Assembly (NCBI GenBank): GCA_950054485.1
Contig: CATLPD010000002.1
Span: 312,644-376,643, forward strand
Direction of reading: 5' to 3'
Origin: an uncultured Alphaproteobacteria bacterium
Lineage (GTDB): Bacteria > Pseudomonadota > Alphaproteobacteria > Micavibrionales > CSBR16-224
DNA length: 64,000 bases
Shown: positions 1 to 64,000 of the stretch, piece after piece
Layout of the letters: every line of letters starts with the position of its first letter
How positions within the stretch are numbered: the stretch's first letter is position 1
The notes under the pieces: generated by a model
Seen by the model: only the letters and a program-made list of their open reading frames with translations
What the model was told of the DNA's origin: nothing
Databases searched by the model: none
Position numbers and translations under genes: made by a program

Positions 1-2
1 AC

Positions 3-2282
3 CGCCTTGAAGCCTTTTTACGTGCCCTACCCTTTGAATATTGCGGCTGGAATGCCAGCGGCGTACAGGCCTTGTCTCCCGGTTTTTGTTTATTATTTGA
101 TATCGACAAAATCAAGTCGATTGAAGACCTGCAAGAGGCCATATCGCCTGATGATGCTGCATCGCTCGAAGGGCTTTACGATAGACTGCTTGAATTCGGC
201 CAGCCGTTTGATTTGACGATTACAGTCCCGATGACTAAAAAAGTTATACGCCTGACAGGAAAGCGCGGATCGCTTGCTGCAGGTGAAGAACTGTTCAACG
301 TCATATGGGCATTCGATATCACGGATTACAGCAGCAAGATCACTGATGCGCTTTCATCCCTGGAAACAATCGAATTGCGTGAACAAGAATTCAGATTAAC
401 CCTGAATACGTTGCCGATTCCGGTATGGATCCGTAACAAAGATCTGGAAATCAGTTGGGTTAACAAGGCTTATGCCGAGGTAATCAATGAAACGCCGGCC
501 TCGATTATTGCGGATCAGACCGAGCTTCCCTTAACTACAGATGAAAACGACGGGCGCGGTTTAAAAGTTCTGGCACAACGTGCAATCGCCCAAGAACGCA
601 AACAATCGCAAACCGGATACCTTTTGATTAAGGGCAAACGTAAAAAAATTGATGTAAACGTCCTGCCCGCACCTGATGAAGGGACCGTTGGCTGCGCCAT
701 AGATATCAGTCGGGTGGAAGAGCTGGAAACAGAGATGCAGCACCTTCAAAGTTCGAACTATGAAGTTCTGGAGCAGTTAAGAACTGCGATCGCGATTTAC
801 GATGAAAATGCAAAACTTGATTTCTACAATGCGGCTTTTGAACAGCTATGGGCACTGGACGGACGCTGGCTGAATAAAAAACCCCGTATAACCGATATTT
901 TTGACAAGCTGCGTGAAAACAGAAAAATTCCTGAGCAGGCCAATTTTGTTAAATATAAACAGGAATGGATGGATAAGTTCACATCCCTGATTGAGCCTGA
1001 AGAAAGCATTATATACCTGCCAAACGAGACGATTTTGCGTATGGTTGTCGTTCCCCGCCCCCATGGCGGTCTTTTGATAACCTATGAGGATGTAACGAGC
1101 AGCATCGCGCTTGAAACATCTTATAATACGCTGGTGGCAGTTCAGAAAGAGACATTGGACAATCTTGCCGAAGGCTTGGCCGTTGTTGGCGGCGACGGCA
1201 TGATTAAGCTGTCAAACCCTGTTTTCTACACACTATGGGATCTTGAGCCGCCAAAAAATCATGTCGATGAAAAAGTAGATACATTTTTCGAGAAGACCAA
1301 GCCTCTGTTTAAAACGCAAAACTGGGATCAGCAGAAAAGCGAGCTGGTCAATATGTGTTTTAACCACAAACAGTCTTCAGGGCGGGTAACACTGAAAGAT
1401 GGCCGCATTTATTCATACCGCAGTATTGGCCTGCCGGATGGAAATGTTTTGGTGACCTTTACCGACATGACAGACACCATCAAGGTCGAACAAGCCCTGA
1501 TTGAAAAGAATGCTGCTTTGGAGGCCGCAGAAAAGCTGAAAATGGATTTCCTTGCGAATGTATCCTATCAGTTGCGCACCCCTTTGAATGCCATGATGGG
1601 CTTTACCGAAATTCTGCACGAGGAATATTTCGGCAAGCTGAACGAACGTCAAAAAAGTTATACTGAAAATATGATCCGTGCCGGCCACAGGCTGATTACT
1701 CTGGTCGATAATATTCTTGATCTTTCGACGATCGAGGCTGGATACCTGATCTTGGACTTGGAAAGTATAAAACTGACAACAACCATCGATAACGTCATTG
1801 ACCTGACGCAGGACTGGGCACGCCGTGAAGGTATTGAAATTGAAAACAAAACACCGAAGAATATCGGTAGTCTGATGGCCGATCAACGCCGTTTCAAACA
1901 GGTTATGCTGCATTTAATCCGTAATGCGATTGATTATACGCCATCGGGTGGACAAATTCTTGTTGGTGCAAAGAAATCCGGCGATGAAATTATGGTCTAT
2001 GTCCAAGATAAAGGTGTCGGAATACCCGCCGAAGACCTGGAAAGAATTTTCATACCGTTTGAAAAATCGGAAAATGCGGTTGAAAAGAAAAAGCAATCAA
2101 ACCACAACCGTCACAGCGGTGCGGGTTTGGGGTTATCGCTTGTAAAACATATCGTTGAATTACATGGCGGTCGTGTTGAAATAGACAGCGAGGAGAAGAA
2201 GGGCACAAAAGTTATGTGCTATTACCCGCTGTCGGCAAACCAAAACAGTAAAAAGAAATCATCAACGAAACGTAAAAAGTAA
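3..2282 (+). CDS. divL: DivL-like PAS-domain sensor kinase homologue, 5'-truncated by window
   Basis: The frame is open from the first bases, so the true start lies upstream; a TTG at 72 is only the first start-like codon inside the window. Several PAS-like segments cover roughly residues 1-480. A HisKA-like dimerisation helix pair follows, with the block NVSYQLRTPLNAMMGF, then an ATPase domain with an N box (RNAIDYTP), G1 (DKGVGIP) and G2 (GAGLGLSLV). The residue that is histidine in ordinary kinases (SHELRTP) is tyrosine here, codon 1566-1568. This is the hallmark of DivL, the Caulobacter cell-polarity regulator that works with CckA and DivK rather than as a normal histidine autokinase. The ATP-binding motifs look intact. 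The C terminus is a short Lys/Ser tail. The next gene, rne, converges on it only 11 bases away. An unrelated degenerate hybrid kinase is the alternative, but the Tyr plus PAS architecture makes DivL likely. Confidence 0.8.
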   Translation, partial: RLEAFLRALPFEYCGWNASGVQALSPGFCLLFDIDKIKSIEDLQEAISPDDAASLEGLYDRLLEFGQPFDLTITVPMTKKVIRLTGKRGSLAAGEELFNVIWAFDITDYSSKITDALSSLETIELREQEFRLTLNTLPIPVWIRNKDLEISWVNKAYAEVINETPASIIADQTELPLTTDENDGRGLKVLAQRAIAQERKQSQTGYLLIKGKRKKIDVNVLPAPDEGTVGCAIDISRVEELETEMQHLQSSNYEVLEQLRTAIAIYDENAKLDFYNAAFEQLWALDGRWLNKKPRITDIFDKLRENRKIPEQANFVKYKQEWMDKFTSLIEPEESIIYLPNETILRMVVVPRPHGGLLITYEDVTSSIALETSYNTLVAVQKETLDNLAEGLAVVGGDGMIKLSNPVFYTLWDLEPPKNHVDEKVDTFFEKTKPLFKTQNWDQQKSELVNMCFNHKQSSGRVTLKDGRIYSYRSIGLPDGNVLVTFTDMTDTIKVEQALIEKNAALEAAEKLKMDFLANVSYQLRTPLNAMMGFTEILHEEYFGKLNERQKSYTENMIRAGHRLITLVDNILDLSTIEAGYLILDLESIKLTTTIDNVIDLTQDWARREGIEIENKTPKNIGSLMADQRRFKQVMLHLIRNAIDYTPSGGQILVGAKKSGDEIMVYVQDKGVGIPAEDLERIFIPFEKSENAVEKKKQSNHNRHSGAGLGLSLVKHIVELHGGRVEIDSEEKKGTKVMCYYPLSANQNSKKKSSTKRKK

Positions 2283-2293
2283 GTGGCAAGGCC

Positions 2294-4639
2294 TCAGCGC
2301 TGCCACCATCCTTTTTTACCACCACCGGCCTTTTCATCGCCTTTATTGTCAGAACCCGTCGTATCCGGCTTTTTATCTTCCACAGGCTTATCAGTTTTGG
2401 TCTTCTTATCTTTGCTGTCCTTTATATCGACAACATCAGCTTTGTCAGACTTGTCCTTTAATTTCGCCTTAGGCTTGGCTTTTGAAGCTGACTTCTTAGC
2501 CGCAGGCTTTTTCTTTTCTGATCCGGCCTTTTTGTCAGCAGATGATTTTTTATCTTTAGAATCATCTTTTTTAGATTCTGTCTTGTCTGAAGACTTGCCA
2601 GCAGCCGTGTCAGATTTTTTATCGTCTTTCTTGTCGGCAGATTTATCGGCAGCCGTATCAGATTTTTTATCATCTTTTTCAGGTGCCGCTTTGGCTGTTT
2701 TTTGTCCGCGTGTCGATTTCTTGCCACGGGATGATTTCTTTTCAGCAGCTTTTGTATCCTGCTTTTGAGATTTATTATCGTTATCCGAATCTTTGTTTTC
2801 TTTGTTATCCGCAGTTTGATCCTGGTTTTGGTCCTGATTCTTGTTGCGGTTGTTACGACGTCTGCCACCACGACGGCTGCGACGACGGCGGCGTTTACCA
2901 CCATTATTATCACTGTCGTCATCATCTATATTCACTTCAGGCCCTTTAAATACTGGCTCTGACATATCAATCAAAGGTTTACCACCTTTACGATCTTCAG
3001 TGACCTCGACGTTATAATCAGGTTTAATCAGATCTTCGTCGGCCGACAGTTCGATTGTCATACCGTATTTTTCTTCAACTTCGGCCAGCATTTCGCGCTT
3101 GTTATTAAAGATATATAGGGCCACCGCAGGGTTAACCGAGATTTTCATTGCGTTTGCTCTACCGCGCAGACCTTCTTCTTCGATCGCACGTAAAGCAACG
3201 GCTGCTGATGTTTCAACGGTACGAACAACACCAATACCATGGCAGTGATCACATACTTCAAAGTTCGTCTCAACCAAGCTTGGGCGCATGCGCTGACGTG
3301 ACAATTCCAAAAGACCAAAGGCCGAGATACGGCCAAACTGAATACGGGCACGATCACGTTGCATAGCTTCTTTTAAATGACGCTCAACGATGCGGTTGTT
3401 TTTCGCCTCTTCCATATCGATAAAGTCGATCACAACCAAGCCGCCCAGATCGCGAAGGCGCAACTGACGTGCGACTTCTTCTGCAGCTTCAACGTTTGTT
3501 CTAAGGGCTGTTTCCTCGATATGGCGGCCTTTTGTCGCCTTACCCGAGTTCACATCAACTGAAATCAAAGCTTCGGTTGGGTTAATTACAATATATCCAC
3601 CGGACTTTAGGCGCACATTAATGCTGTAAATTTCGTCAATTTGCTTTTCAACCTTGTATTTGAAAAACATCGGAACGCCTTCGTCGCTCTTGTATTGTTT
3701 AACACGCTTGGCATGACTTGGCATCAGCATCTTCATAAAATCGCGTGCGCGCTTGTATCCTTCTTCGCCCTCAACAATAATTTCCGAGATCTCACGACGA
3801 TACAAGTCGCGGATGGCGCGCTTAATCAAATCGCCTTCTTCGTGCACCAGTTCTGGGGCAGTTGATTGCATTGTTAAATCGCGGATTTTATCCCACAGAC
3901 GCATTAGATATTCAAAGTCACGCTTGATTTCGGCCTTTGTACGCGAAATACCGGCGGTACGGATAATGACGGACATTCCATCTGGTACATTCAGGTCGGA
4001 CAAAGTTTTCTTTAATCTCTGGCGGTCTTTGGCGTTGTTTACCTTACGGCTGACGCCACCGGCGCGCGGTGAATTCGGCATCAATACGCAATAACGGCCC
4101 GGCAATGAGATATAAGTAGATACAGCCGCACCTTTGTTGCCGCGTTCTTCCTTGTTAACCTGAATCAGCATGATCTGGTTGCGTTTGATCACTTCCTGAA
4201 TTTTATAGCGGTGTTTGATATTATTACGTTTGAAGGTCGGTGTATCATCGACATCTTCTTCACCGCCTACAAATTCAACCTCTTTATCGTCAGCTGCTTT
4301 GGATTTTTTACCGTCTTCATCCTCGTCACCGTCAACCTCTTCAACATCGCCTGCGCCTTGTTCCGCAATCAGCGCCTCGCGATCGGCAATCGGAATACGG
4401 TAATAATCGGGGTGTATTTCAGGAAAAGGCAGGAAACCATGGCGATTACCGCCAAAATCAACGAAGGCAGCCTGCAGGGATGGCTCAACCCGCGTTACTT
4501 TCACCAAATAGATGTTTCCACGAAGTGTTTTGCGAACCTTGTTTTCAAAATCGAAGTCATCCAGACGGTTATCGTCCAGAACCATTGCAACGCGCGTTTC
4601 TTCTTCGTGAGTTGCATCAATAAGCATTTTTTTTGTCAT
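2294..4639 (-). CDS. rne: Ribonuclease E/G
   Basis: Endoribonuclease of mRNA decay and rRNA/tRNA processing, and scaffold of the degradosome. The start at 4639 (MTKKMLIDATHEEETRV) is preceded by AAGGA at good spacing and matches alphaproteobacterial RNase E; a frame-extending start at 4678 has no such support. The S1 RNA-binding region carries an acidic insertion (about residues 85-115), as is usual in this class. The catalytic core has SVDVNSGKATKG and VIDFIDMEE, which hold the metal-binding aspartates, and the Zn-link CDHC. The C-terminal third is disordered: an Arg-rich stretch (GKRRRRRSRRGGRRR), then Lys/Asp/Ser-rich text with a near-duplicated unit (KKDDKKSDTAADKSADK, KKDDKKSDTAAGKSSDK), ending GGGKKGWWQR. 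The terminal GWW motif is shared by alphaproteobacterial homologues. The protein is 781 aa. Confidence 0.95.
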   Translation of the reverse strand: MTKKMLIDATHEEETRVAMVLDDNRLDDFDFENKVRKTLRGNIYLVKVTRVEPSLQAAFVDFGGNRHGFLPFPEIHPDYYRIPIADREALIAEQGAGDVEEVDGDEDEDGKKSKAADDKEVEFVGGEEDVDDTPTFKRNNIKHRYKIQEVIKRNQIMLIQVNKEERGNKGAAVSTYISLPGRYCVLMPNSPRAGGVSRKVNNAKDRQRLKKTLSDLNVPDGMSVIIRTAGISRTKAEIKRDFEYLMRLWDKIRDLTMQSTAPELVHEEGDLIKRAIRDLYRREISEIIVEGEEGYKRARDFMKMLMPSHAKRVKQYKSDEGVPMFFKYKVEKQIDEIYSINVRLKSGGYIVINPTEALISVDVNSGKATKGRHIEETALRTNVEAAEEVARQLRLRDLGGLVVIDFIDMEEAKNNRIVERHLKEAMQRDRARIQFGRISAFGLLELSRQRMRPSLVETNFEVCDHCHGIGVVRTVETSAAVALRAIEEEGLRGRANAMKISVNPAVALYIFNNKREMLAEVEEKYGMTIELSADEDLIKPDYNVEVTEDRKGGKPLIDMSEPVFKGPEVNIDDDDSDNNGGKRRRRRSRRGGRRRNNRNKNQDQNQDQTADNKENKDSDNDNKSQKQDTKAAEKKSSRGKKSTRGQKTAKAAPEKDDKKSDTAADKSADKKDDKKSDTAAGKSSDKTESKKDDSKDKKSSADKKAGSEKKKPAAKKSASKAKPKAKLKDKSDKADVVDIKDSKDKKTKTDKPVEDKKPDTTGSDNKGDEKAGGGKKGWWQR

Positions 4640-4913
4640 TTTTATCGTCCTTATGTCAGCGGATAAACCTCGAGTCATAGTAAACCTGTCATAGGTTTTA
4701 CCCGAAATTTAGCCAGTAATTTAAGCGTATGGAGGGAAAATAGAAGAAACCTTAAAAGAACAAAGGAAAAGTCATCTTTGTAATATCTATCTACCCTTCT
4801 CCTTTTTAGTAAGGTTACGCCAACATTTGTTCAGTATACGTGCCTTTAAAAGATAAAAATCAAAAACGCTGAGCGCTTTCAGTACCTTTTCAGGCCACAG
4901 TAATCCTTTGGAT

Positions 4914-4942
4914 AAGATAAACATTTTATTTGATTCGTTCAA
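4914..4942 (-). promoter_or_regulatory. Candidate rne promoter
   Basis: Read on the minus strand: TTGAAC (4942-4937), 17-base spacer, TATCTT (4919-4914). The start of transcription would be near 4907. Each hexamer matches the sigma70 consensus at only four of six positions, so this is a weak call. Confidence 0.35.
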
Positions 4943-4949
4943 TCACGAA

Positions 4950-4978
4950 TTGCTTTACTTCGTGTAAAAAACTATAAT
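4950..4978 (+). promoter_or_regulatory. amiC promoter
   Basis: TTGCTT (4950-4955), 17-base spacer, perfect TATAAT (4973-4978). Transcription would begin near 4985, giving a leader of about 28 nt that includes a GGGG ribosome-binding stretch before the TTG start. Confidence 0.7.
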
Positions 4979-5012
4979 ATACAAGGCATCTTAAGCGTGA
5001 ACCGGGGTTTCA

Positions 5013-6248
5013 TTGTATCGTTATCTATCCATATTCTGCATCTGCATAGTTCTTTTATGTTCTTCGTCTGCAAGCGCCATGGCCCAGACGATCCAGAATA
5101 TACGTTTCGGACAACATGAAAACGGCACCAGGATCGTCCTGGATATGACCCCGAAAAACGAATATACCTACCAGCTATTACAATCTCCGCCACGCCTCGT
5201 TATTGATTTCTCTATGGGGTTTTCAAAGCCTGCTTATCAGGGCAGCGACCCGACAGGCCTGATCACCAATACCAGATACGGTACACTTGATAATATGGGA
5301 CGACGTATAGTTTTTGATCTGAAAAAAAATGTTCGAGTCGACAATCACTTTTATATAGCCCCGTCAAATACGCAGCAGAACTACAGACTTGTTTTTGATC
5401 TCAGCACCGCTATGGGGCAAGACATACCTGCCAGCCCCCCTGCGCCGAGCATGAACCTGTCGACATTAGATAGCGTGCAGGAGTTTCAAACCCTTCCTTA
5501 TTCCGGATATCCGATGCCGACGGCCAAACCATCATTTCTGATTCGCCGTCCCCAATATACCATTGTGATCGATGCCGGCCATGGCGGTGGCGATCCGGGA
5601 AGTATCGGAGGCGGCAATATTCGAGAAAAAGATATTGTTCTGAATATAGCAAAGAAATTAAAAGAACAATTGGAAAGAACAGGCCGATATAACGTTCATT
5701 TAACCCGTTCGTCCGATTATTACATTCAATTGCGTGAACGTTTTAAAAAGGCACGTGATCATAAGGCCGATCTTTTTATATCCCTACATGCTGATAAAAT
5801 ACATGTACCGACGGTACGTGGTGTCTCGGTTTATACATTGTCAGAGACGGCGTCCGATAAAGAAACAGCGCGCCTGGCCAAACAAGAAAACAATGCCGGC
5901 GTTGTTGCCGGTGTTGATCTGGGTGTAGAAGAAGAAGATGTCGCAAATATCCTGTTAGACCTTGTCAGGCGCGAGACTTTGAACGAATCGAAGCTTTTTG
6001 CAGAATTATTCGTCTCCGGCCTTAAGAATAATAACATTCGATACCTTAAGAATCCCCACCGCTATGCCGGATTTGCTGTGTTAAAAGCTCCGGATGTGCC
6101 GTCAGTATTGATTGAGACAGGCTTTCTGAGCAACACCCAAGACACGCAGTTGTTGCAAACTGCGGCCTACCAGAACAGACTAACGGAAACGATCCAATCA
6201 TCGATTGACGGCTTTTTTGACCGTCTGGAACGCTTAAATAGTGAATAA
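5013..6248 (+). CDS. amiC: N-acetylmuramoyl-L-alanine amidase
   Basis: Periplasmic zinc amidase that cleaves the stem peptide from peptidoglycan, typically during daughter-cell separation. The start is TTG at 5013: an in-frame stop lies 15 bases upstream, GGGG sits 5 bases before it, and the first ATG downstream falls inside the signal peptide. Residues 1-24 are a signal peptide (hydrophobic core, cleavage near ASAMAQ). An AMIN domain (about 25-125) targets the septum or cell wall. After a linker comes the Amidase_3 domain, with zinc ligands in DAGHGG, the Glu of REKD and the His of SLHAD, plus the catalytic Glu of LIETGF near the C terminus. It has its own strong promoter and is divergent from rne. 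The amiC symbol denotes the AMIN plus Amidase_3 architecture. Confidence 0.93.
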   Translation: MYRYLSIFCICIVLLCSSSASAMAQTIQNIRFGQHENGTRIVLDMTPKNEYTYQLLQSPPRLVIDFSMGFSKPAYQGSDPTGLITNTRYGTLDNMGRRIVFDLKKNVRVDNHFYIAPSNTQQNYRLVFDLSTAMGQDIPASPPAPSMNLSTLDSVQEFQTLPYSGYPMPTAKPSFLIRRPQYTIVIDAGHGGGDPGSIGGGNIREKDIVLNIAKKLKEQLERTGRYNVHLTRSSDYYIQLRERFKKARDHKADLFISLHADKIHVPTVRGVSVYTLSETASDKETARLAKQENNAGVVAGVDLGVEEEDVANILLDLVRRETLNESKLFAELFVSGLKNNNIRYLKNPHRYAGFAVLKAPDVPSVLIETGFLSNTQDTQLLQTAAYQNRLTETIQSSIDGFFDRLERLNSE

Positions 6249-6276
6249 GTTCCTGAAATAAAAAAAAATAAATCTG

Positions 6277-6304
6277 TTGATTATTGCAATGAATGCGCTA
6301 GAAT
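6277..6304 (+). promoter_or_regulatory. Promoter of small lipoprotein gene
   Basis: TTGATT (6277-6282), 16-base spacer, TAGAAT (6299-6304). The predicted leader is about 96 nt and contains a perfect 12-base palindrome, TATCCTAGGATA, at 6365-6376. Confidence 0.55.
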
Positions 6305-6406
6305 CTTATTCAGATTGTACAGTGTGTTATTTGCGAATTCACCTTCAAGAATAAGACTTCAATCTATCCTAGGATAAATGAACTAACTTGAAATAAGGAA
6401 GAAACA

Positions 6407-6613
6407 ATGAAAAAACTTACTCTTACACTTGCTGTTGTTGCGACACTTGGTATGGCTGCTTGTACAGGCCAAGCTAACAATGAATACGTTCCAGTTAACC
6501 TGGGCCGTACAGCTGGTCAGGATGGCGCTATGCAGCGTCAAGTTGTTCGTGTTGAACCTGTTCGTACAGAAACACGCGCAGACCGCACATACAACAACAC
6601 AATGACCAAGTAA
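6407..6613 (+). CDS. Small lipoprotein of unknown function
   Basis: The product is 68 aa. The start has a good ribosome-binding site (AAGGAAG, 6-7 bases upstream). Residues 1-19 are a lipoprotein signal with lipobox MAAC, so the mature protein starts at Cys19 and would be lipid-anchored. The mature part is short, polar and Arg/Thr/Asn-rich, with no domain I recognise. It has its own promoter and a strong terminator, so it is a monocistronic unit, as expected for an abundant small envelope lipoprotein. Codon usage favours common codons (GTT, CGT, CTT), which hints at high expression. Function unknown. Confidence 0.8.
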   Translation: MKKLTLTLAVVATLGMAACTGQANNEYVPVNLGRTAGQDGAMQRQVVRVEPVRTETRADRTYNNTMTK

Positions 6614-6632
6614 TTACTGGTTATTCAGTTTA

Positions 6633-6660
6633 AAAGCCGCCTTTCGGGGCGGCTTTTTTT
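6633..6660 (+). terminator. Intrinsic terminator after the small lipoprotein
   Basis: AAAGCCGCC (6633-6641) pairs with GGCGGCTTT (6648-6656) around a 6-base loop and is followed by a T run to 6660. Confidence 0.93.
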
Positions 6661-6687
6661 ATGCGTATATAATTAAAAAAAATAATT

Positions 6688-7827
6688 TTATCTATTGGTT
6701 CTATACTCATTTTTGAACTTAAGGCGCTGTTCTTGGGTCTGCTCTTCTTCCTCATTCAGTTCTTTTTGCTGCTGCGGTTGCTCTGATACAGCTGCGTTCA
6801 AATCTTCACTGATGTCTGCTGGAATTGTACCCACTTTTACCGGGTAAGATTTCTTTTCTATATAGGCCATTTCCACAAGGTCCCAGTCGATGTTCACGTC
6901 TTTGTCACCGATTGCACTATTCAAAAGCGCTTTTAGACCATCTGGAACAGTAACCATATCTTCAGGTAGCTCTTCTTTATCAAAGTGTCCCAAAAGCTCT
7001 ATATCTCCCAAGTCTTTCCCTGTCGGGTTAACTTCCAGATATAGATCATTGCCAACCATCGCCGCCTTAACCGGCTGATCAACGACTGTAACGGGCGTGC
7101 CTACGGGTACCATTTCAAAAACTTTTGTAATATTTTCCGGCAACATACGTATGCAGCCTGAACTAACGCGTCGACCAATACCATAGGGTTTATTCGTGCC
7201 ATGCATCAAATATTCGGGCCACCCCAGATATAACGCATGCGACCCCAGCGGATTTGAAGGTCCTGAAGGTACAACATCCGGCAGCGCCGGATTTTCTTCC
7301 TTCATACGTTTTGTAGGACGCCATGACGGCCCAGCGGCCTTGCGTACAACTGTGGTGCGCCCTACTGGGGTATCAAGGCCTTCACGCCCGATCCCAATTG
7401 GGAAAGTCACCGGAACCTTGTTACCGGGTTTAAAATAATACCAGCGCATTTCTGCTAGATTGATAATAATCCCATCTTGCGGGGCACGTGGCAAAAGATG
7501 CAAGCTTGGTAGAACAATTTCACTGCCCGGGATAGGGGCCCAAGCATCGATGCCTTGATTTGCAGCGCGTAATTCGACGAAACCAAGCTCGAAATGGCGG
7601 GCAATATCATGAAATGTATCTTCCTCGCCGACTGTATAGTTTTTCACTTCCCCGAAGACCGTTATATCTCCTGTATTGTATGGGGGTAAGTCAAACGGAT
7701 TACGATTTTGCTCAGCTTCTTTCTCTTCAGCTATTTTCTGAACATCATCCCCAAGCGACTGGGTATAGCCAGTATTGGGTATTGATAGAAAAAGCAGGGT
7801 CAAAAATAAAAGGGTGAAAAAGCGCAT
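6688..7827 (-). CDS. L,D-transpeptidase (YkuD) with LysM-like domain
   Basis: Periplasmic enzyme predicted to form 3-3 peptidoglycan cross-links or to attach proteins to the wall. The ATG at 7827 is chosen because AAAGAGAG precedes it and a signal peptide (about 22 residues, ending near GYTQ) follows directly; a GTG at 7854 would put charged residues in front. A LysM-like segment (YTVGEEDTFHDIARHF) covers about residues 65-110. The YkuD catalytic domain follows, with HGTNKPYGIGRRVSSGCIRM; the Cys of SSGCIR is the nucleophile. The SSGC form, rather than SHGC, occurs in the ErfK/YbiS subgroup. The C-terminal part is Gln/Glu-rich and looks disordered. It converges on the upstream lipoprotein gene. 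Confidence 0.9.
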   Translation of the reverse strand: MRFFTLLFLTLLFLSIPNTGYTQSLGDDVQKIAEEKEAEQNRNPFDLPPYNTGDITVFGEVKNYTVGEEDTFHDIARHFELGFVELRAANQGIDAWAPIPGSEIVLPSLHLLPRAPQDGIIINLAEMRWYYFKPGNKVPVTFPIGIGREGLDTPVGRTTVVRKAAGPSWRPTKRMKEENPALPDVVPSGPSNPLGSHALYLGWPEYLMHGTNKPYGIGRRVSSGCIRMLPENITKVFEMVPVGTPVTVVDQPVKAAMVGNDLYLEVNPTGKDLGDIELLGHFDKEELPEDMVTVPDGLKALLNSAIGDKDVNIDWDLVEMAYIEKKSYPVKVGTIPADISEDLNAAVSEQPQQQKELNEEEEQTQEQRLKFKNEYRTNR

Positions 7828-7892
7828 ATTATCTCTCTTTGTAAAGCTTTTCACGAATATAGTTCAATTGATAGGGAAATTAAAGGCCTGCT

Positions 7893-8486
7893 TTACGCCT
7901 GACCGGAAAAAGAACTAAGGTGTTCGGGGGAAATACCAATCTTCTGCATTGCAGCCTGCCATTTGCTTGATGAATTACTGTCAAAAAGAATGTCATCATC
8001 ATAATCAAGGGTTAGCCAGTAGTTTTTACGAATTTCCTCTTCTAGCTGCCCGGGACCCCAACCTGCATAGCCCAGAGCAAGCAGGCTTTTTGATGGCCCC
8101 TCACCCATGGCAATATTTTTAAGGATATCTATTGTTGCATTCAGGGCCAGATCCCCCGACAACTGCACAGAATGGTCAGCTTTAAAGTCAGTAGAATGTA
8201 GTACAAATCCACGTGCCGTTTCAACAGGGCCGCCAAAAAAGACTTTCGGCTTAAAGACGATGTCCGATTTAACCAATCCTAACTGCTGGTTCAAATCATC
8301 AAATTCAACCATTGGCATCGGCTGATTGATAATCAGACCCATGGCACCCTCGGAACAATGCGAACACACATAAATAAGGCTTTTATCAAAAAAACTACCA
8401 TCATTTATATTTGGCAGTGCAAGCAACATCTTCCCTTCTAAAGGGCTAGTTGCATTACGGATATCTTTGTCCAGATTTAATTTCAT
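7893..8486 (-). CDS. YqgE/AlgH family protein
   Basis: The product is 197 aa and matches the UPF0301/DUF179 family: GKMLLALPNINDGSFFDKSLIYVC, then GLIINQP near residue 55, FFGGPV, and GYAGWGPGQLE near residue 150. The family is widespread in Gram-negative bacteria, but its molecular role is poorly defined. No Shine-Dalgarno sequence precedes the ATG; instead TAAAAT sits at -12 to -7 (8498-8493), which predicts a leaderless transcript. I see no good -35 at standard spacing. It lies between the L,D-transpeptidase and mltG on the same strand but appears to be a separate unit. Confidence 0.92.
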   Translation of the reverse strand: MKLNLDKDIRNATSPLEGKMLLALPNINDGSFFDKSLIYVCSHCSEGAMGLIINQPMPMVEFDDLNQQLGLVKSDIVFKPKVFFGGPVETARGFVLHSTDFKADHSVQLSGDLALNATIDILKNIAMGEGPSKSLLALGYAGWGPGQLEEEIRKNYWLTLDYDDDILFDSNSSSKWQAAMQKIGISPEHLSSFSGQA

Positions 8487-8556
8487 TATTAAATTTTACC
8501 ACAAAAAACTTTTCAACCTATTAAGTGATATAAGTCGTTTTATACATGTTTCAAAG

Positions 8557-9546
8557 TTACCGGCTGTTTTGACGCTGAATTTGACGCCATTTGGCAACAT
8601 TATTGTTATGTTCCTCAAGCGTCTTACCAAAAGCGTGACCACCTGATCCGTCTGCGACAAAATACAGATAATCGTGTTTCGCGGGATTCATAGCCGCTTC
8701 AAGGCTGGCTTTACCCGGGTTTGCGATTGGTCCCGGCGGCAGCCCCGCATTCAGGTAGGTATTATATGGATGATCCCTTTTCAGATCTTTTGTGTAAAGC
8801 GGTCGATCCAGCTTGCTTTTACCTTCTGTAATCGCATAAATGACCGTCGGGTCTGTCTGAAGCGGCATTCCAATACGAAGGCGGTTTGCAAAGACACCGG
8901 CAACTTCGCCGCGTTCTGACGCTACGCCCGTTTCTTTTTCAATGATAGAGGCCAGAATAACGGCCTCCTCCTTGGTTTCGTATGGCAAATCAGCCGCGCG
9001 GTTCTCCCATAGGCTATCAACCAAAGCCGTCATGTCGTCTTGCATGCGCTCTAAAAGATCCTGACGCGTATGATAACGGCTATAGGCAAAGCTTTCAGGC
9101 AATACAGTGCCCTCAGCTGGAATTTCTGTGATCTCATCTCCAGAAACAGCCTCGATTTCATTTAAGATATTTACAATTTCAAGACTGGTTAGGCCCTCGG
9201 GGATCGTGACCTGACGTTGCACAGTATCGCCTTCGGCCATTTTATTCATGATATCGCCGGCGCTTAAGCCTGTTGTGATCAGGTATTCACCGGCTTTTAA
9301 AGTCATGGGCCTGGTTTGAATGCGTGTTACCAATGGAAAGATATAAGCGGCCTGATTATTAATCACGCCTTCTTCTCTTAATTGCGCTGCTATATTGGTG
9401 ACAGAACTGCCGGGCATAATCATTACATATTGATCGGATGTATGCGGCCCCGCCTTTTTAAACTGCATCGACCCATAGGCCACAACTACCCCTACAAGAA
9501 TAAGAGCCGTCAAACCCAGAGCAAATATCCAGCCGAAAAACCTCAT
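8557..9546 (-). CDS. mltG: Endolytic murein transglycosylase MltG
   Basis: Inner-membrane lytic transglycosylase that cuts nascent glycan strands. Residues 1-25 form a single membrane anchor. The YceG domain fills the rest, with the catalytic Glu in ASIIEKET and the following block LQTDPTVIYAI. The ATG at 9546 is preceded by GAAGTG; a GTG 12 bases upstream at 9558 would overlap the end of fabF and is the alternative. The linkage fabF-mltG is widely conserved, and the start codon region abuts the fabF stop, so the two are probably cotranscribed. The length (329 aa) is normal for the family. Confidence 0.94.
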   Translation of the reverse strand: MRFFGWIFALGLTALILVGVVVAYGSMQFKKAGPHTSDQYVMIMPGSSVTNIAAQLREEGVINNQAAYIFPLVTRIQTRPMTLKAGEYLITTGLSAGDIMNKMAEGDTVQRQVTIPEGLTSLEIVNILNEIEAVSGDEITEIPAEGTVLPESFAYSRYHTRQDLLERMQDDMTALVDSLWENRAADLPYETKEEAVILASIIEKETGVASERGEVAGVFANRLRIGMPLQTDPTVIYAITEGKSKLDRPLYTKDLKRDHPYNTYLNAGLPPGPIANPGKASLEAAMNPAKHDYLYFVADGSGGHAFGKTLEEHNNNVAKWRQIQRQNSR

Positions 9547-9547
9547 A

Positions 9548-10813
9548 TTACACTTCACGCATGATTAAGGTAGCGTTTGTTCCACCAAAACCGAATGAAT
9601 TTGACAGGGCAACTTTGACATCACGCTTTTTGGCTTTGTGCGGCACCAGATCAAGACCATCCGCTTCAGGTGTCGGATTTTCAAGGTTCAAAGTTGGTGG
9701 CACGACATCGTCATTGATCGCTTTAATGCTGAAGATCGCCTCGGCAGCGCCCGCAGCACCCAGCAAATGACCAATTGAAGATTTGGTCGATGAAATGCTG
9801 ATATCTCCGACATCACTGCCAAACAGGCGCTTAATCGCTTTCAGTTCAGCAACATCACCCGCAGGTGTTGATGTACCGTGTGTGTTGATATATTGAACGT
9901 CACCTGATTTGAGACCTGCACGTTTCATCGCCATTTCCATGGCACGGAAACCACCATTGCCGTCTTCGGCCGGTGACGTAATATGATAGGCATCACCCGA
10001 CAGACCGTAACCAATGACTTCGGCATAAATTTTGGCGCCGCGAGCTTTTGCATGTTCATACTCTTCCAGAACCAGCATCGCTGACCCCTCGCCCATAACA
10101 AAGCCGTCACGGCCTTCATCAAATGGTCTTGATGCTTTCGTCGGCTGGTCATTATATTGGGTCGAAAGCGCTTTACATGCTGCAAAGCCTGCCATTCCCA
10201 ATCGTTCAATCGTTGCCTCGGCTCCGCCTGCAACCATTACATCTGCATCATCCAGCGCAATCATACGTGCGGCATCACCGATTGCATGCGTACCTGTAGC
10301 ACAGGCTGTCACAATCGCGTGATTCGGCCCTTTAAAGCCGTATTTGATCGAAATCTGACCTGATACCAAGTTAATCAAAGCGCCTGCAATAAAGAACGGC
10401 GATACGCGGCGCGGGCCTTTTTCGGCCAGAATACCAGCTGTTTCGTGAATACTGCGTAAGCCGCCAATGCCTGAGCCGACCAAAACGCCGGTGCGGAACT
10501 GGTCTTCATCGCTTTCCGGCTTCCAGCCGCTGTCCTCGATGGCTTCTTGAACGGCTGCTACACCAAAGTGAATAAATGTATCCATCTTCTTTTGTTCTTT
10601 ATGTTCGATGTAACGATTAACGTTAAAAAGATGTGGCTCGTCGCCCTCTGTGCGCGGGACTTCAGCAGCAATATGGCACGGCAAATCAGATGCATCATAA
10701 TGGGTGATTTTCCCGATACCACTGTCGCCATTCAAAAGACGTTTCCAGTTGTGGTCAACACCCACACCAAGCGGTGACACCAATCCCATACCAGTTACAA
10801 CAACACGACGCAT
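9548..10813 (-). CDS. fabF: 3-oxoacyl-ACP synthase II
   Basis: Condensing enzyme of fatty-acid elongation. The start at 10813 (MRRVVVTGMGLVSPLG) has GGAGTG upstream and matches the family; the longer frame adds 25 unrelated residues. The catalytic triad is visible: the Cys in VTACATGTHAIG, His in NTHGTSTPAGD and His in SSIGHLLGAAGA. The length (421 aa) is standard. It follows acpP, but a strong hairpin lies between them and probably reduces read-through. It is translationally adjacent to mltG. Confidence 0.97.
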   Translation of the reverse strand: MRRVVVTGMGLVSPLGVGVDHNWKRLLNGDSGIGKITHYDASDLPCHIAAEVPRTEGDEPHLFNVNRYIEHKEQKKMDTFIHFGVAAVQEAIEDSGWKPESDEDQFRTGVLVGSGIGGLRSIHETAGILAEKGPRRVSPFFIAGALINLVSGQISIKYGFKGPNHAIVTACATGTHAIGDAARMIALDDADVMVAGGAEATIERLGMAGFAACKALSTQYNDQPTKASRPFDEGRDGFVMGEGSAMLVLEEYEHAKARGAKIYAEVIGYGLSGDAYHITSPAEDGNGGFRAMEMAMKRAGLKSGDVQYINTHGTSTPAGDVAELKAIKRLFGSDVGDISISSTKSSIGHLLGAAGAAEAIFSIKAINDDVVPPTLNLENPTPEADGLDLVPHKAKKRDVKVALSNSFGFGGTNATLIMREV

Positions 10814-10870
10814 ATTTTCACTCCAGTTTATTATTATGAGAGGTATTTTAAGAGATTTTAATGGCTTTGC

Positions 10871-10902
10871 AAAAAGAAATCGGCCCACAAAGAGGCCGAT
10901 TT
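10871..10902 (-). terminator. Intrinsic terminator/attenuator between acpP and fabF
   Basis: AAATCGGCC (10877-10885) pairs with GGCCGATTT (10894-10902) around an 8-base loop. Read on the minus strand it is followed by CTTTTT. It lies inside the acpP-fabF operon, so it is likely to end most acpP transcripts while letting some continue. Confidence 0.8.
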
Positions 10903-10925
10903 TCTAAAAACCTAAAAGAATCTGC

Positions 10926-11168
10926 TTATGCAGCTTCTGCATTTTTCTCGATATAGCTGCACGCCATACCAACGGTTGTGATGTTTTCAACCTGATCGTC
11001 TGGAATCTCAACGCCGAACTCTTCTTCAAACGCCATTACCAATTCAACGATATCAAGGCTATCTGCGCCCAGATCTTCGATAAAGCTAGCTTCCGGTGTT
11101 ACTTTTGATTCATCAACACCCAAGTGCTCGACAACGATTTTGTTTACTCTGCTTTGTACATCACTCAT
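10926..11168 (-). CDS. acpP: Acyl carrier protein
   Basis: Carries growing acyl chains on a 4'-phosphopantetheine group. The 80-aa acidic protein has the modification site Ser in [12 protein letters not shown] and the typical [11 protein letters not shown] segment. Its promoter is directly upstream, and a terminator-like hairpin follows before fabF, consistent with the high dose of ACP needed relative to the condensing enzyme. The tail NAEAA is slightly longer than in many homologues. Confidence 0.98.
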
Positions 11169-11215
11169 AGTTCTAACCCCTTTTTTAGGTTGTTTCTGTA
11201 GTTAAAAGTAGACAT

Positions 11216-11243
11216 TGGATAGCATAGATCAAAAAGAATGCAA
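11216..11243 (-). promoter_or_regulatory. acpP promoter
   Basis: Minus strand: TTGCAT (11243-11238), 16-base spacer, TATCCA (11221-11216); predicted start near 11209, leader about 40 nt. It sits just downstream of the ORFan at 11256, so acpP need not depend on transcription from fabG. Confidence 0.55.
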
Positions 11244-11255
11244 AGCTTTTTTGGA

Positions 11256-11903
11256 TTATGGTTTTAATGGCCGCCAGTTAACCACACGCTTTTTTGTAGA
11301 GCGATAATCAGTAAGCTTATCACCGATTGCACCATAAAGCTTAAATGCAAGGACTGAATTCCATTCATCCCCGCATAACTCATACTTCGCTTTCTGATAG
11401 GTTGTCTGTAACAACTCCTTTAACTGTTCTTCAGAAAAATTACCGAGAAAGTCTTCTAGAACTTCAGTTGCCATTTCACCGGCATCTCTATTTTTACATC
11501 GCTCCGGTTCATATTGACGAAGAATATCTATATAATCGACAATATGTTCAAACTGAAAAATCTGAATTAATGGCCTTTCAAGACCGCTTTCACGCAAAGC
11601 ATCATATACGTCTTTGGATATGCGTGGAGTATATTTTGTATGGTCATCGCTTGACCAGATCGTCTTGAAATCTTCTACGGGATGATCATCGTGAAAAGAT
11701 AAAGTACCTTTTTCTTCATTGATATATATCGGAGTAAGAGGATTTGTATCCATCGGGTTTAGAAAAACCTTGCCTTGTTGTAATAATTGCTCGCAATGAT
11801 CCAGATACAAACGTAACGCATCAACCATGCCTTTTGATGGATGATTTAGACCACCAAAAATTTTTGAAGCCAGTTTTTCTTCTATTGTTCTTTTTTTTCC
11901 CAT
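11256..11903 (-). CDS. Hypothetical protein, second member of a tandem paralogous pair
   Basis: A 215-aa protein of no family I recognise. The ATG overlaps the region of the upstream gene's stop (1-base gap), with AAAGG inside that gene as ribosome-binding site, so translation is likely coupled. It is a clear relative of the upstream product: YLDHCEQLLQQGKVF versus YLDYCERWLAAGKTF near residues 30-45, YDALRESGL versus YNALRERGL in the middle, YEPERCKNRD versus YEPETVKTRT, and a shared end NWRPLKP/TWQPLKV. It has no signal peptide or membrane segment, so it is probably cytoplasmic. It lies between fabG and acpP, where most relatives have no such genes. Confidence 0.75.
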   Translation of the reverse strand: MGKKRTIEEKLASKIFGGLNHPSKGMVDALRLYLDHCEQLLQQGKVFLNPMDTNPLTPIYINEEKGTLSFHDDHPVEDFKTIWSSDDHTKYTPRISKDVYDALRESGLERPLIQIFQFEHIVDYIDILRQYEPERCKNRDAGEMATEVLEDFLGNFSEEQLKELLQTTYQKAKYELCGDEWNSVLAFKLYGAIGDKLTDYRSTKKRVVNWRPLKP

Positions 11904-11904
11904 A

Positions 11905-12615
11905 TCAGACCTTTAACGGCTGCCAGGTTTTAACGGATTTAATATTCTGTCTTTGTGTCTGAATAAGCTCTTCAACTTCAGTACATAAAAAATATGTCAC
12001 CCAATCGTGCTCATTGAAAAAATTCTCTTCGTTGTGATCTGCATTGAAAATATACGGATTTCTACCCCGTGTATTTCTACACAGTTCTTCCAATTCCTGA
12101 TCTGTTTTTATTTGAGCCAGATTGTTAGCAATAAAACATGCCAACGATTTATGTGTCCGAGTTTTAACTGTTTCAGGTTCATAGACCTTGTAAAGCCTCA
12201 TAGAACTTGAAAAATCATCAATATCAAAAATGGCTTCCAAGTTTTTCTTTAACCCACGCTCGCGCAAGGCATTATATATTTCAGGGCAAATCGGCGGGTG
12301 CCATTCATCCGGTAAATCTGGAGACATAACCTGACAGCCATGCTCACTATATCTTGTTAAATAAAACGGAATGTAACCAGGATCAGTGCATGGGACTACG
12401 TTCAAACGTTCGTTATTATTGACGTCTGCAAATTTACCCAAGTTTATACCAAATTTAGTCCAGCGGCTGTCAACTTTGAATGTTTTGCCCGCGGCCAGCC
12501 AACGCTCGCAATAATCGAGATAGACGCTTATAGCCTCTATGCATTCAGAATCTACTTTGAATAAAGCACTGGAGAATTTTTTAGCTAATCTTTCCTCTGG
12601 TGTTTTGACAAACAT
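11905..12615 (-). CDS. Hypothetical protein, first member of a tandem paralogous pair
   Basis: A 236-aa protein without recognisable domain. The start at 12615 (MFVKTPEERLAKKF) is favoured over an ATG at 12654 because a near-perfect promoter (12645-12673) would place the transcription start downstream of 12654, and because AGGG precedes 12615. It is paralogous to the next gene (see there), with an extra segment of about 30 residues in the first half. It is soluble, with mixed charge. The strong private promoter indicates that the pair is an independent two-gene unit placed inside the fab cluster. Confidence 0.72.
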   Translation of the reverse strand: MFVKTPEERLAKKFSSALFKVDSECIEAISVYLDYCERWLAAGKTFKVDSRWTKFGINLGKFADVNNNERLNVVPCTDPGYIPFYLTRYSEHGCQVMSPDLPDEWHPPICPEIYNALRERGLKKNLEAIFDIDDFSSSMRLYKVYEPETVKTRTHKSLACFIANNLAQIKTDQELEELCRNTRGRNPYIFNADHNEENFFNEHDWVTYFLCTEVEELIQTQRQNIKSVKTWQPLKV

Positions 12616-12644
12616 AGGCTTATTCCCTGAATTAATACTCAGAA

Positions 12645-12673
12645 AATATACCATTATTGTTTGGTTATGTCAA
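12645..12673 (-). promoter_or_regulatory. Strong promoter of the paralogous ORFan pair
   Basis: Minus strand: perfect TTGACA (12673-12668), 17-base spacer, TATATT (12650-12645); predicted start near 12638. It overlaps a spurious upstream start codon and therefore decides the start of the first ORFan. Confidence 0.8.
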
Positions 12674-12686
12674 ATAAATTGACCCT

Positions 12687-13424
12687 TTAGATCATCGCCA
12701 TTCCGCCGTTAACATGCAAGGTCTGGCCTGTCATGTAGCTGGCTTCTTCTGATGCCAGATAAGATACGGCAGCCGCAATATCTTCAGGTGTCCCCATAGC
12801 GCCAGCAGGTATGTTCGCAATCAGCTTTTCATGCTGTGCATCACCCAATTCATCCGTCATAGCTGTTTTGATAAAGCCCGGCGCAACACAGTTAATTGTG
12901 ATACCACGGTTTGCGATTTCGGCGGCCATCGATTTTGACATCCCGATCATACCCGCCTTTGATGCGCAATAGTTCGCTTGCCCTGGATTACCCGTTACAC
13001 CGACAATTGAGGTGATATTGATAATACGGCCCCAACGACGCTTCATCATGCCGCGCATAACAGCGCGTGACAGACGAAATGCCGACGTCAGATTTACATC
13101 AAGAACAGCCTGCCAGTCTTCATCTTTCATACGCATTGTCAAACCGTCACGTGTCAAACCTGCGTTATTCACCAGAATATCGATCTGGCCCATTTTTTCT
13201 TCGGCTTCTTTTATCACCGCATCAGCCTTATCGGCATCATCCAATGCCCCAACGACAACATGTGCGCGATCGCCCAATTCTTTCTGAAGAGATTCTAGCG
13301 CCTCTTTCTTGCGGCCATTTAATGCCACGGTTGCGCCCTGATCATAAAGAAACTTTGCAATGGCCCCGCCAATACCACCAGACGCGCCTGTAACCAAAGC
13401 TGTTTTACCCTTTAAATCAAACAT
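12687..13424 (-). CDS. fabG: 3-oxoacyl-ACP reductase
   Basis: NADPH-dependent short-chain dehydrogenase of the elongation cycle. The start at 13424 (MFDLKGKTALVTGAS) has AAGGAG at ideal spacing; upstream in-frame codons only extend into the promoter. Cofactor motif TGASGGIGG is at residues 13-21, NNAG follows near residue 88, and the catalytic Ser-Tyr-Lys sits in NITS and YCASKAG. The C terminus MTGQTLHVNGGMAMI is typical. The length (245 aa) is standard. The next genes on the strand are ORFans, not acpP as in the usual cluster. Confidence 0.97.
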   Translation of the reverse strand: MFDLKGKTALVTGASGGIGGAIAKFLYDQGATVALNGRKKEALESLQKELGDRAHVVVGALDDADKADAVIKEAEEKMGQIDILVNNAGLTRDGLTMRMKDEDWQAVLDVNLTSAFRLSRAVMRGMMKRRWGRIINITSIVGVTGNPGQANYCASKAGMIGMSKSMAAEIANRGITINCVAPGFIKTAMTDELGDAQHEKLIANIPAGAMGTPEDIAAAVSYLASEEASYMTGQTLHVNGGMAMI

Positions 13425-13454
13425 CGAATTCTCCTTACTTTTCATTTTGCTAAC

Positions 13455-13482
13455 ACGATAAAGATATTTTTTAGCACTGCAA
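13455..13482 (-). promoter_or_regulatory. Candidate fabG promoter
   Basis: Minus strand: TTGCAG (13482-13477), 16-base spacer, TATCGT (13460-13455). It lies back to back with the promoter of the plus-strand ORFan; predicted leader about 24 nt. Confidence 0.45.
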
Positions 13483-13495
13483 ATGAAAAAATCTT

Positions 13496-13532
13496 TTGAC
13501 AAACGCCGAAAATTAGCGATAATTTTATTATC
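13496..13532 (+). promoter_or_regulatory. Strong promoter with overlapping palindrome
   Basis: TTGACA (13496-13501), 16-base spacer, GATAAT (13518-13523). The -10 is the left arm of a perfect inverted repeat, GATAAT-TTT-ATTATC (13518-13532), which could be a repressor site or chance AT symmetry. Confidence 0.7.
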
Positions 13533-13583
13533 AAGAACATAAAAAACTTGTTACATAATAACCAAGTGAAAGGTTTCAGGGAA

Positions 13584-14117
13584 ATGAAAGCTGAGAAAAA
13601 AACAGATCCGGTAGAGAAAAACAGCAACGTTTTGGACGTATTTACAAACAATGCCGGTGGGCCGCCAAAAACGCCACCAACGGGGGCTCCAAAACAACGT
13701 GTAATTACACAAGCCGAGCTGCAACAGCTTTTAGCAAATCAACAGGCTTTCGAGGCCGCTGCTGCGCGTAAAAATGTTAAACCGGCTGTTGAGTTTTCAC
13801 GTATCGAAGATCAAATTCTTGTGCGTAAAGAAGTTACAGCGGATCAAGAGATCGAGACAAAATTCGATTTCTATACACAGCTTGTATCAAAGAAAACAAC
13901 GCTTTTCATCAACGGAACACCTCAGATTCAGTTGCACCCTGATATTCCGTTTTCAAAATATACGGTACCACACGTGATCGAACGTATTCGTAAGGATCTG
14001 ATTGATATGGGTGGTAAGCCGAATGCATTGAAAAAGACAAAAGCCGAGTTCGACTCTGAAAAAGAGGCAGGACAAAAAGGCTCAGCCGGTTACAAATTCG
14101 GACAGCCAGGCAAATAA
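13584..14117 (+). CDS. Hypothetical protein between fabG and fabD
   Basis: A 177-aa protein; start at ATG 13584 with GGGAA close upstream and AAAGG slightly further, in preference to a TTG at 13548. The N-terminal 50 residues are Lys/Pro/Thr-rich and probably disordered (GGPPKTPPTGAPKQR). A Gln/Ala-rich helical stretch (QAELQQLLANQQAFEAAAARK) follows, then a more globular part with VEFSRIEDQILVRKEV and a basic C terminus. No signal peptide or membrane segment. I do not recognise the family. It is encoded against the fab cluster and has a near-consensus promoter, so it splits fabD from fabG. Confidence 0.72.
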   Translation: MKAEKKTDPVEKNSNVLDVFTNNAGGPPKTPPTGAPKQRVITQAELQQLLANQQAFEAAAARKNVKPAVEFSRIEDQILVRKEVTADQEIETKFDFYTQLVSKKTTLFINGTPQIQLHPDIPFSKYTVPHVIERIRKDLIDMGGKPNALKKTKAEFDSEKEAGQKGSAGYKFGQPGK

Positions 14118-14134
14118 TTCAAAAATTTAAGGCC

Positions 14135-15079
14135 TTAGCCTTTTAAGAAGTTTTCTATATCTTCAGGATTTTGGACCGCGACTGATTGCAGATCGCGGTC
14201 TATTCTTCTTGTCAGCCCTGACAGCACTTTGCCTGCGCCAAGTTCAACCAATTGCTCGACACCTTGCTCTTTCATGTACAAAACAGATTCGCGCCAACGC
14301 ACCATTCCGGTGACTTGTTCAACCAGTAATTGCTTTATTTCTGCTGCATCAAGAACCTGATCAGCCGTAACGTTGGCAACAATCGGCACCAGCGGTGTTG
14401 ATACATCGACATCTTCCAAAGCTGATCGCATGGCATCTGCGGCCGGCGCCATCAAAGCACAATGGAATGGTGCACTAACAGGTAACATGACTGATTTGCG
14501 TGCCCCGCGTTCCGTCGCCAAAGTAACAGCAGCCTCGACCGCGCCTTTATGCCCACTGATCACGACTTGACCAACCGAATTATCATTCGCGACCGCACAT
14601 GTTTCGGCCCCGTCAGCCTGATCTGCAATTGCCACGACATCCATATAGTCCATGCCCAAAATGGCGGCCATTGCCCCCACACCAACGGGTACAGCCTTTT
14701 GCATCGCTGTGCCGCGAATTTTCAAAAGGCGCGCTGTATCTGCCAACTTCAGCGCTTTCATGGCTGTCAACGCAGAATATTCACCCAGCGAATGCCCCGC
14801 CGCCATCAAAATACTGTCGTCACCCGCAAAATCAACGCCGCCGTCTTTCTCGAGTACGCGGGCAACCGCCACGCTAACTGCCATCAAGGCAGGCTGTGTA
14901 TTTTCTGTCAGGTTCAAATCATTCTCATCGCCTGAAAACATCAACCCTGACAGGTTTTGTGACAGTGCATCATCGACTTCTTGGAAAACATCCTTGGCAA
15001 CAGTAAAATTATCATACAGGTCTTTGCCCATACCGATGAACTGACTGCCCTGCCCTGGAAATACGAATGCTTTTTTCAT
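14135..15079 (-). CDS. fabD: Malonyl-CoA:ACP transacylase
   Basis: Loads malonyl groups on ACP for fatty-acid synthesis. 314 aa, starting MKKAFVFPGQGSQFIGMG with TTAGGAG upstream. The nucleophile is Ser in GHSLGEYSAL, and the conserved His is in SAPFHCALM near residue 205. It is the first gene of the fab cluster on this strand, but a divergent ORFan separates it from fabG. Its promoter is interleaved with that of the divergent glucosidase gene. Confidence 0.97.
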   Translation of the reverse strand: MKKAFVFPGQGSQFIGMGKDLYDNFTVAKDVFQEVDDALSQNLSGLMFSGDENDLNLTENTQPALMAVSVAVARVLEKDGGVDFAGDDSILMAAGHSLGEYSALTAMKALKLADTARLLKIRGTAMQKAVPVGVGAMAAILGMDYMDVVAIADQADGAETCAVANDNSVGQVVISGHKGAVEAAVTLATERGARKSVMLPVSAPFHCALMAPAADAMRSALEDVDVSTPLVPIVANVTADQVLDAAEIKQLLVEQVTGMVRWRESVLYMKEQGVEQLVELGAGKVLSGLTRRIDRDLQSVAVQNPEDIENFLKG

Positions 15080-15108
15080 GAGTGCTCCTAATTTTCTAAT
15101 TCCTGTAA

Positions 15109-15137
15109 AGTCTAATTGACGACTCGCTGTGAATCAA
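15109..15137 (-). promoter_or_regulatory. fabD promoter
   Basis: Minus strand: TTGATT (15137-15132), 17-base spacer, TAGACT (15114-15109); predicted start near 15102. It shares bases with the divergent promoter at 15116-15143. Confidence 0.5.
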
Positions 15138-15143
15138 TATCCT
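15116..15143 (+). promoter_or_regulatory. Promoter for a leaderless glucosidase mRNA
   Basis: TTGACG (15116-15121), 16-base spacer, TATCCT (15138-15143). The -10 ends six bases before ATG 15150, so transcription should start at the A of the ATG. Confidence 0.6.
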
Positions 15144-15149
15144 ATTCAT

Positions 15150-16796
15150 ATGAGCGATAACAACAAAAAAACACCTTGGTGGAAAGGTGCGGTCATCTAT
15201 CAGATATATCCGCGCAGTTTCCTTGATACAAATAACGACGGCATTGGTGATTTGCCAGGCATTATCAGTAAACTTGATTACGTTGCTGACCTTGGCGTTG
15301 ATGGTATTTGGTTATCGCCCTTTTTCACATCCCCGATGAATGATTACGGATATGATGTTTCAAATTACACTGATGTAGACCCCATTTTCGGAACTTTAAA
15401 AGACTTTGATAACCTGTTGCATAAAACGCATAAATTGGGTTTAAAAGTTATTATCGATCAGGTTTACAGCCATACATCAGATCAGCACCCATGGTTTAAG
15501 GAAAGTCGAAGGGACAAGGACAATCCGAAAGCAGACTGGTACGTCTGGCATAATTCGCGTGAGGACGGCAGTAAACCGAATAACTGGCTGGCAGAATTTG
15601 GCGGATCGGCTTGGACATTCGATATTCGTCGCGGTCAGTATTACAAACATAACTTTCAAAAATCGATGCCGGATCTGAACCTTTATAATCCCGAAGTCCG
15701 CACGGCTATTTCCGATGTGATGCGCTTTTGGCTAGATCGCGGCGTTGACGGTTTCCGTCTGGATGTCGCCAATATGTATTTATATGACCGCGAATTCCGT
15801 GACAACCCGCCAAAAACGCAAGGCTATACCCGTTTTGGGTCAGAACTGGGTAAAGCAGGTTTTTTCTATCCCTATGACATGCAATATCACGTTTATAACA
15901 AATGTCGTCCCGAAAATATTGATGTTATTAAACAGCTTCGCGCTGTATGTGATGAATATGATGATCGTATGCTGGTTGGCGAAATGTTCAGTGATGACAG
16001 CGTGGTACGCGCGGCTGAATATACGAAAGACGAAAGTTTGCTGCATACGGCCTATAATTTCCAATTATCCGAACCTGAATATTCGGCTGCGAAAATTCGC
16101 AATGTAGTTGAACATTTTATCCTTAGCTCGCCCACCAGTTGGCCATCCTGGGCCTTTACGAACCATGACTGGTCGCGTGTTTCATCACGTTGGGCTGTTG
16201 ATGGAAAAACCAGCCCGGAACAATCCAAAATGCTTTATGCATTGCTGTGCAGCCTAAAGGGTACAATTTTCGTATATCAGGGCGAAGAACTGGGGCTGGA
16301 AAACGCCGAATTGGCAGAAGATGACATTCGTGATCCTTTAGGCAAGATCCTTTACCCCGAATATGTCGGCCGCGATGGCAGTAGAACCCCTATTCCTTGG
16401 CAATCAGGCGAAGATAACGCAGGGTTCTCAGACGTGACGCCATGGCTGCCAATCTTTGAAAAGCACATCGCAAAGTCAATTGATGTGCAGGAAAAGGACA
16501 AAGATTCTGTTTTAAATTTTGTGCGCAACTTTTTGAAATGGCGAAAAACTGTCCCTGATCTAATTACTGAACGCATACATTTTCACAGTACACACGAACC
16601 CGTTTTAATTTTCACACGTGGTGATAACCTGATCTGTTTTTTTAATCTGGGCACGGATGAAGTTTTACTACCAGTGCCTTTCGGTGACTGGCAACCCGTC
16701 GAGGGACATGGTTTCAAATATCAGCTGGAAGACGCCTCCTTGAAACTTCCCGGTTTTAATGCCGCATTTTTTGTACAAAACCCTGAAATAGTTTGA
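15150..16796 (+). CDS. GH13 family alpha-glucosidase
   Basis: Predicted to hydrolyse alpha-1,4 or alpha-1,6 glucosidic bonds of short oligosaccharides in the cytoplasm (no signal peptide). The ATG at 15150 has no ribosome-binding site but fits a leaderless start; GTG 15129 would lie upstream of the predicted transcription start. The TIM barrel begins WWKGAVIYQIYPRSF. The three catalytic carboxylates are visible: Asp in DGFRLDVAN, Glu in LVGEMF and Asp in FTNHDWSR. The insertion with HNSREDGSKPNNW and the sequence around YGYDVSNY fit the oligo-1,6-glucosidase/alpha-glucosidase subfamilies. The length (548 aa) is usual. Neighbours give no sugar operon or transporter, so the substrate is open. 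Confidence 0.92.
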   Translation: MSDNNKKTPWWKGAVIYQIYPRSFLDTNNDGIGDLPGIISKLDYVADLGVDGIWLSPFFTSPMNDYGYDVSNYTDVDPIFGTLKDFDNLLHKTHKLGLKVIIDQVYSHTSDQHPWFKESRRDKDNPKADWYVWHNSREDGSKPNNWLAEFGGSAWTFDIRRGQYYKHNFQKSMPDLNLYNPEVRTAISDVMRFWLDRGVDGFRLDVANMYLYDREFRDNPPKTQGYTRFGSELGKAGFFYPYDMQYHVYNKCRPENIDVIKQLRAVCDEYDDRMLVGEMFSDDSVVRAAEYTKDESLLHTAYNFQLSEPEYSAAKIRNVVEHFILSSPTSWPSWAFTNHDWSRVSSRWAVDGKTSPEQSKMLYALLCSLKGTIFVYQGEELGLENAELAEDDIRDPLGKILYPEYVGRDGSRTPIPWQSGEDNAGFSDVTPWLPIFEKHIAKSIDVQEKDKDSVLNFVRNFLKWRKTVPDLITERIHFHSTHEPVLIFTRGDNLICFFNLGTDEVLLPVPFGDWQPVEGHGFKYQLEDASLKLPGFNAAFFVQNPEIV

Positions 16797-16821
16797 CATA
16801 ATATTTTGCCTGTGATAGATT
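16793..16821 (+). promoter_or_regulatory. Promoter for a leaderless metalloprotease-like mRNA
   Basis: TTGACA (16793-16798), 17-base spacer, TAGATT (16816-16821). The -10 ends six bases before ATG 16828. It overlaps the stop region of the glucosidase gene. Confidence 0.6.
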
Positions 16822-16827
16822 TCTTGC

Positions 16828-18027
16828 ATGGAGAAAGAATCTGCGAAACCAACACTAAAAGACCGCTTCAACGCCTTTACCAACCATAAAGTAGGACGCT
16901 GGGTTTGGAAATGGGTGTGGCCCTTTTCCAACAAGGTGGGATTTTCCGGATTGATTGCAATTATGGCAGGAAACCTTGCGGCACATGTTATGCTTGGGCA
17001 TATGTTGCCGGATATCGAGGATGTTGCGGAGGAATATAATATTAGCGAAGAAGCCATTGCTTCTGTCGAACCCTATGGAACTGTAAAGGTTCAAACAGAC
17101 AATCCCATTCACGCGTTACACGAAATGACACGTGCCCCCGGCGTATTAGGCCTTGCGGCATACGGAGTAAAAAAGCTGAGATTATCTTTTGCAAACGCTT
17201 ACGCGTATGCATCTCATACAATGACCCCTTTAAATCTCGTTTTCTCTGATTCCAGCCTCGCGCCATTCGGCGATGTTTGTGTTATAAACATTGAAAATGC
17301 CGCCCCGATACTCAGAGATAACAGTGATACAGAATTTTCAACTGACGAATTAATGTCATCAGAAACAGGCTTTGCATATTTTGCAATTTTTCACGAATTG
17401 CGACACTGCGCACGCGATCAAATGCATGGCACCCATGTTGAAATGGATGCCAATTATTATGCTGACAAAGCTATGAATATTCAGTTTGGCCGTGACTTTA
17501 ACCATAGATGGGAAATGCAGGTTGGCGGCGAATACGACTTTACCTTATACAAGGAAGCCCTTGATAACGGTAGGCCGATCCCTTCTTTAGATGAATTGCT
17601 AGCGGCCAATCAGCAAGTCAGAGACTATTATGACCGCAAATGGGAAGAAAGACAGGAAAGAATCGCTGAAGAGAGATTGCAAGCTGATCCGAGCCGAACC
17701 GAGCGTGATATTCAGGCAGAGTTAGAGCGTGAAGAAGAAGAATGGCAGGAAGAAGCAAAGACACGTATCGATAATACTATCGACTTAAGCGCTTTGATCG
17801 GAAGCGTTTATTCACTTTCTGACAACATCGGTTCTGATTTTTCCGAACTTGCACGTCGCCGTTTCGCACATACCCAATATGCTCAAATTGTCTGGTTAGA
17901 TCCAAATATTGATTACATTATTTCTGACGATGATCAGCAAGGGATTATTATCGCCAGAGAAGATGTGAAAAGATTACAGCAAGCCTCACGTTCCCGCGCA
18001 ACCCGACAGCCCCGCGTCGGGTCATAA
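16828..18027 (+). CDS. Putative membrane-anchored zinc metalloprotease-like protein
   Basis: A 399-aa protein of no named family I can assign. Residues 38-60 form one hydrophobic segment. The central region has FHELRHCARD (His codons in 17392-17406), a zincin-type HExxH motif. About 15 residues later comes HVEMDANYYAD, whose Glu/Asp could be the third zinc ligand of a gluzincin-like site. The second half is a long, highly charged helix (KWEERQERIAEERLQ onward), likely coiled coil. No Shine-Dalgarno is present; the start is predicted leaderless. A peptidase role is inferred from the motif alone; HExxH also occurs by chance. Confidence 0.72.
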   Translation: MEKESAKPTLKDRFNAFTNHKVGRWVWKWVWPFSNKVGFSGLIAIMAGNLAAHVMLGHMLPDIEDVAEEYNISEEAIASVEPYGTVKVQTDNPIHALHEMTRAPGVLGLAAYGVKKLRLSFANAYAYASHTMTPLNLVFSDSSLAPFGDVCVINIENAAPILRDNSDTEFSTDELMSSETGFAYFAIFHELRHCARDQMHGTHVEMDANYYADKAMNIQFGRDFNHRWEMQVGGEYDFTLYKEALDNGRPIPSLDELLAANQQVRDYYDRKWEERQERIAEERLQADPSRTERDIQAELEREEEEWQEEAKTRIDNTIDLSALIGSVYSLSDNIGSDFSELARRRFAHTQYAQIVWLDPNIDYIISDDDQQGIIIAREDVKRLQQASRSRATRQPRVGS

Positions 18028-18032
18028 AACCC

Positions 18033-18060
18033 TTGCATTTTACCAGAATCACTGTATAAA
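18033..18060 (+). promoter_or_regulatory. rpsF operon promoter
   Basis: TTGCAT (18033-18038), 16-base spacer, TATAAA (18055-18060). Predicted start near 18067, giving a leader of about 77 nt. Confidence 0.65.
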
Positions 18061-18068
18061 TACGCCAT

Positions 18069-18120
18069 TGCCCAACTGTGGGCAGAACATAACCTCGCTG
18101 GTTTACATGGTGAAACCGGC
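18069..18120 (+). promoter_or_regulatory. Structured leader of rpsF, candidate S6:S18 regulatory RNA
   Basis: Two hairpins fill the leader: TGCCCA-ACTG-TGGGCA (18069-18084), and GCTGGTTT (18097-18104) with AAACCGGC (18113-18120), eight pairs including one G-T. Leaders of rpsF operons in many bacteria bind an S6:S18 complex for autoregulation; whether this one does cannot be decided by eye. Confidence 0.45.
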
Positions 18121-18143
18121 TTTTAACCAAGAGGAGCATTTAT

Positions 18144-18473
18144 ATGCCTTTATACGAAACCGTGTTTATCGCACGGCAGGATCTTTCGACCAAGCAAACG
18201 GAAGAACTTGCAAAATCTTTTGAAGAAATTCTTTCAAACAACAAAGCCAAAGTTGCAAACACCGAGCATTGGGGCCTGCGTTCTCTGGCGTACCGCATCA
18301 ACAAAAACCGCAAAGGTCACTACGTATTGTTCCACATTGATGGCGCGTCTGACGCTATTGTTGAAATGGAACGCAACATGCGCCTGCATGAAGATGTCCT
18401 GCGTTTTATGACGGTCAAGGTTGACGAGTTCCCGAAAGACGGAACCATCATGATGAAAAAAGACGCTGCATAA
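18144..18473 (+). CDS. rpsF: 30S ribosomal protein bS6
   Basis: 109 aa. It begins MPLYETVFIARQDLS, and the ferredoxin-like core contains GLRSLAYRINKNRKGHYVLFHI. A strong AGAGGAG precedes the ATG. In the 30S platform it partners bS18, encoded next. The C-terminal extension is short and Lys-rich (MMKKDAA). First gene of the conserved rpsF-rpsR-rplI operon, which ends in a strong terminator. Confidence 0.98.
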   Translation: MPLYETVFIARQDLSTKQTEELAKSFEEILSNNKAKVANTEHWGLRSLAYRINKNRKGHYVLFHIDGASDAIVEMERNMRLHEDVLRFMTVKVDEFPKDGTIMMKKDAA

Positions 18474-18499
18474 GCGATTAGAGATCTAGGAGAACAATT

Positions 18500-18739
18500 A
18501 TGAGTCCAAAAAAAGCACCATTCTTCCGCCGCAAGAAAGTTTGTCCTTTCTCGGGTGAAGATTCACCGGCAATCGATTACAAAGATGTAAAACTGCTGGA
18601 GCGTTATATTTCCGAGCGTGGAAAAATCGTACCAAGCCGTATTACAGCCGTTTCACAAAAGAAACAGCGTCGCTTGTCACAAGCTATTAAACGTGCCCGC
18701 TACTTGGCTTTACTGCCATACGCTGGTAACCACAAGTAA
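18500..18739 (+). CDS. rpsR: 30S ribosomal protein bS18
   Basis: 79 aa. Key block [25 protein letters not shown] is followed by the basic RNA-binding stretch [21 protein letters not shown]. The Cys near residue 15 (KKVCPFSGE) belongs to the zinc-free or single-Cys form common in Proteobacteria. Ribosome-binding site TAGGAG. 26 bases downstream of rpsF and 24 upstream of rplI. Confidence 0.98.
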
Positions 18740-18763
18740 CCCGAATTTCGAAAGGATAAAACA

Positions 18764-19378
18764 ATGCAGGTTATTTTATTAGAACGCGTTGAAAAACTGG
18801 GAAATATGGGTGACACCGTCACAGTAAAACCTGGTTACGCACGTAACTACCTGATGCCGCAAAACAAAGCTTTGCGCGCAACACAAGATAACATCGCCTA
18901 TTTCGAGGCGCAAAAGAAACAAATTCAGGCCGAAAGCGACAAGCGCAAAGCTGATGCTGAAAAAGCCTTGAAGAAAGTTGACGGCATCACAGTTGCCCTG
19001 ATCCGTCAGGCATCTGAAGGTGGTCAGCTTTACGGTTCAGTTGCAGCCCGTGATATTGCCGGTGTTGTAAACGAAAAAGCAGGCAAAGGCCTGGTTGACA
19101 AGAAAATGGTTATCGTTGAGCAAAACTACAAATCACTTGGTCTATACCCTGTGCGTATTGCTCTGCACCCTGAAGTGATTGCGGAAGTGACCATCAACAT
19201 CGCACGTACCCTTGAAGAAGCCAAAGTTCAGGAAGACCGTGGCGAAGCATTGGTAACAGAAGAGCATGAACCAGATCTGGCGACACAAGCCGTTGAAACT
19301 GTTGCAGAAGAAGAAAAACCTGCAGAAGCCGAAGCTTCTGAAGGTGAAGACAGCACGGAAGAACAACCTGCTGCATAA
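18764..19378 (+). CDS. rplI: 50S ribosomal protein bL9 with acidic tail
   Basis: 204 aa. The N-terminal domain MQVILLERVEKLGNMGDTV and GYARNYLMP are diagnostic; a long connecting helix and the C-terminal domain (GQLYGSVAARDIA) follow. The last 45 residues form a Glu/Ala-rich acidic tail, longer than in model bL9 proteins but common in alphaproteobacteria. GAAAGGA precedes the ATG. Last gene of the operon. Confidence 0.97.
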   Translation: MQVILLERVEKLGNMGDTVTVKPGYARNYLMPQNKALRATQDNIAYFEAQKKQIQAESDKRKADAEKALKKVDGITVALIRQASEGGQLYGSVAARDIAGVVNEKAGKGLVDKKMVIVEQNYKSLGLYPVRIALHPEVIAEVTINIARTLEEAKVQEDRGEALVTEEHEPDLATQAVETVAEEEKPAEAEASEGEDSTEEQPAA

Positions 19379-19397
19379 GACTTCAAGAATTGAATTG

Positions 19398-19425
19398 AAA
19401 AAGCCGGGTTTATCCCGGCTTTTTT
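19398..19425 (+). terminator. Intrinsic terminator of the rpsF-rpsR-rplI operon
   Basis: AAAAAGCCGGG (19398-19408), 5-base loop, CCCGGCTTTTTT (19414-19425). The symmetric A/T flanks also let it act for the converging minus-strand pair. Confidence 0.93.
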
Positions 19426-19428
19426 GAT

Positions 19429-19857
19429 TTATGGCACTATGAATACATCGCGCTTAGGTCGCCGCGTGCTTTTAGGCAACTGTGATGTCAGGTGTTTCAT
19501 CCTGTGGTGCATTCTTTTAATCGTCTCTTCTTCATTCTCAAACTTTTCAGCATATTGCTGCAATGTGTTAAGGCTTATAACTTTTTCATCCACAGGCATT
19601 GCTTGCCAACTTGTCTTTAGAATATTGATTTCCCTGTTCAACAAATTATATACGGAGATATGCTCGTTTGAGCCGCTTAAAACCATCGCATGCTCTAGAA
19701 GGTGCAAAAACTCAGCATTCTGGTAATGACACCATAGCATATCAATATAGTCGTTTCGGACTTCATCCAATGTTTCAACAAGATGTGTAAAACGATCGTG
19801 AACACGGTTAATTGTTTGATTAAATTCAGAATTTAGATTTGTTACTTTTGTTTGCAT
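19429..19857 (-). CDS. Hypothetical helical protein, downstream member of a pair
   Basis: 142 aa from ATG 19857, which lies 13 bases after the upstream gene's stop and has AAGG about 12 bases upstream. An alternative start at 19932 would overlap the upstream gene by 62 bases. The sequence is nearly all alpha-helical in character with heptad-like spacing (NQTINRVHDRFTHLVETLDEVRNDYIDML) and a basic Arg/Lys end. No signal or membrane segment. I do not recognise it. Size, composition and order parallel the upstream gene, so a remote paralogue relation is possible but not demonstrated. Confidence 0.65.
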   Translation of the reverse strand: MQTKVTNLNSEFNQTINRVHDRFTHLVETLDEVRNDYIDMLWCHYQNAEFLHLLEHAMVLSGSNEHISVYNLLNREINILKTSWQAMPVDEKVISLNTLQQYAEKFENEEETIKRMHHRMKHLTSQLPKSTRRPKRDVFIVP

Positions 19858-19870
19858 TCGACTGATGACC

Positions 19871-20377
19871 TTAAAGTTTGGGTGCGGGATTTGCTTTAGG
19901 CTTTTTACCAATATCCTGTTCAGCAATCTCATACACCTCTACCAATTGGAAATGCTGTTTTAATCCACGGCGCTTTATGATGTCCGGCTTCATCTCATGC
20001 AGCTCTTGAAGGTCTTTATTTAAATCTTGCAACAATTGACCTGCAAAGCTTACAGCGTGATCATAATGACCGCGCAGCATTTCTATTTCACGAAATGTAT
20101 CATCAAAAATAGGCTCCTCGCTTTTCATGTCGTCGATATACATCGTGTTAACGTAGTCAAAGCGATCTTTCAAATGTTCATTACCTGCATAAGAAGCAAT
20201 ACGCTCTAATCGCTCCAGAAAGCAATCAGCCAGTTTTTCGTGCTCCAGGGCGACCGAAACAACTGATTGGCGCAACTGTATTAAAGTCTCGTCAAACTCT
20301 TCTTTTACTATAAGCATATCCTGCATCATGCGGAATAAATACATTTTCTGGCTAGGAACGGGTTTCGCGTTGCTCAT
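19871..20377 (-). CDS. Hypothetical helical protein, upstream member of a pair
   Basis: 168 aa, ATG with CAGGAT eight bases upstream. Predominantly helical and charged, with heptad-like segments (FDETLIQLRQSVVSVALEHEKLADCFLERLERI) and a Lys/Pro-rich tail (GKKPKANPAPKL). No recognised domain, signal peptide or membrane segment. It has its own promoter divergent from dnaB and is cotranscribed with the next small gene; both converge on the rplI terminator. Confidence 0.7.
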   Translation of the reverse strand: MSNAKPVPSQKMYLFRMMQDMLIVKEEFDETLIQLRQSVVSVALEHEKLADCFLERLERIASYAGNEHLKDRFDYVNTMYIDDMKSEEPIFDDTFREIEMLRGHYDHAVSFAGQLLQDLNKDLQELHEMKPDIIKRRGLKQHFQLVEVYEIAEQDIGKKPKANPAPKL

Positions 20378-20409
20378 AAGTAAATCCTGAATCTTATTAT
20401 CTTATGACA

Positions 20410-20438
20410 ATACTAGGCGATAATTTATAATTTTGCAA
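20410..20438 (-). promoter_or_regulatory. Promoter of the helical ORFan pair
   Basis: Minus strand: TTGCAA (20438-20433), 17-base spacer, TAGTAT (20415-20410); predicted start near 20403. Confidence 0.5.
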
Positions 20439-20446
20439 GAAACAAA

Positions 20447-20475
20447 TTGCATAATTCGTTATTTTTCGCTACTTT
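20447..20475 (+). promoter_or_regulatory. dnaB promoter (leaderless arrangement)
   Basis: TTGCAT (20447-20452), 17-base spacer, TACTTT (20470-20475). The -10 ends six bases before ATG 20482 and no Shine-Dalgarno is present, so transcription should begin at the start codon. Confidence 0.6.
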
Positions 20476-20481
20476 TCGCAT

Positions 20482-21981
20482 ATGAATACAACCAGCCCCC
20501 TTTCACAAGTTGCCGCAGCAAACGATTCTGCCACGCGCCGTACGATGCCCCATAACAACGAGGCAGAACAGGTCCTTTTGGGTGCGCTGCTGGTTAATAA
20601 CAACAATCTTGAAAAAGTATCTGAATTTCTAAAATCGCAGCATTTCTATACAGACATTCATGCCCGTATATTTGAAGCCGTTTCAAAATTGGTTGATCGT
20701 GGGCAAGATGCCAGCCCGATTACATTAAAACAGTATTTTGCAGATGATGAAGCCTTGAAAGATTTGGGTGGCGGTCAGTATCTGGATGATCTGGCGGATA
20801 ACATTATCTCTGTTGTCGATGTTTATGAATTCGGCCGCCAGATTTACGAATTGCATTTGCGTCGTGCGCTGATTGTTCTGGGTGAAGACGTTGTAAATAA
20901 CGCATACAAGCCCGACATTGACCTTGGCCCCTCTGAACAAATCGGTCAGGCCGAACAGCAATTGTTCGAACTGGCAACACAAGGCGATTTCAAGGGCGGT
21001 TTTATCCCCCTGCTCGATTCCGTAACGGCTGCTATTAAAACGGCAGAGAAAGCCTATCAGCATGATGGCGGTATTACAGGCGTAACCACAGGCTTGCTTG
21101 ATCTTGATAAGAAACTGGGCGGGCTTCAGGGCTCTGACCTTTTGATCCTTGCCGGACGTCCATCAATGGGTAAGTCGGCTTTGGCTACGAACATTGCCTA
21201 TAATGCGGCCAAACGATTTGCCCAAACAAATGGTGAAGAAGGCGCTGCCGTCGGTATCTTCCAGATGGAGATGTCAGCCGAGCAGCTAGCCAATCGTATT
21301 CTGGCAGATGAAACAGGTATTCCATCAGATCAAATTCGTCGCGGTGAAATCAAAGATACGGACTTTCAAAAATTTGTCGAAGCCTCAACCCTCATGAGCA
21401 AGATTCCATTGTTCATTGATGATACACCGGGCTTAACGGTCAATTCGATCCGTACACGCGCGCGTCGTTTGAAACGCACACACAACCTTGGCCTTTTGGT
21501 AATTGACTATTTGCAGCTGCTCATGGGTTCCAGTAAATCCAGTCAGGCAAACCGGGTACAGGAAGTATCAGAGATTTCACGTGGTCTTAAAATTCTGGCC
21601 AAAGAATTGCAAATTCCTGTTATCGCACTTGCGCAGCTTTCGCGTGCCGTTGAACAACGCGACAACAAACGCCCGCAATTATCCGACCTTCGTGAATCAG
21701 GGTCGATCGAGCAGGATGCCGATGTCGTGATGTTCGTTTACCGTGAACAATATTATCTGGAACGTGACGAGCCCGCACGCAGACCCGAGGAAGACGAAGC
21801 CCGCTTTAACGAGCGTTATTCGGACTGGCAGGAACGTTGCCAGCAGGCCCATGGCATTGCCGAATGTATCGTTGCTAAACAACGTCATGGTCCAATCGGT
21901 ACGGTTCGCATGCAATTTACAGGTGAATTCACACGCTTTAGCGATCTGGATATGCACCATGATTATGCCGTCTCCGAGTGA
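20482..21981 (+). CDS. dnaB: Replicative DNA helicase
   Basis: Hexameric 5'-3' helicase of the replication fork. 499 aa. The N-terminal helical domain starts at PHNNEAEQVLLGALL. The RecA-like C-terminal domain has Walker A GRPSMGKSAL, Walker B LLVIDYLQLLMG, the PVIALAQLSR motif, and DLRESGSIEQDADVVMFVYR. An insertion with RRPEEDEARFNERY near residue 435 is typical of alphaproteobacteria. The ATG has no ribosome-binding site (leaderless prediction). alr overlaps its end, so the two are cotranscribed. This order after rpsF-rpsR-rplI is widely conserved. Confidence 0.97.
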   Translation: MNTTSPLSQVAAANDSATRRTMPHNNEAEQVLLGALLVNNNNLEKVSEFLKSQHFYTDIHARIFEAVSKLVDRGQDASPITLKQYFADDEALKDLGGGQYLDDLADNIISVVDVYEFGRQIYELHLRRALIVLGEDVVNNAYKPDIDLGPSEQIGQAEQQLFELATQGDFKGGFIPLLDSVTAAIKTAEKAYQHDGGITGVTTGLLDLDKKLGGLQGSDLLILAGRPSMGKSALATNIAYNAAKRFAQTNGEEGAAVGIFQMEMSAEQLANRILADETGIPSDQIRRGEIKDTDFQKFVEASTLMSKIPLFIDDTPGLTVNSIRTRARRLKRTHNLGLLVIDYLQLLMGSSKSSQANRVQEVSEISRGLKILAKELQIPVIALAQLSRAVEQRDNKRPQLSDLRESGSIEQDADVVMFVYREQYYLERDEPARRPEEDEARFNERYSDWQERCQQAHGIAECIVAKQRHGPIGTVRMQFTGEFTRFSDLDMHHDYAVSE

Positions 21982-21986
21982 CAACC

Positions 21987-23051
21987 ATGACACGTGGTTT
22001 AGAGCTTAATATCGATATCGGCGCACTTGCCAAAAATTACCGTACAATTGAAAACCGCCTGCAGGGTCAATCGCAAATGTCTGTCGCTGTAAAAGCAGAC
22101 GCATATGGCCTTGGCATTGAAAAACTGGCCCCCCTCTTCTATGAACTTGGTTGCCGGAATTTCTTTGTTGCACGTACAGGTGAAGCAATGGAGCTGAATA
22201 ATATACTCCCCAAAAAACGGCAGATCTATGTATTAGATGGCGTTAAATCATTTGATGAAAATATTTTGTTTAAAAACAACAATATAACGCCTGTTGTTAA
22301 TACATTGCATCAAATGCGATACGTCAGGGATATTCCTGTCGTTTTACATTTTGATACGGGAATGAACAGGCTGGGCTTGTCATTTAATAGCATTCAAAAA
22401 ATCAAGAGGCTTGAGGCTGATATCAAATTTATCATGACGCATGCAGCCAGCGCGGATGAACCGAACAATATTCAAACAGACCAGCAATTTAAAAACTTTG
22501 CGCGCATTCGCCAGCATTTTAAAAATATTCCGGCATCTTTTGCGAATTCAGCAGCCAGCTTTTCCAATTCGGAATGGCACCTTGACCTGGTCAGACCCGG
22601 CATCGCACTTTACGGCGGCGAATCCTTGCCGCATGATCAAACACATATTGAAAATGTCGTCTCGCTTTATGCGCCTGTCTTGCAAACCCGATCTTTGCTT
22701 AAGGGAGAGACAGTCGGATACGGCGCAACCTACAAAGCTGAAAGACCGATTGAAACTGCAACGCTGGGCATCGGCTATGCCGACGGATTATTCCGCCAAC
22801 TCAGCAATACCGGATCTGTGTATTATCGTGGACAGAAATGCCCGATTATCGGACGCGTTTCAATGGATTTAACAATCATAGATATTTCAAATTGCAGCCC
22901 GAAACCTAAGACAGACGATATGGTTGAGATTTTAGGCCCCTATCAAAGCGTCGATGATTTAGCGCGCGATGCAGATACAATCGGATATGATGTTCTTACA
23001 AGGCTTGGAAAATCCATAAAAAAGTGCTATTCCAATGAAAGTATTTCCTAA
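21987..23051 (+). CDS. alr: Alanine racemase
   Basis: PLP enzyme making D-alanine for peptidoglycan. 354 aa from ATG 21987; a GTG at 21978 overlapping the dnaB stop by four bases is an equally possible coupled start. The PLP lysine is in VAVKADAYGLG, and the second catalytic residue is the Tyr in VGYGATYKA. RPGIALYG and GRVSMDLTIIDI are family blocks. The sequence is somewhat shorter and more divergent than model Alr proteins (GMNRLGLSF is clear). Followed after 12 bases by mlaE with its own TAAGGAG. Confidence 0.93.
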   Translation: MTRGLELNIDIGALAKNYRTIENRLQGQSQMSVAVKADAYGLGIEKLAPLFYELGCRNFFVARTGEAMELNNILPKKRQIYVLDGVKSFDENILFKNNNITPVVNTLHQMRYVRDIPVVLHFDTGMNRLGLSFNSIQKIKRLEADIKFIMTHAASADEPNNIQTDQQFKNFARIRQHFKNIPASFANSAASFSNSEWHLDLVRPGIALYGGESLPHDQTHIENVVSLYAPVLQTRSLLKGETVGYGATYKAERPIETATLGIGYADGLFRQLSNTGSVYYRGQKCPIIGRVSMDLTIIDISNCSPKPKTDDMVEILGPYQSVDDLARDADTIGYDVLTRLGKSIKKCYSNESIS

Positions 23052-23063
23052 GGAGATTTTATC

Positions 23064-23903
23064 GTGAATGATACCAACGTCAGGCAACGTAAAACAGCCT
23101 ATAACCCCATCGGTTTTGTTCTGATGCAGGTTCTGAACGCATGCACAAAAGTCGGACAGATGATTTTGGGATTCTTTGCCGGCGTCGGGAAATTGTCGCT
23201 GTTCACAGCGCGCGGCATCAAAAGCTGCTTTACGCCCCCGTTTTATGCGCGTCATATAGGCCGTCAACTGGTTGATATCGGCTATTATTCCCTGCCCGTT
23301 GTCGGGCTGACCGCCCTATTCACCGGTATGGTTCTGGCCCTTCAGTCTTATACGGGTTTTGCACGTTTCAATGCTGAAAGCGCGATTGCGAATGTGGTTG
23401 TCCTTTCAATCACACGTGAACTAGCGCCTGTTCTTGCCGGCTTGATGGTCGCAGGCCGCATCGGGGCATCTATCGCAGCCGAAATCGCCACAATGCGGGT
23501 GACAGAGCAAATTGACGCACTGGTAACACTTTCAACTAATCCATTTAAATACCTGATCGCACCGCGCCTGATCGCCGGAACGCTGATGCTGCCCGTTCTG
23601 GTTCTGATTGCAGATATTATCGGTGTTATGGGTGGTTATGCCGTCAGTGTTTATTCTTTAGGCTTTCTTCCAGAAAGCTATTTAAGACAAACATGGGATT
23701 TTCTGCAGTTTATAGATGTATTCTCGGGCTTGGTTAAGGCCGCTGTTTTCGGTTTCATTGTAACTTTGATGGGTTGCTATTACGGTTATTATTCCGGTCG
23801 CGGTGCACAAGGTGTGGGGTCGGCAACGATTAACGCTGTTGTTTCCTCATCTATTTTAATTTTGGTCTTCAACTATGTTCTGACGCAGGTATTTTTCTCA
23901 TGA
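23064..23903 (+). CDS. mlaE: Mla-type lipid ABC transporter permease
   Basis: Inner-membrane permease of the system that moves phospholipids between outer and inner membrane. GTG start with TAAGGAG at good spacing. About five hydrophobic segments; family blocks are GLTALFTGMVLALQSY, LTRELAPVLAGLMVAGRIGASIAAEIATM and the Glu/Thr-rich MRVTEQIDAL. It ends overlapping mlaF by four bases (ATGA), so translation is coupled. The substrate-binding partner mlaD is 6.4 kb away rather than adjacent. Confidence 0.94.
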   Translation: MNDTNVRQRKTAYNPIGFVLMQVLNACTKVGQMILGFFAGVGKLSLFTARGIKSCFTPPFYARHIGRQLVDIGYYSLPVVGLTALFTGMVLALQSYTGFARFNAESAIANVVVLSITRELAPVLAGLMVAGRIGASIAAEIATMRVTEQIDALVTLSTNPFKYLIAPRLIAGTLMLPVLVLIADIIGVMGGYAVSVYSLGFLPESYLRQTWDFLQFIDVFSGLVKAAVFGFIVTLMGCYYGYYSGRGAQGVGSATINAVVSSSILILVFNYVLTQVFFS

Positions 23904-24697
23904 TTGCAAATACAAAAATAGGAAAAGACGGTGCGCAGGCAAAACTTGTCTTGGATAACGTTCACAAAAGCTTTGGTCAACACCATGTACTTGACGGTAT
24001 AGACCTCTCTGTTCCAAAGGGAAAATCACTGGTCGTCATTGGCGGATCGGGATCCGGGAAATCCGTCATGTTAAAATGTGCCTTGGGCCTGATGCAGCCC
24101 GACAGCGGACACGTGCGCGTGGATGGTGTGGACACGACAGAATACGATACTGAACAGCGTAATGAATTGATGAAAAAATTTGGAATGCTATTTCAAGGCG
24201 GCGCCCTGTTTGACAGTCTTCCGATCTGGGAAAATGTTGCCTTTGGCCTTTTGCAAAACACGGATATATCAAAGAAAGACGCGCGTGACGTTGCGATCGA
24301 CAAGCTGCGCGCTGTAGGATTAGGATCAAAAATTGCGGATCAGTTCCCGGCCGAGCTTTCTGGCGGTATGCAAAAACGTGTATCATTGGCCCGCGCTATT
24401 GCGAGCGATCCTGAAATCATCTTTTTTGATGAACCCACAACGGGGCTGGACCCCATTATGGCTGATGTTATTAATGACCTGATTATCAAATGCCGTGAGG
24501 ACTTGGGTGCGACTACTCTATCTATCACTCATGATATGGCCAGCGCACGAAAAATCGCCGATAACATCGCGATGCTCTACCGTGGAAAAATTATTTGGCA
24601 TGGTAAGGCTGGAGAAATTGAAAATTCGAACAATAATTATGTAGACCAGTTTGTACATGGTCGGGCTGATGGCCCAATAAAAATGGATGTGGCCTAA
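23900..24697 (+). CDS. mlaF: Mla-type lipid ABC transporter ATPase
   Basis: 265 aa. Walker A GGSGSGKSV, Q loop in MLFQGGALFD, signature LSGGMQKRVSLARA, Walker B IIFFDEPTTGLDP and the switch His in SITHDM. The FQGGALFDS sequence and the C-terminal extension fit MlaF. It starts inside the mlaE stop, and PBP1A follows after 12 bases, so lipid transport and peptidoglycan synthesis genes are probably on one transcript. Confidence 0.95.
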   Translation: MIANTKIGKDGAQAKLVLDNVHKSFGQHHVLDGIDLSVPKGKSLVVIGGSGSGKSVMLKCALGLMQPDSGHVRVDGVDTTEYDTEQRNELMKKFGMLFQGGALFDSLPIWENVAFGLLQNTDISKKDARDVAIDKLRAVGLGSKIADQFPAELSGGMQKRVSLARAIASDPEIIFFDEPTTGLDPIMADVINDLIIKCREDLGATTLSITHDMASARKIADNIAMLYRGKIIWHGKAGEIENSNNNYVDQFVHGRADGPIKMDVA

Positions 24698-24709
24698 AAG
24701 AGAGAATCA

Positions 24710-27163
24710 ATGAGAAAGTTTTTTATCGCCTGTTTATCAATCGGTTTTGTCGGCGCAATCGTCGGACTTGGCCTTTTGGTCTGGGTTTTGTTTTATTTTG
24801 GTGATGACCTGCCGGATTACACTAAGCTGAAAAACTATGAACCGCCGATTGTGACACGTGTCTATTCGGCAGGCGGTAACCTTATGGCTGAATTTGCCAC
24901 AGAAAAACGCGTTTTCGTTCCAATCGATACGATGCCTGAAAATGTCAAAAATGCCTTTCTATCAGCTGAAGACCAGCATTTTATGATTCACCCTGGTGTT
25001 GATTTCATGGGGGTCATGCGCGCAATTGTAACCAACATTAAGAACCGTGGTTCGGGCAGACGTCCCGAAGGTGCCTCAACCATTACGCAGCAGGTTGCAA
25101 AAAACTTTCTGCTGACAAACGAGGTTTCATACGAGCGTAAAATCAAGGAAGCTATTCTGGCATTCCGTCTTGAAAAAGCATTTACCAAAGAAAAAATTCT
25201 CGAACTATATATGAATGAAATTTATCTTGGGCGCGGTGCATACGGTGTTGCAGCTGCTGCACTTGAATATTTCAACAAAACGCTGGACGAGCTGAGTATC
25301 GCAGAAATGGCGTATCTGGCAGCCTTGCCCAAAGCACCAAACAACTATCAGCCCCAATCCGATTATGATGCGGCGATTGAACGTCGCAATTGGGTTATCG
25401 GCCGCATGCTGGAAGATGACCATATTGATGAAGAACAGGCCGAAACGGCAAAAGAAGAGCCGATCAAAGTCCGTGACCGTGACCGCAGTCAGTTTATCTC
25501 CGCCCCCTATTTTTCCGAGCAGGTACGCCGTGAAGTACGAAAGCTTTATGGGGAAAACAGCCTGTACGAAGGCGGCCTGATTGTTCACGCCTCGGTTGAT
25601 GCAGATATGCAGAGGGTTGCAGAAAAGGCTCTGCGCGATGGTCTAGTTGCCTATGATATGCGCCACGGCTGGCATTCCGAGCCTTTGGCAAAGATCGAGG
25701 ACACAACAGACTGGCAACAAAAACTGCTGGCTGTTGAAGCCCCCGCAGGTATCAGCGGATGGGAAAAGGCTGTCGTGCTGGAAACAGGCAATACACAAGC
25801 CACCATAGGCCTTCCAAGCGGTGACAAGGCCGCTATTACCTACAATAAAATGAAATGGGCGGCAAAGCGCATCAGCGATTTCCGCACAGCAGGCGCCCCC
25901 TCGACCGTTGACGCCTTGTTAAAGGTCGGTGATGTCCATCTCGTTGAGAAAACTGATGAGACAGCAGATAACATGCCGGTATATTATTTGCGCCAGATTC
26001 CTGAAGTTCAGGGTGCCTTGATAGCACTTGACCCCAATACCGGTCGTGTACTGGCGATGGTTGGCGGTTTTTCTCAGGACCGTAGTGAATTTAACCGCGC
26101 AACTCAGGCAAAACGCCAGCCCGGATCGTCTTTTAAACCGATCATCTACACAGCTGCGCTGGAAAACGGGTTTACGCCTGCAACTTTGGTCTTGGACGCT
26201 CCCTTTGTTTATGATCAGGGGCCCGGCCTTCCGAAATGGCGCCCAAAAAACTATACAAATGAATTTTATGGTCCTACGCCTCTGCGTATCGGGATTGAAA
26301 AATCGCGTAACCTGATGACAGTCCGCCTTGCGAATTATATTGGCATGGACAAAGTTGTTGAAATGGCCGATCGGCTGAATGTTGATAACGATCTTCGCCC
26401 AATGCTTGCAATGTCTCTGGGCGCGGGTGAAACGACTCTGCTGCGCATGGCATCTGCATACGGCACGATTGGAAACGGTGGTAAAAAGATTATCCCGACC
26501 TTTATCGACCGTATTCAGGATCGTGACGGGCACACAATTTTCAAACATGATAATCGTGGTTGCGCCAGTTGTGGTCCGTTAATGTCTTGGGCCGATCAGC
26601 CGACACCGAACGTGCCCGATGTTCGAGAACAAATCATTGATCCGCGCCACGCATATCAGATGACATCGATCATGGAGGGTGTGGTCCAGCGCGGTACGGG
26701 TGCAAGCTTACGTTCAATCGGACACCCGATTGCCGGCAAAACAGGTACAACAAACGAATCTAAGGATACTTGGTTTATCGGCTTTACCCCTAACCTTGTG
26801 GTCGGCGCCTATGTCGGTTTCGACAAGCCGCGCCCAATGGGAAGTAAGGAAACAGGATCTCGCGTTTCAGCCCCGATCGTTAAAGATTTTCTTGAAACAG
26901 TTCTGAAAGACGTTGATGCCGTTCCTTTTAAGGTGCCTGACGGTATACGCCGCGTACAGATTAATTCAGAGACCGGCACACGTGCAATGCCGGGTGATGA
27001 CAAGATCATTTGGGAAAACTTTATTGCAGGTACAGAACCGACGACACGCCCGATGATCTATGATGGCGGCGCAATGCGTACATATATAGAACCGGACAGC
27101 ACCCCTGCCGCCAAAGCAACAGGTACCCAGAGCGTGACTGTTGGTACAGGTGGTATTTACTGA
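24710..27163 (+). CDS. mrcA: Penicillin-binding protein 1A
   Basis: Bifunctional peptidoglycan synthase, 817 aa. GAGAG precedes the ATG. The N-terminal anchor is at residues 1-28. The GT51 glycosyltransferase has FLSAEDQHFMIHPGVD and GASTITQQVAKNF. An OB-like region precedes the transpeptidase, which has SSFK (nucleophile Ser), the SRN triad in KSRNLMTVRLA, and KTGTT. A CASC cysteine pair (residues about 618-621), just before the KTG motif, resembles one found in other alphaproteobacterial PBP1A. It follows mlaF by 12 bases and converges on trpF with a 4-base gap and no obvious terminator. Confidence 0.96.
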   Translation: MRKFFIACLSIGFVGAIVGLGLLVWVLFYFGDDLPDYTKLKNYEPPIVTRVYSAGGNLMAEFATEKRVFVPIDTMPENVKNAFLSAEDQHFMIHPGVDFMGVMRAIVTNIKNRGSGRRPEGASTITQQVAKNFLLTNEVSYERKIKEAILAFRLEKAFTKEKILELYMNEIYLGRGAYGVAAAALEYFNKTLDELSIAEMAYLAALPKAPNNYQPQSDYDAAIERRNWVIGRMLEDDHIDEEQAETAKEEPIKVRDRDRSQFISAPYFSEQVRREVRKLYGENSLYEGGLIVHASVDADMQRVAEKALRDGLVAYDMRHGWHSEPLAKIEDTTDWQQKLLAVEAPAGISGWEKAVVLETGNTQATIGLPSGDKAAITYNKMKWAAKRISDFRTAGAPSTVDALLKVGDVHLVEKTDETADNMPVYYLRQIPEVQGALIALDPNTGRVLAMVGGFSQDRSEFNRATQAKRQPGSSFKPIIYTAALENGFTPATLVLDAPFVYDQGPGLPKWRPKNYTNEFYGPTPLRIGIEKSRNLMTVRLANYIGMDKVVEMADRLNVDNDLRPMLAMSLGAGETTLLRMASAYGTIGNGGKKIIPTFIDRIQDRDGHTIFKHDNRGCASCGPLMSWADQPTPNVPDVREQIIDPRHAYQMTSIMEGVVQRGTGASLRSIGHPIAGKTGTTNESKDTWFIGFTPNLVVGAYVGFDKPRPMGSKETGSRVSAPIVKDFLETVLKDVDAVPFKVPDGIRRVQINSETGTRAMPGDDKIIWENFIAGTEPTTRPMIYDGGAMRTYIEPDSTPAAKATGTQSVTVGTGGIY

Positions 27164-27167
27164 TCGC

Positions 27168-27818
27168 TCAGCAGCGCGCGACTTGTTTTAAAAAGTTTTG
27201 GATTAACTCAATTGATTTCTGACCGGGGGCGGTTTCAACGCCGCTGGAAACATCGACAACAGGTGCATTCGTGATTTCGATGGCCTCTGTCACATTCTCC
27301 GGGTTCAGCCCACCTGACAGCATCCAAGGGCCGGGAATTGCCAGCTCGGCCAGCAAATGCCAATCAAAAGATATGCCGTTTCCACCCGGCAGCATCGTTG
27401 TCACATTTTTCGGCGGCTTCGCATCCAGCAAAATGATATCTGCACGATGGCGGTACTTCAGTATATCGGCTAAATCGTCCTCGCTGCCGATTTTAACAGC
27501 CTTTATCACCGGTAACGGGTAATAGGCTTTGATCTCGCCTACGCGGTCAGGACTTTCATTGCCGTGCAATTGAATCATATCCAGCGGCACTTGTCCCAAG
27601 ACTTGTTCCAGCCATGCATCATCTGGATCAACAAATAAACCGACAGCTTTAACACCTGTTGGCAAGCGCTTGACAAATTCCGTTGCCAACTCGGGGCTAA
27701 TTGAACGCGGGGACCCACTGTAAAAAACAAAGCCGAGCATGTCAGCGCCAGCATCAACCGCAGCCTGAACCGTTTCAAGTGTATTTAGTCCGCATATTTT
27801 GACACCCCGATCTGACAT
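27168..27818 (-). CDS. trpF: Phosphoribosylanthranilate isomerase
   Basis: Third step of tryptophan synthesis from anthranilate. 216 aa; catalytic Cys in VKICGLNT at the N terminus and Asp in VDVSSGVET at the C terminus, with the phosphate site LSGGLNPENV. Its ATG overlaps the pyrF stop by one base (TGATG), showing translational coupling. trpB and trpA, which often follow in alphaproteobacteria, are not here; the next gene is the convergent PBP1A. Confidence 0.96.
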   Translation of the reverse strand: MSDRGVKICGLNTLETVQAAVDAGADMLGFVFYSGSPRSISPELATEFVKRLPTGVKAVGLFVDPDDAWLEQVLGQVPLDMIQLHGNESPDRVGEIKAYYPLPVIKAVKIGSEDDLADILKYRHRADIILLDAKPPKNVTTMLPGGNGISFDWHLLAELAIPGPWMLSGGLNPENVTEAIEITNAPVVDVSSGVETAPGQKSIELIQNFLKQVARC

Positions 27819-28534
27819 CAGGCGACCTTGGTTTCTTTTTCTAGAATATCATGTGCAATTTTTTTAGCGACTAAAGCGGGCTGATCGCTCTGGGTTACAG
27901 CACGCCCAATCACAAGATAACTCGCACCATTTTCCAAGGCTTTTATCGGCGTCATGATACGTTTTTGATCATCGGTATTATCGGCATGAAGTCTTATGCC
28001 GGGCACAATCAAATCTAAATGCGAATCAAGTTTTTGGTTCAAGACTTTCAATTCATGCGGTGAGCATACAAGACCATGAACCCCTGCTTTTTCTGCAATC
28101 GCGGCATAATCGAGAACGGTTTGCTGGACCGTTTTTCCGGATATTGTTTTTATATCAGCGTCATCCAAGCTGGTCAGAACAGTGACTGCCAGTATTTTTG
28201 TTTTTGTATTTTCAACAGCTTTCACAGCAGCTTTCAACATCTCTGTTCCACCTGCGGCATGTACCGTCACAAAGTCAGGTTTCAGATCAAGCGTATTTTG
28301 AACCGATTTAAAAACCGTATTCGGAATATCATGAAACTTAAGGTCCAGAAAAAACTTTGTGTCATGATCAGCAGCTTTTAAAACCGAACGCACGCCATCA
28401 CTTCCAAAACGCATAAAAAACTCAAGCCCCAGCTTGATACCCTTAAAATAGGGCGACACATCTGCAGCAAGTTTTTGTGCTGTTTTCAGATCAGATGTGT
28501 CAATCGCAAGAAATATCGGCGCCCTGTTGGTCAT
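27818..28534 (-). CDS. pyrF: Orotidine 5'-phosphate decarboxylase
   Basis: Last step of UMP synthesis. 238 aa from ATG 28534; a GTG one codon earlier is possible. The catalytic motif is FFLDLKFHDIPNTV (Asp-x-Lys-x-x-x-Asp), and the phosphate site is YLVIGRAVTQSDQP. The ATG overlaps the stop of the upstream unknown gene (TGATG) and the stop overlaps trpF, so the three genes form a tight operon. Confidence 0.96.
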   Translation of the reverse strand: MTNRAPIFLAIDTSDLKTAQKLAADVSPYFKGIKLGLEFFMRFGSDGVRSVLKAADHDTKFFLDLKFHDIPNTVFKSVQNTLDLKPDFVTVHAAGGTEMLKAAVKAVENTKTKILAVTVLTSLDDADIKTISGKTVQQTVLDYAAIAEKAGVHGLVCSPHELKVLNQKLDSHLDLIVPGIRLHADNTDDQKRIMTPIKALENGASYLVIGRAVTQSDQPALVAKKIAHDILEKETKVA

Positions 28535-29751
28535 CACATCACTTCGCTTGTCAGTTTTGTATCAAGTTTGCCTTTGGTATATTTCGAGATGTCAGTCGAA
28601 AGCAAAGGCTCGTCCCAACTGCTTCTAAGTCGGTATACATCCAGATAACACAGCCCCTGCCCCCAGGCATCAGTCAAAATCGTTTTAACATCATTCAATC
28701 CAGAATCCGGCTCCAAAATGATAGTGTGAGGAACGGCGCCTACAATAATAGATTGTAAAGCCGCGGATATCATAACCTGCTGGGATGTTTGAATCCCGCC
28801 GAGCCCCTTATACAGATCATCTGCGCAAATGGAAACCGAAAGCCCCGACAAGGCTTGTTTTTTTGATTTAATATCAAGCTGATAAAAGCTATTTTTAAAC
28901 CTGTTTTTTAAATCTGAATTCAGGCTTGTTTCCGAGAAAACATGAGACTGAAGTGGGCTTGCTTGACGTCCAATAGCGACATCAATAATCTTTTTTATTC
29001 TTTTGTCAGGAAAATCGGCATTCTCAGCATCTATAAAAGCAGCTTGGGCTTGTATGATACCTAACAAAGCCATTGCACTATTCAAAGCATCGCCATCCCT
29101 TGCAAGATCGCACCCCAGAAGCGCAAGTGCATCGAAAATGCCTTTTACGATAATTTCCTGCCCCTTGGTTTCTTTGATTTTTTCAAAAAGCATCTCGAAA
29201 TAAATTTCACCATCTTGGGATATATAGTCGCTGAGGACTAAATCAGAAGTGTCATGATCGTTCAGGAAATACTTTTGGGTGATCAGATTGATACGCATAC
29301 CCTGCCAGATATAATGCACCAACTGCGCCCATATTTTGGCAGCACGAATGTCATGAACCGATCCGTTTTCCTTGCGGTATGATCCACCGGTCAATGCAGC
29401 TTCGAAAAACTTATCAGGCGTAAAAATCTGATAAACAAGGTCATTCCCCGTATCAGTCTCTAACATTTTTTCAATCTGATCAAACCCCGGGACAGCTTCA
29501 AAGCCCCATTCCGAATATTGCAGGGCCATCTTAATCAGCCCTTCCGGCACGCCGGATTCGACAGCTGTTTCAATGGCGCATCCAATATCGCCGTTATTTT
29601 CCATGGCCTCAAAAATATTATCCAAGAAATGTTTGAAATAGCTAATGCCGGCAGATAGGGCGTGATGACGATTTGCCTCGAAATAAAGGCGGTTCAAAAC
29701 AGCCTCGATCCCCTGATCTTCAACAGATAAAATATGTGTGTTGGCAGCCAA
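28534..29751 (-). CDS. Unknown protein at the head of the pyrF-trpF operon
   Basis: 405 aa if it starts at the TTG at 29751, which has GGGG seven bases upstream; no ATG occurs in frame near the start. It is soluble, helical in the first two thirds (HHALSAGISYFKHFLDNIFEAM), and has a C-terminal segment (SQQVMISAALQSIIVGAVPHTIILEP, split by Gly) of alternating hydrophobicity. No motif known to me. The one-base overlap with pyrF is strong evidence that it is a real, cotranslated gene. A link to nucleotide or tryptophan metabolism is not shown by the sequence. Confidence 0.72.
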   Translation of the reverse strand: MAANTHILSVEDQGIEAVLNRLYFEANRHHALSAGISYFKHFLDNIFEAMENNGDIGCAIETAVESGVPEGLIKMALQYSEWGFEAVPGFDQIEKMLETDTGNDLVYQIFTPDKFFEAALTGGSYRKENGSVHDIRAAKIWAQLVHYIWQGMRINLITQKYFLNDHDTSDLVLSDYISQDGEIYFEMLFEKIKETKGQEIIVKGIFDALALLGCDLARDGDALNSAMALLGIIQAQAAFIDAENADFPDKRIKKIIDVAIGRQASPLQSHVFSETSLNSDLKNRFKNSFYQLDIKSKKQALSGLSVSICADDLYKGLGGIQTSQQVMISAALQSIIVGAVPHTIILEPDSGLNDVKTILTDAWGQGLCYLDVYRLRSSWDEPLLSTDISKYTKGKLDTKLTSEVM

Positions 29752-29826
29752 CAGAAAACCCCAAAAAATTGCTTTGATATCTTATTATTACTATCTTTTT
29801 TCAGGATAAAAAGCAATTGATAAACC

Positions 29827-29855
29827 TTGGCATTAATAGTGATTTGAATTATAGT
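29827..29855 (+). promoter_or_regulatory. Promoter of the NDUFA12-like/mlaD/DUF2155 operon
   Basis: TTGGCA (29827-29832), 17-base spacer, TATAGT (29850-29855). Predicted start near 29862; the leader carries AAGGA before ATG 29887. Confidence 0.65.
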
Positions 29856-29886
29856 CTTGCAAAAGGCACAAACCCAAGGATGCGGC

Positions 29887-30288
29887 ATGCTTGACAAGAT
29901 AAAATCTTTTTTCGGCGTACTATCGACATTGCAAATCAATATGGTGACTTTGTTTCGCGGCAAAAAAATCGGCGAAGATATGTACGGAAACATTTATTAC
30001 ACGGGTAAACCAAGACCCTATAGCAAGCGCGAACGCCGCTGGGTAATCTATAACGGTATTGCAGAGGCCAGCAAGGTCCCGCCTGAATGGCATGGCTGGC
30101 TGCATCACCAGACAGATATTTTCCCGAATAAAGATCAGGACAGCGAATATCGTCAAAAATGGCAAAAGCCGCACATGCCGAATCTGACCGGAACTGATAA
30201 AGCCTATGTGCCTGCAGGACATGCTTCGCGTCATCAGGAGCGCGCAAAAGCGACCGGTGATTATCAGGCATGGACACCACCCGAATAA
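29887..30288 (+). CDS. NDUFA12-like NADH:ubiquinone oxidoreductase subunit
   Basis: 133 aa; the ATG at 29887 has CAAGGA eight bases upstream, and an earlier frame start at 29857 lies upstream of the predicted transcription start. Blocks VGEDMYGNIYY-type (here IGEDMYGNIYYTG), RRWVIYNG and PPEWHGWLHH are those of the NDUFA12/B17.2 family. The family is an accessory subunit of mitochondrial complex I whose bacterial relatives are found mainly in alphaproteobacteria. Followed by mlaD and a DUF2155 gene in the order seen across the class. Confidence 0.93.
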   Translation: MLDKIKSFFGVLSTLQINMVTLFRGKKIGEDMYGNIYYTGKPRPYSKRERRWVIYNGIAEASKVPPEWHGWLHHQTDIFPNKDQDSEYRQKWQKPHMPNLTGTDKAYVPAGHASRHQERAKATGDYQAWTPPE

Positions 30289-30337
30289 ACATATAAAAAC
30301 AAAGTAATCCATAACTGATTCGCATAAGGAATTGAAA

Positions 30338-30847
30338 ATGCAAAGAAATGCCGTAGAGACACTTTTAGGCGCCGTCGTTATTGTTGTGGCCGTCGCCTTT
30401 GTATTGTTCTTTCAGGAAGTTGGCCAAGTCGGTCCGACAGAGGGATACGAGCTGAAGGCAAAATTCTCCAAGATTGACGGTCTTAACCGTGGTTCGCCTG
30501 TGCGCATCAGCGGCGTCCAAGTTGGAAAAGTAACGGATTTCGAACTGGACCCTGAAACTTATTCAGCAATTGTCAGCATGCAGATTCAGGACGGCATCAG
30601 CCTGCCCTATGATACAGCCGCCGTTGTCAGCAGCGAAAGCCTTTTGGGCGGAAAGTTTTTGTCGCTCGAGCCAGGCGCTGACGAAGAGATGATGCAGGAT
30701 GGTGATATCATTGAATTCACACAATCCACACCGGGTATTGAAGCTTTGTTGGGTCAAGCTATCTATAGTTTCTCGAAAGACAAAACTTCGAGTGAAGACG
30801 CGCCCGAAGACGTAAGTACACAAGAAGACACCGATACCGAGGAATAA
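30338..30847 (+). CDS. mlaD: MCE-domain lipid-transport protein
   Basis: 169 aa from ATG 30338 (AAGGA at nine bases). Residues 6-26 are a membrane anchor, then one MCE domain: YELKAKFSKIDGLNRGSPVRISGVQVGKV, and SSESLLGGKFLSLEPG. The C-terminal 35 residues are Ser/Glu/Asp-rich. It would form the periplasmic hexameric ring that works with MlaE and MlaF, encoded about 6 kb upstream. Short of the E. coli MlaD length only in its tail. Confidence 0.93.
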   Translation: MQRNAVETLLGAVVIVVAVAFVLFFQEVGQVGPTEGYELKAKFSKIDGLNRGSPVRISGVQVGKVTDFELDPETYSAIVSMQIQDGISLPYDTAAVVSSESLLGGKFLSLEPGADEEMMQDGDIIEFTQSTPGIEALLGQAIYSFSKDKTSSEDAPEDVSTQEDTDTEE

Positions 30848-30851
30848 AATT

Positions 30852-31328
30852 TTGCTGATCCGCTTTCTAAGCCTGCTGTTTTTCACATCGCTGATTTTTG
30901 TTCAGCCTGCAACCGCAGAGATGACAGACACCGATATCGCAGTCCTGAGAGGGCTGGATAAGGTTTCAGCACGTATTCAAACTTTTGAAACCAATATTGA
31001 TCAGACAGTTCGTTTTGGCAAAAACCTATATATCCGTGTTCGTGCCTGTCGTAAATCAGACCCGATTGATACACCTGAATCAGCTGCCTTCATGGAAGTC
31101 TGGCAAAAAGATCTGGATACTGAGGAATCACATTGGATTTTCAGCGGATGGATGTTTGCATCCAGCCCGGCTTTGTCTGCTATGGATCACCCTGTCTATG
31201 ACGTTTGGGTTATTGACTGTAGAAACTCAGTAACCGAGTCCAGCGAAGAAGCAAACGAAACCGACGAATCAAACGAAGAAGCATCTGAAACGCCCCCAGA
31301 AGAAGAACCTGAGATTCTGGAAGATTGA
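30852..31328 (+). CDS. DUF2155 periplasmic protein, 3' end antisense to aat
   Basis: 158 aa. TTG start with GAGGAA inside the end of mlaD. A signal peptide covers residues 1-22 (cleavage near ATAEM). The DUF2155 domain runs from LRGLDKVSARIQTFE to HPVYDVWVIDC. Two cysteines (RACRKS and VIDCRN) may form a disulfide. The domain normally ends near VIDC, but here a Glu-rich tail of about 33 residues continues, overlapping aat on the other strand by 133 bases. Function of the family is not established; its position with NDUFA12-like and aat genes is conserved. Confidence 0.88.
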   Translation: MLIRFLSLLFFTSLIFVQPATAEMTDTDIAVLRGLDKVSARIQTFETNIDQTVRFGKNLYIRVRACRKSDPIDTPESAAFMEVWQKDLDTEESHWIFSGWMFASSPALSAMDHPVYDVWVIDCRNSVTESSEEANETDESNEEASETPPEEEPEILED

Positions 31329-31930
31329 TCCGGCACAAAATTCACATCCAGTTTTAATGCATTTTCAAGTTTCGCCAAATATTCATCACGCGGCAATTCG
31401 TAAACGCCAAATTGCTTTAAATGCTGATTGATAAACTGGGTATCAAAAATACTATATCCCTGCTGTTTTAAATGTGCACACATATGCACCAGACAGATTT
31501 TGCTGGCATCTGTCTTATCTGAAAACATACTTTCCCCAAAAAACGCTCCACCGATTGCAAGGCCGTAAAGCCCGCCAACAAGATTGCCATTATGCCAGGC
31601 CTCGACCGAATGGGCATGCCCGGCGCGATGAAGGGCAACAAAAACATCGCGGATTGCGCCATTGATCCAAGTATCCGTTCGTCCGGGGGCTGATTTTGAA
31701 CAGCCTTGCATCACGCCTGCAAAATCATAATTAAAACCGATATCATAAGGATTTTGCCTGACCGTTTTGCGTAGACGCCGCGGTACATGCAAATGTGATA
31801 TTGAAAGCTGCCCACGCATTTCCGGATCATACCAATATATATCTTCGGCCGTGGCGCTATCTGCCATGGGGAATAGACCGCGCGCATAGGCCATTAAAAC
31901 CAATTCCGGTGTCATTTGCTGAACTTCCAT
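31196..31930 (-). CDS. aat: Leucyl/phenylalanyl-tRNA--protein transferase
   Basis: Adds Leu or Phe to proteins with basic N termini, creating N-degrons for ClpS/ClpAP. 244 aa. Family blocks: LVLMAYARGLFPMAD, WYDPEMRGQL, DTWINGAIRDVF, GHAHSVEAWHNGNLVGGLYGLAIGGAFFGESMF and FIDTQF-type (IFDTQFINQHLKQFG). After the conserved domain comes a Ser-rich stretch (SSSGGVSDASSFDSSVSFASS), then LQSITQTS at the end. The final 44 codons lie antisense to the DUF2155 gene. The start ATG 31930 lacks a clear ribosome-binding site; ATG 31915 has GGAAG upstream and is the alternative. Confidence 0.93.
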   Translation of the reverse strand: MEVQQMTPELVLMAYARGLFPMADSATAEDIYWYDPEMRGQLSISHLHVPRRLRKTVRQNPYDIGFNYDFAGVMQGCSKSAPGRTDTWINGAIRDVFVALHRAGHAHSVEAWHNGNLVGGLYGLAIGGAFFGESMFSDKTDASKICLVHMCAHLKQQGYSIFDTQFINQHLKQFGVYELPRDEYLAKLENALKLDVNFVPDQSSRISGSSSGGVSDASSFDSSVSFASSLDSVTEFLQSITQTS

Positions 31931-31975
31931 TCTTTAATCATTGCATGAAAACCTTAAATTTTCTATTTATTGAGG

Positions 31976-32575
31976 ATGAAAGAAAATCCAAAGATCATTA
32001 AAAAACAGGAAGTCTTCAACGGTTTTAACGCTATTGACGAATATGACTTTAGCCCGCCAAGCATGCGTGAAGACGTTGAATATACTGCGCCAATTAACCG
32101 CGAGGTTGTTAAAACCAAAGATGCTGTCGTCGTTTTAATCTATTGCAGGCAGGAAGACGCCTTCTTGTTTTGTGAGCAATTCAGAACAGGTGTTCATTTC
32201 AACCCTTATAATGATGATAACGGCTTTATTCTGGAATGTGTGGCCGGAATGGTCGAAGACGGACATACCCCTGAATACACAGCCATAAAAGAAACAGAAG
32301 AAGAAGCCGGTGTAAAACCACAGAATCTGGAGCTATTTTGCACAGCCTATCCCAGTTCGGGACGCATCACGGAAAAGGATTTCTTTTATTATACCGAGCT
32401 TGAGCAAGCGCCCGAAACAGGAATCTACGGCAATGCGGATGAAGGTGAAGAAATCAAAACGCATTTGATCCCCCGTCAAAAAACATACGACATGGTGGAG
32501 AATTTTGAATTCCTGCATATGCAGACTATACTTGCTATTAACTGGTTCAGATTAAACAAGGATGATCAATCATGA
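31976..32575 (+). CDS. NUDIX hydrolase, ADP-ribose pyrophosphatase-like
   Basis: 199 aa. The Nudix segment AGMVEDGHTPEYTAIKETEEEAGV aligns with NudF (the metal-binding ETEEE part is intact), but the usual outer Glu is His and the usual Arg is Lys. CAYPSSGRITEK-type downstream sequence (FCTAYPSSGRITEK) is typical of ADP-ribose or GDP-mannose pyrophosphatases. The start ATG 31976 has AGG immediately adjacent, too close for a normal ribosome-binding site. A weak TTGCAT/TATTTA pair at 31941-31969 could make it leaderless. It overlaps sseA by four bases (ATGA). Confidence 0.85.
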   Translation: MKENPKIIKKQEVFNGFNAIDEYDFSPPSMREDVEYTAPINREVVKTKDAVVVLIYCRQEDAFLFCEQFRTGVHFNPYNDDNGFILECVAGMVEDGHTPEYTAIKETEEEAGVKPQNLELFCTAYPSSGRITEKDFFYYTELEQAPETGIYGNADEGEEIKTHLIPRQKTYDMVENFEFLHMQTILAINWFRLNKDDQS

Positions 32576-33354
32576 GCGCACTGATTTCAACAGATGAATT
32601 AAAAGATATAATCGGCAATCCGGATGTAAAGCTTTTTGATGCCACCTACCCGCGGCAAATGGCCGAACCAATCCGCATACCCGGTGCGCAGGTTTTCGAC
32701 ATTGATGATATTGCCGATCCTGACGCTGATTTTAAACATACCCTGCCCACGCCCGACTTGTTTCAGGAAAAGATGCGTGACCTTGGCCTGAACGCCGGGG
32801 ATACGGTGGTCGTCTATGATCAAAAAGGCATGTTCATGGCAGCTGCCCGTGCATGGTGGATGCTGCGCGTATTCGGACATGATAATGTTCGCGTTTTGAA
32901 CGGCGGCTTCCCGCAATGGCTGGCGCACGGAAATGAAATCGAGCAGATGGTTGAAACACACCCTGCCAAAGGTGACTTTGTGGCTGAATTTAAAGCTGAT
33001 TTAGTCAAGACACTGCCGGATATGATGCAAAATCTTGAAGATGCAAACTTTACAGTAATAGATGCACGATCTGCAGATCGTTTTGAAAGCGACGGACATA
33101 TTCCCAATAGCCATAGCCTGTTTTTCGGCGGTTTTATAAATCACGATAACGGCAAAATAGTTGATAAAGACAAAATGCAGGATTACTGGCAGTCAGCTAA
33201 TATCAATGATAAAAATCTTGTCGCCAGTTGCGGCAGCGGTGTGACGGCCTGTGTCGATGCACTAGCCCTTTATGAATTGGGATATAAAGATGTTGCCGTC
33301 TATGACGGGTCATGGACAGAATGGTCCAGCCGAAGCGATACACCAAAGGCCTAA
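32572..33354 (+). CDS. sseA: 3-mercaptopyruvate/thiosulfate sulfurtransferase
   Basis: 260 aa, two rhodanese domains. The C-terminal active-site loop is CGSGVTAC, the CG[S/T]GVT form typical of mercaptopyruvate sulfurtransferases, with Cys as sulfur carrier. The N-terminal domain has LFDATYPR and [19 protein letters not shown]. Starts inside the nudix stop and ends 5 bases before cobT, so the three are probably one operon. The protein is a little shorter than E. coli SseA (281 aa). Confidence 0.94.
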
Positions 33355-33359
33355 TCCCG

Positions 33360-35129
33360 ATGGCAGATGATCTGACAAAGGTTGATAAATTCAAAAACGC
33401 GACAGCATCCGCTGTCAAGGCCCTGTCAGAACAGCATGAATTAAACATCACCTTTTCGGGTAAAGATATGTTTCAGGGCGAAAACGAAATTGTTCTGCCT
33501 GAACCGACCGATGAGACAGACAACCGTCTACGCGGCCTTGCCGACTCGATTGCATTAAAGCTGAAATATCATGATGCGGATTTACACCAGAAATTTGCCC
33601 CGCCTGATAACGAATATAAGGCCATTTTCGATGCCATTGAACAATCACGGTACGAGGCCTTGGGTGCGTCAAAAATGGCTGGCGTATCTGAAAACCTGTC
33701 CAATTTACATGATGTGCAAATTCAGGCTCAGGGCGATACCTTGCCGCTCCATGAAATCTGGCGTATGGCAAGTTTCGCAGCTTTTTCGAACGGCACGCTT
33801 AACGAAAAAGTTAAAAAATCTATTCCCGTCTCACTCGAGGCCTTATCTGGATTGAAACAATATCTCAATGACCAACAAAATTTTTACGAGCACCTACGCG
33901 ACTTCATGCAAAATCTTGGTTTTGATGCCATGCCCGAGAACGAGGCAAAAAACCCTTCAGCAGGTGATGAGGAAGATACATCGGGAAATACAGCCCCCAA
34001 CGACACCAGCGATGATACTGGGGCTGATCAAAAAGAAGGCGAAGCCCCGCCACTAGAGGCTGATGGCGAACAAATGCCGGGCGATATATCGGAAACAGAA
34101 TTCGGTCAGGATGACGATGACGGCATCTATGAAGATGACGGCGAAAATAAAGCATCCGGTATGCCGGATTATGCCCGTGACTTTTTGGAAGAAACAGGAC
34201 AGATGTCAGCCTATAGGGTCTATACAACAGCTTTTGACGAAATTATTCCGGCTGAAGACCTATGCGAAGATATTGAATTAAAAATCCTGCGCAAGATGCT
34301 GGATAAACAATTACAGCCGTTGCAGAACGTGATTGCACGTCTTGCCAACCGCCTGCAACGCAAATTGCTGGCTCAGCAGCAGCGTCATTGGAAATTCGAT
34401 CTGGAGGAAGGCATTCTGGACCCTGCCCGTCTATCTCGGGTTGTGACAAACCCCAACTTTCCACTGAGTTATAAGCATGAAAGCGATACAGAGTTCCGCG
34501 ATACGGTTGTCAGCCTTTTGATCGATAATTCTGGGTCAATGCGCGGCAGGCCGATTACAATTGCCGCGATGAGCGCTGATATTCTGGCCCACACGCTGGA
34601 GCGTTGCGGCGTGAAAACTGAAATTCTCGGCTTTACGACCCGCGCTTGGAAAGGTGGCACGTCGCGCGAACACTGGCTGTCGGCTGGTAAACCCATGCAC
34701 CCTGGGCGTTTGAATGACCTTCGCCATATTATCTATAAAAAGGCCGATGCCCCATGGCGACGGGCCAAAAACAATTTGGCGCTGATGCTGCGTGAAGGTC
34801 TGCTGAAAGAAAATATCGATGGCGAAGGATTGCTTTGGGCGCATAACCGCCTTGTAAAACGGCCCGAAGCCCGCCGCATTATGATTGTGATATCGGATGG
34901 CGCACCTGTTGATGATTCAACCCTGTCTGTGAACTCTGCCGGCTATCTTGAAAGCCATCTGCGGTCTGTCATTCATTGGATCGAGGCCAAGAAAGCCGTA
35001 CAATTGATGGCCATTGGAATCGGTCACGATGTGAACCGGTATTATAAACGGGCTGTCACTCTGCGTGATGCGGAAGATCTGGGCGGCACATTGATGAACG
35101 AGCTTACCGCCCTCTTTGATCAGAAATAG
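33360..35129 (+). CDS. cobT: CobT-like cobaltochelatase subunit (VWA domain)
   Basis: 589 aa. The start at 33360 ([22 protein letters not shown]) has AAAGG from the end of sseA. N-terminal helical region, an Asp/Glu-rich central stretch (about residues 205-275), and a C-terminal von Willebrand A domain with MIDAS motif [11 protein letters not shown] and [12 protein letters not shown]. CobT partners the AAA+ CobS in the aerobic cobalt insertion chelatase, but many alphaproteobacteria carry a CobST-like pair without the full cobalamin pathway. Neither cobS nor any cobalamin gene is present nearby, so a chelatase role is not certain. Confidence 0.9.
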
Positions 35130-35459
35130 TTACTTGTCTAATTTACGAAGAATTTTATTTTGTGTTTTGGTAATCTCGCCTTTGGCAGCAGCTTTACGTT
35201 TTTTAGCAACTTCAAATTGGGCTGTCAGTGTGCGCGGCAGCGTTTTATATTTTTCAACACGTTTTTCTATGACTTGCAGGTGATCATCCATGCGAATTTT
35301 CATCTCTTCAAGGTCTTCAACCGCGTGTTTATGCCACCTTTTAGGCTCATATTTATATAAACGAACCAAATCTTTTTGATCTTCAAGAATTTCAGAATGA
35401 CGTGATAACCATTCGCGTGCTGTTCTAATTCTTTCCTGTTTATTCTGCTTATCGTACAT
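35130..35459 (-). CDS. Small basic helical protein, member of a tandem pair
   Basis: 109 aa, ATG with AAGGA nine bases upstream. Highly charged and helical (Lys/Arg/Glu), coiled-coil-like in MKIRMDDHLQVIEKRVEKYKTL. The C terminus AKGEITKTQNKILRKL resembles that of the upstream gene (TKAQLTKVQKKLLL), so the two are probably paralogues. Unknown function, no signal peptide. Its stop abuts the cobT stop directly with no visible terminator. Confidence 0.72.
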   Translation of the reverse strand: MYDKQNKQERIRTAREWLSRHSEILEDQKDLVRLYKYEPKRWHKHAVEDLEEMKIRMDDHLQVIEKRVEKYKTLPRTLTAQFEVAKKRKAAAKGEITKTQNKILRKLDK

Positions 35460-35468
35460 TGTGTATCC

Positions 35469-35780
35469 TTAAAGTAATAATTTTTTTTGAACCTTCGTCA
35501 ACTGCGCTTTGGTGACAGCCTGACGTTCTTTGGCGTGGTTATAGGTTTTTTTCAGACCTTGGGGCCATGTCACGCCTGCCATTGTGGCCTCGGCGGTATC
35601 CAGCTGGCGTTCCAGACGCGTTTTACGTTTATCCAATTCAGATATCCAAAACTTTTTGTTTGGAAAGGATTCAAACGTTCCTTTTCTGACCATATAATCC
35701 AGATCTGCAATTTCAGTCAGCAGGTCTGTTAAAATCTCGTCAGTCTGGCTGACAGCCTTATGTTCTTTTGAAAGCGCCAT
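35469..35780 (-). CDS. Small basic helical protein, upstream member of the pair
   Basis: 103 aa from ATG 35780, preceded by GGGGAAA; an earlier start at 35828 adds 16 residues without support. Helical and charged: TDEILTDLLTEIADLDYMV, then LDKRKTRLERQLDTAEATM. The C terminus is similar to the downstream gene. No family recognised. The pair is separated by 9 bases and lies convergent to cobT and divergent from hisS. Confidence 0.72.
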   Translation of the reverse strand: MALSKEHKAVSQTDEILTDLLTEIADLDYMVRKGTFESFPNKKFWISELDKRKTRLERQLDTAEATMAGVTWPQGLKKTYNHAKERQAVTKAQLTKVQKKLLL

Positions 35781-35904
35781 ATCTTTCCCCAATTTATTGC
35801 AATACAGATATGTATGAACCCTCGGCACCCTTATGTCAATGAAAAATGCATGGAAACAAGGCGCGCTTTAGGGTAGCTTAAATGATAAGATAACGGAGCA
35901 TCCT

Positions 35905-37224
35905 ATGGGCGATAAAAACAGAATATATAAACCAAAACCCATCAGCGGCTATGCCGAATGGCTACCCGAACACCGCATGGTTGAAATGGAGTGGATGGAT
36001 AAAATCCGCAATGTTTTTGAAACTTATGGTTTTTGTAACATCGAAACCCCGTCAGTCGAGGAACTGGATGTTTTGTTGGCCAAAGGTGAAACGGACAAGG
36101 AAATCTATACACTGACCCGTCTGCAAGCTGATGAAGACGACGATAAAGATGCGCGTTTAGGCCTTCATTTTGACCTGACAGTGCCGTTTGCACGTTATAC
36201 GGCGCAGCATTTTAATGATTTGGTATTTCCATTCAAACGCTATCAAATCCAACGTTCATGGCGTGGCGAGCGTCCGCAAAAAGGCCGTTACCGTGAATTC
36301 TACCAATGTGATATTGATGTTATTAACATCGATGCCCTACCCCTGCACTTTGATGCAGAAATTCCGGCAATTATGTATGCAGCCTATCAGGCGCTGGATA
36401 TTCCGCCTGTCGAACTGCGCCTGTCAAACCGTAAAATATTGATCGGCTATCTGACGGCCTTAGGCGTAGAAGATATCACCACTGCTACACGCACCCTTGA
36501 TAAACTTGATAAAATCGGCGCTGACGGCGTTATTAAAGGTCTGACCGAGGAAGCGGGCCTCTCAGAAGATATTGCCCAGAAATCATTGGCACTGGCCGAA
36601 ATTAAATCGGAAGACACCGGTTTTTATGATCAGGTTAAATCACTCGGCATTCAAAACGACCTTCTGGACGAAGGGTTGGATGAATTAAAATTCGTCGTCG
36701 AGAATCTATCGCATTTACCAAAAGGTGCTATCAAGGTCGATTTGTCGATTGTCCGCGGTTTTGACTATTACACCGGGACCATTTTGGAAGCTTATCTAAA
36801 AGATACAGACTATGGCGCCATCGGATCGGGCGGAAGATACGATGATCTTGCAGGCAGCTATATCAACAAGAAACTGCCCGGAATTGGTGTTTCGATCGGT
36901 TTGACCCGCCTGTTTTCATTGTTAATCGAAATTGGTCACTTTAAAGAGGCCGAACGAAAATCTCCTGCGGATATCCTTATGGTCCTTCCTGATGAAGCAC
37001 AACGCGGTGTAACGCTTGAAACTGCAAATACATTGCGCGCGCGCGGTTACAAGGTTGAAATGTATCATGCCGCGAGCAAGCTCAAGAAACAATTGGCCTA
37101 TGCTGAAAAAAAGGCCATTCCGTTTGTTTGGTTTCCACCTTTCAAAGATGGCAAGCCACATGAAGTTAAAGATATGAACTCTGGAGAGCAAAAAAACGCA
37201 GATCCCGCCACGTGGGAAATCTGA
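35905..37224 (+). CDS. hisS: Histidyl-tRNA synthetase
   Basis: 439 aa, ACGGAG nine bases before the ATG. Class II motif 2 region is RSWRGERPQKGRYREFYQCDIDVI; His-specific blocks are VRGFDYYTGTILEAY and GSGGRYDDL, with motif 3 GIGVSIGLTRLFSL. The C-terminal anticodon domain is ILMVLPDEAQRG onward. The GRYREFYQCDIDVI form differs from E. coli (GRYRQFHQ) and resembles the divergent HisRS branch. Followed 4 bases later by a small secreted-protein gene, probably cotranscribed. Confidence 0.95.
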   Translation: MGDKNRIYKPKPISGYAEWLPEHRMVEMEWMDKIRNVFETYGFCNIETPSVEELDVLLAKGETDKEIYTLTRLQADEDDDKDARLGLHFDLTVPFARYTAQHFNDLVFPFKRYQIQRSWRGERPQKGRYREFYQCDIDVINIDALPLHFDAEIPAIMYAAYQALDIPPVELRLSNRKILIGYLTALGVEDITTATRTLDKLDKIGADGVIKGLTEEAGLSEDIAQKSLALAEIKSEDTGFYDQVKSLGIQNDLLDEGLDELKFVVENLSHLPKGAIKVDLSIVRGFDYYTGTILEAYLKDTDYGAIGSGGRYDDLAGSYINKKLPGIGVSIGLTRLFSLLIEIGHFKEAERKSPADILMVLPDEAQRGVTLETANTLRARGYKVEMYHAASKLKKQLAYAEKKAIPFVWFPPFKDGKPHEVKDMNSGEQKNADPATWEI

Positions 37225-37228
37225 TTTT

Positions 37229-37897
37229 ATGCGTATAAAAGATATGAAATATATACTGACCGTTATTCTATGTATGTTTTTTGTTATGCCGGCCTTATCA
37301 CAGGAGGCTCCGAAAAATGTAACACCCGTTGCCAAAAACAAAGAGGACGTTTTTTCGCCGTCAACGATTTCGGTCGACTTGACAAAACATTACCGTTATA
37401 CGAACAAAAAATGCGATTTCAGCTTTCAGGTTCCTGAAGCCCCGACCAGCAAGATATTATGGGGCGAAATGACCTTGCCTATGAAAATCAAGGATATGCC
37501 AACATATGGAGAAGCTGGGGAACATCTGATCTATCACGTAATGTCGAATGATAAATCAACATATTTCAAACTTGATGCCTATTGCCTTTATAACCGCGAA
37601 GCTGATTATTCCAGCATAGATCTGGCCGCTATGGAGACAAAACTGCAGTCTTTGGTTGAAGAACAGGGGCTGCGCAATTACAAAATAAAAACCGAACCTA
37701 TTTCCCAAGATTTTATGGTTGGCACGCTTTATGGCTTAAAGATCGATGACAACGAAAAGGTGAATAGTCACTATTATCAATATTTTAAAGGTAAAGACAG
37801 CATACTGATGCTTGAAATGAAATATAATTCAGAGCAAATGGGCATTGACTTGATCCAGAAATATATCAAGGATTCGTTGATCTATGGTGGCAACTAG
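37229..37897 (+). CDS. Secreted protein of unknown function
   Basis: 222 aa. ATG 37229 has GGGAAA inside the end of hisS; ATG 37244 is the alternative. Residues 6-25 form a signal peptide (cleavage near ALSQ). The mature protein has one isolated Cys near each of residues 60 and 130 (KKCDFSF, DAYCLYN) that may pair. Its beta-rich sequence with YYQYFKGKDSILMLEMKY resembles small periplasmic or lipoprotein-like domains, but I do not recognise it. The 3' end overlaps sufE by four bases on the opposite strand. Confidence 0.72.
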   Translation: MRIKDMKYILTVILCMFFVMPALSQEAPKNVTPVAKNKEDVFSPSTISVDLTKHYRYTNKKCDFSFQVPEAPTSKILWGEMTLPMKIKDMPTYGEAGEHLIYHVMSNDKSTYFKLDAYCLYNREADYSSIDLAAMETKLQSLVEEQGLRNYKIKTEPISQDFMVGTLYGLKIDDNEKVNSHYYQYFKGKDSILMLEMKYNSEQMGIDLIQKYIKDSLIYGGN

Positions 37898-38304
37898 GCC
37901 ATTGAAAGCGTTTTAAGACGTTCAACCATAGAGAAAAAACCGCTGCGCCGGTTTGGACTGATGTGACCTGATAGCCCTAAATCTTCAAAAATGCCGTCGA
38001 TATCAATTGAGCTAACCTCATTCAGGCTTTGCCCCTGATATATACTGTAGAGCACACCGATCAAACCCCGGACAATCTGGGCATCGCTGTCGGCACGAAA
38101 ATCAACCTTATTATCATTGTTCGGTAACAGGACCATCCAGACCTGCGCCGTGCATCCACGAACCTCCGTGGCCTCTGTTTTCAGCTCAACCGGCATTAGC
38201 GGCAACGCCTCGCCCAGTTCAATTAGGAAACGGTATCGATCCTCCCAATCATCCATCAGAGCGAAAACTTCTTTTAAATCAGCAATTGTGTATTTCTTTG
38301 TCAT
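37894..38304 (-). CDS. sufE: SufE-like cysteine desulfuration protein
   Basis: 136 aa. SufE accepts persulfide sulfur from SufS for Fe-S cluster assembly. The acceptor Cys is in EVRGCTAQVWM near residue 51, and the fold blocks DWEDRYRFLIELGEALPLMP and RGLIGVLYSIYQG are clear. No other suf genes are nearby. There is no ribosome-binding site: TTGCAA-17-TATAAA places transcription exactly at the ATG, making it the best leaderless case in the window. Confidence 0.95.
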   Translation of the reverse strand: MTKKYTIADLKEVFALMDDWEDRYRFLIELGEALPLMPVELKTEATEVRGCTAQVWMVLLPNNDNKVDFRADSDAQIVRGLIGVLYSIYQGQSLNEVSSIDIDGIFEDLGLSGHISPNRRSGFFSMVERLKTLSMA

Positions 38305-38310
38305 TTCTGT

Positions 38311-38339
38311 TTTATAGAAAACTTACGCTTTTTTTGCAA
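38311..38339 (-). promoter_or_regulatory. sufE promoter (leaderless arrangement)
   Basis: Minus strand: TTGCAA (38339-38334), 17-base spacer, TATAAA (38316-38311), ending six bases before the ATG at 38304. Confidence 0.75.
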
Positions 38340-38413
38340 TAAAAGTCGTTTGAAAACGCATATGGGGGTTGGCATTTGAAAACCTCTGGTCTATTCTGGA
38401 TGTAGATGGTGTA

Positions 38414-38441
38414 TTGTTATTCGAAAATTCTGCAATATATC
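38414..38441 (+). promoter_or_regulatory. Candidate clpX promoter
   Basis: TTGTTA (38414-38419), 16-base spacer, TATATC (38436-38441). Two copies of TTTGAAAAC lie upstream near 38350 and 38376; I could not fit them to a heat-shock promoter with a matching -10. Confidence 0.4.
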
Positions 38442-38473
38442 ATTAAAGGATAATAAGAAAGGAATGATGTCTT

Positions 38474-39814
38474 ATGAGCAAGTCATCTGGATCAAGCGAC
38501 TCAAAAAATACACTTTACTGTTCATTTTGTGGCAAAAGCCAGCATGAGGTACGCAAGCTGATTGCGGGACCGAATGTATTTATCTGTAATGAGTGCGTGG
38601 AACTGTGTAACGACATCATTCAGGAAGAAGATAAGACGCAGCTGGTCAGCTCGGGCGAAGGCGTTCCAACACCTCAGGAAATTAAGGACGTTCTGGACGA
38701 TTACGTCATTGGTCAGAAACGCGCAAAACGTGTTCTGTCTGTTGCGGTTCATAACCATTATAAACGTATCGAGGAAGGCAACCGCGGATCTGATATTGAA
38801 CTATCAAAGTCCAATATTCTGCTGGTTGGCCCGACAGGTTGCGGTAAGACTCTGTTGGCACAAACGCTGGCGCGTATCATTGACGTTCCGTTCACAATGG
38901 CCGATGCTACAACATTGACCGAGGCCGGCTATGTTGGTGAAGACGTCGAAAACATCGTTTTGAAACTGTTGCAAGCCTCTGATTATAACGTCGAAATGGC
39001 GCAACGCGGTATCGTTTATGTTGATGAAATCGATAAAGTCAGCCGTAAATCAGATAATCCGTCTATCACACGTGATGTATCCGGTGAAGGTGTTCAACAG
39101 GCGCTGCTGAAACTGATGGAAGGTACAGTTGCATCTGTTCCACCACAAGGTGGACGTAAACACCCACAGCAAGAATTCTTGCAAGTTGATACAACCAATA
39201 TCCTATTTATTGCAGGTGGTGCTTTTGCGGGGCTTGAAAAAGTTATTTCCAGCCGTGGCCGTGATACGACAATCGGTTTCGGTGCCGATGTTAAAGGTCC
39301 TGATGAACGTCGTACGGGCGAGATCCTGGCCGAAGTCGAACCGGAAGATCTTGTGAAATATGGCTTGATTCCAGAATTTATCGGACGTTTGCCAATCATT
39401 GCGACTCTGGAAGATCTTGATGAAGATGCACTGATCACCATTCTAACAGAGCCTAAAAACGCTTTGGTTAAACAGTATAAACGTCTATTCGAAATGGAAG
39501 ATGTTGAACTGGAGTTCACAGATGGCGCACTAACAGAGATTGCAAAACGTGCAATCGAACGTAAAACAGGCGCACGCGGGCTTCGATCAATCTTGGAAAA
39601 TCTGTTGCTGGATACAATGTTTGATATTCCGGGCCAGGATGATATTACAACGGTTAAAGTCACGGCTGAAAATGTCAAAGACAATACAACGCCTGAATAT
39701 ATCCGCGACAAGAAAGCCAAGAAAAAAGATAAAGACGATGCTAAATCCAAATCATCTAAAAAAGAAAAAGAAAAAGATGACGATGATAGTGACACAAAAG
39801 CTGAAGCATCTTAA
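38474..39814 (+). CDS. clpX: ATP-dependent Clp protease ATP-binding subunit ClpX
   Basis: AAA+ unfoldase that feeds ClpP; in alphaproteobacteria it drives cell-cycle protein degradation. 446 aa. GAAAGGA lies about 12 bases before the ATG, and an in-frame stop just upstream fixes the start. The zinc-binding domain is CSFCGKSQ...ICNECVELC. Walker A is [12 protein letters not shown], Walker [11 protein letters not shown], followed by the pore loop GYVGEDVE and the IGF loop TTIGFGADV. The Lys/Asp-rich tail is longer than in E. coli. Usually clpP sits upstream and lon downstream; neither is in this window. Confidence 0.97.
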
Positions 39815-39820
39815 AAATTT

Positions 39821-39846
39821 AAAAGCCCCGGTAACGGGGCTTTTTT
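39821..39846 (+). terminator. Intrinsic terminator of clpX
   Basis: AAAAGCCCCG (39821-39830), GTAA loop, CGGGGCTTTTTT (39835-39846). Confidence 0.95.
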
Positions 39847-39874
39847 CTGCCTTATTTTTGCCGTATTTATAGTT

Positions 39875-39880
39875 TATAAT
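39875..39880 (+). promoter_or_regulatory. -10 element of a leaderless gene
   Basis: Perfect TATAAT ending six bases before ATG 39887; only a poor -35 (TTATTT, 39852-39857) stands at 17 bases. No Shine-Dalgarno sequence is present. Confidence 0.6.
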
Positions 39881-39886
39881 GAACTC

Positions 39887-40606
39887 ATGAAACAAAACGG
39901 TAATGCCTTATTTTTGATTCTTATTGCGGTCGGTATACTTGCCGCCCTCACCTTTGCTGTCACGAATTCCAGTCGTATGAATACAAATCTGGATGATGAG
40001 ACAATAGAACTGACCGTTAACGAGATATTCGAACAAAGCAGTAATCTAGAATATAGCCTGAAACGCTTTTTGTTGGTCAATGAATATGATATCAGTGAAA
40101 TCGATCTCTACGATGCTGCCAAAGGCGATAACGGTAACTTAACAAGCTGTTCAACAGACGCCTGTAATCTTTTTCACACTAATGGTGGCGGCGTATCAGC
40201 ACCACAGCTTCCAACAAACGCTTTTGATTCCGCGCCCACGTCTTGTAACAGTGGGCTGATGAATGGAAGGTATAAATATCATTTTCGTATAACAAGTTTT
40301 GACAGTATCGGCACTGATTTGCCGGAAATTGTCTTAATTTATAATTGTGTTCGGGATGAAGTCTGCGATGCCGTAAATTACCGTTTAAACCTTTTAGAGA
40401 AAGGCGATGCGGATATCGAACACTCTAAAGGGTCTTTCGGTACTGACTATGGAAGCTTCAATGGCTCATCCCCGGCCTTATCAGGACTTACCCCTGATTT
40501 TATAGGCAGTGAAGACGCGCGTGTTGTCGGTCAAAAAATGTTTTGCGAGAAAGCGCCTAGCGTATCATTGGGTAATACACTTTATTCCGTAATCTTGGCC
40601 CGATAA
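39887..40606 (+). CDS. Single-pass envelope protein with pilin-like N terminus
   Basis: 239 aa. The N terminus MKQNGNALFLILIAVGILAAL has one hydrophobic segment directly after a short polar leader with Gly-Asn, similar to minor pilin or pseudopilin-like proteins, but a prepilin peptidase site with Glu at +5 is not evident. The rest would be extracytoplasmic, polar, with seven cysteines, several of which could pair (TSCSTDACNLF, TSCNSG, YNCVRDEVCD). Unknown family. Predicted leaderless from a perfect -10. Confidence 0.7.
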   Translation: MKQNGNALFLILIAVGILAALTFAVTNSSRMNTNLDDETIELTVNEIFEQSSNLEYSLKRFLLVNEYDISEIDLYDAAKGDNGNLTSCSTDACNLFHTNGGGVSAPQLPTNAFDSAPTSCNSGLMNGRYKYHFRITSFDSIGTDLPEIVLIYNCVRDEVCDAVNYRLNLLEKGDADIEHSKGSFGTDYGSFNGSSPALSGLTPDFIGSEDARVVGQKMFCEKAPSVSLGNTLYSVILAR

Positions 40607-40640
40607 AAACATTGAAATTTCATTATAATTCAGCTATTTA

Positions 40641-40665
40641 ATATCCTAATTAAATGTAAGGATAT
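40641..40665 (+). promoter_or_regulatory. Hairpin covering the fdxA ribosome-binding site
   Basis: ATATCCT (40641-40647) pairs with AGGATAT (40659-40665) around an 11-base loop; the right arm includes the AAGGA ribosome-binding site of fdxA. A TATAAT at 40624-40629 may be the -10 of this gene. Confidence 0.45.
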
Positions 40666-40668
40666 CTT

Positions 40669-41007
40669 ATGACTTATGTGGTCCTGGAAGGCTGTATCAA
40701 GTGTAAATACACAGACTGCGTCGAGGTTTGCCCCGTCGATTGCTTTTACGAAGGCGAGAACATGCTGGTCATCAATCCCGATGAATGCATTGACTGCGGC
40801 GTGTGCGAACCTGAATGCCCGATCGAGGCGATTGTTGCTGACATAGATCCCCGGGCAGAAGATGTTCTTGAAATGAACCGCGAATATTCGGAAATCTGGC
40901 CAAATATCACACGACAGAAAGAACCAATGCCTGAAGCCGAAAAGTTCAAGGACAAGCCAAATAAGATGGCTGAGGATTTTAGCGCCGAGCCCGGTGAAGG
41001 CGATTAA
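40669..41007 (+). CDS. fdxA: 7Fe ferredoxin FdxA
   Basis: 112 aa. Cysteine pattern [17 protein letters not shown] and [12 protein letters not shown] fits a [3Fe-4S][4Fe-4S] ferredoxin. The C-terminal extension with [10 protein letters not shown] is the alphaproteobacterial FdxA form. AAGGA precedes the ATG inside a potential hairpin. Its partner enzymes are not shown here. The carD gene follows, a linkage common in alphaproteobacteria. Confidence 0.96.
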
Positions 41008-41141
41008 ATACCCGTTCCATAAAATAAATCTTGCTTTTTTACGGAAAAGGTGTTAATCTTAGGTTAATAAAAAGTTAAATTACTATTAATTTGACCAAAA
41101 CACGGCACTCTGGCCCCATCAGAGTAGGAAAGAGGAAAAAT

Positions 41142-41648
41142 ATGGCTAAAAAACAAGCAGATACAGAATTTAACAAAGGCGATTTCGTTGTATATCCAGC
41201 CCATGGAGTCGGTCAGGTTGACGGCATAGAAACACAAAGTATCGCCGGTATCGAAGTAACACTTTATACTATTGTTTTTGAAAAAGACCGCATGCGTCTT
41301 AAATTGCCACTCAACAAGATCAAAGATTCTGGACTGCGTAAACTGACATCTAAAGATCGTTTGAAAGATGCCCTGACAACATTGACAGGTAAATCAAAAG
41401 TACGCCGCACAATGTGGAGCCGCCGCGCCCAGGAATACGAAACAAAGATCAATTCGGGCGACCCTGTGTCAATTGCAGAGGTTCTGCGCGACCTGCGCCG
41501 TGAAGATCAAAGCGAACAATCCTATTCAGAACGTCAAATCTATCAGGAAGCACTGCAGCGTCTGGCACGTGAAGTCGCAGCCGTTGAAAAAATTGACGAG
41601 AAAAAAGCAGCTGAAAAACTTGAAAAAGTTTTAACAAAAGCTGCATAA
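41142..41648 (+). CDS. carD: CarD family transcription regulator
   Basis: 168 aa from ATG 41142 (GAGGAAA upstream); a frame start at 41091 adds a poorly supported Arg/Lys stretch. N-terminal CarD/TRCF RNA polymerase-interacting domain: FNKGDFVVYPAHGVGQVDGIE. The C-terminal helical part has MWSRRAQEYETKINSGD and the conserved Ser/Tyr/Glu stretch. CarD/CdnL binds the RNA polymerase beta subunit and stabilises open complexes, especially at rRNA promoters. Ends in a strong terminator. Confidence 0.95.
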   Translation: MAKKQADTEFNKGDFVVYPAHGVGQVDGIETQSIAGIEVTLYTIVFEKDRMRLKLPLNKIKDSGLRKLTSKDRLKDALTTLTGKSKVRRTMWSRRAQEYETKINSGDPVSIAEVLRDLRREDQSEQSYSERQIYQEALQRLAREVAAVEKIDEKKAAEKLEKVLTKAA

Positions 41649-41670
41649 GTCAAAGATAATGCACTAAATT

Positions 41671-41697
41671 AAAGCCCCCCATAAGGGGGCTTTTTTT
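41671..41697 (+). terminator. Intrinsic terminator of carD
   Basis: AAAGCCCCC (41671-41679), short loop, GGGGGCTTTTTTT (41685-41697). It overlaps the clpB stop codon and may act weakly on the converging clpB transcript. Confidence 0.92.
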
Positions 41698-44308
41698 ATG
41701 CTACTTTTGGTTTAGCCTGATCATTTTTCTCAGGTGGTTTTACCTTAAAGGTCAATTCCTCTGCATTCGCAGACACCTGAATAATACCACCATCACTGAC
41801 ATCACCACTGAGTAGCAATGTCGCCAAGCGGTTTTGCAAGTCACGCTGAATAACCCGCTTGAGCGGGCGCGCACCGTAGGCAGGGTCATAGCCTTTATCC
41901 GCCAACCAGTTCCGGGCCTTATCATCCAGCTCGAGGATAATACCACGATCTGCCAGCATGCCGCGCAGGTCTTCTAATTGAATATCTACAATACCTGTTA
42001 AATCTTCGCGGCTAAGACGTCTGAATAGCAATGTTTCGTCAATGCGATTTAAAAACTCTGGTCTGAAACTCTGTCGAACAACATTCATAACTTGTTCGCG
42101 GACGACATCCAGATCATCGCCCTCTTTCATAGCCACAAGATGTTCGGCCCCCATGTTTGACGTCATAATCAAAACCGTATTCGAAAAATCAACGACACGG
42201 CCCTGCCCATCTGTTAAACGGCCATCATCAAAGACCTGAAGAAGAATGTTAAAGACATCGGGATGCGCCTTTTCAACCTCGTCGAACAGAACTACCTGAT
42301 ATGGCCTGCGACGGACAGCCTCGGTCAAGGCTCCACCTTCATCATAACCGACATAGCCGGGAGGCGCGCCAATCATACGCGCTACAGCGTGTTTTTCCAT
42401 GTATTCCGACATATCAATACGCACCATCGCGTCATCGTCGTTGAACATAAATTCTGCCAAAGCCTTGGTCAGTTCGGTTTTACCGACACCTGTCGGGCCC
42501 AAGAATAAGAATGTACCAATCGGCTTGTTCTTGGCCTGAAGACCTGCACGCGCACGACGTACAGCATTTGATACTGCACCGATGGCCTCTTCCTGACCAA
42601 TTACCCGTTGCTGTAAGAATTCCTCCATATGCATTAGCTTTTCACGCTCGCCTTCCAGCATCTTGTCAACCGGAATACCAGTCCAACGGCTGACAACCGA
42701 TGCGACATCATTGTCTGTCACTTCCTCATTAATCATGTGCGACTCAGCTGCTTTTTGGGCTTCGGCCAGATTGGCCTCCAATTCGGGAATCGTGCCGTAA
42801 GTCAGCTCGCCAGCGCGGGTCCAGTCCCCTTCCCTTTGTGCTTGTTCACGCTCGACGCGCGCACGTTCCAGCTCCTCCTGCAGGGCCTGCGCATTCACCA
42901 GCTTTTCTTTTTCTGCGGTCCACTGTGATGTCATATCAGCTGACTTGCTTTCCAAATCATCCAGTTCTTCTTCCAGCTTTTCAAGGCGTTCTTGAGATGC
43001 CTTATCTTTTTCTTTCTTCAAAGCCTCACGCTCAATCTTCAACTGTACGATACGTCGGTCCAGCTCATCCAGCTCCTCAGGCTTTGAATCGACCTCCATG
43101 CGCAGACGTGATGATGCCTCGTCAATCAAATCGATCGCCTTATCCGGCAAAAAACGGTCGGTGATATAGCGATTAGACAATTGCGATGCTGACACGATGG
43201 CGCTGTCTGTAATCCGCACACCATGGTGCAGCTCGTATTTCTCTTTTAAACCGCGTAAAATCGAAATCGTATCCTGAACTGTTGGCTCTGCAACGAAGAC
43301 AGGCTGAAAGCGACGTTCAAGGGCTGCATCTTTTTCAATATATTTTCTGTATTCATTTAATGTCGTCGCACCGACCATATGCAGTTCACCACGTGCCAGC
43401 GCCGGTTTCAGCATATTACCCGCATCCATTGCTCCATCGCCTTTACCGGCGCCAACGATCGTATGCATTTCATCCAAAAACAGAATAATCTCGCCCGCAC
43501 TTGCACGCACATCCTCAAGAACTGCTTTCAGGCGCTCTTCAAATTCACCGCGGTATTTTGCACCCGCAATCATTGACCCCAGATCTAGGGCCATCAGCGT
43601 CTTGTTATGCAGGCTTTCCGGTACATCGCCGTTTACAATTCTCAGCGCAAGGCCTTCGGCAATAGCCGTTTTACCTACGCCCGGCTCACCAATCAAAACA
43701 GGGTTGTTTTTGGTTCGACGTGATAAAACCTGCATCGTGCGGCGTATTTCCTCATCACGGCCGATTACAGGGTCTAATTTACCGTCACGTGCGGCTTCGG
43801 TCAGGTCACGCGCATATTTCTTAAGCGCTTCAAACTGGTCTTCTGCCGTCGCGCTGTCAGCCGTTCTACCTTTGCGCATATCATTGATAGCATGATTAAG
43901 AGAATTGGCTGTCATACCAGCCGCCTTGATCATGTTTGCAGAATCTCCACCCTCCATAAGCATAGCCTGAAAGATACGCTCGAGCGTTACATATTTATCA
44001 CCGGCTTTTTCAGATATTTGTGTCGCACTATCCAGAATTTTAGCAAGATCCTTGGACATATGAAGGCCCTGTGCGCCACTACCTTCAACGGCAGGATTTT
44101 TTGCAATCAATTCCTCAGCACTGCGTTTCAGCTTTTCCGGCTTGCCGCCTGCGTTACGGACCAGGTTTTGAATGACATTGCTGTCATCATCCAAAAGACA
44201 TTTCAGTAAGTGTTCGGGCTTTAAATGTTGGTGATTATTTCTCATGGCAAGCGTTTGTGCAGCTTGCATAGCAGAGCGTGAACGCTCGGTAAATTTTTCG
44301 AAGTCCAT
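41696..44308 (-). CDS. clpB: Chaperone ClpB (disaggregase)
   Basis: 870 aa; AAGGAGAGG precedes the ATG. N-terminal domain [18 protein letters not shown]1 Walker [14 protein letters not shown]; coiled-coil M domain ([18 protein letters not shown]); NBD2 Walker [15 protein letters not shown] and [13 protein letters not shown] pore loop. No ClpP-binding IGF loop, as expected for ClpB. It resolubilises aggregates with DnaK. A TGCTATAAT extended -10 is upstream; I could not find a clear RpoH-type promoter, although clpB is usually heat-inducible. Confidence 0.97.
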
Positions 44309-44436
44309 TGTGGCACCTCTCCTTTATCTATGTACCAAGACCCAACAGGTGGCATCTTGCTTTGGTTCACACAAATCGCAATTGCAGATTTGCACTTTTT
44401 AATGTTCAGTCCCTATTTTAGGCAACCTATCTAATT

Positions 44437-44445
44437 ATTATAGCA
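44437..44445 (-). promoter_or_regulatory. Extended -10 promoter of clpB
   Basis: Minus strand TGCTATAAT (44445-44437). A -35 is not evident. Transcription would start near 44430, giving a leader of about 120 nt. Confidence 0.5.
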
Positions 44446-44483
44446 TAAAAAGACAATTTTTACAGTTTAAGGTATAAAAAAAC

Positions 44484-44512
44484 TTGACCGACTCAGTCAC
44501 ATTTGTTACTTT
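44484..44512 (+). promoter_or_regulatory. Promoter of the 375-aa ORFan
   Basis: TTGACC (44484-44489), 17-base spacer, TACTTT (44507-44512); the leader has AAGGCG before ATG 44537. Confidence 0.55.
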
Positions 44513-44536
44513 TATGGAAAATTTAAGGCGTGTAAA

Positions 44537-45664
44537 ATGGTAAACTCAATAACCTATTCCCGGCTTAGTAAAGCCGAAGAAAATCAGCTTTTTGAAAACT
44601 GGCAACAGCAAAAATTTCAAAAGGCGCGTAATCTTATGCCCTCTGATGACAGTAATTACATCTACAATCTCTACACTTTATTTAACGTTCTGGCCGAAGC
44701 CGAAGAAAAATGCGTTAAACTTAACCCGCACCTTATTAAAGAAACTATCCATTCGGGCCCGCAAGCCTTGTCAGACACACTTAAATCCCTGCAAAAAGTT
44801 GAACACGGATTCTCGGCAAAACAAAAGAAAATGCTCGAAAAAGCAACCGTTGCCCGCGTTGACAGCCCTGATGTCATAGAGCTTTTCAACGGAGTCAATC
44901 GCATATATCTGCGCCCTGAAGGAGAAATAACATCAGAAACCCAGAATGAAATTGAAGCCTTTTTGGCAAATGACGGATACATAATTACCGATTATAAAAA
45001 AGGCTATGCTACTGACCAGAAAGACAAGCAGAGCTTTAAAATTGGAAAGCTTCTCAAAAAAAATCAAAGACTGTTTGATGCCTTTTCAGCTGATAGCACG
45101 CGCACCATCGGCAATATGCTGATTGTGATTTCTAAAGACCCGATGGACATTGCCCGCATGTCAACAAATCGTGCGTGGCCGTCATGCATGGCCGCTGATC
45201 GTGAAAAATTTCCTTATGTTTCTAGGGATATTGAACGCGGAACACTGATCGCCTACATGGTTTCAGAAAACGACCCGTATATAAACTACCCCTTTGCACG
45301 TATACTGATTAAACCCTATACAACATTCAGCAAAGATGAAAAGCGTATAGATAATTGGTCTTATAATGCCCACTGGAGCGAATATAGCCCTGCCAAAGAT
45401 TTTGGCCATTTACTTGTACGCACTGGTTTTCATTTAAAAAAAGCTTTGACCGCTCCATTTAACAAAATGGCCAGAACAACTATATTCGAACCGGAAAATA
45501 AAATATATGGCCTTGAAAGCGAAGCCTTCGCAAAAATTGTAGCAGAATTTATCGAAGAAAATTTGAACGCAGGGATTGCAGGCAATTTCATGCTTGATCA
45601 AAAACTCTATAAAGATAATGCGGATACAGAATCCAGATTTATACAACGCGTTCTTGCACCCTAA
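44537..45664 (+). CDS. Hypothetical protein with DIARMST/SCM motif
   Basis: 375 aa, AAGGCG upstream. No signal peptide or membrane segment. The N-terminal half is helical and charged. The most striking block is around residues 195-260: ISKDPMDIARMSTNRAWPSCM, then GTLIAYMVSENDPYINYPFARILIKPY. Such dense, specific residues (Trp-Pro-Ser-Cys-Met) look like a functional site, possibly nucleotide or nucleic-acid related, but I cannot name a family. It sits alone between clpB and fumC with its own promoter. Confidence 0.72.
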   Translation: MVNSITYSRLSKAEENQLFENWQQQKFQKARNLMPSDDSNYIYNLYTLFNVLAEAEEKCVKLNPHLIKETIHSGPQALSDTLKSLQKVEHGFSAKQKKMLEKATVARVDSPDVIELFNGVNRIYLRPEGEITSETQNEIEAFLANDGYIITDYKKGYATDQKDKQSFKIGKLLKKNQRLFDAFSADSTRTIGNMLIVISKDPMDIARMSTNRAWPSCMAADREKFPYVSRDIERGTLIAYMVSENDPYINYPFARILIKPYTTFSKDEKRIDNWSYNAHWSEYSPAKDFGHLLVRTGFHLKKALTAPFNKMARTTIFEPENKIYGLESEAFAKIVAEFIEENLNAGIAGNFMLDQKLYKDNADTESRFIQRVLAP

Positions 45665-45674
45665 AGTCTGTTCG

Positions 45675-45680
45675 TATAAT
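45675..45680 (+). promoter_or_regulatory. -10 element of fumC
   Basis: Perfect TATAAT, predicted start near 45687. No acceptable -35 at 16-18 bases; TTGCAC at 45655-45660 is only 14 bases away. The leader has CCGGAG before the ATG. Confidence 0.45.
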
Positions 45681-45710
45681 CTTCGGTATATATAACCGGA
45701 GCTAGAAAAC

Positions 45711-47105
45711 ATGACTAAAACCCGCACTGAAACCGATTCTATTGGCGCTATTGAAGTTGATTCTGATAAATATTGGGGCGCGCAGACCCAGCGCAGCCTT
45801 CAAAACTTTAAAATCGGCGGTGAAAAAATGCCTGAACCACTGGTACGCGCATTAGGCATTCAAAAAAAAGCCGCCGCATTAGCCAATATGAAACTTGGCG
45901 AGCTGGAAAAAGATATCGGACAACCGATCGTCAATGCCGCAGAAGAAGTCATCGACGGTAGCCTAATCGATCATTTTCCCTTGGTTGTCTGGCAAACAGG
46001 CTCAGGCACACAATCAAACATGAATGCGAACGAGGTTATTTCTAACCGCGCAATCGAAATGCTGGGCGGTGAAATCGGCAGCAAATCGCCTATTCACCCC
46101 AATGATCATGTAAACCGCGGACAGTCATCAAACGATACATTCCCGACAGCCATGCATATTGCGGCAGGCGAGCAGATTAATCATGCGCTGATTCCAGCAC
46201 TTGATCATCTTTATAAAGCGCTGGATGCAAAGACCAAAACATTTGCCGATATCATCAAAATCGGCCGCACGCACTTGCAAGATGCAACCCCAGTCACCCT
46301 GGGACAGGAATTTTCAGGATATGCACACCAGATTAAAATGGGAATCGCACGCGTCAAAGACGCCCTGCCCCGCATTTATGAACTGGCACAGGGCGGCACG
46401 GCTGTCGGTACGGGGATCAATTCAAAAAAAGGATTTGCCGAAGAATTCGCAAAACAGGTCGCTGAAGTCACAGGACTTCCTTTCGTAACTGCACCAAATA
46501 AATTCGAGGCTTTGGCAGCCCATGATGCGATCGTTGAAATGTCGGGGATGCTAAATACAATTGCCTGCTCTCTCATGAAAATTGCAAATGACATCCGCCT
46601 TCTGGGTTCAGGTCCACGCTGTGGTATCGGTGAAATTATACTGCCTGCAAATGAACCCGGATCATCGATTATGCCCGGCAAAGTTAACCCGACACAGTCA
46701 GAGGCCTTGACGATGGTCTGCGCACAAGTGATGGGTAATCATACAACCATATCAGTTGCCGGTAGCAATGGGCATTTTGAACTGAATGTCTTTAAACCTG
46801 TTATGATTTATAATCTATTACAATCCATACGCCTGATTGCGGATGGCGCCCGCAGTTTCACCGATAATTGCGTTGTCGGCATTGAAGCTAACAAAAAAAA
46901 TATACGTGACAACCTGTATGGCAGTTTGATGCTGGTAACATCCTTGAACCCACACATTGGCTATGATAATGCGGCAAAAATCGCAAAGAAAGCTTATAAA
47001 GACGGATCAAGCCTGAAAGAAGTAGCTGTGGCATTGGAATTACTTACGGCAGAGGAATTTGACGAATGGGTTGACCCGCAATCAATGGTAAGCCCGCGTG
47101 ACTGA
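45711..47105 (+). CDS. fumC: Class II fumarate hydratase
   Basis: 464 aa. Fe-independent fumarase of the TCA cycle. Family blocks: [50 protein letters not shown] and signature [15 protein letters not shown]. The catalytic Ser is in the SS loop of GSSIMPG and the His in [11 protein letters not shown]-type sequence ([16 protein letters not shown]). The last 8 bases overlap the following RHH gene, so translation is coupled. Confidence 0.97.
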
Positions 47106-47310
47106 TGATATAAAAGTTATTAAACGGTCAGTTAATATTGCGGGCCACGCCACAAGTGTCAGCCTAGAGAAACCGTTCTGGGATGCATTAAAAGATATCG
47201 CGAAAGCACAAAAAATATCAGTTAATGCGCTGATTACCGAAATTGATGCCCATAACCCTGATAACCTATCCAGCGCCATAAGGTGTCACGTGTTAAAATT
47301 TTATCAATAG
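47098..47310 (+). CDS. Small ribbon-helix-helix domain protein
   Basis: 70 aa, GTG start overlapping the fumC stop by 8 bases. [43 protein letters not shown] fits the RHH_4 fold (a beta-strand followed by two helices), often found after fumC in alphaproteobacteria. The family is assumed to bind DNA, but targets are unknown. The gene is short and lacks a distinct ribosome-binding site, as expected for coupled translation. Confidence 0.75.
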
Positions 47311-47330
47311 TTTTCATATATATTACCTCT

Positions 47331-48128
47331 ATGGCGGAAGACATAGAAAAACCAAAAAGCACGATACTGAACCATGTATGTGATTGTTTGATGGGCGGCT
47401 TTAAAGCCACCACTGTCATGGCCCTCGGTCTGGTATTATATGGCACATACTCTATGTACGAAGATCGACCCATATTCGATGATCCTAGTTTATACGACCA
47501 AAGCTATGATCAAGTAGATCCGAATGCCGAAGATAACGACTATTTCGTTGAGATGAGCATCCGGTGGATGAATGAAACTAAACAAGAGGGATTCTTCCTG
47601 CCACCGCCGCCGCCTCTGGAGGCAGAAATAGGCCCTTTCGGAGAGACCTATAGCACAAGTGTCTTCGCTGATCGGGAAAACGGACTTGAACATGACTTTA
47701 CCAAAATGCGATCAGTCATGCAGTATCTCTCCACACTAGATTATATGAGCAAATACGAACTGGCTGAAAAGGTCGTCGAATTTTCCAATCAATTAAGTGG
47801 AACATATTATATCTATGACAGCGAAAACCCCGAAACAACAGAAAGCCGGTTTGAAACATTAAAAGATGTTCTGGATCAGGGTCAGAATGATTGTGACGGC
47901 CTTGCACTTTTGACCCAGCAGCTATTGATTGATGCAGGGTTTGACCAAGGAGAGATTTATTTCACGATTATAAACAATATGAAGCCTTTTGAAGCCGGAC
48001 ATGCCTTGATTTCATGGATGCCCGAAGGAAGCGATGATCCATTATTAATTGATTCGACGAATGTTTTCGACAAACCAATATATGTCCGAGGTACGTGGAT
48101 ATTATCTGCATTCTATCAGAAACCATGA
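47331..48128 (+). CDS. Membrane-anchored transglutaminase-like cysteine protease (active form)
   Basis: 265 aa from ATG 47331; TATATT at 47319-47324 stands exactly at -12 to -7 and no ribosome-binding site is seen, so this start is preferred over GTG 47283. Residues 18-42 are a membrane segment; the rest is predicted periplasmic. Transglutaminase-like (BTLCP-type) catalytic triad: Cys188 in QNDCDGLALL (47892-47894), His224 in EAGHALI (48000-48002) and Asp241 in LLIDSTN (48051-48053). A Pro run (PPPPP, residues 91-95) forms a linker. Substrate unknown; the family acts on peptides or isopeptide bonds. The next gene is its degenerate relative. Confidence 0.75.
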   Translation: MAEDIEKPKSTILNHVCDCLMGGFKATTVMALGLVLYGTYSMYEDRPIFDDPSLYDQSYDQVDPNAEDNDYFVEMSIRWMNETKQEGFFLPPPPPLEAEIGPFGETYSTSVFADRENGLEHDFTKMRSVMQYLSTLDYMSKYELAEKVVEFSNQLSGTYYIYDSENPETTESRFETLKDVLDQGQNDCDGLALLTQQLLIDAGFDQGEIYFTIINNMKPFEAGHALISWMPEGSDDPLLIDSTNVFDKPIYVRGTWILSAFYQKP

Positions 48129-48858
48129 AGATATATTTAAGGTTGAGCATAGCCTGTCCCTAAGCAGGGCATTTAACCATGCCTTTGGCGGCACAACCGA
48201 AAAAATATCACCTATGATCAATCCTTCATCTCAACGCGATATGCAGGAACTTACTTCCCTAATACATCGCAGTGATCAGGCAGAATGGCCAATTGCTGAC
48301 ATGATTATCGCCGATAGCTTATCATATGAAATGGATTTTGAAGGGGATCAATCACTTGAAGAAAGCGTAAGATCGGGACGCGCACGCGCGCAATGGATAT
48401 ATTCGGAAGCGGAAAAGGCAAATATGTTACAAGATACAGATGGCCAGAATAACCGTATTGAGTTCATAGGCTATACAGCCTACCAGATATACAATTTTCA
48501 CAAAGACAGCGCCCCTATATCAGACATGCAAATGATAATGATTACACGCCAACTTATGATTGATGGCGGCTTTGACCGGGAAAACATATATATAGCGGAA
48601 ATCACACCTGACCAACCACAAAATGGACGCAGTACATATGCTCTTGTGATGAAAGTAAATGGTGGCGCAGACCAAATCGTAAGTCCGGTTCAATCTTTGC
48701 CCAGCAAGGAATATGCCGGTGAATCCACAACTAGAAGTCTAGATGACATTAAATATTTTAAAATTGGGAATAGAACAAATGGACAGGATGCCAACGCGCC
48801 TGTTCAAACTATTTCGTCCATAAAGACCAGAACCGGCACTCGTTTTTCAATGAGTTAA
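48061..48858 (+). CDS. Transglutaminase-like sister protein lacking the catalytic triad
   Basis: 265 aa if started at ATG 48061, overlapping the upstream gene by 68 bases; ATG 48082 is also possible and neither has a ribosome-binding site. The block MITRQLMIDGGFDRENIYIAE aligns with LLTQQLLIDAGFDQGEIYF of the upstream protein. At the aligned positions Cys188 becomes Asp, His224 becomes Tyr (STYALV versus GHALI), and the Asp241 region reads QIVSPV, so no triad remains. No membrane segment is obvious. It is probably a pseudoenzyme or a regulatory partner; a decaying duplicate is the alternative. Confidence 0.65.
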   Translation: MFSTNQYMSEVRGYYLHSIRNHEDIFKVEHSLSLSRAFNHAFGGTTEKISPMINPSSQRDMQELTSLIHRSDQAEWPIADMIIADSLSYEMDFEGDQSLEESVRSGRARAQWIYSEAEKANMLQDTDGQNNRIEFIGYTAYQIYNFHKDSAPISDMQMIMITRQLMIDGGFDRENIYIAEITPDQPQNGRSTYALVMKVNGGADQIVSPVQSLPSKEYAGESTTRSLDDIKYFKIGNRTNGQDANAPVQTISSIKTRTGTRFSMS

Positions 48859-49340
48859 TGGCTATCCAAATGATCTTCTTTTATAAACACCCCTAACAGA
48901 TCGTTCAGAAAAATCATTGTAAAAGCCAATACTATAAACCCGATAATCGCCAGCGGGTAATATCCGAAGCCTAACAATAGTCCTAAACCCCCGGCACCCC
49001 ATATACAAGCACCTGTCGTTGTCCCCATGACGTTATCATCTTCTTTTTTCATGATAGCGCCCGCGCCAAGGAAGCCAATTCCGGTTAACACACCCGAGAT
49101 GATTTTACCAATATCAAGCGTCACAAGATCCTCGGTCAGGAAACCTTTCATCTCCACGGCCATTAGGGATAAAAGGCAGGTTGTAACGCATACAATCATG
49201 TACACACGATAGCCGAGCGGTTTCCCCTGTTTGGCACGATTATAGCCTAGCACGAATCCGAAAACACATGCCAAGAACACGCGTAAAAAGACTTCCTGAT
49301 AGCTGGTGACATTTAATTCGTAATACGGTTCAAGATTCAT
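48855..49340 (-). CDS. MgtC/SapB family membrane protein
   Basis: 161 aa, GGAG upstream. Four or five hydrophobic segments; the family block is GFVLGYNRAKQGKPLGYRVYMIVCVTTCL and IISGVLTGIGFLGAGAIMKKED, GTTTGACIWGAGGLGLL. MgtC proteins modulate F1Fo ATPase and survival at low magnesium, but small SapB-like relatives are poorly defined. It starts inside the lpxB stop region (four-base overlap), so it is probably the last gene of the lipid A operon. Confidence 0.9.
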   Translation of the reverse strand: MNLEPYYELNVTSYQEVFLRVFLACVFGFVLGYNRAKQGKPLGYRVYMIVCVTTCLLSLMAVEMKGFLTEDLVTLDIGKIISGVLTGIGFLGAGAIMKKEDDNVMGTTTGACIWGAGGLGLLLGFGYYPLAIIGFIVLAFTMIFLNDLLGVFIKEDHLDSH

Positions 49341-50491
49341 TTTATTAACTCCAGGATTACGTCTGCTGCTTTTTCGCTGGGCGTTTTGCCCGCTGATTGT
49401 ATTTTTGCCCGCATCAGATCAAATTTTTGTTGCTGTGCCTTTAAAAAGGTTTCATTTGTCAAAAAGCAATCACTCATATTAACAAGATTTTCTATTGTTG
49501 CGTTTTTCTGCAATAATTCGGGCATGACTTCCTCCCCCAGAATAATGTTCGGTAGACTGACATAGTCAGTTTTTACCAACATATTTGCAATAACACCGGT
49601 AATCCAGTTGACCTTGTAACATATAATAGACGGAACATTCGCATAGGCAAGTTCCAGCGCAACCGTACCTGAAGCTGCAAGCGCGAAATCAGCAGCAGCA
49701 AATGCATTATATTTCGCCATTTCATTATCCGTAACGATCACCGAAACTGCGCGCTTCGCCGCGGCCGTTTCAATTTGTTGCTTTAAATGCGATAAAGTCG
49801 GCATAACAAAAACCAAATTCGGATGCATTACCGATAAGGTTTCAGCCGTTTGTAAAAATAAATCAAGATGCCGCGCCAATTCACCCTGTCGGCTACCGGG
49901 CAAAACAAGAATGATGCGCTTATCATCGGGCACATCGTAAAGGCTTCTAAAGTTCTGACTGCTGGCCTTTATAATATTACTTTCAACAACGGAGTGCCCG
50001 ATATATGTTGCAGGAAGGCCATGCTCCTCAAAATAAGGGGGTTCAAACGGCAATAAACAAAGTAGATGATCAAGGAAACCTGCGACTTTTTTCGCCCGTC
50101 CCGGACGCCACGCCCAAACAGACGGTGCCACATAATGCACAATCTTGCCTTTGTATCCGCGTTTTTTAAGCTTTTTCGCAACCCTGAAGCAAAAATCAGG
50201 AGCATCAATACTAACAACAACATCCGGCTGATCAGCCAATATCTTTTCAACTGTTTCTGATATGCGTGCCAGCAGTAGGGATAATTTTGGTAAAACCTCG
50301 GCAATCCCCATGACAGACAAATCTTCCATAGGGAATATAGAAATGAGCCCTTCGGCCTTCATATTTTGCCCGCCCACGCCGGAAAAATTGATATTCCCGC
50401 TTTGCTTCTTGAGAGAGGACATCAGGCGCGCACCTAACAAATCCCCGGACGCTTCACCGGCAATCAGAAAAATTTTCGAATCAGAGCTCAT
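49337..50491 (-). CDS. lpxB: Lipid-A-disaccharide synthase
   Basis: GT19 glycosyltransferase joining UDP-diacylglucosamine and lipid X. 384 aa from ATG 50491 (MSSDSKIFLIAGEASGDLLGARLM); the longer frame start at 50527 lies inside lpxI. No good ribosome-binding site precedes it; translation is probably coupled to lpxI, with 11 bases of overlap. Family blocks: GVGGQNMKAEG, HYVAPSVWAWRPGRAKK and VLPGSRQGELARHL. In the conserved order it follows lpxI, as in Caulobacter. Confidence 0.95.
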   Translation of the reverse strand: MSSDSKIFLIAGEASGDLLGARLMSSLKKQSGNINFSGVGGQNMKAEGLISIFPMEDLSVMGIAEVLPKLSLLLARISETVEKILADQPDVVVSIDAPDFCFRVAKKLKKRGYKGKIVHYVAPSVWAWRPGRAKKVAGFLDHLLCLLPFEPPYFEEHGLPATYIGHSVVESNIIKASSQNFRSLYDVPDDKRIILVLPGSRQGELARHLDLFLQTAETLSVMHPNLVFVMPTLSHLKQQIETAAAKRAVSVIVTDNEMAKYNAFAAADFALAASGTVALELAYANVPSIICYKVNWITGVIANMLVKTDYVSLPNIILGEEVMPELLQKNATIENLVNMSDCFLTNETFLKAQQQKFDLMRAKIQSAGKTPSEKAADVILELIK

Positions 50492-51320
50492 CAGCTGTAA
50501 ACCCGACAATAAAAAGTCCTGCTGCATTTGCTGCGGAAATCGTTTCCGACAAATTCAAAATCTGACTTTTTCCGGCTTCCAGTGCCATCCCCTTTAAGCC
50601 GGCATTTTTTAGTTTCTCTACAGTGAGTTCACCAACGGTCGGAATATCCATCAGCATATCTTGCCCGGGCTTGAGACGTTTAACCAGACTTCCGCCTCCG
50701 CCACTACGCTTGTGATACCCGCAGCGTTCAATCAAAGCATCCGTACCCTCAATCGCCTCTATTCCCAAAACCAAACCATGCTGTACGATGCAGCCCTGTC
50801 CGATATCAAGCTCACCTGTTTTTTCAAGGATGTGATAGGCCGATTTTATATCTTCCCAATCGCGTGTATCAGGCGATACATCCGTCAATAAACCTTCAGG
50901 CGTTAGGATATCTGGCAGGATGTCATGTGCACCCAGAACTAAGAAACCTTCTTTTTCCAGTTCAGCTCTGACCGCACGAAGCAATCTGTCATCCCCCGCG
51001 GCTCCCATACCCAGTTTCGTAAAAAATTTTGCTGTTCTGAGGTCTGGCTTTAAATCAAAAAGACTTGGACGTCTTATACTACCGGCAAAAACAATATGTG
51101 TGCAATCATGTTTTTTCAGAAGGTTCAGGGTTTTCTGCGTTTGGCCCAGCCTGACGACATCATGATCAACGCTATCAAGGCGATCATCATCTGACTGCCC
51201 CTTAAAGTAAACAGCATAACATTCAATGCTATGGCTTTGACAATATTCGATTATTTCTTTTGGCAGGTCCCCACCACCTGCAAGGATACCAAGACGCCCG
51301 CCATGCAGGTCTAATGTCAT
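50481..51320 (-). CDS. lpxI: UDP-2,3-diacylglucosamine pyrophosphatase LpxI
   Basis: 279 aa of the DUF1009 family. Hydrolyses UDP-2,3-diacylglucosamine to lipid X; alphaproteobacteria use it in place of LpxH. Family blocks: GRLGILAGGGDLPKEI at the N terminus, TKLGMGAAGDDRLLRAV, GIEAIEGTDALI and LKPGQDMLMDIPTVG. It overlaps fabZ by four bases at the start and lpxB at the end. No lpxA is inserted before it, where most alphaproteobacteria have one. Confidence 0.95.
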   Translation of the reverse strand: MTLDLHGGRLGILAGGGDLPKEIIEYCQSHSIECYAVYFKGQSDDDRLDSVDHDVVRLGQTQKTLNLLKKHDCTHIVFAGSIRRPSLFDLKPDLRTAKFFTKLGMGAAGDDRLLRAVRAELEKEGFLVLGAHDILPDILTPEGLLTDVSPDTRDWEDIKSAYHILEKTGELDIGQGCIVQHGLVLGIEAIEGTDALIERCGYHKRSGGGGSLVKRLKPGQDMLMDIPTVGELTVEKLKNAGLKGMALEAGKSQILNLSETISAANAAGLFIVGFTADEL

Positions 51321-51769
51321 TCCGGCTTATCCATGATCATGGCAGTGACAGTCGCCTCAGCGGCAAGCTCATCATCAACTTTCGCTTTACATTCAAATTT
51401 CCAGACATTCCGGCGGTTTTGAATTTTCTTAACGTAGATTTTCAATTGATCGCCAGGGCGTACGGGGCGACGGAATTTAGCGCCATCAATCGCCATAAAA
51501 TAAACCAGTGACCCTTCAACGCTTTTTCCCATACTATCAACAACCAAAATTCCTGAAGTTTGGGCCATCGCTTCGATAATCAAGACGCCGGGCATGACCG
51601 GCGCACCGGGGAAATGACCGTTAAAGAACTCCTCGTTCGCGGTAACATTCTTAAGGCCGGTTGCAGATTCGCCCGTTTCAATCTCAAGCACACGGTCTAC
51701 CAATAAAAATGGATAACGGTGTGGAATCAATTCCATGATGCGTGTGATATCAATTGTTCTTTCAGTCAT
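51317..51769 (-). CDS. fabZ: 3-hydroxyacyl-ACP dehydratase
   Basis: 150 aa. IMELIPHRYPFLLVDRVLE and FNGHFPGAPVMPGVLIIEAMAQTSG, with catalytic His in NGHFPG and Glu in IIEAMAQ. Dehydrates hydroxyacyl-ACP in the elongation cycle and sets the pool available to the lipid A acyltransferases. It overlaps lpxD by 8 bases and lpxI by 4. Standard length. Confidence 0.97.
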   Translation of the reverse strand: MTERTIDITRIMELIPHRYPFLLVDRVLEIETGESATGLKNVTANEEFFNGHFPGAPVMPGVLIIEAMAQTSGILVVDSMGKSVEGSLVYFMAIDGAKFRRPVRPGDQLKIYVKKIQNRRNVWKFECKAKVDDELAAEATVTAMIMDKPE

Positions 51770-52799
51770 TCTTTTTCCCCTTTTTCGGACTAACCATCTT
51801 TCTTAAGGTTGCGACTTGTCGCATATAGGTTTTTAAAGGCAATACAGGCGATCCCATATATTCGCCCGGCTCGTCAATGTCTTTCATCACGCCTGACTGG
51901 GCCGCAATACGGGTTCCGGATGCAATGTTCAAGTGTCCTGCCAATCCTGCCTGTCCGCCTGTTACAACAAAGTCACCCAGCTTTGTACTTCCTGAGATAC
52001 CTGTTTGTGAAACGATAACACATAAATTGCCGGTTTCAACATTGTGCCCCAATTGCACCAGATTATCGATGCGCGTGCCCTGTCTGACAATCGTATCGTT
52101 GACTGTGCCGCGATCTATTGTGGTATTCGCGCCGATATCAACATCATCTTCGATAATAACGCGCCCCAACTGCGGAACAGATACAAATCCCTTTGCGGAC
52201 ATAGCAAAACCAAACCCCGGCTGACCAATGCGTGCGCCCGTTGCAATCGAAACCCTATCACCGATATGGCAATGCGATAACGTCACCAAAGATGCAATGT
52301 GGCAGTCTGCGCCAATTTTGACATTTTTTTCAATAACGCTATTGGCACCGATGACAGAATTATCGCCGATCTGCACACCGTCTTTAACGACAGCGCCAGC
52401 CTCGACAGTAACATTTGTGCCCAACTTACATGTATTTGATATTACGGCCTGATCAGATATACCGCTCCCCTTATCCCAAATCGGGTAGAAAGCCTGCGCT
52501 GTCAATGCATAGGCCATATAAGGTGCATCTGTGATCAGGCAAATCGTTCCTTCGGGGGCATGCTCTGCCATCTTTTCGGTGACAAAACAGGCGCGTGCCT
52601 TGGTCGCCTTAAACTGCTCAAGATATTTTTTATTCTCAAGAAATGAAATTTGGGATTGGTCAGCACGATCCAAAGGTGCAAGATCTTGAACCGTCACATC
52701 AGCGTGCTTGCGATCCAGCATGTGCGCGCTTGAAATCTCGCAAATTTCTTTCAAGGACAGACTGTCGCAGGCTTTGTCAAAAAAATCTGGATCAATCAT
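51762..52799 (-). CDS. lpxD: UDP-3-O-acylglucosamine N-acyltransferase
   Basis: 345 aa. N-terminal ligand domain, then left-handed beta-helix hexapeptide repeats (IGDNSVIGANSVIEKNVKIGADCHI), and the catalytic His in LVQLGHNVETG. Third acyl-transfer step of lipid A synthesis. It follows skp by 14 bases and overlaps fabZ. A C-terminal basic tail (SPKKGKKND) is short. Confidence 0.96.
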   Translation of the reverse strand: MIDPDFFDKACDSLSLKEICEISSAHMLDRKHADVTVQDLAPLDRADQSQISFLENKKYLEQFKATKARACFVTEKMAEHAPEGTICLITDAPYMAYALTAQAFYPIWDKGSGISDQAVISNTCKLGTNVTVEAGAVVKDGVQIGDNSVIGANSVIEKNVKIGADCHIASLVTLSHCHIGDRVSIATGARIGQPGFGFAMSAKGFVSVPQLGRVIIEDDVDIGANTTIDRGTVNDTIVRQGTRIDNLVQLGHNVETGNLCVIVSQTGISGSTKLGDFVVTGGQAGLAGHLNIASGTRIAAQSGVMKDIDEPGEYMGSPVLPLKTYMRQVATLRKMVSPKKGKKND

Positions 52800-52813
52800 A
52801 GTGTTAAGCCCTT

Positions 52814-53365
52814 TTACTTGGCCGCCCAGTCAATATCAATTTTTGAAACGTTCTTATCAAGTGCGGTAATGACATCTTGCGTCATATCCATCTGCTGGGC
52901 AGCAATTATGACAGCGTCTTGTGACATTACCAAAGCATATCCACGTTTCTGCGCAACAACAGAAATCGTTTCACGAATTTCATCACGTAACTTGGCAAGT
53001 CCGCGCGCAAAACCAGCCTCAAGGCTACGTTTATTGCTTTGAACCATTTTCTGTGTTGCAACGACTTCTTTTTCAAATTCGCGGCGCTTCTTTGCAAATT
53101 CTTCTTCGCTGAGGCTGCCTTTTTGGTCCAGAATGGATTTTTCCATCGCACGCAGGCTATCTTCTTTGCCTGAAATCTGTTTTTGATATTCTTGACGCTT
53201 TGCATCCAACTGACTTTGGATGTGTTTACCGGCCTTTGATGTTTGCAAAACGGCCTGCGTATCGACAACGCCGATATTAACAGCTGCGACGTCCTGTGCA
53301 TGAGCTGCATAGCTAAAAACGCAGAAAGACATAACAATCAAAAACTTAGATAGACTCTTTAACAT
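52814..53365 (-). CDS. skp: OmpH/Skp-family periplasmic chaperone
   Basis: 183 aa. Signal peptide residues 1-23 (ending near AHAQDV). Mature N terminus VNIGVVDTQAVLQTSKAGKHIQSQL is typical; the middle forms the long coiled-coil tentacle (KKRREFEKEVVATQKMV). Carries unfolded outer-membrane proteins to the BAM complex, whose core gene is next upstream. AAGGT precedes the ATG. Confidence 0.93.
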   Translation of the reverse strand: MLKSLSKFLIVMSFCVFSYAAHAQDVAAVNIGVVDTQAVLQTSKAGKHIQSQLDAKRQEYQKQISGKEDSLRAMEKSILDQKGSLSEEEFAKKRREFEKEVVATQKMVQSNKRSLEAGFARGLAKLRDEIRETISVVAQKRGYALVMSQDAVIIAAQQMDMTQDVITALDKNVSKIDIDWAAK

Positions 53366-53383
53366 TAGATATTACCTTTTTTA

Positions 53384-55660
53384 TTAGAAGCTGGTTCCGA
53401 AACTAAAACGGAAGACTTCATCTACATCATATTCTTCATCCAGGATTGGTGTTGCGAAATCAACACGTAACGGTCCTAGAGGCGACCTCCAAGATAGCCC
53501 AGCACCAACAGAAAGTCTAAGTGAATTTTCATCTTCAACTGTTGCACCGCTGTCATCAACATTCCACAAAGATCCAAAGTCGGAAAATACATGCGCACGC
53601 ACGCCAAGGTCTTCCGGCAACCCTGATGGCATAGCCAATTCAACAGACCCGCGATAGAACGTATTACCACCAAGGCTGTCATCTGTCGCTACATCACGTG
53701 GGCCAACACCGGAACGCTCGAAGCCGCGGAGTGTATTACCCCCCAGATAGAAACGTTCGTTCACCTGAACATCCTCGTCACCATAACCGAATATATATCC
53801 ACCCTCGCCCAATACGCTAAAGATCCACTGATCACGAATAGGATAGAAATAGTTAGCACCAATACGGTTTTGAACATACTGCGCATCTCCGCCTAATCCC
53901 GCAACTTCTGTTGTGAAGCGTGTCACCAAACCCTCTGTCGGGTCAAGAATACTGTCACGTGTATCATATACCAACTGCTGAGATATAGCAGACGTCGTAC
54001 GTTCACCTTCCTGTGCGCGAATAAAGAATGAAGCGGCAGGGTCAACATCCTGAATATCATTCTGTTCCAAACGATAGCCAAGCGTCTGACGAAGGTCTTT
54101 AGCGACCGGATATCCCAGGCGCAAGCCACCACCGGTACGGTTAAGATCATAGGCTAATTCATCCTGATCACGTGTAATACGGAATAAATCAATACCCGCG
54201 CTTAAATCACGTTTCAGGAAATAAGGCTCGGTAAAGCTGAGGTCAAATTCTGTGCGTTCGCCAGCAATCGTTGTCGAGAATGCCAGTTCCTGACCCCGTC
54301 CCAGCAGGTTTTTCTCGCGAATTCTGAATTCTGCAAGTGGACCATCCTGTGTCGAAAAACCGGCGCCGATTGAAAGTTCACCCGTCGATTTTTCCTGAAC
54401 ATTCACATCAACAATAGTTTTGTCGGGTGTTGAGCCCGGTCTTTCTTCGACACTTACCGTTTCAAAGAAATCAAGATTACGGATGTTCTGTTCAGACTTT
54501 GTCATTTTTGTGCGGTTATAGGCATCACCTTCAACCAATGTGAATTCGCGGCGAATAACTTCGTCAAGGGTGCGAACGTTACCATTAATATCAATGCGCT
54601 CGACAAACACCTTGCGGCTTTCGTTAACGGTAAATGTTATATCAATCAGATTGTTGTCACGGTCGCGATTGACGGACGGACGAATATCAACGAACGCATA
54701 CTGTAAGTTACCTGCTTTTTCGGTCAGCTCGACAATAGTGCGTTCGACCTCTTCCGCATTATACCAGTCCCCTTTTTCAAAGGTGATGGCATCAACCAGC
54801 TGATTCCCAGACAATTCAGGGATACGGCTGACAATTTCAATGTTATTGACTTTATATCTTTCACCTTCACTAACGATAAATGTCAAAAAGAAATCTTTCT
54901 GGTCCGGTGAAAGTTCAGCGGTTGAAGATTCAACCTGAATATCAGCAAAGCCATGGTTCAGGTAATGACGGCGTAAAAGCTCTGCATCATAGGCCAGACG
55001 ATCCGGGTCGTATTTATCGTTTGATGTCAGGAAACGATACCAGCGGCTTTCCTTACTGCTGATCACACTTTCAAGTTGTCCGTCTGAAAAATACTCGTTA
55101 CCGATAATGTTAACTTTACGAATGCGTGTTTCAGGCCCCTCGTCAATCTCGAACACCAAATTGACGCGGTTTTGGTCTAACTTGATCACTTTGGGCTCAA
55201 CCTTGGCTGCAAAACGGCCGCTGAGGCGATAAATATCCAAAAGACGCTCTGTATCGGCCTGAACCTTTGTACGCGTCAAAACCGTACGTGGGCGCAAAGA
55301 AACTTCACTAAGAAGATTCTCGTCCTTGATCTTTTCATTACCCTCAAAGGCAATTTCATTAATAATCGGGTTTTCAACAACCTTAACTACCAGATCGTTT
55401 CCTTGCTGATATAAAAGAACATCTGCAAAAAGACCTGTTGCATACAGGGTCTTAATTGATTTGTTCATACTGTAGGTATTAAATTCGTCACCTGATTGAA
55501 TTTCCAAATATGTCATGATGGTGGACGGATCAATACGCTCGGCCCCTTCAATACGGATTTGGTTGATTCGCTGGGCCTGCGCCTCTGATATATTCAAACC
55601 GCAAACACATAGCACAAACATAAAGACAACAGCCGTTATCAGCTTGTATGATTGATTCAT
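53384..55660 (-). CDS. bamA: Outer-membrane assembly factor BamA
   Basis: 758 aa. The start at 55660 gives a signal peptide of about 30 residues (MNQSYKLITAVVFMFVLCVCG, cleavage near EAQAQ); ATG 55684 would add a polar extension. Five POTRA domains (from INQIRIEGAERIDPSTI) precede the 16-strand barrel, which includes the conserved VRGF-type loop (NTLRGFERSGVGPRD) and ends FSFGTSF, with a C-terminal Phe as in outer-membrane barrels. It inserts outer-membrane proteins. Lies between rseP and skp, the conserved order. Confidence 0.97.
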   Translation of the reverse strand: MNQSYKLITAVVFMFVLCVCGLNISEAQAQRINQIRIEGAERIDPSTIMTYLEIQSGDEFNTYSMNKSIKTLYATGLFADVLLYQQGNDLVVKVVENPIINEIAFEGNEKIKDENLLSEVSLRPRTVLTRTKVQADTERLLDIYRLSGRFAAKVEPKVIKLDQNRVNLVFEIDEGPETRIRKVNIIGNEYFSDGQLESVISSKESRWYRFLTSNDKYDPDRLAYDAELLRRHYLNHGFADIQVESSTAELSPDQKDFFLTFIVSEGERYKVNNIEIVSRIPELSGNQLVDAITFEKGDWYNAEEVERTIVELTEKAGNLQYAFVDIRPSVNRDRDNNLIDITFTVNESRKVFVERIDINGNVRTLDEVIRREFTLVEGDAYNRTKMTKSEQNIRNLDFFETVSVEERPGSTPDKTIVDVNVQEKSTGELSIGAGFSTQDGPLAEFRIREKNLLGRGQELAFSTTIAGERTEFDLSFTEPYFLKRDLSAGIDLFRITRDQDELAYDLNRTGGGLRLGYPVAKDLRQTLGYRLEQNDIQDVDPAASFFIRAQEGERTTSAISQQLVYDTRDSILDPTEGLVTRFTTEVAGLGGDAQYVQNRIGANYFYPIRDQWIFSVLGEGGYIFGYGDEDVQVNERFYLGGNTLRGFERSGVGPRDVATDDSLGGNTFYRGSVELAMPSGLPEDLGVRAHVFSDFGSLWNVDDSGATVEDENSLRLSVGAGLSWRSPLGPLRVDFATPILDEEYDVDEVFRFSFGTSF

Positions 55661-55698
55661 AAATTCCCCGCCTGACGTTTCCATTTCGAATGAATGGT

Positions 55699-56895
55699 TT
55701 AAGACACTATAGATTTAAGATAATCGATTACACGCAATTGCACAAGATCATTCCACGTCGCAAACAGCATAAAACAGATTACGGCAGCAAAACCAACCCT
55801 GAATGCATATTCCTGCGCCCGTTCACCCAAAGGCTTACCCTTAAGCGCCTCGACACCATACATTGCCAAATGCCCGCCATCCAGCATAGGGATCGGGAAC
55901 AAGTTGATCAAGCCAAGGTTAATCGATAAAAGCGCCGCAAAAGAAATCAGCGATACGACGCCCGCTTGCGCGAATTCGCCTGCATAGGCACCAATTCTCA
56001 AGATCCCACCTAATTCATCAGCGCTGCGCGCTCCTGTAATCATCTGACCAATCGCCTTTAAAGTACCCGTTGTAATGTTCCAGGTTTCTATAATGGCCGC
56101 ACTGACGGCAGAGCCGAAAGAATGCCGCTTTAACCCGCTTTCCCCTTCTGGGCTCGCGATACCGATCAGGCCTTTTGAATGTTTAAAACCGAAGCGGTCT
56201 TCAAAGGTTGTCATTTCGGGTTTAAGAGACATTGTAATCGGGTTTTCTATATCCCAATTCCCTATTTCTCCTGTCGAACGCGCAACCTGCAGGGTTAATT
56301 CCTCGTCCAGATTGATCGCGACAGACTGCACAATATCTTCAAATGTGTTAATTGCGCGCCCGTTAATCGATAAAATTTTATCATCAGGCTGAATACCCGC
56401 GCGCGCAGCCGGTGCATCTTCAATAACACTGGCGGCAACAGGCGGTGTAAAAGGCTGGCCGTGCGTCGCATACAAACCCGCCAGCAATAAAATCGCAAAG
56501 ATGAAATTAATAGCAGGGCCGGCAAAAACTATAGCCGAGCGTTTCGGAATAGATTGTGTGAAAAATGCAACTTCCCGATCTTTTTTGCTCATCTTTTTAG
56601 TTTTGGCGCCTTCATGGGTCGCACTTGCGGGATCACTGTCGCCAAACATCTGAACATATCCGCCCAGCGGGATCAGTGAAAACTTCCAGCGCGTTCCATT
56701 CTTGTCATTAAAACCGAATATTTCACGCCCAAAACCGATTGAAAAGATCTCAACCTTTACCCCGCACATGCGGGCAACAATATAGTGCCCCCATTCGTGA
56801 ACGAACACCAGAACACTCAGAACAATAACAAACGGCAAAAGATAATCCGCTGTAAAATCCCACGGCGCTGCCAGAAAATCCTGTAAAAAACCCAT
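55699..56895 (-). CDS. rseP: Site-2 intramembrane protease RseP
   Basis: 398 aa. Zinc motif HEWGH in VFVHEWGHYIVARMCGVKVE at the first membrane segment; LDG motif in NLFPIPMLDGGHL near the C terminus. One PDZ domain (ARAGIQPDDKILSINGRAI), where E. coli RseP has two. Cleaves anti-sigma factors and remnant signal peptides. Its ATG overlaps the last base of dxr, so the genes are coupled. Confidence 0.95.
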   Translation of the reverse strand: MGFLQDFLAAPWDFTADYLLPFVIVLSVLVFVHEWGHYIVARMCGVKVEIFSIGFGREIFGFNDKNGTRWKFSLIPLGGYVQMFGDSDPASATHEGAKTKKMSKKDREVAFFTQSIPKRSAIVFAGPAINFIFAILLLAGLYATHGQPFTPPVAASVIEDAPAARAGIQPDDKILSINGRAINTFEDIVQSVAINLDEELTLQVARSTGEIGNWDIENPITMSLKPEMTTFEDRFGFKHSKGLIGIASPEGESGLKRHSFGSAVSAAIIETWNITTGTLKAIGQMITGARSADELGGILRIGAYAGEFAQAGVVSLISFAALLSINLGLINLFPIPMLDGGHLAMYGVEALKGKPLGERAQEYAFRVGFAAVICFMLFATWNDLVQLRVIDYLKSIVS

Positions 56896-58067
56896 TATCC
56901 TGTACCTGCTTTTATCCTGTTAGTCATTACAATATCGTGCGCGTAGTGACGCGTTTCAAGGTCCAGAGCAAAAACATCATCAATCGTATTGATTGGCAGT
57001 ACTTCTATATGCTCCAAACATTCCTGAATCATAGGCTCTATTTCCAAAAATGCAATTTTTTGTTTCAAAAAAGCATCTACCGCAATCTCGTTGGCGGCAT
57101 TGAATACGATGGCCTTATTCAAATCGGTTTTTATAATATCACGCATCAAATCCACAGTATGAAATCGATCGTAATCAACAGGATAGAATTCAAAATTAAG
57201 AACTTTTGTAAAGTCCAACCGTTGACTGTTAACCTCTCCGCGCGACGGCCAATTCAAGGCATAGCCGATCGGCGTTTTCATATCCGGCGCGCCCATCTGC
57301 GCCAAAACCGAACCATCTTTATACTCTACCATGGAATGAATCAGTGATTGAGGATGAATCACGACTTCTAATTCCTCAGGCCTTAGATCGAACAGGTAAA
57401 CTGCCTCAATCATCTCAAGCGCCTTATTGGCCATGGTCGCACTATCGATTGAAATCTTGGCTCCCATTGACCAGTTCGGATGTTTTAATGCCTGATCACG
57501 TGTCACCGCAGATAAATCAGCCCGGTTTTTCGTTCTAAAGGGGCCACCCGACGCCGTTAAAATCACTTTGGAAATTGAATCACGGCTATTTTGATCGAAC
57601 ACTTGAAAGATCGCATTATGTTCGCTGTCCACAGGCAAAATATTGACGTTATTCTTTTTTGCCTCGGATAGCAGTAAATCACCGGCACATACCAAAGCCT
57701 CTTTATTTGCAAGCGCAACATCATTACCGGCCTTTACAGCAGAAAAAACAGGTTTTAATCCGGCGATACCGACAATCGCCGCGATATGTAGATCAATATC
57801 TATTTTAGCAACCTCGATCAAGGCGGCCTCGCCTGCCAAAACCTCAATTTTTGAACCCTCAAGGACTTCTTTTAACTGGGCTTGATACGCTTCATTGCTA
57901 ATGACAACGATATCCGGGCTGAATTCACGCGCCTGTTCGGCGAGTTTTTCCCAATTTGAATGCGCTGTAAGAGCCTTTACTTTGAAATCATCAGGTCGGG
58001 CGCGAACAATATCAAGAGTACTGGTTCCAATAGAACCTGTAGATCCAAAAAGTGCTAGGGTTTTCAT
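56895..58067 (-). CDS. dxr: 1-deoxy-D-xylulose 5-phosphate reductoisomerase
   Basis: 390 aa from ATG 58067 (overlapping the cdsA stop as TGATG). Second step of the MEP isoprenoid pathway, supplying IPP for undecaprenyl phosphate made by UppS. NADPH motif GSTGSIGTSTLDIV; metal site VDSEHNAIFQ; catalytic loop SGGPFRTK and MGAKISIDSATMANK. The length is standard. Confidence 0.96.
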   Translation of the reverse strand: MKTLALFGSTGSIGTSTLDIVRARPDDFKVKALTAHSNWEKLAEQAREFSPDIVVISNEAYQAQLKEVLEGSKIEVLAGEAALIEVAKIDIDLHIAAIVGIAGLKPVFSAVKAGNDVALANKEALVCAGDLLLSEAKKNNVNILPVDSEHNAIFQVFDQNSRDSISKVILTASGGPFRTKNRADLSAVTRDQALKHPNWSMGAKISIDSATMANKALEMIEAVYLFDLRPEELEVVIHPQSLIHSMVEYKDGSVLAQMGAPDMKTPIGYALNWPSRGEVNSQRLDFTKVLNFEFYPVDYDRFHTVDLMRDIIKTDLNKAIVFNAANEIAVDAFLKQKIAFLEIEPMIQECLEHIEVLPINTIDDVFALDLETRHYAHDIVMTNRIKAGTG

Positions 58068-58948
58068 CAAACCACCGCCATAACAGCGTAAACATAAAAT
58101 GGCGCGATGAGTAAAAGCGCATCTATACGATCCAGTACACCGCCATGCCCCGGGATGACATTACCTGTATCTTTCACATTATGAGCCCGTTTAAAAACAG
58201 AAATCGCGAGGTCGCCAACTTGTCCGACCACCCCTAAAAATGCACCAAATAGAACAAGATCAAGCGTTTCGGCTATTTTGATACCAAATTGCTGCTCGAT
58301 GATATATCCGCCAAGATACAAAGCCGCCGCAGCCCCCGTCATGCTGCCCAACATACCTGCCCATGTCTTTTTAGGACTGATTTTCGGTGCTAGTTTCGGC
58401 CCGCCTATCAGGCGTCCAAACACGTAAGCAATTGAATCACTGGCCCATACTGTCACAAATAGAAATGCAACAAGGATCTTCAAAGCATCCTGATCAAAGG
58501 GTACGAATACAGGGCTACCGATAGGGCCCGGTACGTCCTTTCCCGCATACATCATCAGTAATCCGACATAGGATAGAGAAAACAAAATATAGAAAAAACC
58601 ACCCAGCACCTTGCCGAAACTGACATCAAAGCTGCGGAAATGCATAAAAATCCCCAGAAACATTGCCCCGAACAATATAATCATCGGCGCTGTCGTCATC
58701 GAGTTCATATAGATTGTAGCAGCAAGAACAAGGGCGCCAAGTATGGCAGAAAATTCATATATACCAGACTTAGGCTTTTCGATCAGCATTCTTGCCCATT
58801 CGAATGTGGACATAGCACCCAGCACAACAACAAAGCCTGTAAAAGCCTGCCGTCCTGCGTAAATCAGGGCCAGTGTCAGCAATATAATGACCGCACCGGA
58901 CAGACAGCGAATCTTCAGATCTGATTTTTTCTTTTCAAGTACTGCCAT
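58067..58948 (-). CDS. cdsA: Phosphatidate cytidylyltransferase
   Basis: 293 aa, about eight hydrophobic segments. CDP-diacylglycerol synthase of phospholipid synthesis. Signature SPKKTWAGMLGSMTGAAA and KDTGNVIPGHGGVLDRIDALL. GAAGGT precedes the ATG within the end of uppS. The stop overlaps dxr by one base. Confidence 0.95.
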   Translation of the reverse strand: MAVLEKKKSDLKIRCLSGAVIILLTLALIYAGRQAFTGFVVVLGAMSTFEWARMLIEKPKSGIYEFSAILGALVLAATIYMNSMTTAPMIILFGAMFLGIFMHFRSFDVSFGKVLGGFFYILFSLSYVGLLMMYAGKDVPGPIGSPVFVPFDQDALKILVAFLFVTVWASDSIAYVFGRLIGGPKLAPKISPKKTWAGMLGSMTGAAAALYLGGYIIEQQFGIKIAETLDLVLFGAFLGVVGQVGDLAISVFKRAHNVKDTGNVIPGHGGVLDRIDALLLIAPFYVYAVMAVV

Positions 58949-59698
58949 TTATTTACCTTCTGCAGCTTCGGATGGCAATGCACCGTAACGTCTATCGCGG
59001 CCAGCATAATGCTCTAAAGCCTCTTTCATGTCATCGGCTGAAAAATCAGGCCATAACGTATCTGTGAAATAAATTTCAGTATAAGCGAATTGCCACATCA
59101 GAAAATTGCTGAGTCGTTGTTCGCCGCTGGTGCGAATGACAAGGTCCGGGTCAGGAATTCCCGAGGTCATAAGCGCATCTGAGAATTTTTTTTCGTCAAT
59201 ATTTTCAACATCTAAGGCACCAGAGTTAACTTGATTTGCTAACTTTTTTGCTGCTTGTAAAATATCCTGACGCCCCCCGTAACTGAGGGCGACGGTGACA
59301 ACCATATCATCATTATCTTTTGTGACATCCTGAGCCTGGGCGATCATAGATTTTAAATCATCATCCAGACGGTCAAGATCGCCTATGACCTCAAGCCGCG
59401 CACCTGTTTTCTTAAGCTCAGCCGTTTCACGCTTAAGGTAATAACGCATCAATTCCATTAAGCCGCTGATCTCGTCCTTGGGTCTGTTCCAGTTTTCAGA
59501 CGAGAATGCGAATAAAGTTAGATAGCGCACCCCTGCATCTTTTGCAGCTTCGATACAACGACGAACAGCTTCAGAGCCTTTACGGTGCCCCTCCAGTCGC
59601 GGCAAGCCGCGCTTACCCGCCCAACGGCCATTACCATCCATTATGACAGCTATGTGTTGGGGAATAACTTGATCGTGCTGTGTAGAAGACGTAGGCAA
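58949..59698 (-). CDS. uppS: Undecaprenyl diphosphate synthase
   Basis: Makes the C55 lipid carrier for peptidoglycan and O-antigen. 249 aa from a TTG at 59698, which has AAGGT at five-base spacing; another TTG at 59704 touches the same AAGG and is too close. No ATG exists before the conserved core. Blocks: HIAVIMDGNGRWAGKRGLPRLEGHRKG (catalytic Asp), FSSENWNRP and DLVIRTSGEQRLSNFLMWQFAYTEIYF. Four-gene neighbourhood frr-uppS-cdsA-dxr is conserved. Confidence 0.94.
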   Translation of the reverse strand: MPTSSTQHDQVIPQHIAVIMDGNGRWAGKRGLPRLEGHRKGSEAVRRCIEAAKDAGVRYLTLFAFSSENWNRPKDEISGLMELMRYYLKRETAELKKTGARLEVIGDLDRLDDDLKSMIAQAQDVTKDNDDMVVTVALSYGGRQDILQAAKKLANQVNSGALDVENIDEKKFSDALMTSGIPDPDLVIRTSGEQRLSNFLMWQFAYTEIYFTDTLWPDFSADDMKEALEHYAGRDRRYGALPSEAAEGK

Positions 59699-59707
59699 AG
59701 GCAAACC

Positions 59708-60265
59708 TTATACTTGCTTGATATCTTTTTCCTTTTGGGCAAGCGTATCATCGACCTCTTTAATTTTGCGGTCGGTCAGCTTTTGAACATCCTCTTCATA
59801 ATGCTTTTGATCATCTTCGGATATTTCATTGTCGTTCTTCAGCTTTTTGATGTTCTGCATGCCATCCTGGCGTACGTTGCGGATTGCAATGCGGGCCTGT
59901 TCTGCATATTTAGCAGCCACTTTTGCAAGCTCGTTACGGCGCTCTTCGGTCAAATCAGGCAACGGCACACGAATAAGCTGTCCATCAGGCTGTGGGTTTA
60001 GACCCAAACCAGACTCCATAATAGCCTTGGAAACGGCATTAACCATACCCTTGTCCCAAACCTGCACAGTCAAAAGACGCGGTTCCGGTGCACTGACCGT
60101 ACCAACCTGATTGAGTGGCATTGACGAGCCATAAGCATCAACATGGATAGGCTCAAGCAAATTTACAGATGCGCGCCCCGTGCGCAAGCCTTGAAATTCG
60201 GTATGCAGTGCCTCGATGGCTCCCGACATACGGCGTTCCAGATCTTTCATATCAACTTCTGACAT
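59708..60265 (-). CDS. frr: Ribosome recycling factor
   Basis: 185 aa. [61 protein letters not shown]. Releases ribosomes after termination together with EF-G. GAAAGAGG precedes the ATG; the gene starts 1 base after the pyrH stop. Standard length. Confidence 0.98.
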
Positions 60266-60266
60266 T

Positions 60267-61022
60267 TTAAACCTCTTTCCTTTTTTTCAATTGTTCTGAT
60301 GCAGGTGTTTCGATAACCAGTGTATAATCACCACGTTTTTGAACCACTTCTGCAAAACTGCCTTCTTTTTGTATTGAAAAGACCATAACCGGCAGTTTGT
60401 TATCCTTGGCAACAGAGATGGCAGATGCATCCATCACACGCAAATCATCCGTCAAAACCTTCATATAGCTTAATTCAGTATAGCGCTCTGCATTCGGATT
60501 TAAAACAGGATCGTCCGTGTAGACACCATCAACCTTTGTACCTTTTAACAACACATCACAGTTCATTTCTGTGGCACGAAGGGCTGCTGCGGTATCTGTT
60601 GTAAAAAACGGGCTACCCAGACCTGCGGCAAAGATAACAACGCGACCTTTTTCTAGGTGACGCAGCGCGCGACGGCGAATATAGGGCTCGCAAACCGTTG
60701 ACATCGGAATGGCCGATTGAACACGGCAATGTACGCCCTCTTCCTCTATAGCGCTTTGCATGGCAAGGCAATTAATAACAGTTGCCAGCATACCCATATA
60801 ATCAGCGGTTGCACGGTCAATTCCCTTGGACGCACCGACAACACCGCGAAAGATATTTCCGGCGCCAATAACAATACAGACCTGAATCCCCAGGTCTGTT
60901 ACTTCTTTTATATCCTTGGCAATACGTTTGACGGTTTTCTGTGATAGACCATAATCATTTTCGCCCATCAAGGCTTCGCCTGACAGTTTCAGTAGCACGC
61001 GATTATATGGCATATCCGTCAT
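60267..61022 (-). CDS. pyrH: UMP kinase
   Basis: 251 aa from ATG 61022 (AAGGGG upstream, [21 protein letters not shown]); the longer frame runs into the upstream hairpin. Amino-acid-kinase fold with [21 protein letters not shown] and [12 protein letters not shown]; makes UDP. Follows tsf across a 123-base gap that holds a long hairpin, so its expression may be set separately from rpsB-tsf. Confidence 0.97.
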
Positions 61023-61062
61023 TTTGATCCCCTTAGGTTTTCGCATCACAAAGAGCGTTTTT

Positions 61063-61128
61063 CTTGGGAAAGGAAGATAGAGCGAAACGTATATGAATAC
61101 GTGAGCAACTATCTGACGCTTTCCCAAG
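61063..61128. repeat. Nested 66-base inverted repeat between tsf and pyrH
   Basis: Three nested perfect pairs of arms: CTTGGGAAAG (61063-61072) with CTTTCCCAAG (61119-61128); AGATAG with CTATCT inside; ACGTAT with ATACGT around a 4-base loop in the centre. Short unpaired stretches separate the arms. The structure could act as an attenuator or RNA-processing site in the rpsB-tsf-pyrH transcript. I found no second copy in the window. Confidence 0.75.
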
Positions 61129-61145
61129 GGAAACGATCAAAGTGA

Positions 61146-62069
61146 TTAGCCGGCCATTGCAGCAACTTCTGCCGCAAAATCACCTTCTTCAGCTTTTTCA
61201 ACGCCTTCGCCCAATTCAAAGCGAATGTAGTTTGTCAATGTAACGTCACCGCCAACATCGGACTTAGCATTTTCTAAAACCTGTGAAACTTTCGTTTCGC
61301 CGTCAATGACGTATGTTTGTTCAAGCAAAACAACTTGTTCGTAATACTTACGAATGCGGCCTGTCATCATCTTCTCGATGATATCTTCTGGCTTACCGCT
61401 TGCACGGGCCTGTTCGGCCAAAACGTTACGCTCGCGCTCAAGCGCACTTGCATCAACGTCATCAACCTTCAAAGCTTCCGGACGGGCTGCAGCAACGTGC
61501 ATCGCAATTTGTTTGCCCAACTGCTGCAACTTGCCTTCATCGCCTGAAGATTGCAGACCAACCAGAACACCAATTTTACCCATACCATCTTTCAAAGCGC
61601 TGTGGATATAGTTAGCGACAACTCCTTGATCCACTTTCACGAAAGCGGCACGGCGCAATTGCATATTTTCACCGATTGTTGCGATTAAATCCGTTACGCG
61701 ATCCTGAACTTTTTTACCGTCCATTTCAGCTTCTTTCAAAGTCTCAACATCACCTATTTCATTCGCAAGGGCGAATTCAGCCAGTTTTTCCAAAAAGGCC
61801 TGGAATTTTTCGTTACGGCCAACAAAGTCTGTTTCAGCATTCAGTTCAACGATTGCGCCTTTGTTGCCAGATGTTGCGACAGCAACAAGGCCTTCAGCAG
61901 CAGCGCGGCCTGATTTCTTAGCTGCAGACGCGATACCTTTTTTACGAAGCCAATCAACAGCATCTTCAATATTGCCATCTGTTTCATTTAATGCTTTTTT
62001 GCAATCCATCATACCGGCACCGGTTTGATCGCGAAGTTCTTTTACCATTTTTGCTGTAATTTCAGCCAT
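61146..62069 (-). CDS. tsf: Elongation factor Ts
   Basis: 307 aa. Nucleotide-exchange factor of EF-Tu. Blocks [50 protein letters not shown], and [17 protein letters not shown] precedes the ATG. Followed by the inverted repeat before pyrH. Length is standard. Confidence 0.98.
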
Positions 62070-62119
62070 TTTTATATCCTCTTATACTCGTTAACTAACA
62101 CTATACTCAGGACAGCGGC

Positions 62120-63034
62120 TTATTGAGCCGCTGCCTTTTTTTCTTCAGCTATACCATCGTTGTCTTTGGCAACTTTGGCATCTTTATCATCTTTCTTTTC
62201 GCTAACAGCTTTATCTTCTGTTTTGGCTTTTTTATCAGCAGATGCTTTTGCTTTTGACTTTTTCGGCTTTGAATCGTCTGTCAGTACAGTTTCAACCGGT
62301 GGTTTATCGCTGGCGCCAACATCAACGCCGGCAGAACCGATTTCAGCCTGCAGACCATCAAGGATAGCGTCAACGAACAGATCACAGTAAACCGAAATCG
62401 CGCGTGTCGCATCATCGTTACCTGGAATCAGGTAATCAATACCATCAGGTGAGCAGTTTGTATCAACAACAGCGAATACAGGAATACCAAGCTTTTGCGC
62501 TTCTGCAATTGCAAGATCTTCCTTGTTCACATCAATAATGAACAATGCATCCGGCAGACCGCCCATATCCTTGATACCGCCCAGTGATAGTTCAAGCTTT
62601 TCAAGTTCACGTGAATACTGTAAAGCTTCTTTCTTTGTGAACATTGATACTTTGCTTTCATCCGCTAACAAAGTCTCCAGTTCACGTAGACGTCTGATAG
62701 AATTTGAAATTGTTTTCCAGTTCGTCAACATTCCACCCAACCATCTGTGATTGACGTAGTACTGACCACTGCGACCGGCAGCTTCTTTAATCTTTTCAGC
62801 AGCCTGACGCTTTGTACCTACGAACAGAACACGGCCGCCATTTGCAACGATGTCACGCATGGATTGCAGCGCACGATGCAGCAAAGGAACGGTTTGTTCC
62901 AGATCCAGAATGTGGATGTTGTTGCGTGAACCAAAGATGAATGGTTTCATTTTCGGGTTCCAGCGACGGGTCGTGTGACCAAAGTGTACACCTGCTTCTA
63001 ATAGCTGGCGCATTGTGAATGTTGGCATAGTCAT
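62120..63034 (-). CDS. rpsB: 30S ribosomal protein uS2
   Basis: 304 aa from ATG 63034 (AAGGAG at ideal spacing). [54 protein letters not shown] and [16 protein letters not shown] are diagnostic. The last 65 residues form a Lys/Ala/Asp-rich extension ([16 protein letters not shown]), longer than in E. coli and likely disordered. First gene of the block to lpxB; a structured leader lies upstream. Confidence 0.97.
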
Positions 63035-63066
63035 GATAATCTCCTTTATTTCTCCGGTTATGCCTC

Positions 63067-63133
63067 TGCAAAGGGGTGAAATCCTTATGGACACCGGTGC
63101 GGCAGAACGTATAAACGCAGCCTGTCCTTTGCA
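63067..63133 (-). promoter_or_regulatory. Structured leader of rpsB, candidate regulatory RNA
   Basis: On the minus strand an outer helix TGCAAAGG/CCTTTGCA (63133-63126 with 63074-63067) encloses, and partly overlaps, GGACA/TGTCC (63127-63123 with 63093-63089) plus inner TGCG/CGCA. This lies between the predicted promoter and the ribosome-binding site. rpsB leaders are known autoregulatory targets in gammaproteobacteria; a similar role here is inference. Confidence 0.5.
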
Positions 63134-63176
63134 TGTGAATTAAGCTTTTCACCTTATTGTGATCTGCTTGATGCGA

Positions 63177-63205
63177 TTTGTACCTGTTTTATCGCCGAAT
63201 TGCAA
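63177..63205 (-). promoter_or_regulatory. rpsB promoter
   Basis: Minus strand: TTGCAA (63205-63200), 17-base spacer, TACAAA (63182-63177). Predicted start near 63170, leader about 135 nt. Confidence 0.55.
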
Positions 63206-63237
63206 GCCTTTCGCGCAAAATTAACAATAAAAATTAA

Positions 63238-63266
63238 TTGACATAATTGCAGGATTTGTGTATATT
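63238..63266 (+). promoter_or_regulatory. Strong promoter of the ankyrin-like gene
   Basis: Perfect TTGACA (63238-63243), 17-base spacer, TATATT (63261-63266); predicted start near 63273. The hexamers and spacing are identical to the promoter of the ORFan pair at 12645-12673. Confidence 0.8.
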
Positions 63267-63298
63267 AATACATTGTTAATTTTTAGGTTGGTACTTCT

Positions 63299-64000
63299 AT
63301 GCCCGGAACCGGAGACACAAGATGTGAATTTAGCTGCTGCGCAGACAAGCGTAGGCAGGAATACGAGCCTGAAATTATCGGCGATATTGTTATCCCTACC
63401 CCAACTGCTGAGGATATGGAGTGGAAATACATTCTTGATCAAAGCCGTGAGGAATATAATTTCGACCACTTCGAAACATGGCGTAACGCTAGTGTTTACA
63501 AAGAAACCAACCTTTGGCGCGTTAAATATCTCATTGATAACGGTAAAGAAATCGACAACAACCGTGGAAAAGCACTGTACAACGCAGTCGTTCACGACCA
63601 GCATAATTTGATCCGGCTACTTATTTTGAAAGGCGCGAATGTTAACGTATATTGCGGACAGCACCTTGTGAAATCTGCAATAGATAAAAATAAAAAAGCG
63701 TTTCATAGCTTTTTGAAATTGGGTGCTGATATAAACTTAGCTTTCAAACACGCCAAACCTGACGAGCTTAGAGCTCTCGCTGAAATGACCGGACGCAAAG
63801 CACACTATTGGGAGAAACAAGATGACCAAACCATATTGCGCCGCCATTTCGAACAAGACGGCGACGTAACCTATAAAATCCGAACAGTTTTCAATTTTGA
63901 AAGCCGCAAAATCAAAATATATACCGAACAGGGCAAACACAAGTTCGAGCCCCGTTTTGAAAAATTCAGCGATCAGGAAACCTTGAACGAGATTGACGAG
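63299..64000 (+). CDS. Ankyrin-repeat-like protein, 3'-truncated by window
   Basis: ATG 63299 opens a frame with no stop to the last base (234 codons seen). AGG lies about 11 bases upstream, and a near-consensus promoter precedes it. Early residues are Cys-rich (RCEFSCCADKR). At about residues 88-119, GKALYNAVVHDQHNLIRLLILKGANVN fits an ankyrin repeat; a second, weaker one follows (VKSAIDKNKKAFHSFLKLGADIN). The remaining part is charged (RHFEQDGDVTYKIRTVFNFES). Probably a cytoplasmic or secreted protein-interaction protein; no signal peptide seen. Confidence 0.75.
   Translation, partial: MPGTGDTRCEFSCCADKRRQEYEPEIIGDIVIPTPTAEDMEWKYILDQSREEYNFDHFETWRNASVYKETNLWRVKYLIDNGKEIDNNRGKALYNAVVHDQHNLIRLLILKGANVNVYCGQHLVKSAIDKNKKAFHSFLKLGADINLAFKHAKPDELRALAEMTGRKAHYWEKQDDQTILRRHFEQDGDVTYKIRTVFNFESRKIKIYTEQGKHKFEPRFEKFSDQETLNEIDE

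Follow-up and report, generated by a model that had tools for sequence, protein, structure and literature searches.

A probably ancient tail-to-tail antisense overlap between the DUF2155 and aat genes of Alphaproteobacteria

Results

Two conserved genes that share their ends

The window, a stretch of 64,000 nucleotides from an uncultured member of the Alphaproteobacteria, contains two protein-coding genes on opposite strands that run into one another. On the forward strand lies a DUF2155 gene (PF09923; 30852..31328, 158 aa, TTG start), whose product scores 112 bits against a profile cut-off of 27, and on the reverse strand lies aat (PF03588; 31196..31930, 244 aa), encoding leucyl/phenylalanyl-tRNA-protein transferase, with a score of 213 bits against a cut-off of 22.7. 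They share 133 bp (31196..31328) in the phase (123:213), exactly the extent given in a preliminary description of this DNA, and since stop codons form both limits the overlap could not have been created by a misannotated start. The Aat stop TAG (31196..31198, reverse strand) is made from the third base of a Val codon and the first two bases of a conserved DUF2155 Tyr codon (31197-31199) within the sequence HPVYDVWV; the DUF2155 stop TGA (31326..31328) faces an Aat Gln codon (31325-31327).

Upstream of the DUF2155 gene and on the same strand are NDUFA12 (29857-30288) and, between the two, mlaD (30332-30847), and the order NDUFA12-mlaD-DUF2155/aat is the same in most relatives. An ORF of 405 aa upstream of NDUFA12 (28534-29751, reverse strand) gave no Pfam hit at E 0.001. 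The MlaD protein too ends in an acidic tail (...SSEDAPEDVSTQEDTDTEE), and does so without any overlap, so the overlap is not the cause of acidic tails on these neighbouring envelope-type proteins.

Within the shared DNA, the last beta strand of DUF2155, YDVWVIDC (residues 116-123, 31197..31220), is antisense to the QSITQTS that ends Aat together with its stop, giving the pairing of VWVIDC with LQSITQTS that had been described before. The Glu-rich DUF2155 tail that follows (residues 124-158, 31221..31325) is antisense to a Ser-rich linker in Aat (residues 201-226, 31253..31330), and between this linker and the Aat stop is a predicted C-terminal helix (residues 227-241, 31208..31252) with the hydrophobic face V233, F236, L237 and I240.

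The AlphaFold model of the window Aat superposes on E. coli Aat (2dps) with Z 26.3 and rmsd 1.9 over 199 residues, so that the protein has the fold as well as the profile of its family. It is flexible over residues 201-226 (pLDDT 60-65 over about 201-230) and the helix is predicted with a pLDDT of about 95 (residues 231-240). In the DUF2155 model the last strand spans residues 116-124 and the tail (131-158) has a pLDDT of 58-77. In the alignment Asp117 and Cys123 of the strand are invariant and Tyr116 and Trp119 nearly so; Cys66 is the other invariant cysteine. Comparison of DUF2155 with PDB sequences gave no match and the fold search no convincing one (Foldseek best E 0.05); the best by VIA was a weak match to Helicobacter CcsBA (7s9z; Z 6.2, rmsd 3.1, 83 residues).

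What the phase dictates

Bases 1, 2 and 3 of each DUF2155 codon lie opposite bases 2, 1 and 3 of an Aat codon, with third positions facing each other; this is the phase named (123:213) in PMC2174442 and frame -2 in PMC4182739. A DUF2155 codon N1N2x is thus read as comp(N2)comp(N1)y in Aat: Asp and Glu give Ser, Ser gives Asp/Glu (TCN) or Leu (AGY), Arg gives Leu (AGR) or Arg (CGN), Pro gives Gly, Thr gives Val and Ala gives Ala. In the window the Aat overlap has 17 Ser residues, each paired with one of the 17 Asp/Glu residues of DUF2155, which bears out the earlier observation of Glu-rich and Ser-rich tails on the same DNA, and over the 112 overlapping loci described below the map is exact (416/416 for Asp and 267/267 for Glu).

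Only two contexts can produce a stop in the Aat frame: a DUF2155 Tyr that follows a codon ending in T or C, and a His or Gln that follows one ending in T. It is for this reason that each of the reciprocal stops coincides with a Tyr, Gln or His codon in the partner. Because the DUF2155 tail of the window contains no Tyr, His or Gln, the open Aat frame opposite it is unremarkable on its own. Likewise LQSITQTS, minus its first Leu, is YDVWVIDC read on the opposite strand, and the phase fixes it save for the choices between Q and H and between I and M. The preliminary description had reasoned that conservation of both terminal motifs would make the overlap old; the overlap does prove old, on the evidence of its spread, and LQSITQTS has to be set aside as an independent witness, since its conservation, largely forced by YDVWVIDC, proves nothing alone.

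These rules give substance to a reading in which only DUF2155 is selected and Aat simply runs on into a stop-poor phase until it ends on YDVWVIDC read backwards. The dictated motif is what that reading expects, as is the finding that 98 of 140 non-overlapping DUF2155 tails are open in the same phase, and a published caution holds that apparent conservation in frame -2 can be artefactual (PMC4182739). We consider this account of the locus as a whole quite unlikely, for reasons that come from codon choice in the neighbourhood of the helix.

Spread across the class

An even sampling of the class yielded 89 analysable DUF2155 loci, of which 65 have an adjoining convergent aat; 49 of the 65 overlap fully, all of them ending on the same Tyr, so that conservation extends beyond close relatives. 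Within the order of the window, DUF2155 was found in 135 of 142 genomes, and 28 loci overlap fully, by 88-487 bp. Pooling these with 84 from elsewhere in the class, where the overlap is 31-145 bp long (median 64), gives 112 full overlaps in which two conserved families have their stops inside each other's frames in several species. The phase is identical in all 112, with lengths of 31-487 bp, compared with a 34:25:17 division between phases amongst the 76 convergent loci that do not overlap fully. Aat stops on the DUF2155 Tyr in 107 of the 112; the five exceptions, all from family f1 of the order, have Phe in place of Tyr, and Aat there extends by 2-3 codons to the next His or Gln. The DUF2155 stop lies opposite an Aat Tyr (56 loci, often part of a Phe-Tyr pair), Gln (44) or His (12).

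Every locus overlaps in families f1 (109-154 bp), f2 (88-106 bp), f3 (139-487 bp) and f6 (91 bp), as do two genomes of f7 (163 and 250 bp). In the loci L067 (487 bp) and L042 (373 bp, from a genome in four contigs) both domains are intact. That lengths vary while phase stays constant and both frames stay open in the 112 loci agrees with changes by threes, and supports the earlier proposal that a low-complexity stretch expanded inside the overlap and altered two proteins at once. The term 'repetitive' applies to this stretch in the sense of low complexity and not of a true tandem array: in the window, TRF reports 3.3 copies of a 9-mer with 71% matches and a score of 32, and a repeat-expansion mechanism was rejected.

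Most long annotated bacterial overlaps are errors (PMC2478687), and a sequencing error or missed stop that lengthens one gene must be weighed here as well. The overlap recurs, however, at 112 loci in independently assembled genomes, some of them complete in a single contig (L032, G002), which refutes that reading and leaves it virtually no probability. Paracoccus ferrooxidans pFER4, moreover, was independently annotated with a 37-bp version in which Aat ends in LLQEITQTS. Another overlap, of 67 bp, is found in Niveispirillum lacus.

There are also relatives with separate genes and without LQSITQTS, the very case that the preliminary description had named as contrary to an old overlap. Family f4, to which Micavibrio-like genomes belong, shows either gaps between the genes or partial overlaps of 4-53 bp in place of the full overlap, and its Aats have a different C-terminal segment, for example ...DYLEMR; in Sinorhizobium meliloti the two genes are separate; and at 22 loci with unlinked aat (one gene counted twice) an Aat ending in an LQSITQTS-type motif was never found. 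Several of the unlinked Aats stop right after the core, and the helix is thus not a universal feature of the enzyme. A FastTree phylogeny of both proteins, its root placed provisionally at the midpoint, requires 24 changes in the state of the overlap, with overlapping loci distributed over both halves. Because of this spread over both halves we read the lineages with separate genes as losses, and repeated loss from an old overlap appears to be the simplest reading of the tree. One DUF2155 protein, that of Methylobacterium bullatum (L298), has a long Pro/Gln-rich tail without aat overlap, and hence a DUF2155 tail is able to grow alone.

Selection on the Aat helix

As the conservation of the motif is dictated by DUF2155, independent evidence for Aat was sought in codon choices that are synonymous in DUF2155. 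We number DUF2155 codons from the conserved Cys; the codon at C+1 is antisense to a Leu of the helix. In the window C+1 is Arg124 (AGA, 31221..31223), a diagnostic position at which an AGR codon gives Leu237 in Aat. Where DUF2155 has Arg at C+1, the ratio of AGR to CGN is 25:3 in genomes with the overlap, 0:17 in those without it and 286:3289 in the background. In Lys-dominated control columns, drawn in the same genomes from the genes in question and their neighbours, it is 3:82 (p 1e-18), and a mutational path from Lys to Arg is rejected on this basis as an explanation for AGR at this codon. The 25 AGR tips require 18 state changes on the tree, and tree-independent pairs average 5.1 against 0.1, although just 8 of the pairs are on well-supported branches (median p 0.06). 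Three overlapping loci (L097, L170 and L244) use CGN at C+1, which places Arg in the Aat helix, and their Aats end in GRQSSTQTS, SRQSSSQRS and FRQSSTQTS, respectively.

Without overlap, C+1 of DUF2155 is mostly Leu, CGN-encoded Arg, Glu and other residues, and not Lys or AGR-encoded Arg. Leu directly follows the last DUF2155 Cys in f4 loci (L016, L008, L030 and others, with DCLE, DCLS or DCLD), which suggests a preference of DUF2155 when it is unconstrained, compared with the Lys or AGR-encoded Arg of overlapping genomes.

The neighbouring positions tell a similar story. The residue read in the Aat frame is hydrophobic more often in overlapping than in non-overlapping loci at C+1 (90% versus 27%), C+2 (81% versus 22%), C-2 (65% versus 34%) and C+5 (54% versus 34%), and at C+3 and C+4 hydrophobics are rarer in overlapping loci than in controls. 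The pattern is that of a predicted amphipathic helix, V--FL--I, specific to overlapping genomes. Ser codons of DUF2155 at C+1, C+2 and C+5 divide 20:8 between AGY (Leu in Aat) and TCN; elsewhere in the tails of the order, TCN (Asp/Glu in Aat) exceeds AGY by 171:19. For the gene cores of the order the corresponding TCN:AGY count is 496:375, and for its MlaD tails 25:30; in non-overlapping outgroup tails Ser is also TCN-biased (p 3e-7), though less strongly, and in f4 it is not biased.

Third-base tests in the DUF2155 core (a pyrimidine before Tyr, Gln/His and Ile/Met) gave large deviations that were similar in non-overlapping controls and were discarded. The sole third-base difference concerns the Val codon that keeps the Aat stop (87:0 versus 70:10, p 5e-4; outgroups alone, p 0.035). 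That the core tests differ so little from controls favours selection on DUF2155 alone, and the selection ratios of the core point the same way (0.07-0.08 for DUF2155, 0.77-0.81 for Aat). Selection on DUF2155 alone does not account, however, for the Arg codons at C+1, silent in DUF2155, for the hydrophobic pattern at C+1, C+2, C-2 and C+5 and the choice of Ser codons, strongest in overlapping genomes, or for a confidently predicted Aat helix. For the helix it is therefore strongly disfavoured. The statistics of codon choice indicate instead that the DNA of the helix is under Aat's own selection, visible at DUF2155-silent sites, with silent codons keeping Leu on the hydrophobic face.

The linker

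The linker presents a different picture. Pairwise OLGenie-style ratios show purifying selection on the DUF2155 frame, with NN/SN of 0.07 (0.03-0.15) in the core and 0.44 (0.34-0.58) in the tail. In the Aat frame, where few sites are informative, SN/SS is 0.87 (0.66-1.11) for the linker and 0.81 (0.44-1.41) for the core; the linker is under DUF2155 constraint, with NS/SS of 0.63 (0.46-0.85). Judged by these ratios, most residues of the Aat linker seem almost unconstrained, and for the sequence of the linker selection on DUF2155 alone is plausible.

Overlapping tails contain 1.8 Tyr, His or Gln per 100 residues compared with 5.5 in non-overlapping tails, and the 48 such residues that they do contain produce no antisense stop, against 5.8 expected from context-aware codon resampling, a count that is partly circular because a locus is called overlapping only if its frame is open. 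For the order alone, the probability that all frames are open is about 0.007 before correction for shared ancestry. Composition contributes to the scarcity of these residues, as they are scarcer in MlaD tails from f1-f3, too, than in those from f4. DUF2155 tails are acidic without overlap too (28% Asp+Glu in f4), and for this reason we regard the Glu-rich tail as primary and the Ser-rich linker of Aat as its consequence.

The complementary 3' ends of the two mRNAs might instead serve regulation, aat and the NDUFA12-mlaD-DUF2155 operon controlling one another. The convergent arrangement is kept throughout the class and arfA-mscL provides a precedent for such antisense control (PMC10070815). Repeated loss of the overlap speaks against a regulatory role, as does the number of terminator-like signals in the region (2, below the mean of 4.5 for shuffled sequence, with no terminator in the overlap above chance), and regulation does not predict the amphipathic codon pattern; we regard it as unlikely. 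One terminator-like hairpin for aat lies within the overlap (31277-31297, reverse strand) and is no commoner than in shuffled sequence.

Discussion

We propose that the tail-to-tail overlap of DUF2155 and aat dates from early in the history of the Alphaproteobacteria, that the Aat helix within it is under selection, and that its linker is elastic and changes by triplets; we hold this to be probable. Wobble positions face wobble positions, Asp and Glu of DUF2155 being read as Ser in Aat, and each stop overlies a Tyr, Gln or His codon in the other gene. The codon statistics show that the last DUF2155 strand and the next five or so codons also encode the predicted amphipathic C-terminal helix of Aat, which is under selection of its own. 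Aat would have to be translated to its end through the whole linker in order to reach the helix, and because of this the linker would be limited to triplet changes and to sequences that avoid antisense stops. Acidic tails rich in Ser, Ala, Pro, Gly, Lys and Thr would comply with both limits automatically, leaving the linker free to stretch, to an overlap of nearly 490 bp, and it would become Glu-rich in DUF2155 and Ser-rich in Aat. Lineages that separate the genes would release both ends. The simplest guess for the helix is that it docks on the core of its own enzyme.

A bolder form of the proposal is that an ordered strand and an ordered helix, both selected, have shared DNA since the alphaproteobacterial ancestor, with the intervening linker of both proteins a single elastic element, and that this is amongst the oldest and widest antisense coding overlaps of cellular genomes. 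We put the chances of this as even.

Surveys attribute nearly all long overlaps between real genes to misannotation and place most of the few convergent examples within very close species; the DUF2155/aat pair is a counter-case that covers dozens to hundreds of bases and spans a class. Six-fold degenerate codons that are silent in one gene offer a clean test of whether a second gene is also read and selected, and here they indicate that it is. The many natural losses amount to a replicated experiment on the mutual constraint of two genes: where the overlap is absent, DUF2155 does not retain the residues and codons from which the Aat helix is written. One low-complexity expansion, furthermore, can give two proteins new tails simultaneously.

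A search of the open-access literature found no paper describing the DUF2155/aat pair. Its closest likeness is arfA-mscL of the Gammaproteobacteria (PMC10070815), in which unrelated conserved genes, one of them translation-related, also lie tail to tail, overlapping in some lineages and separate in others. There, however, antisense RNA control is the function reported, and the overlapping part in E. coli is the mscL 3' UTR, whereas in DUF2155/aat the coding ends of both genes overlap, selection is seen on both proteins and the DNA that they share lengthens as a linker. Long convergent overlaps of the (123:213) or frame -2 class (PMC2174442, PMC2478687, PMC4182739) have in common with DUF2155/aat the phase, which protects both readings, and in most cases a length of more than 60 bp. 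Amongst the 54 possibly true convergent overlaps above 60 bp in PMC2478687 most are kept just in very close species, unlike DUF2155/aat, with its class-wide range, length of up to 487 bp and statistically supported selection in the second frame. Proteins are likewise encoded on both strands at pop, laoB and asa of E. coli O157:H7 (PMC7103648, PMC5810103, PMC6294744), but those are proposed novel genes opposite an established one, whereas here two widely conserved families meet end to end. What is new in comparison with known convergent overlaps is the spread across a class, a length of up to 487 bp, two ordered elements encoded by the same DNA, and codon selection that acts, by the statistics above, on the second frame.
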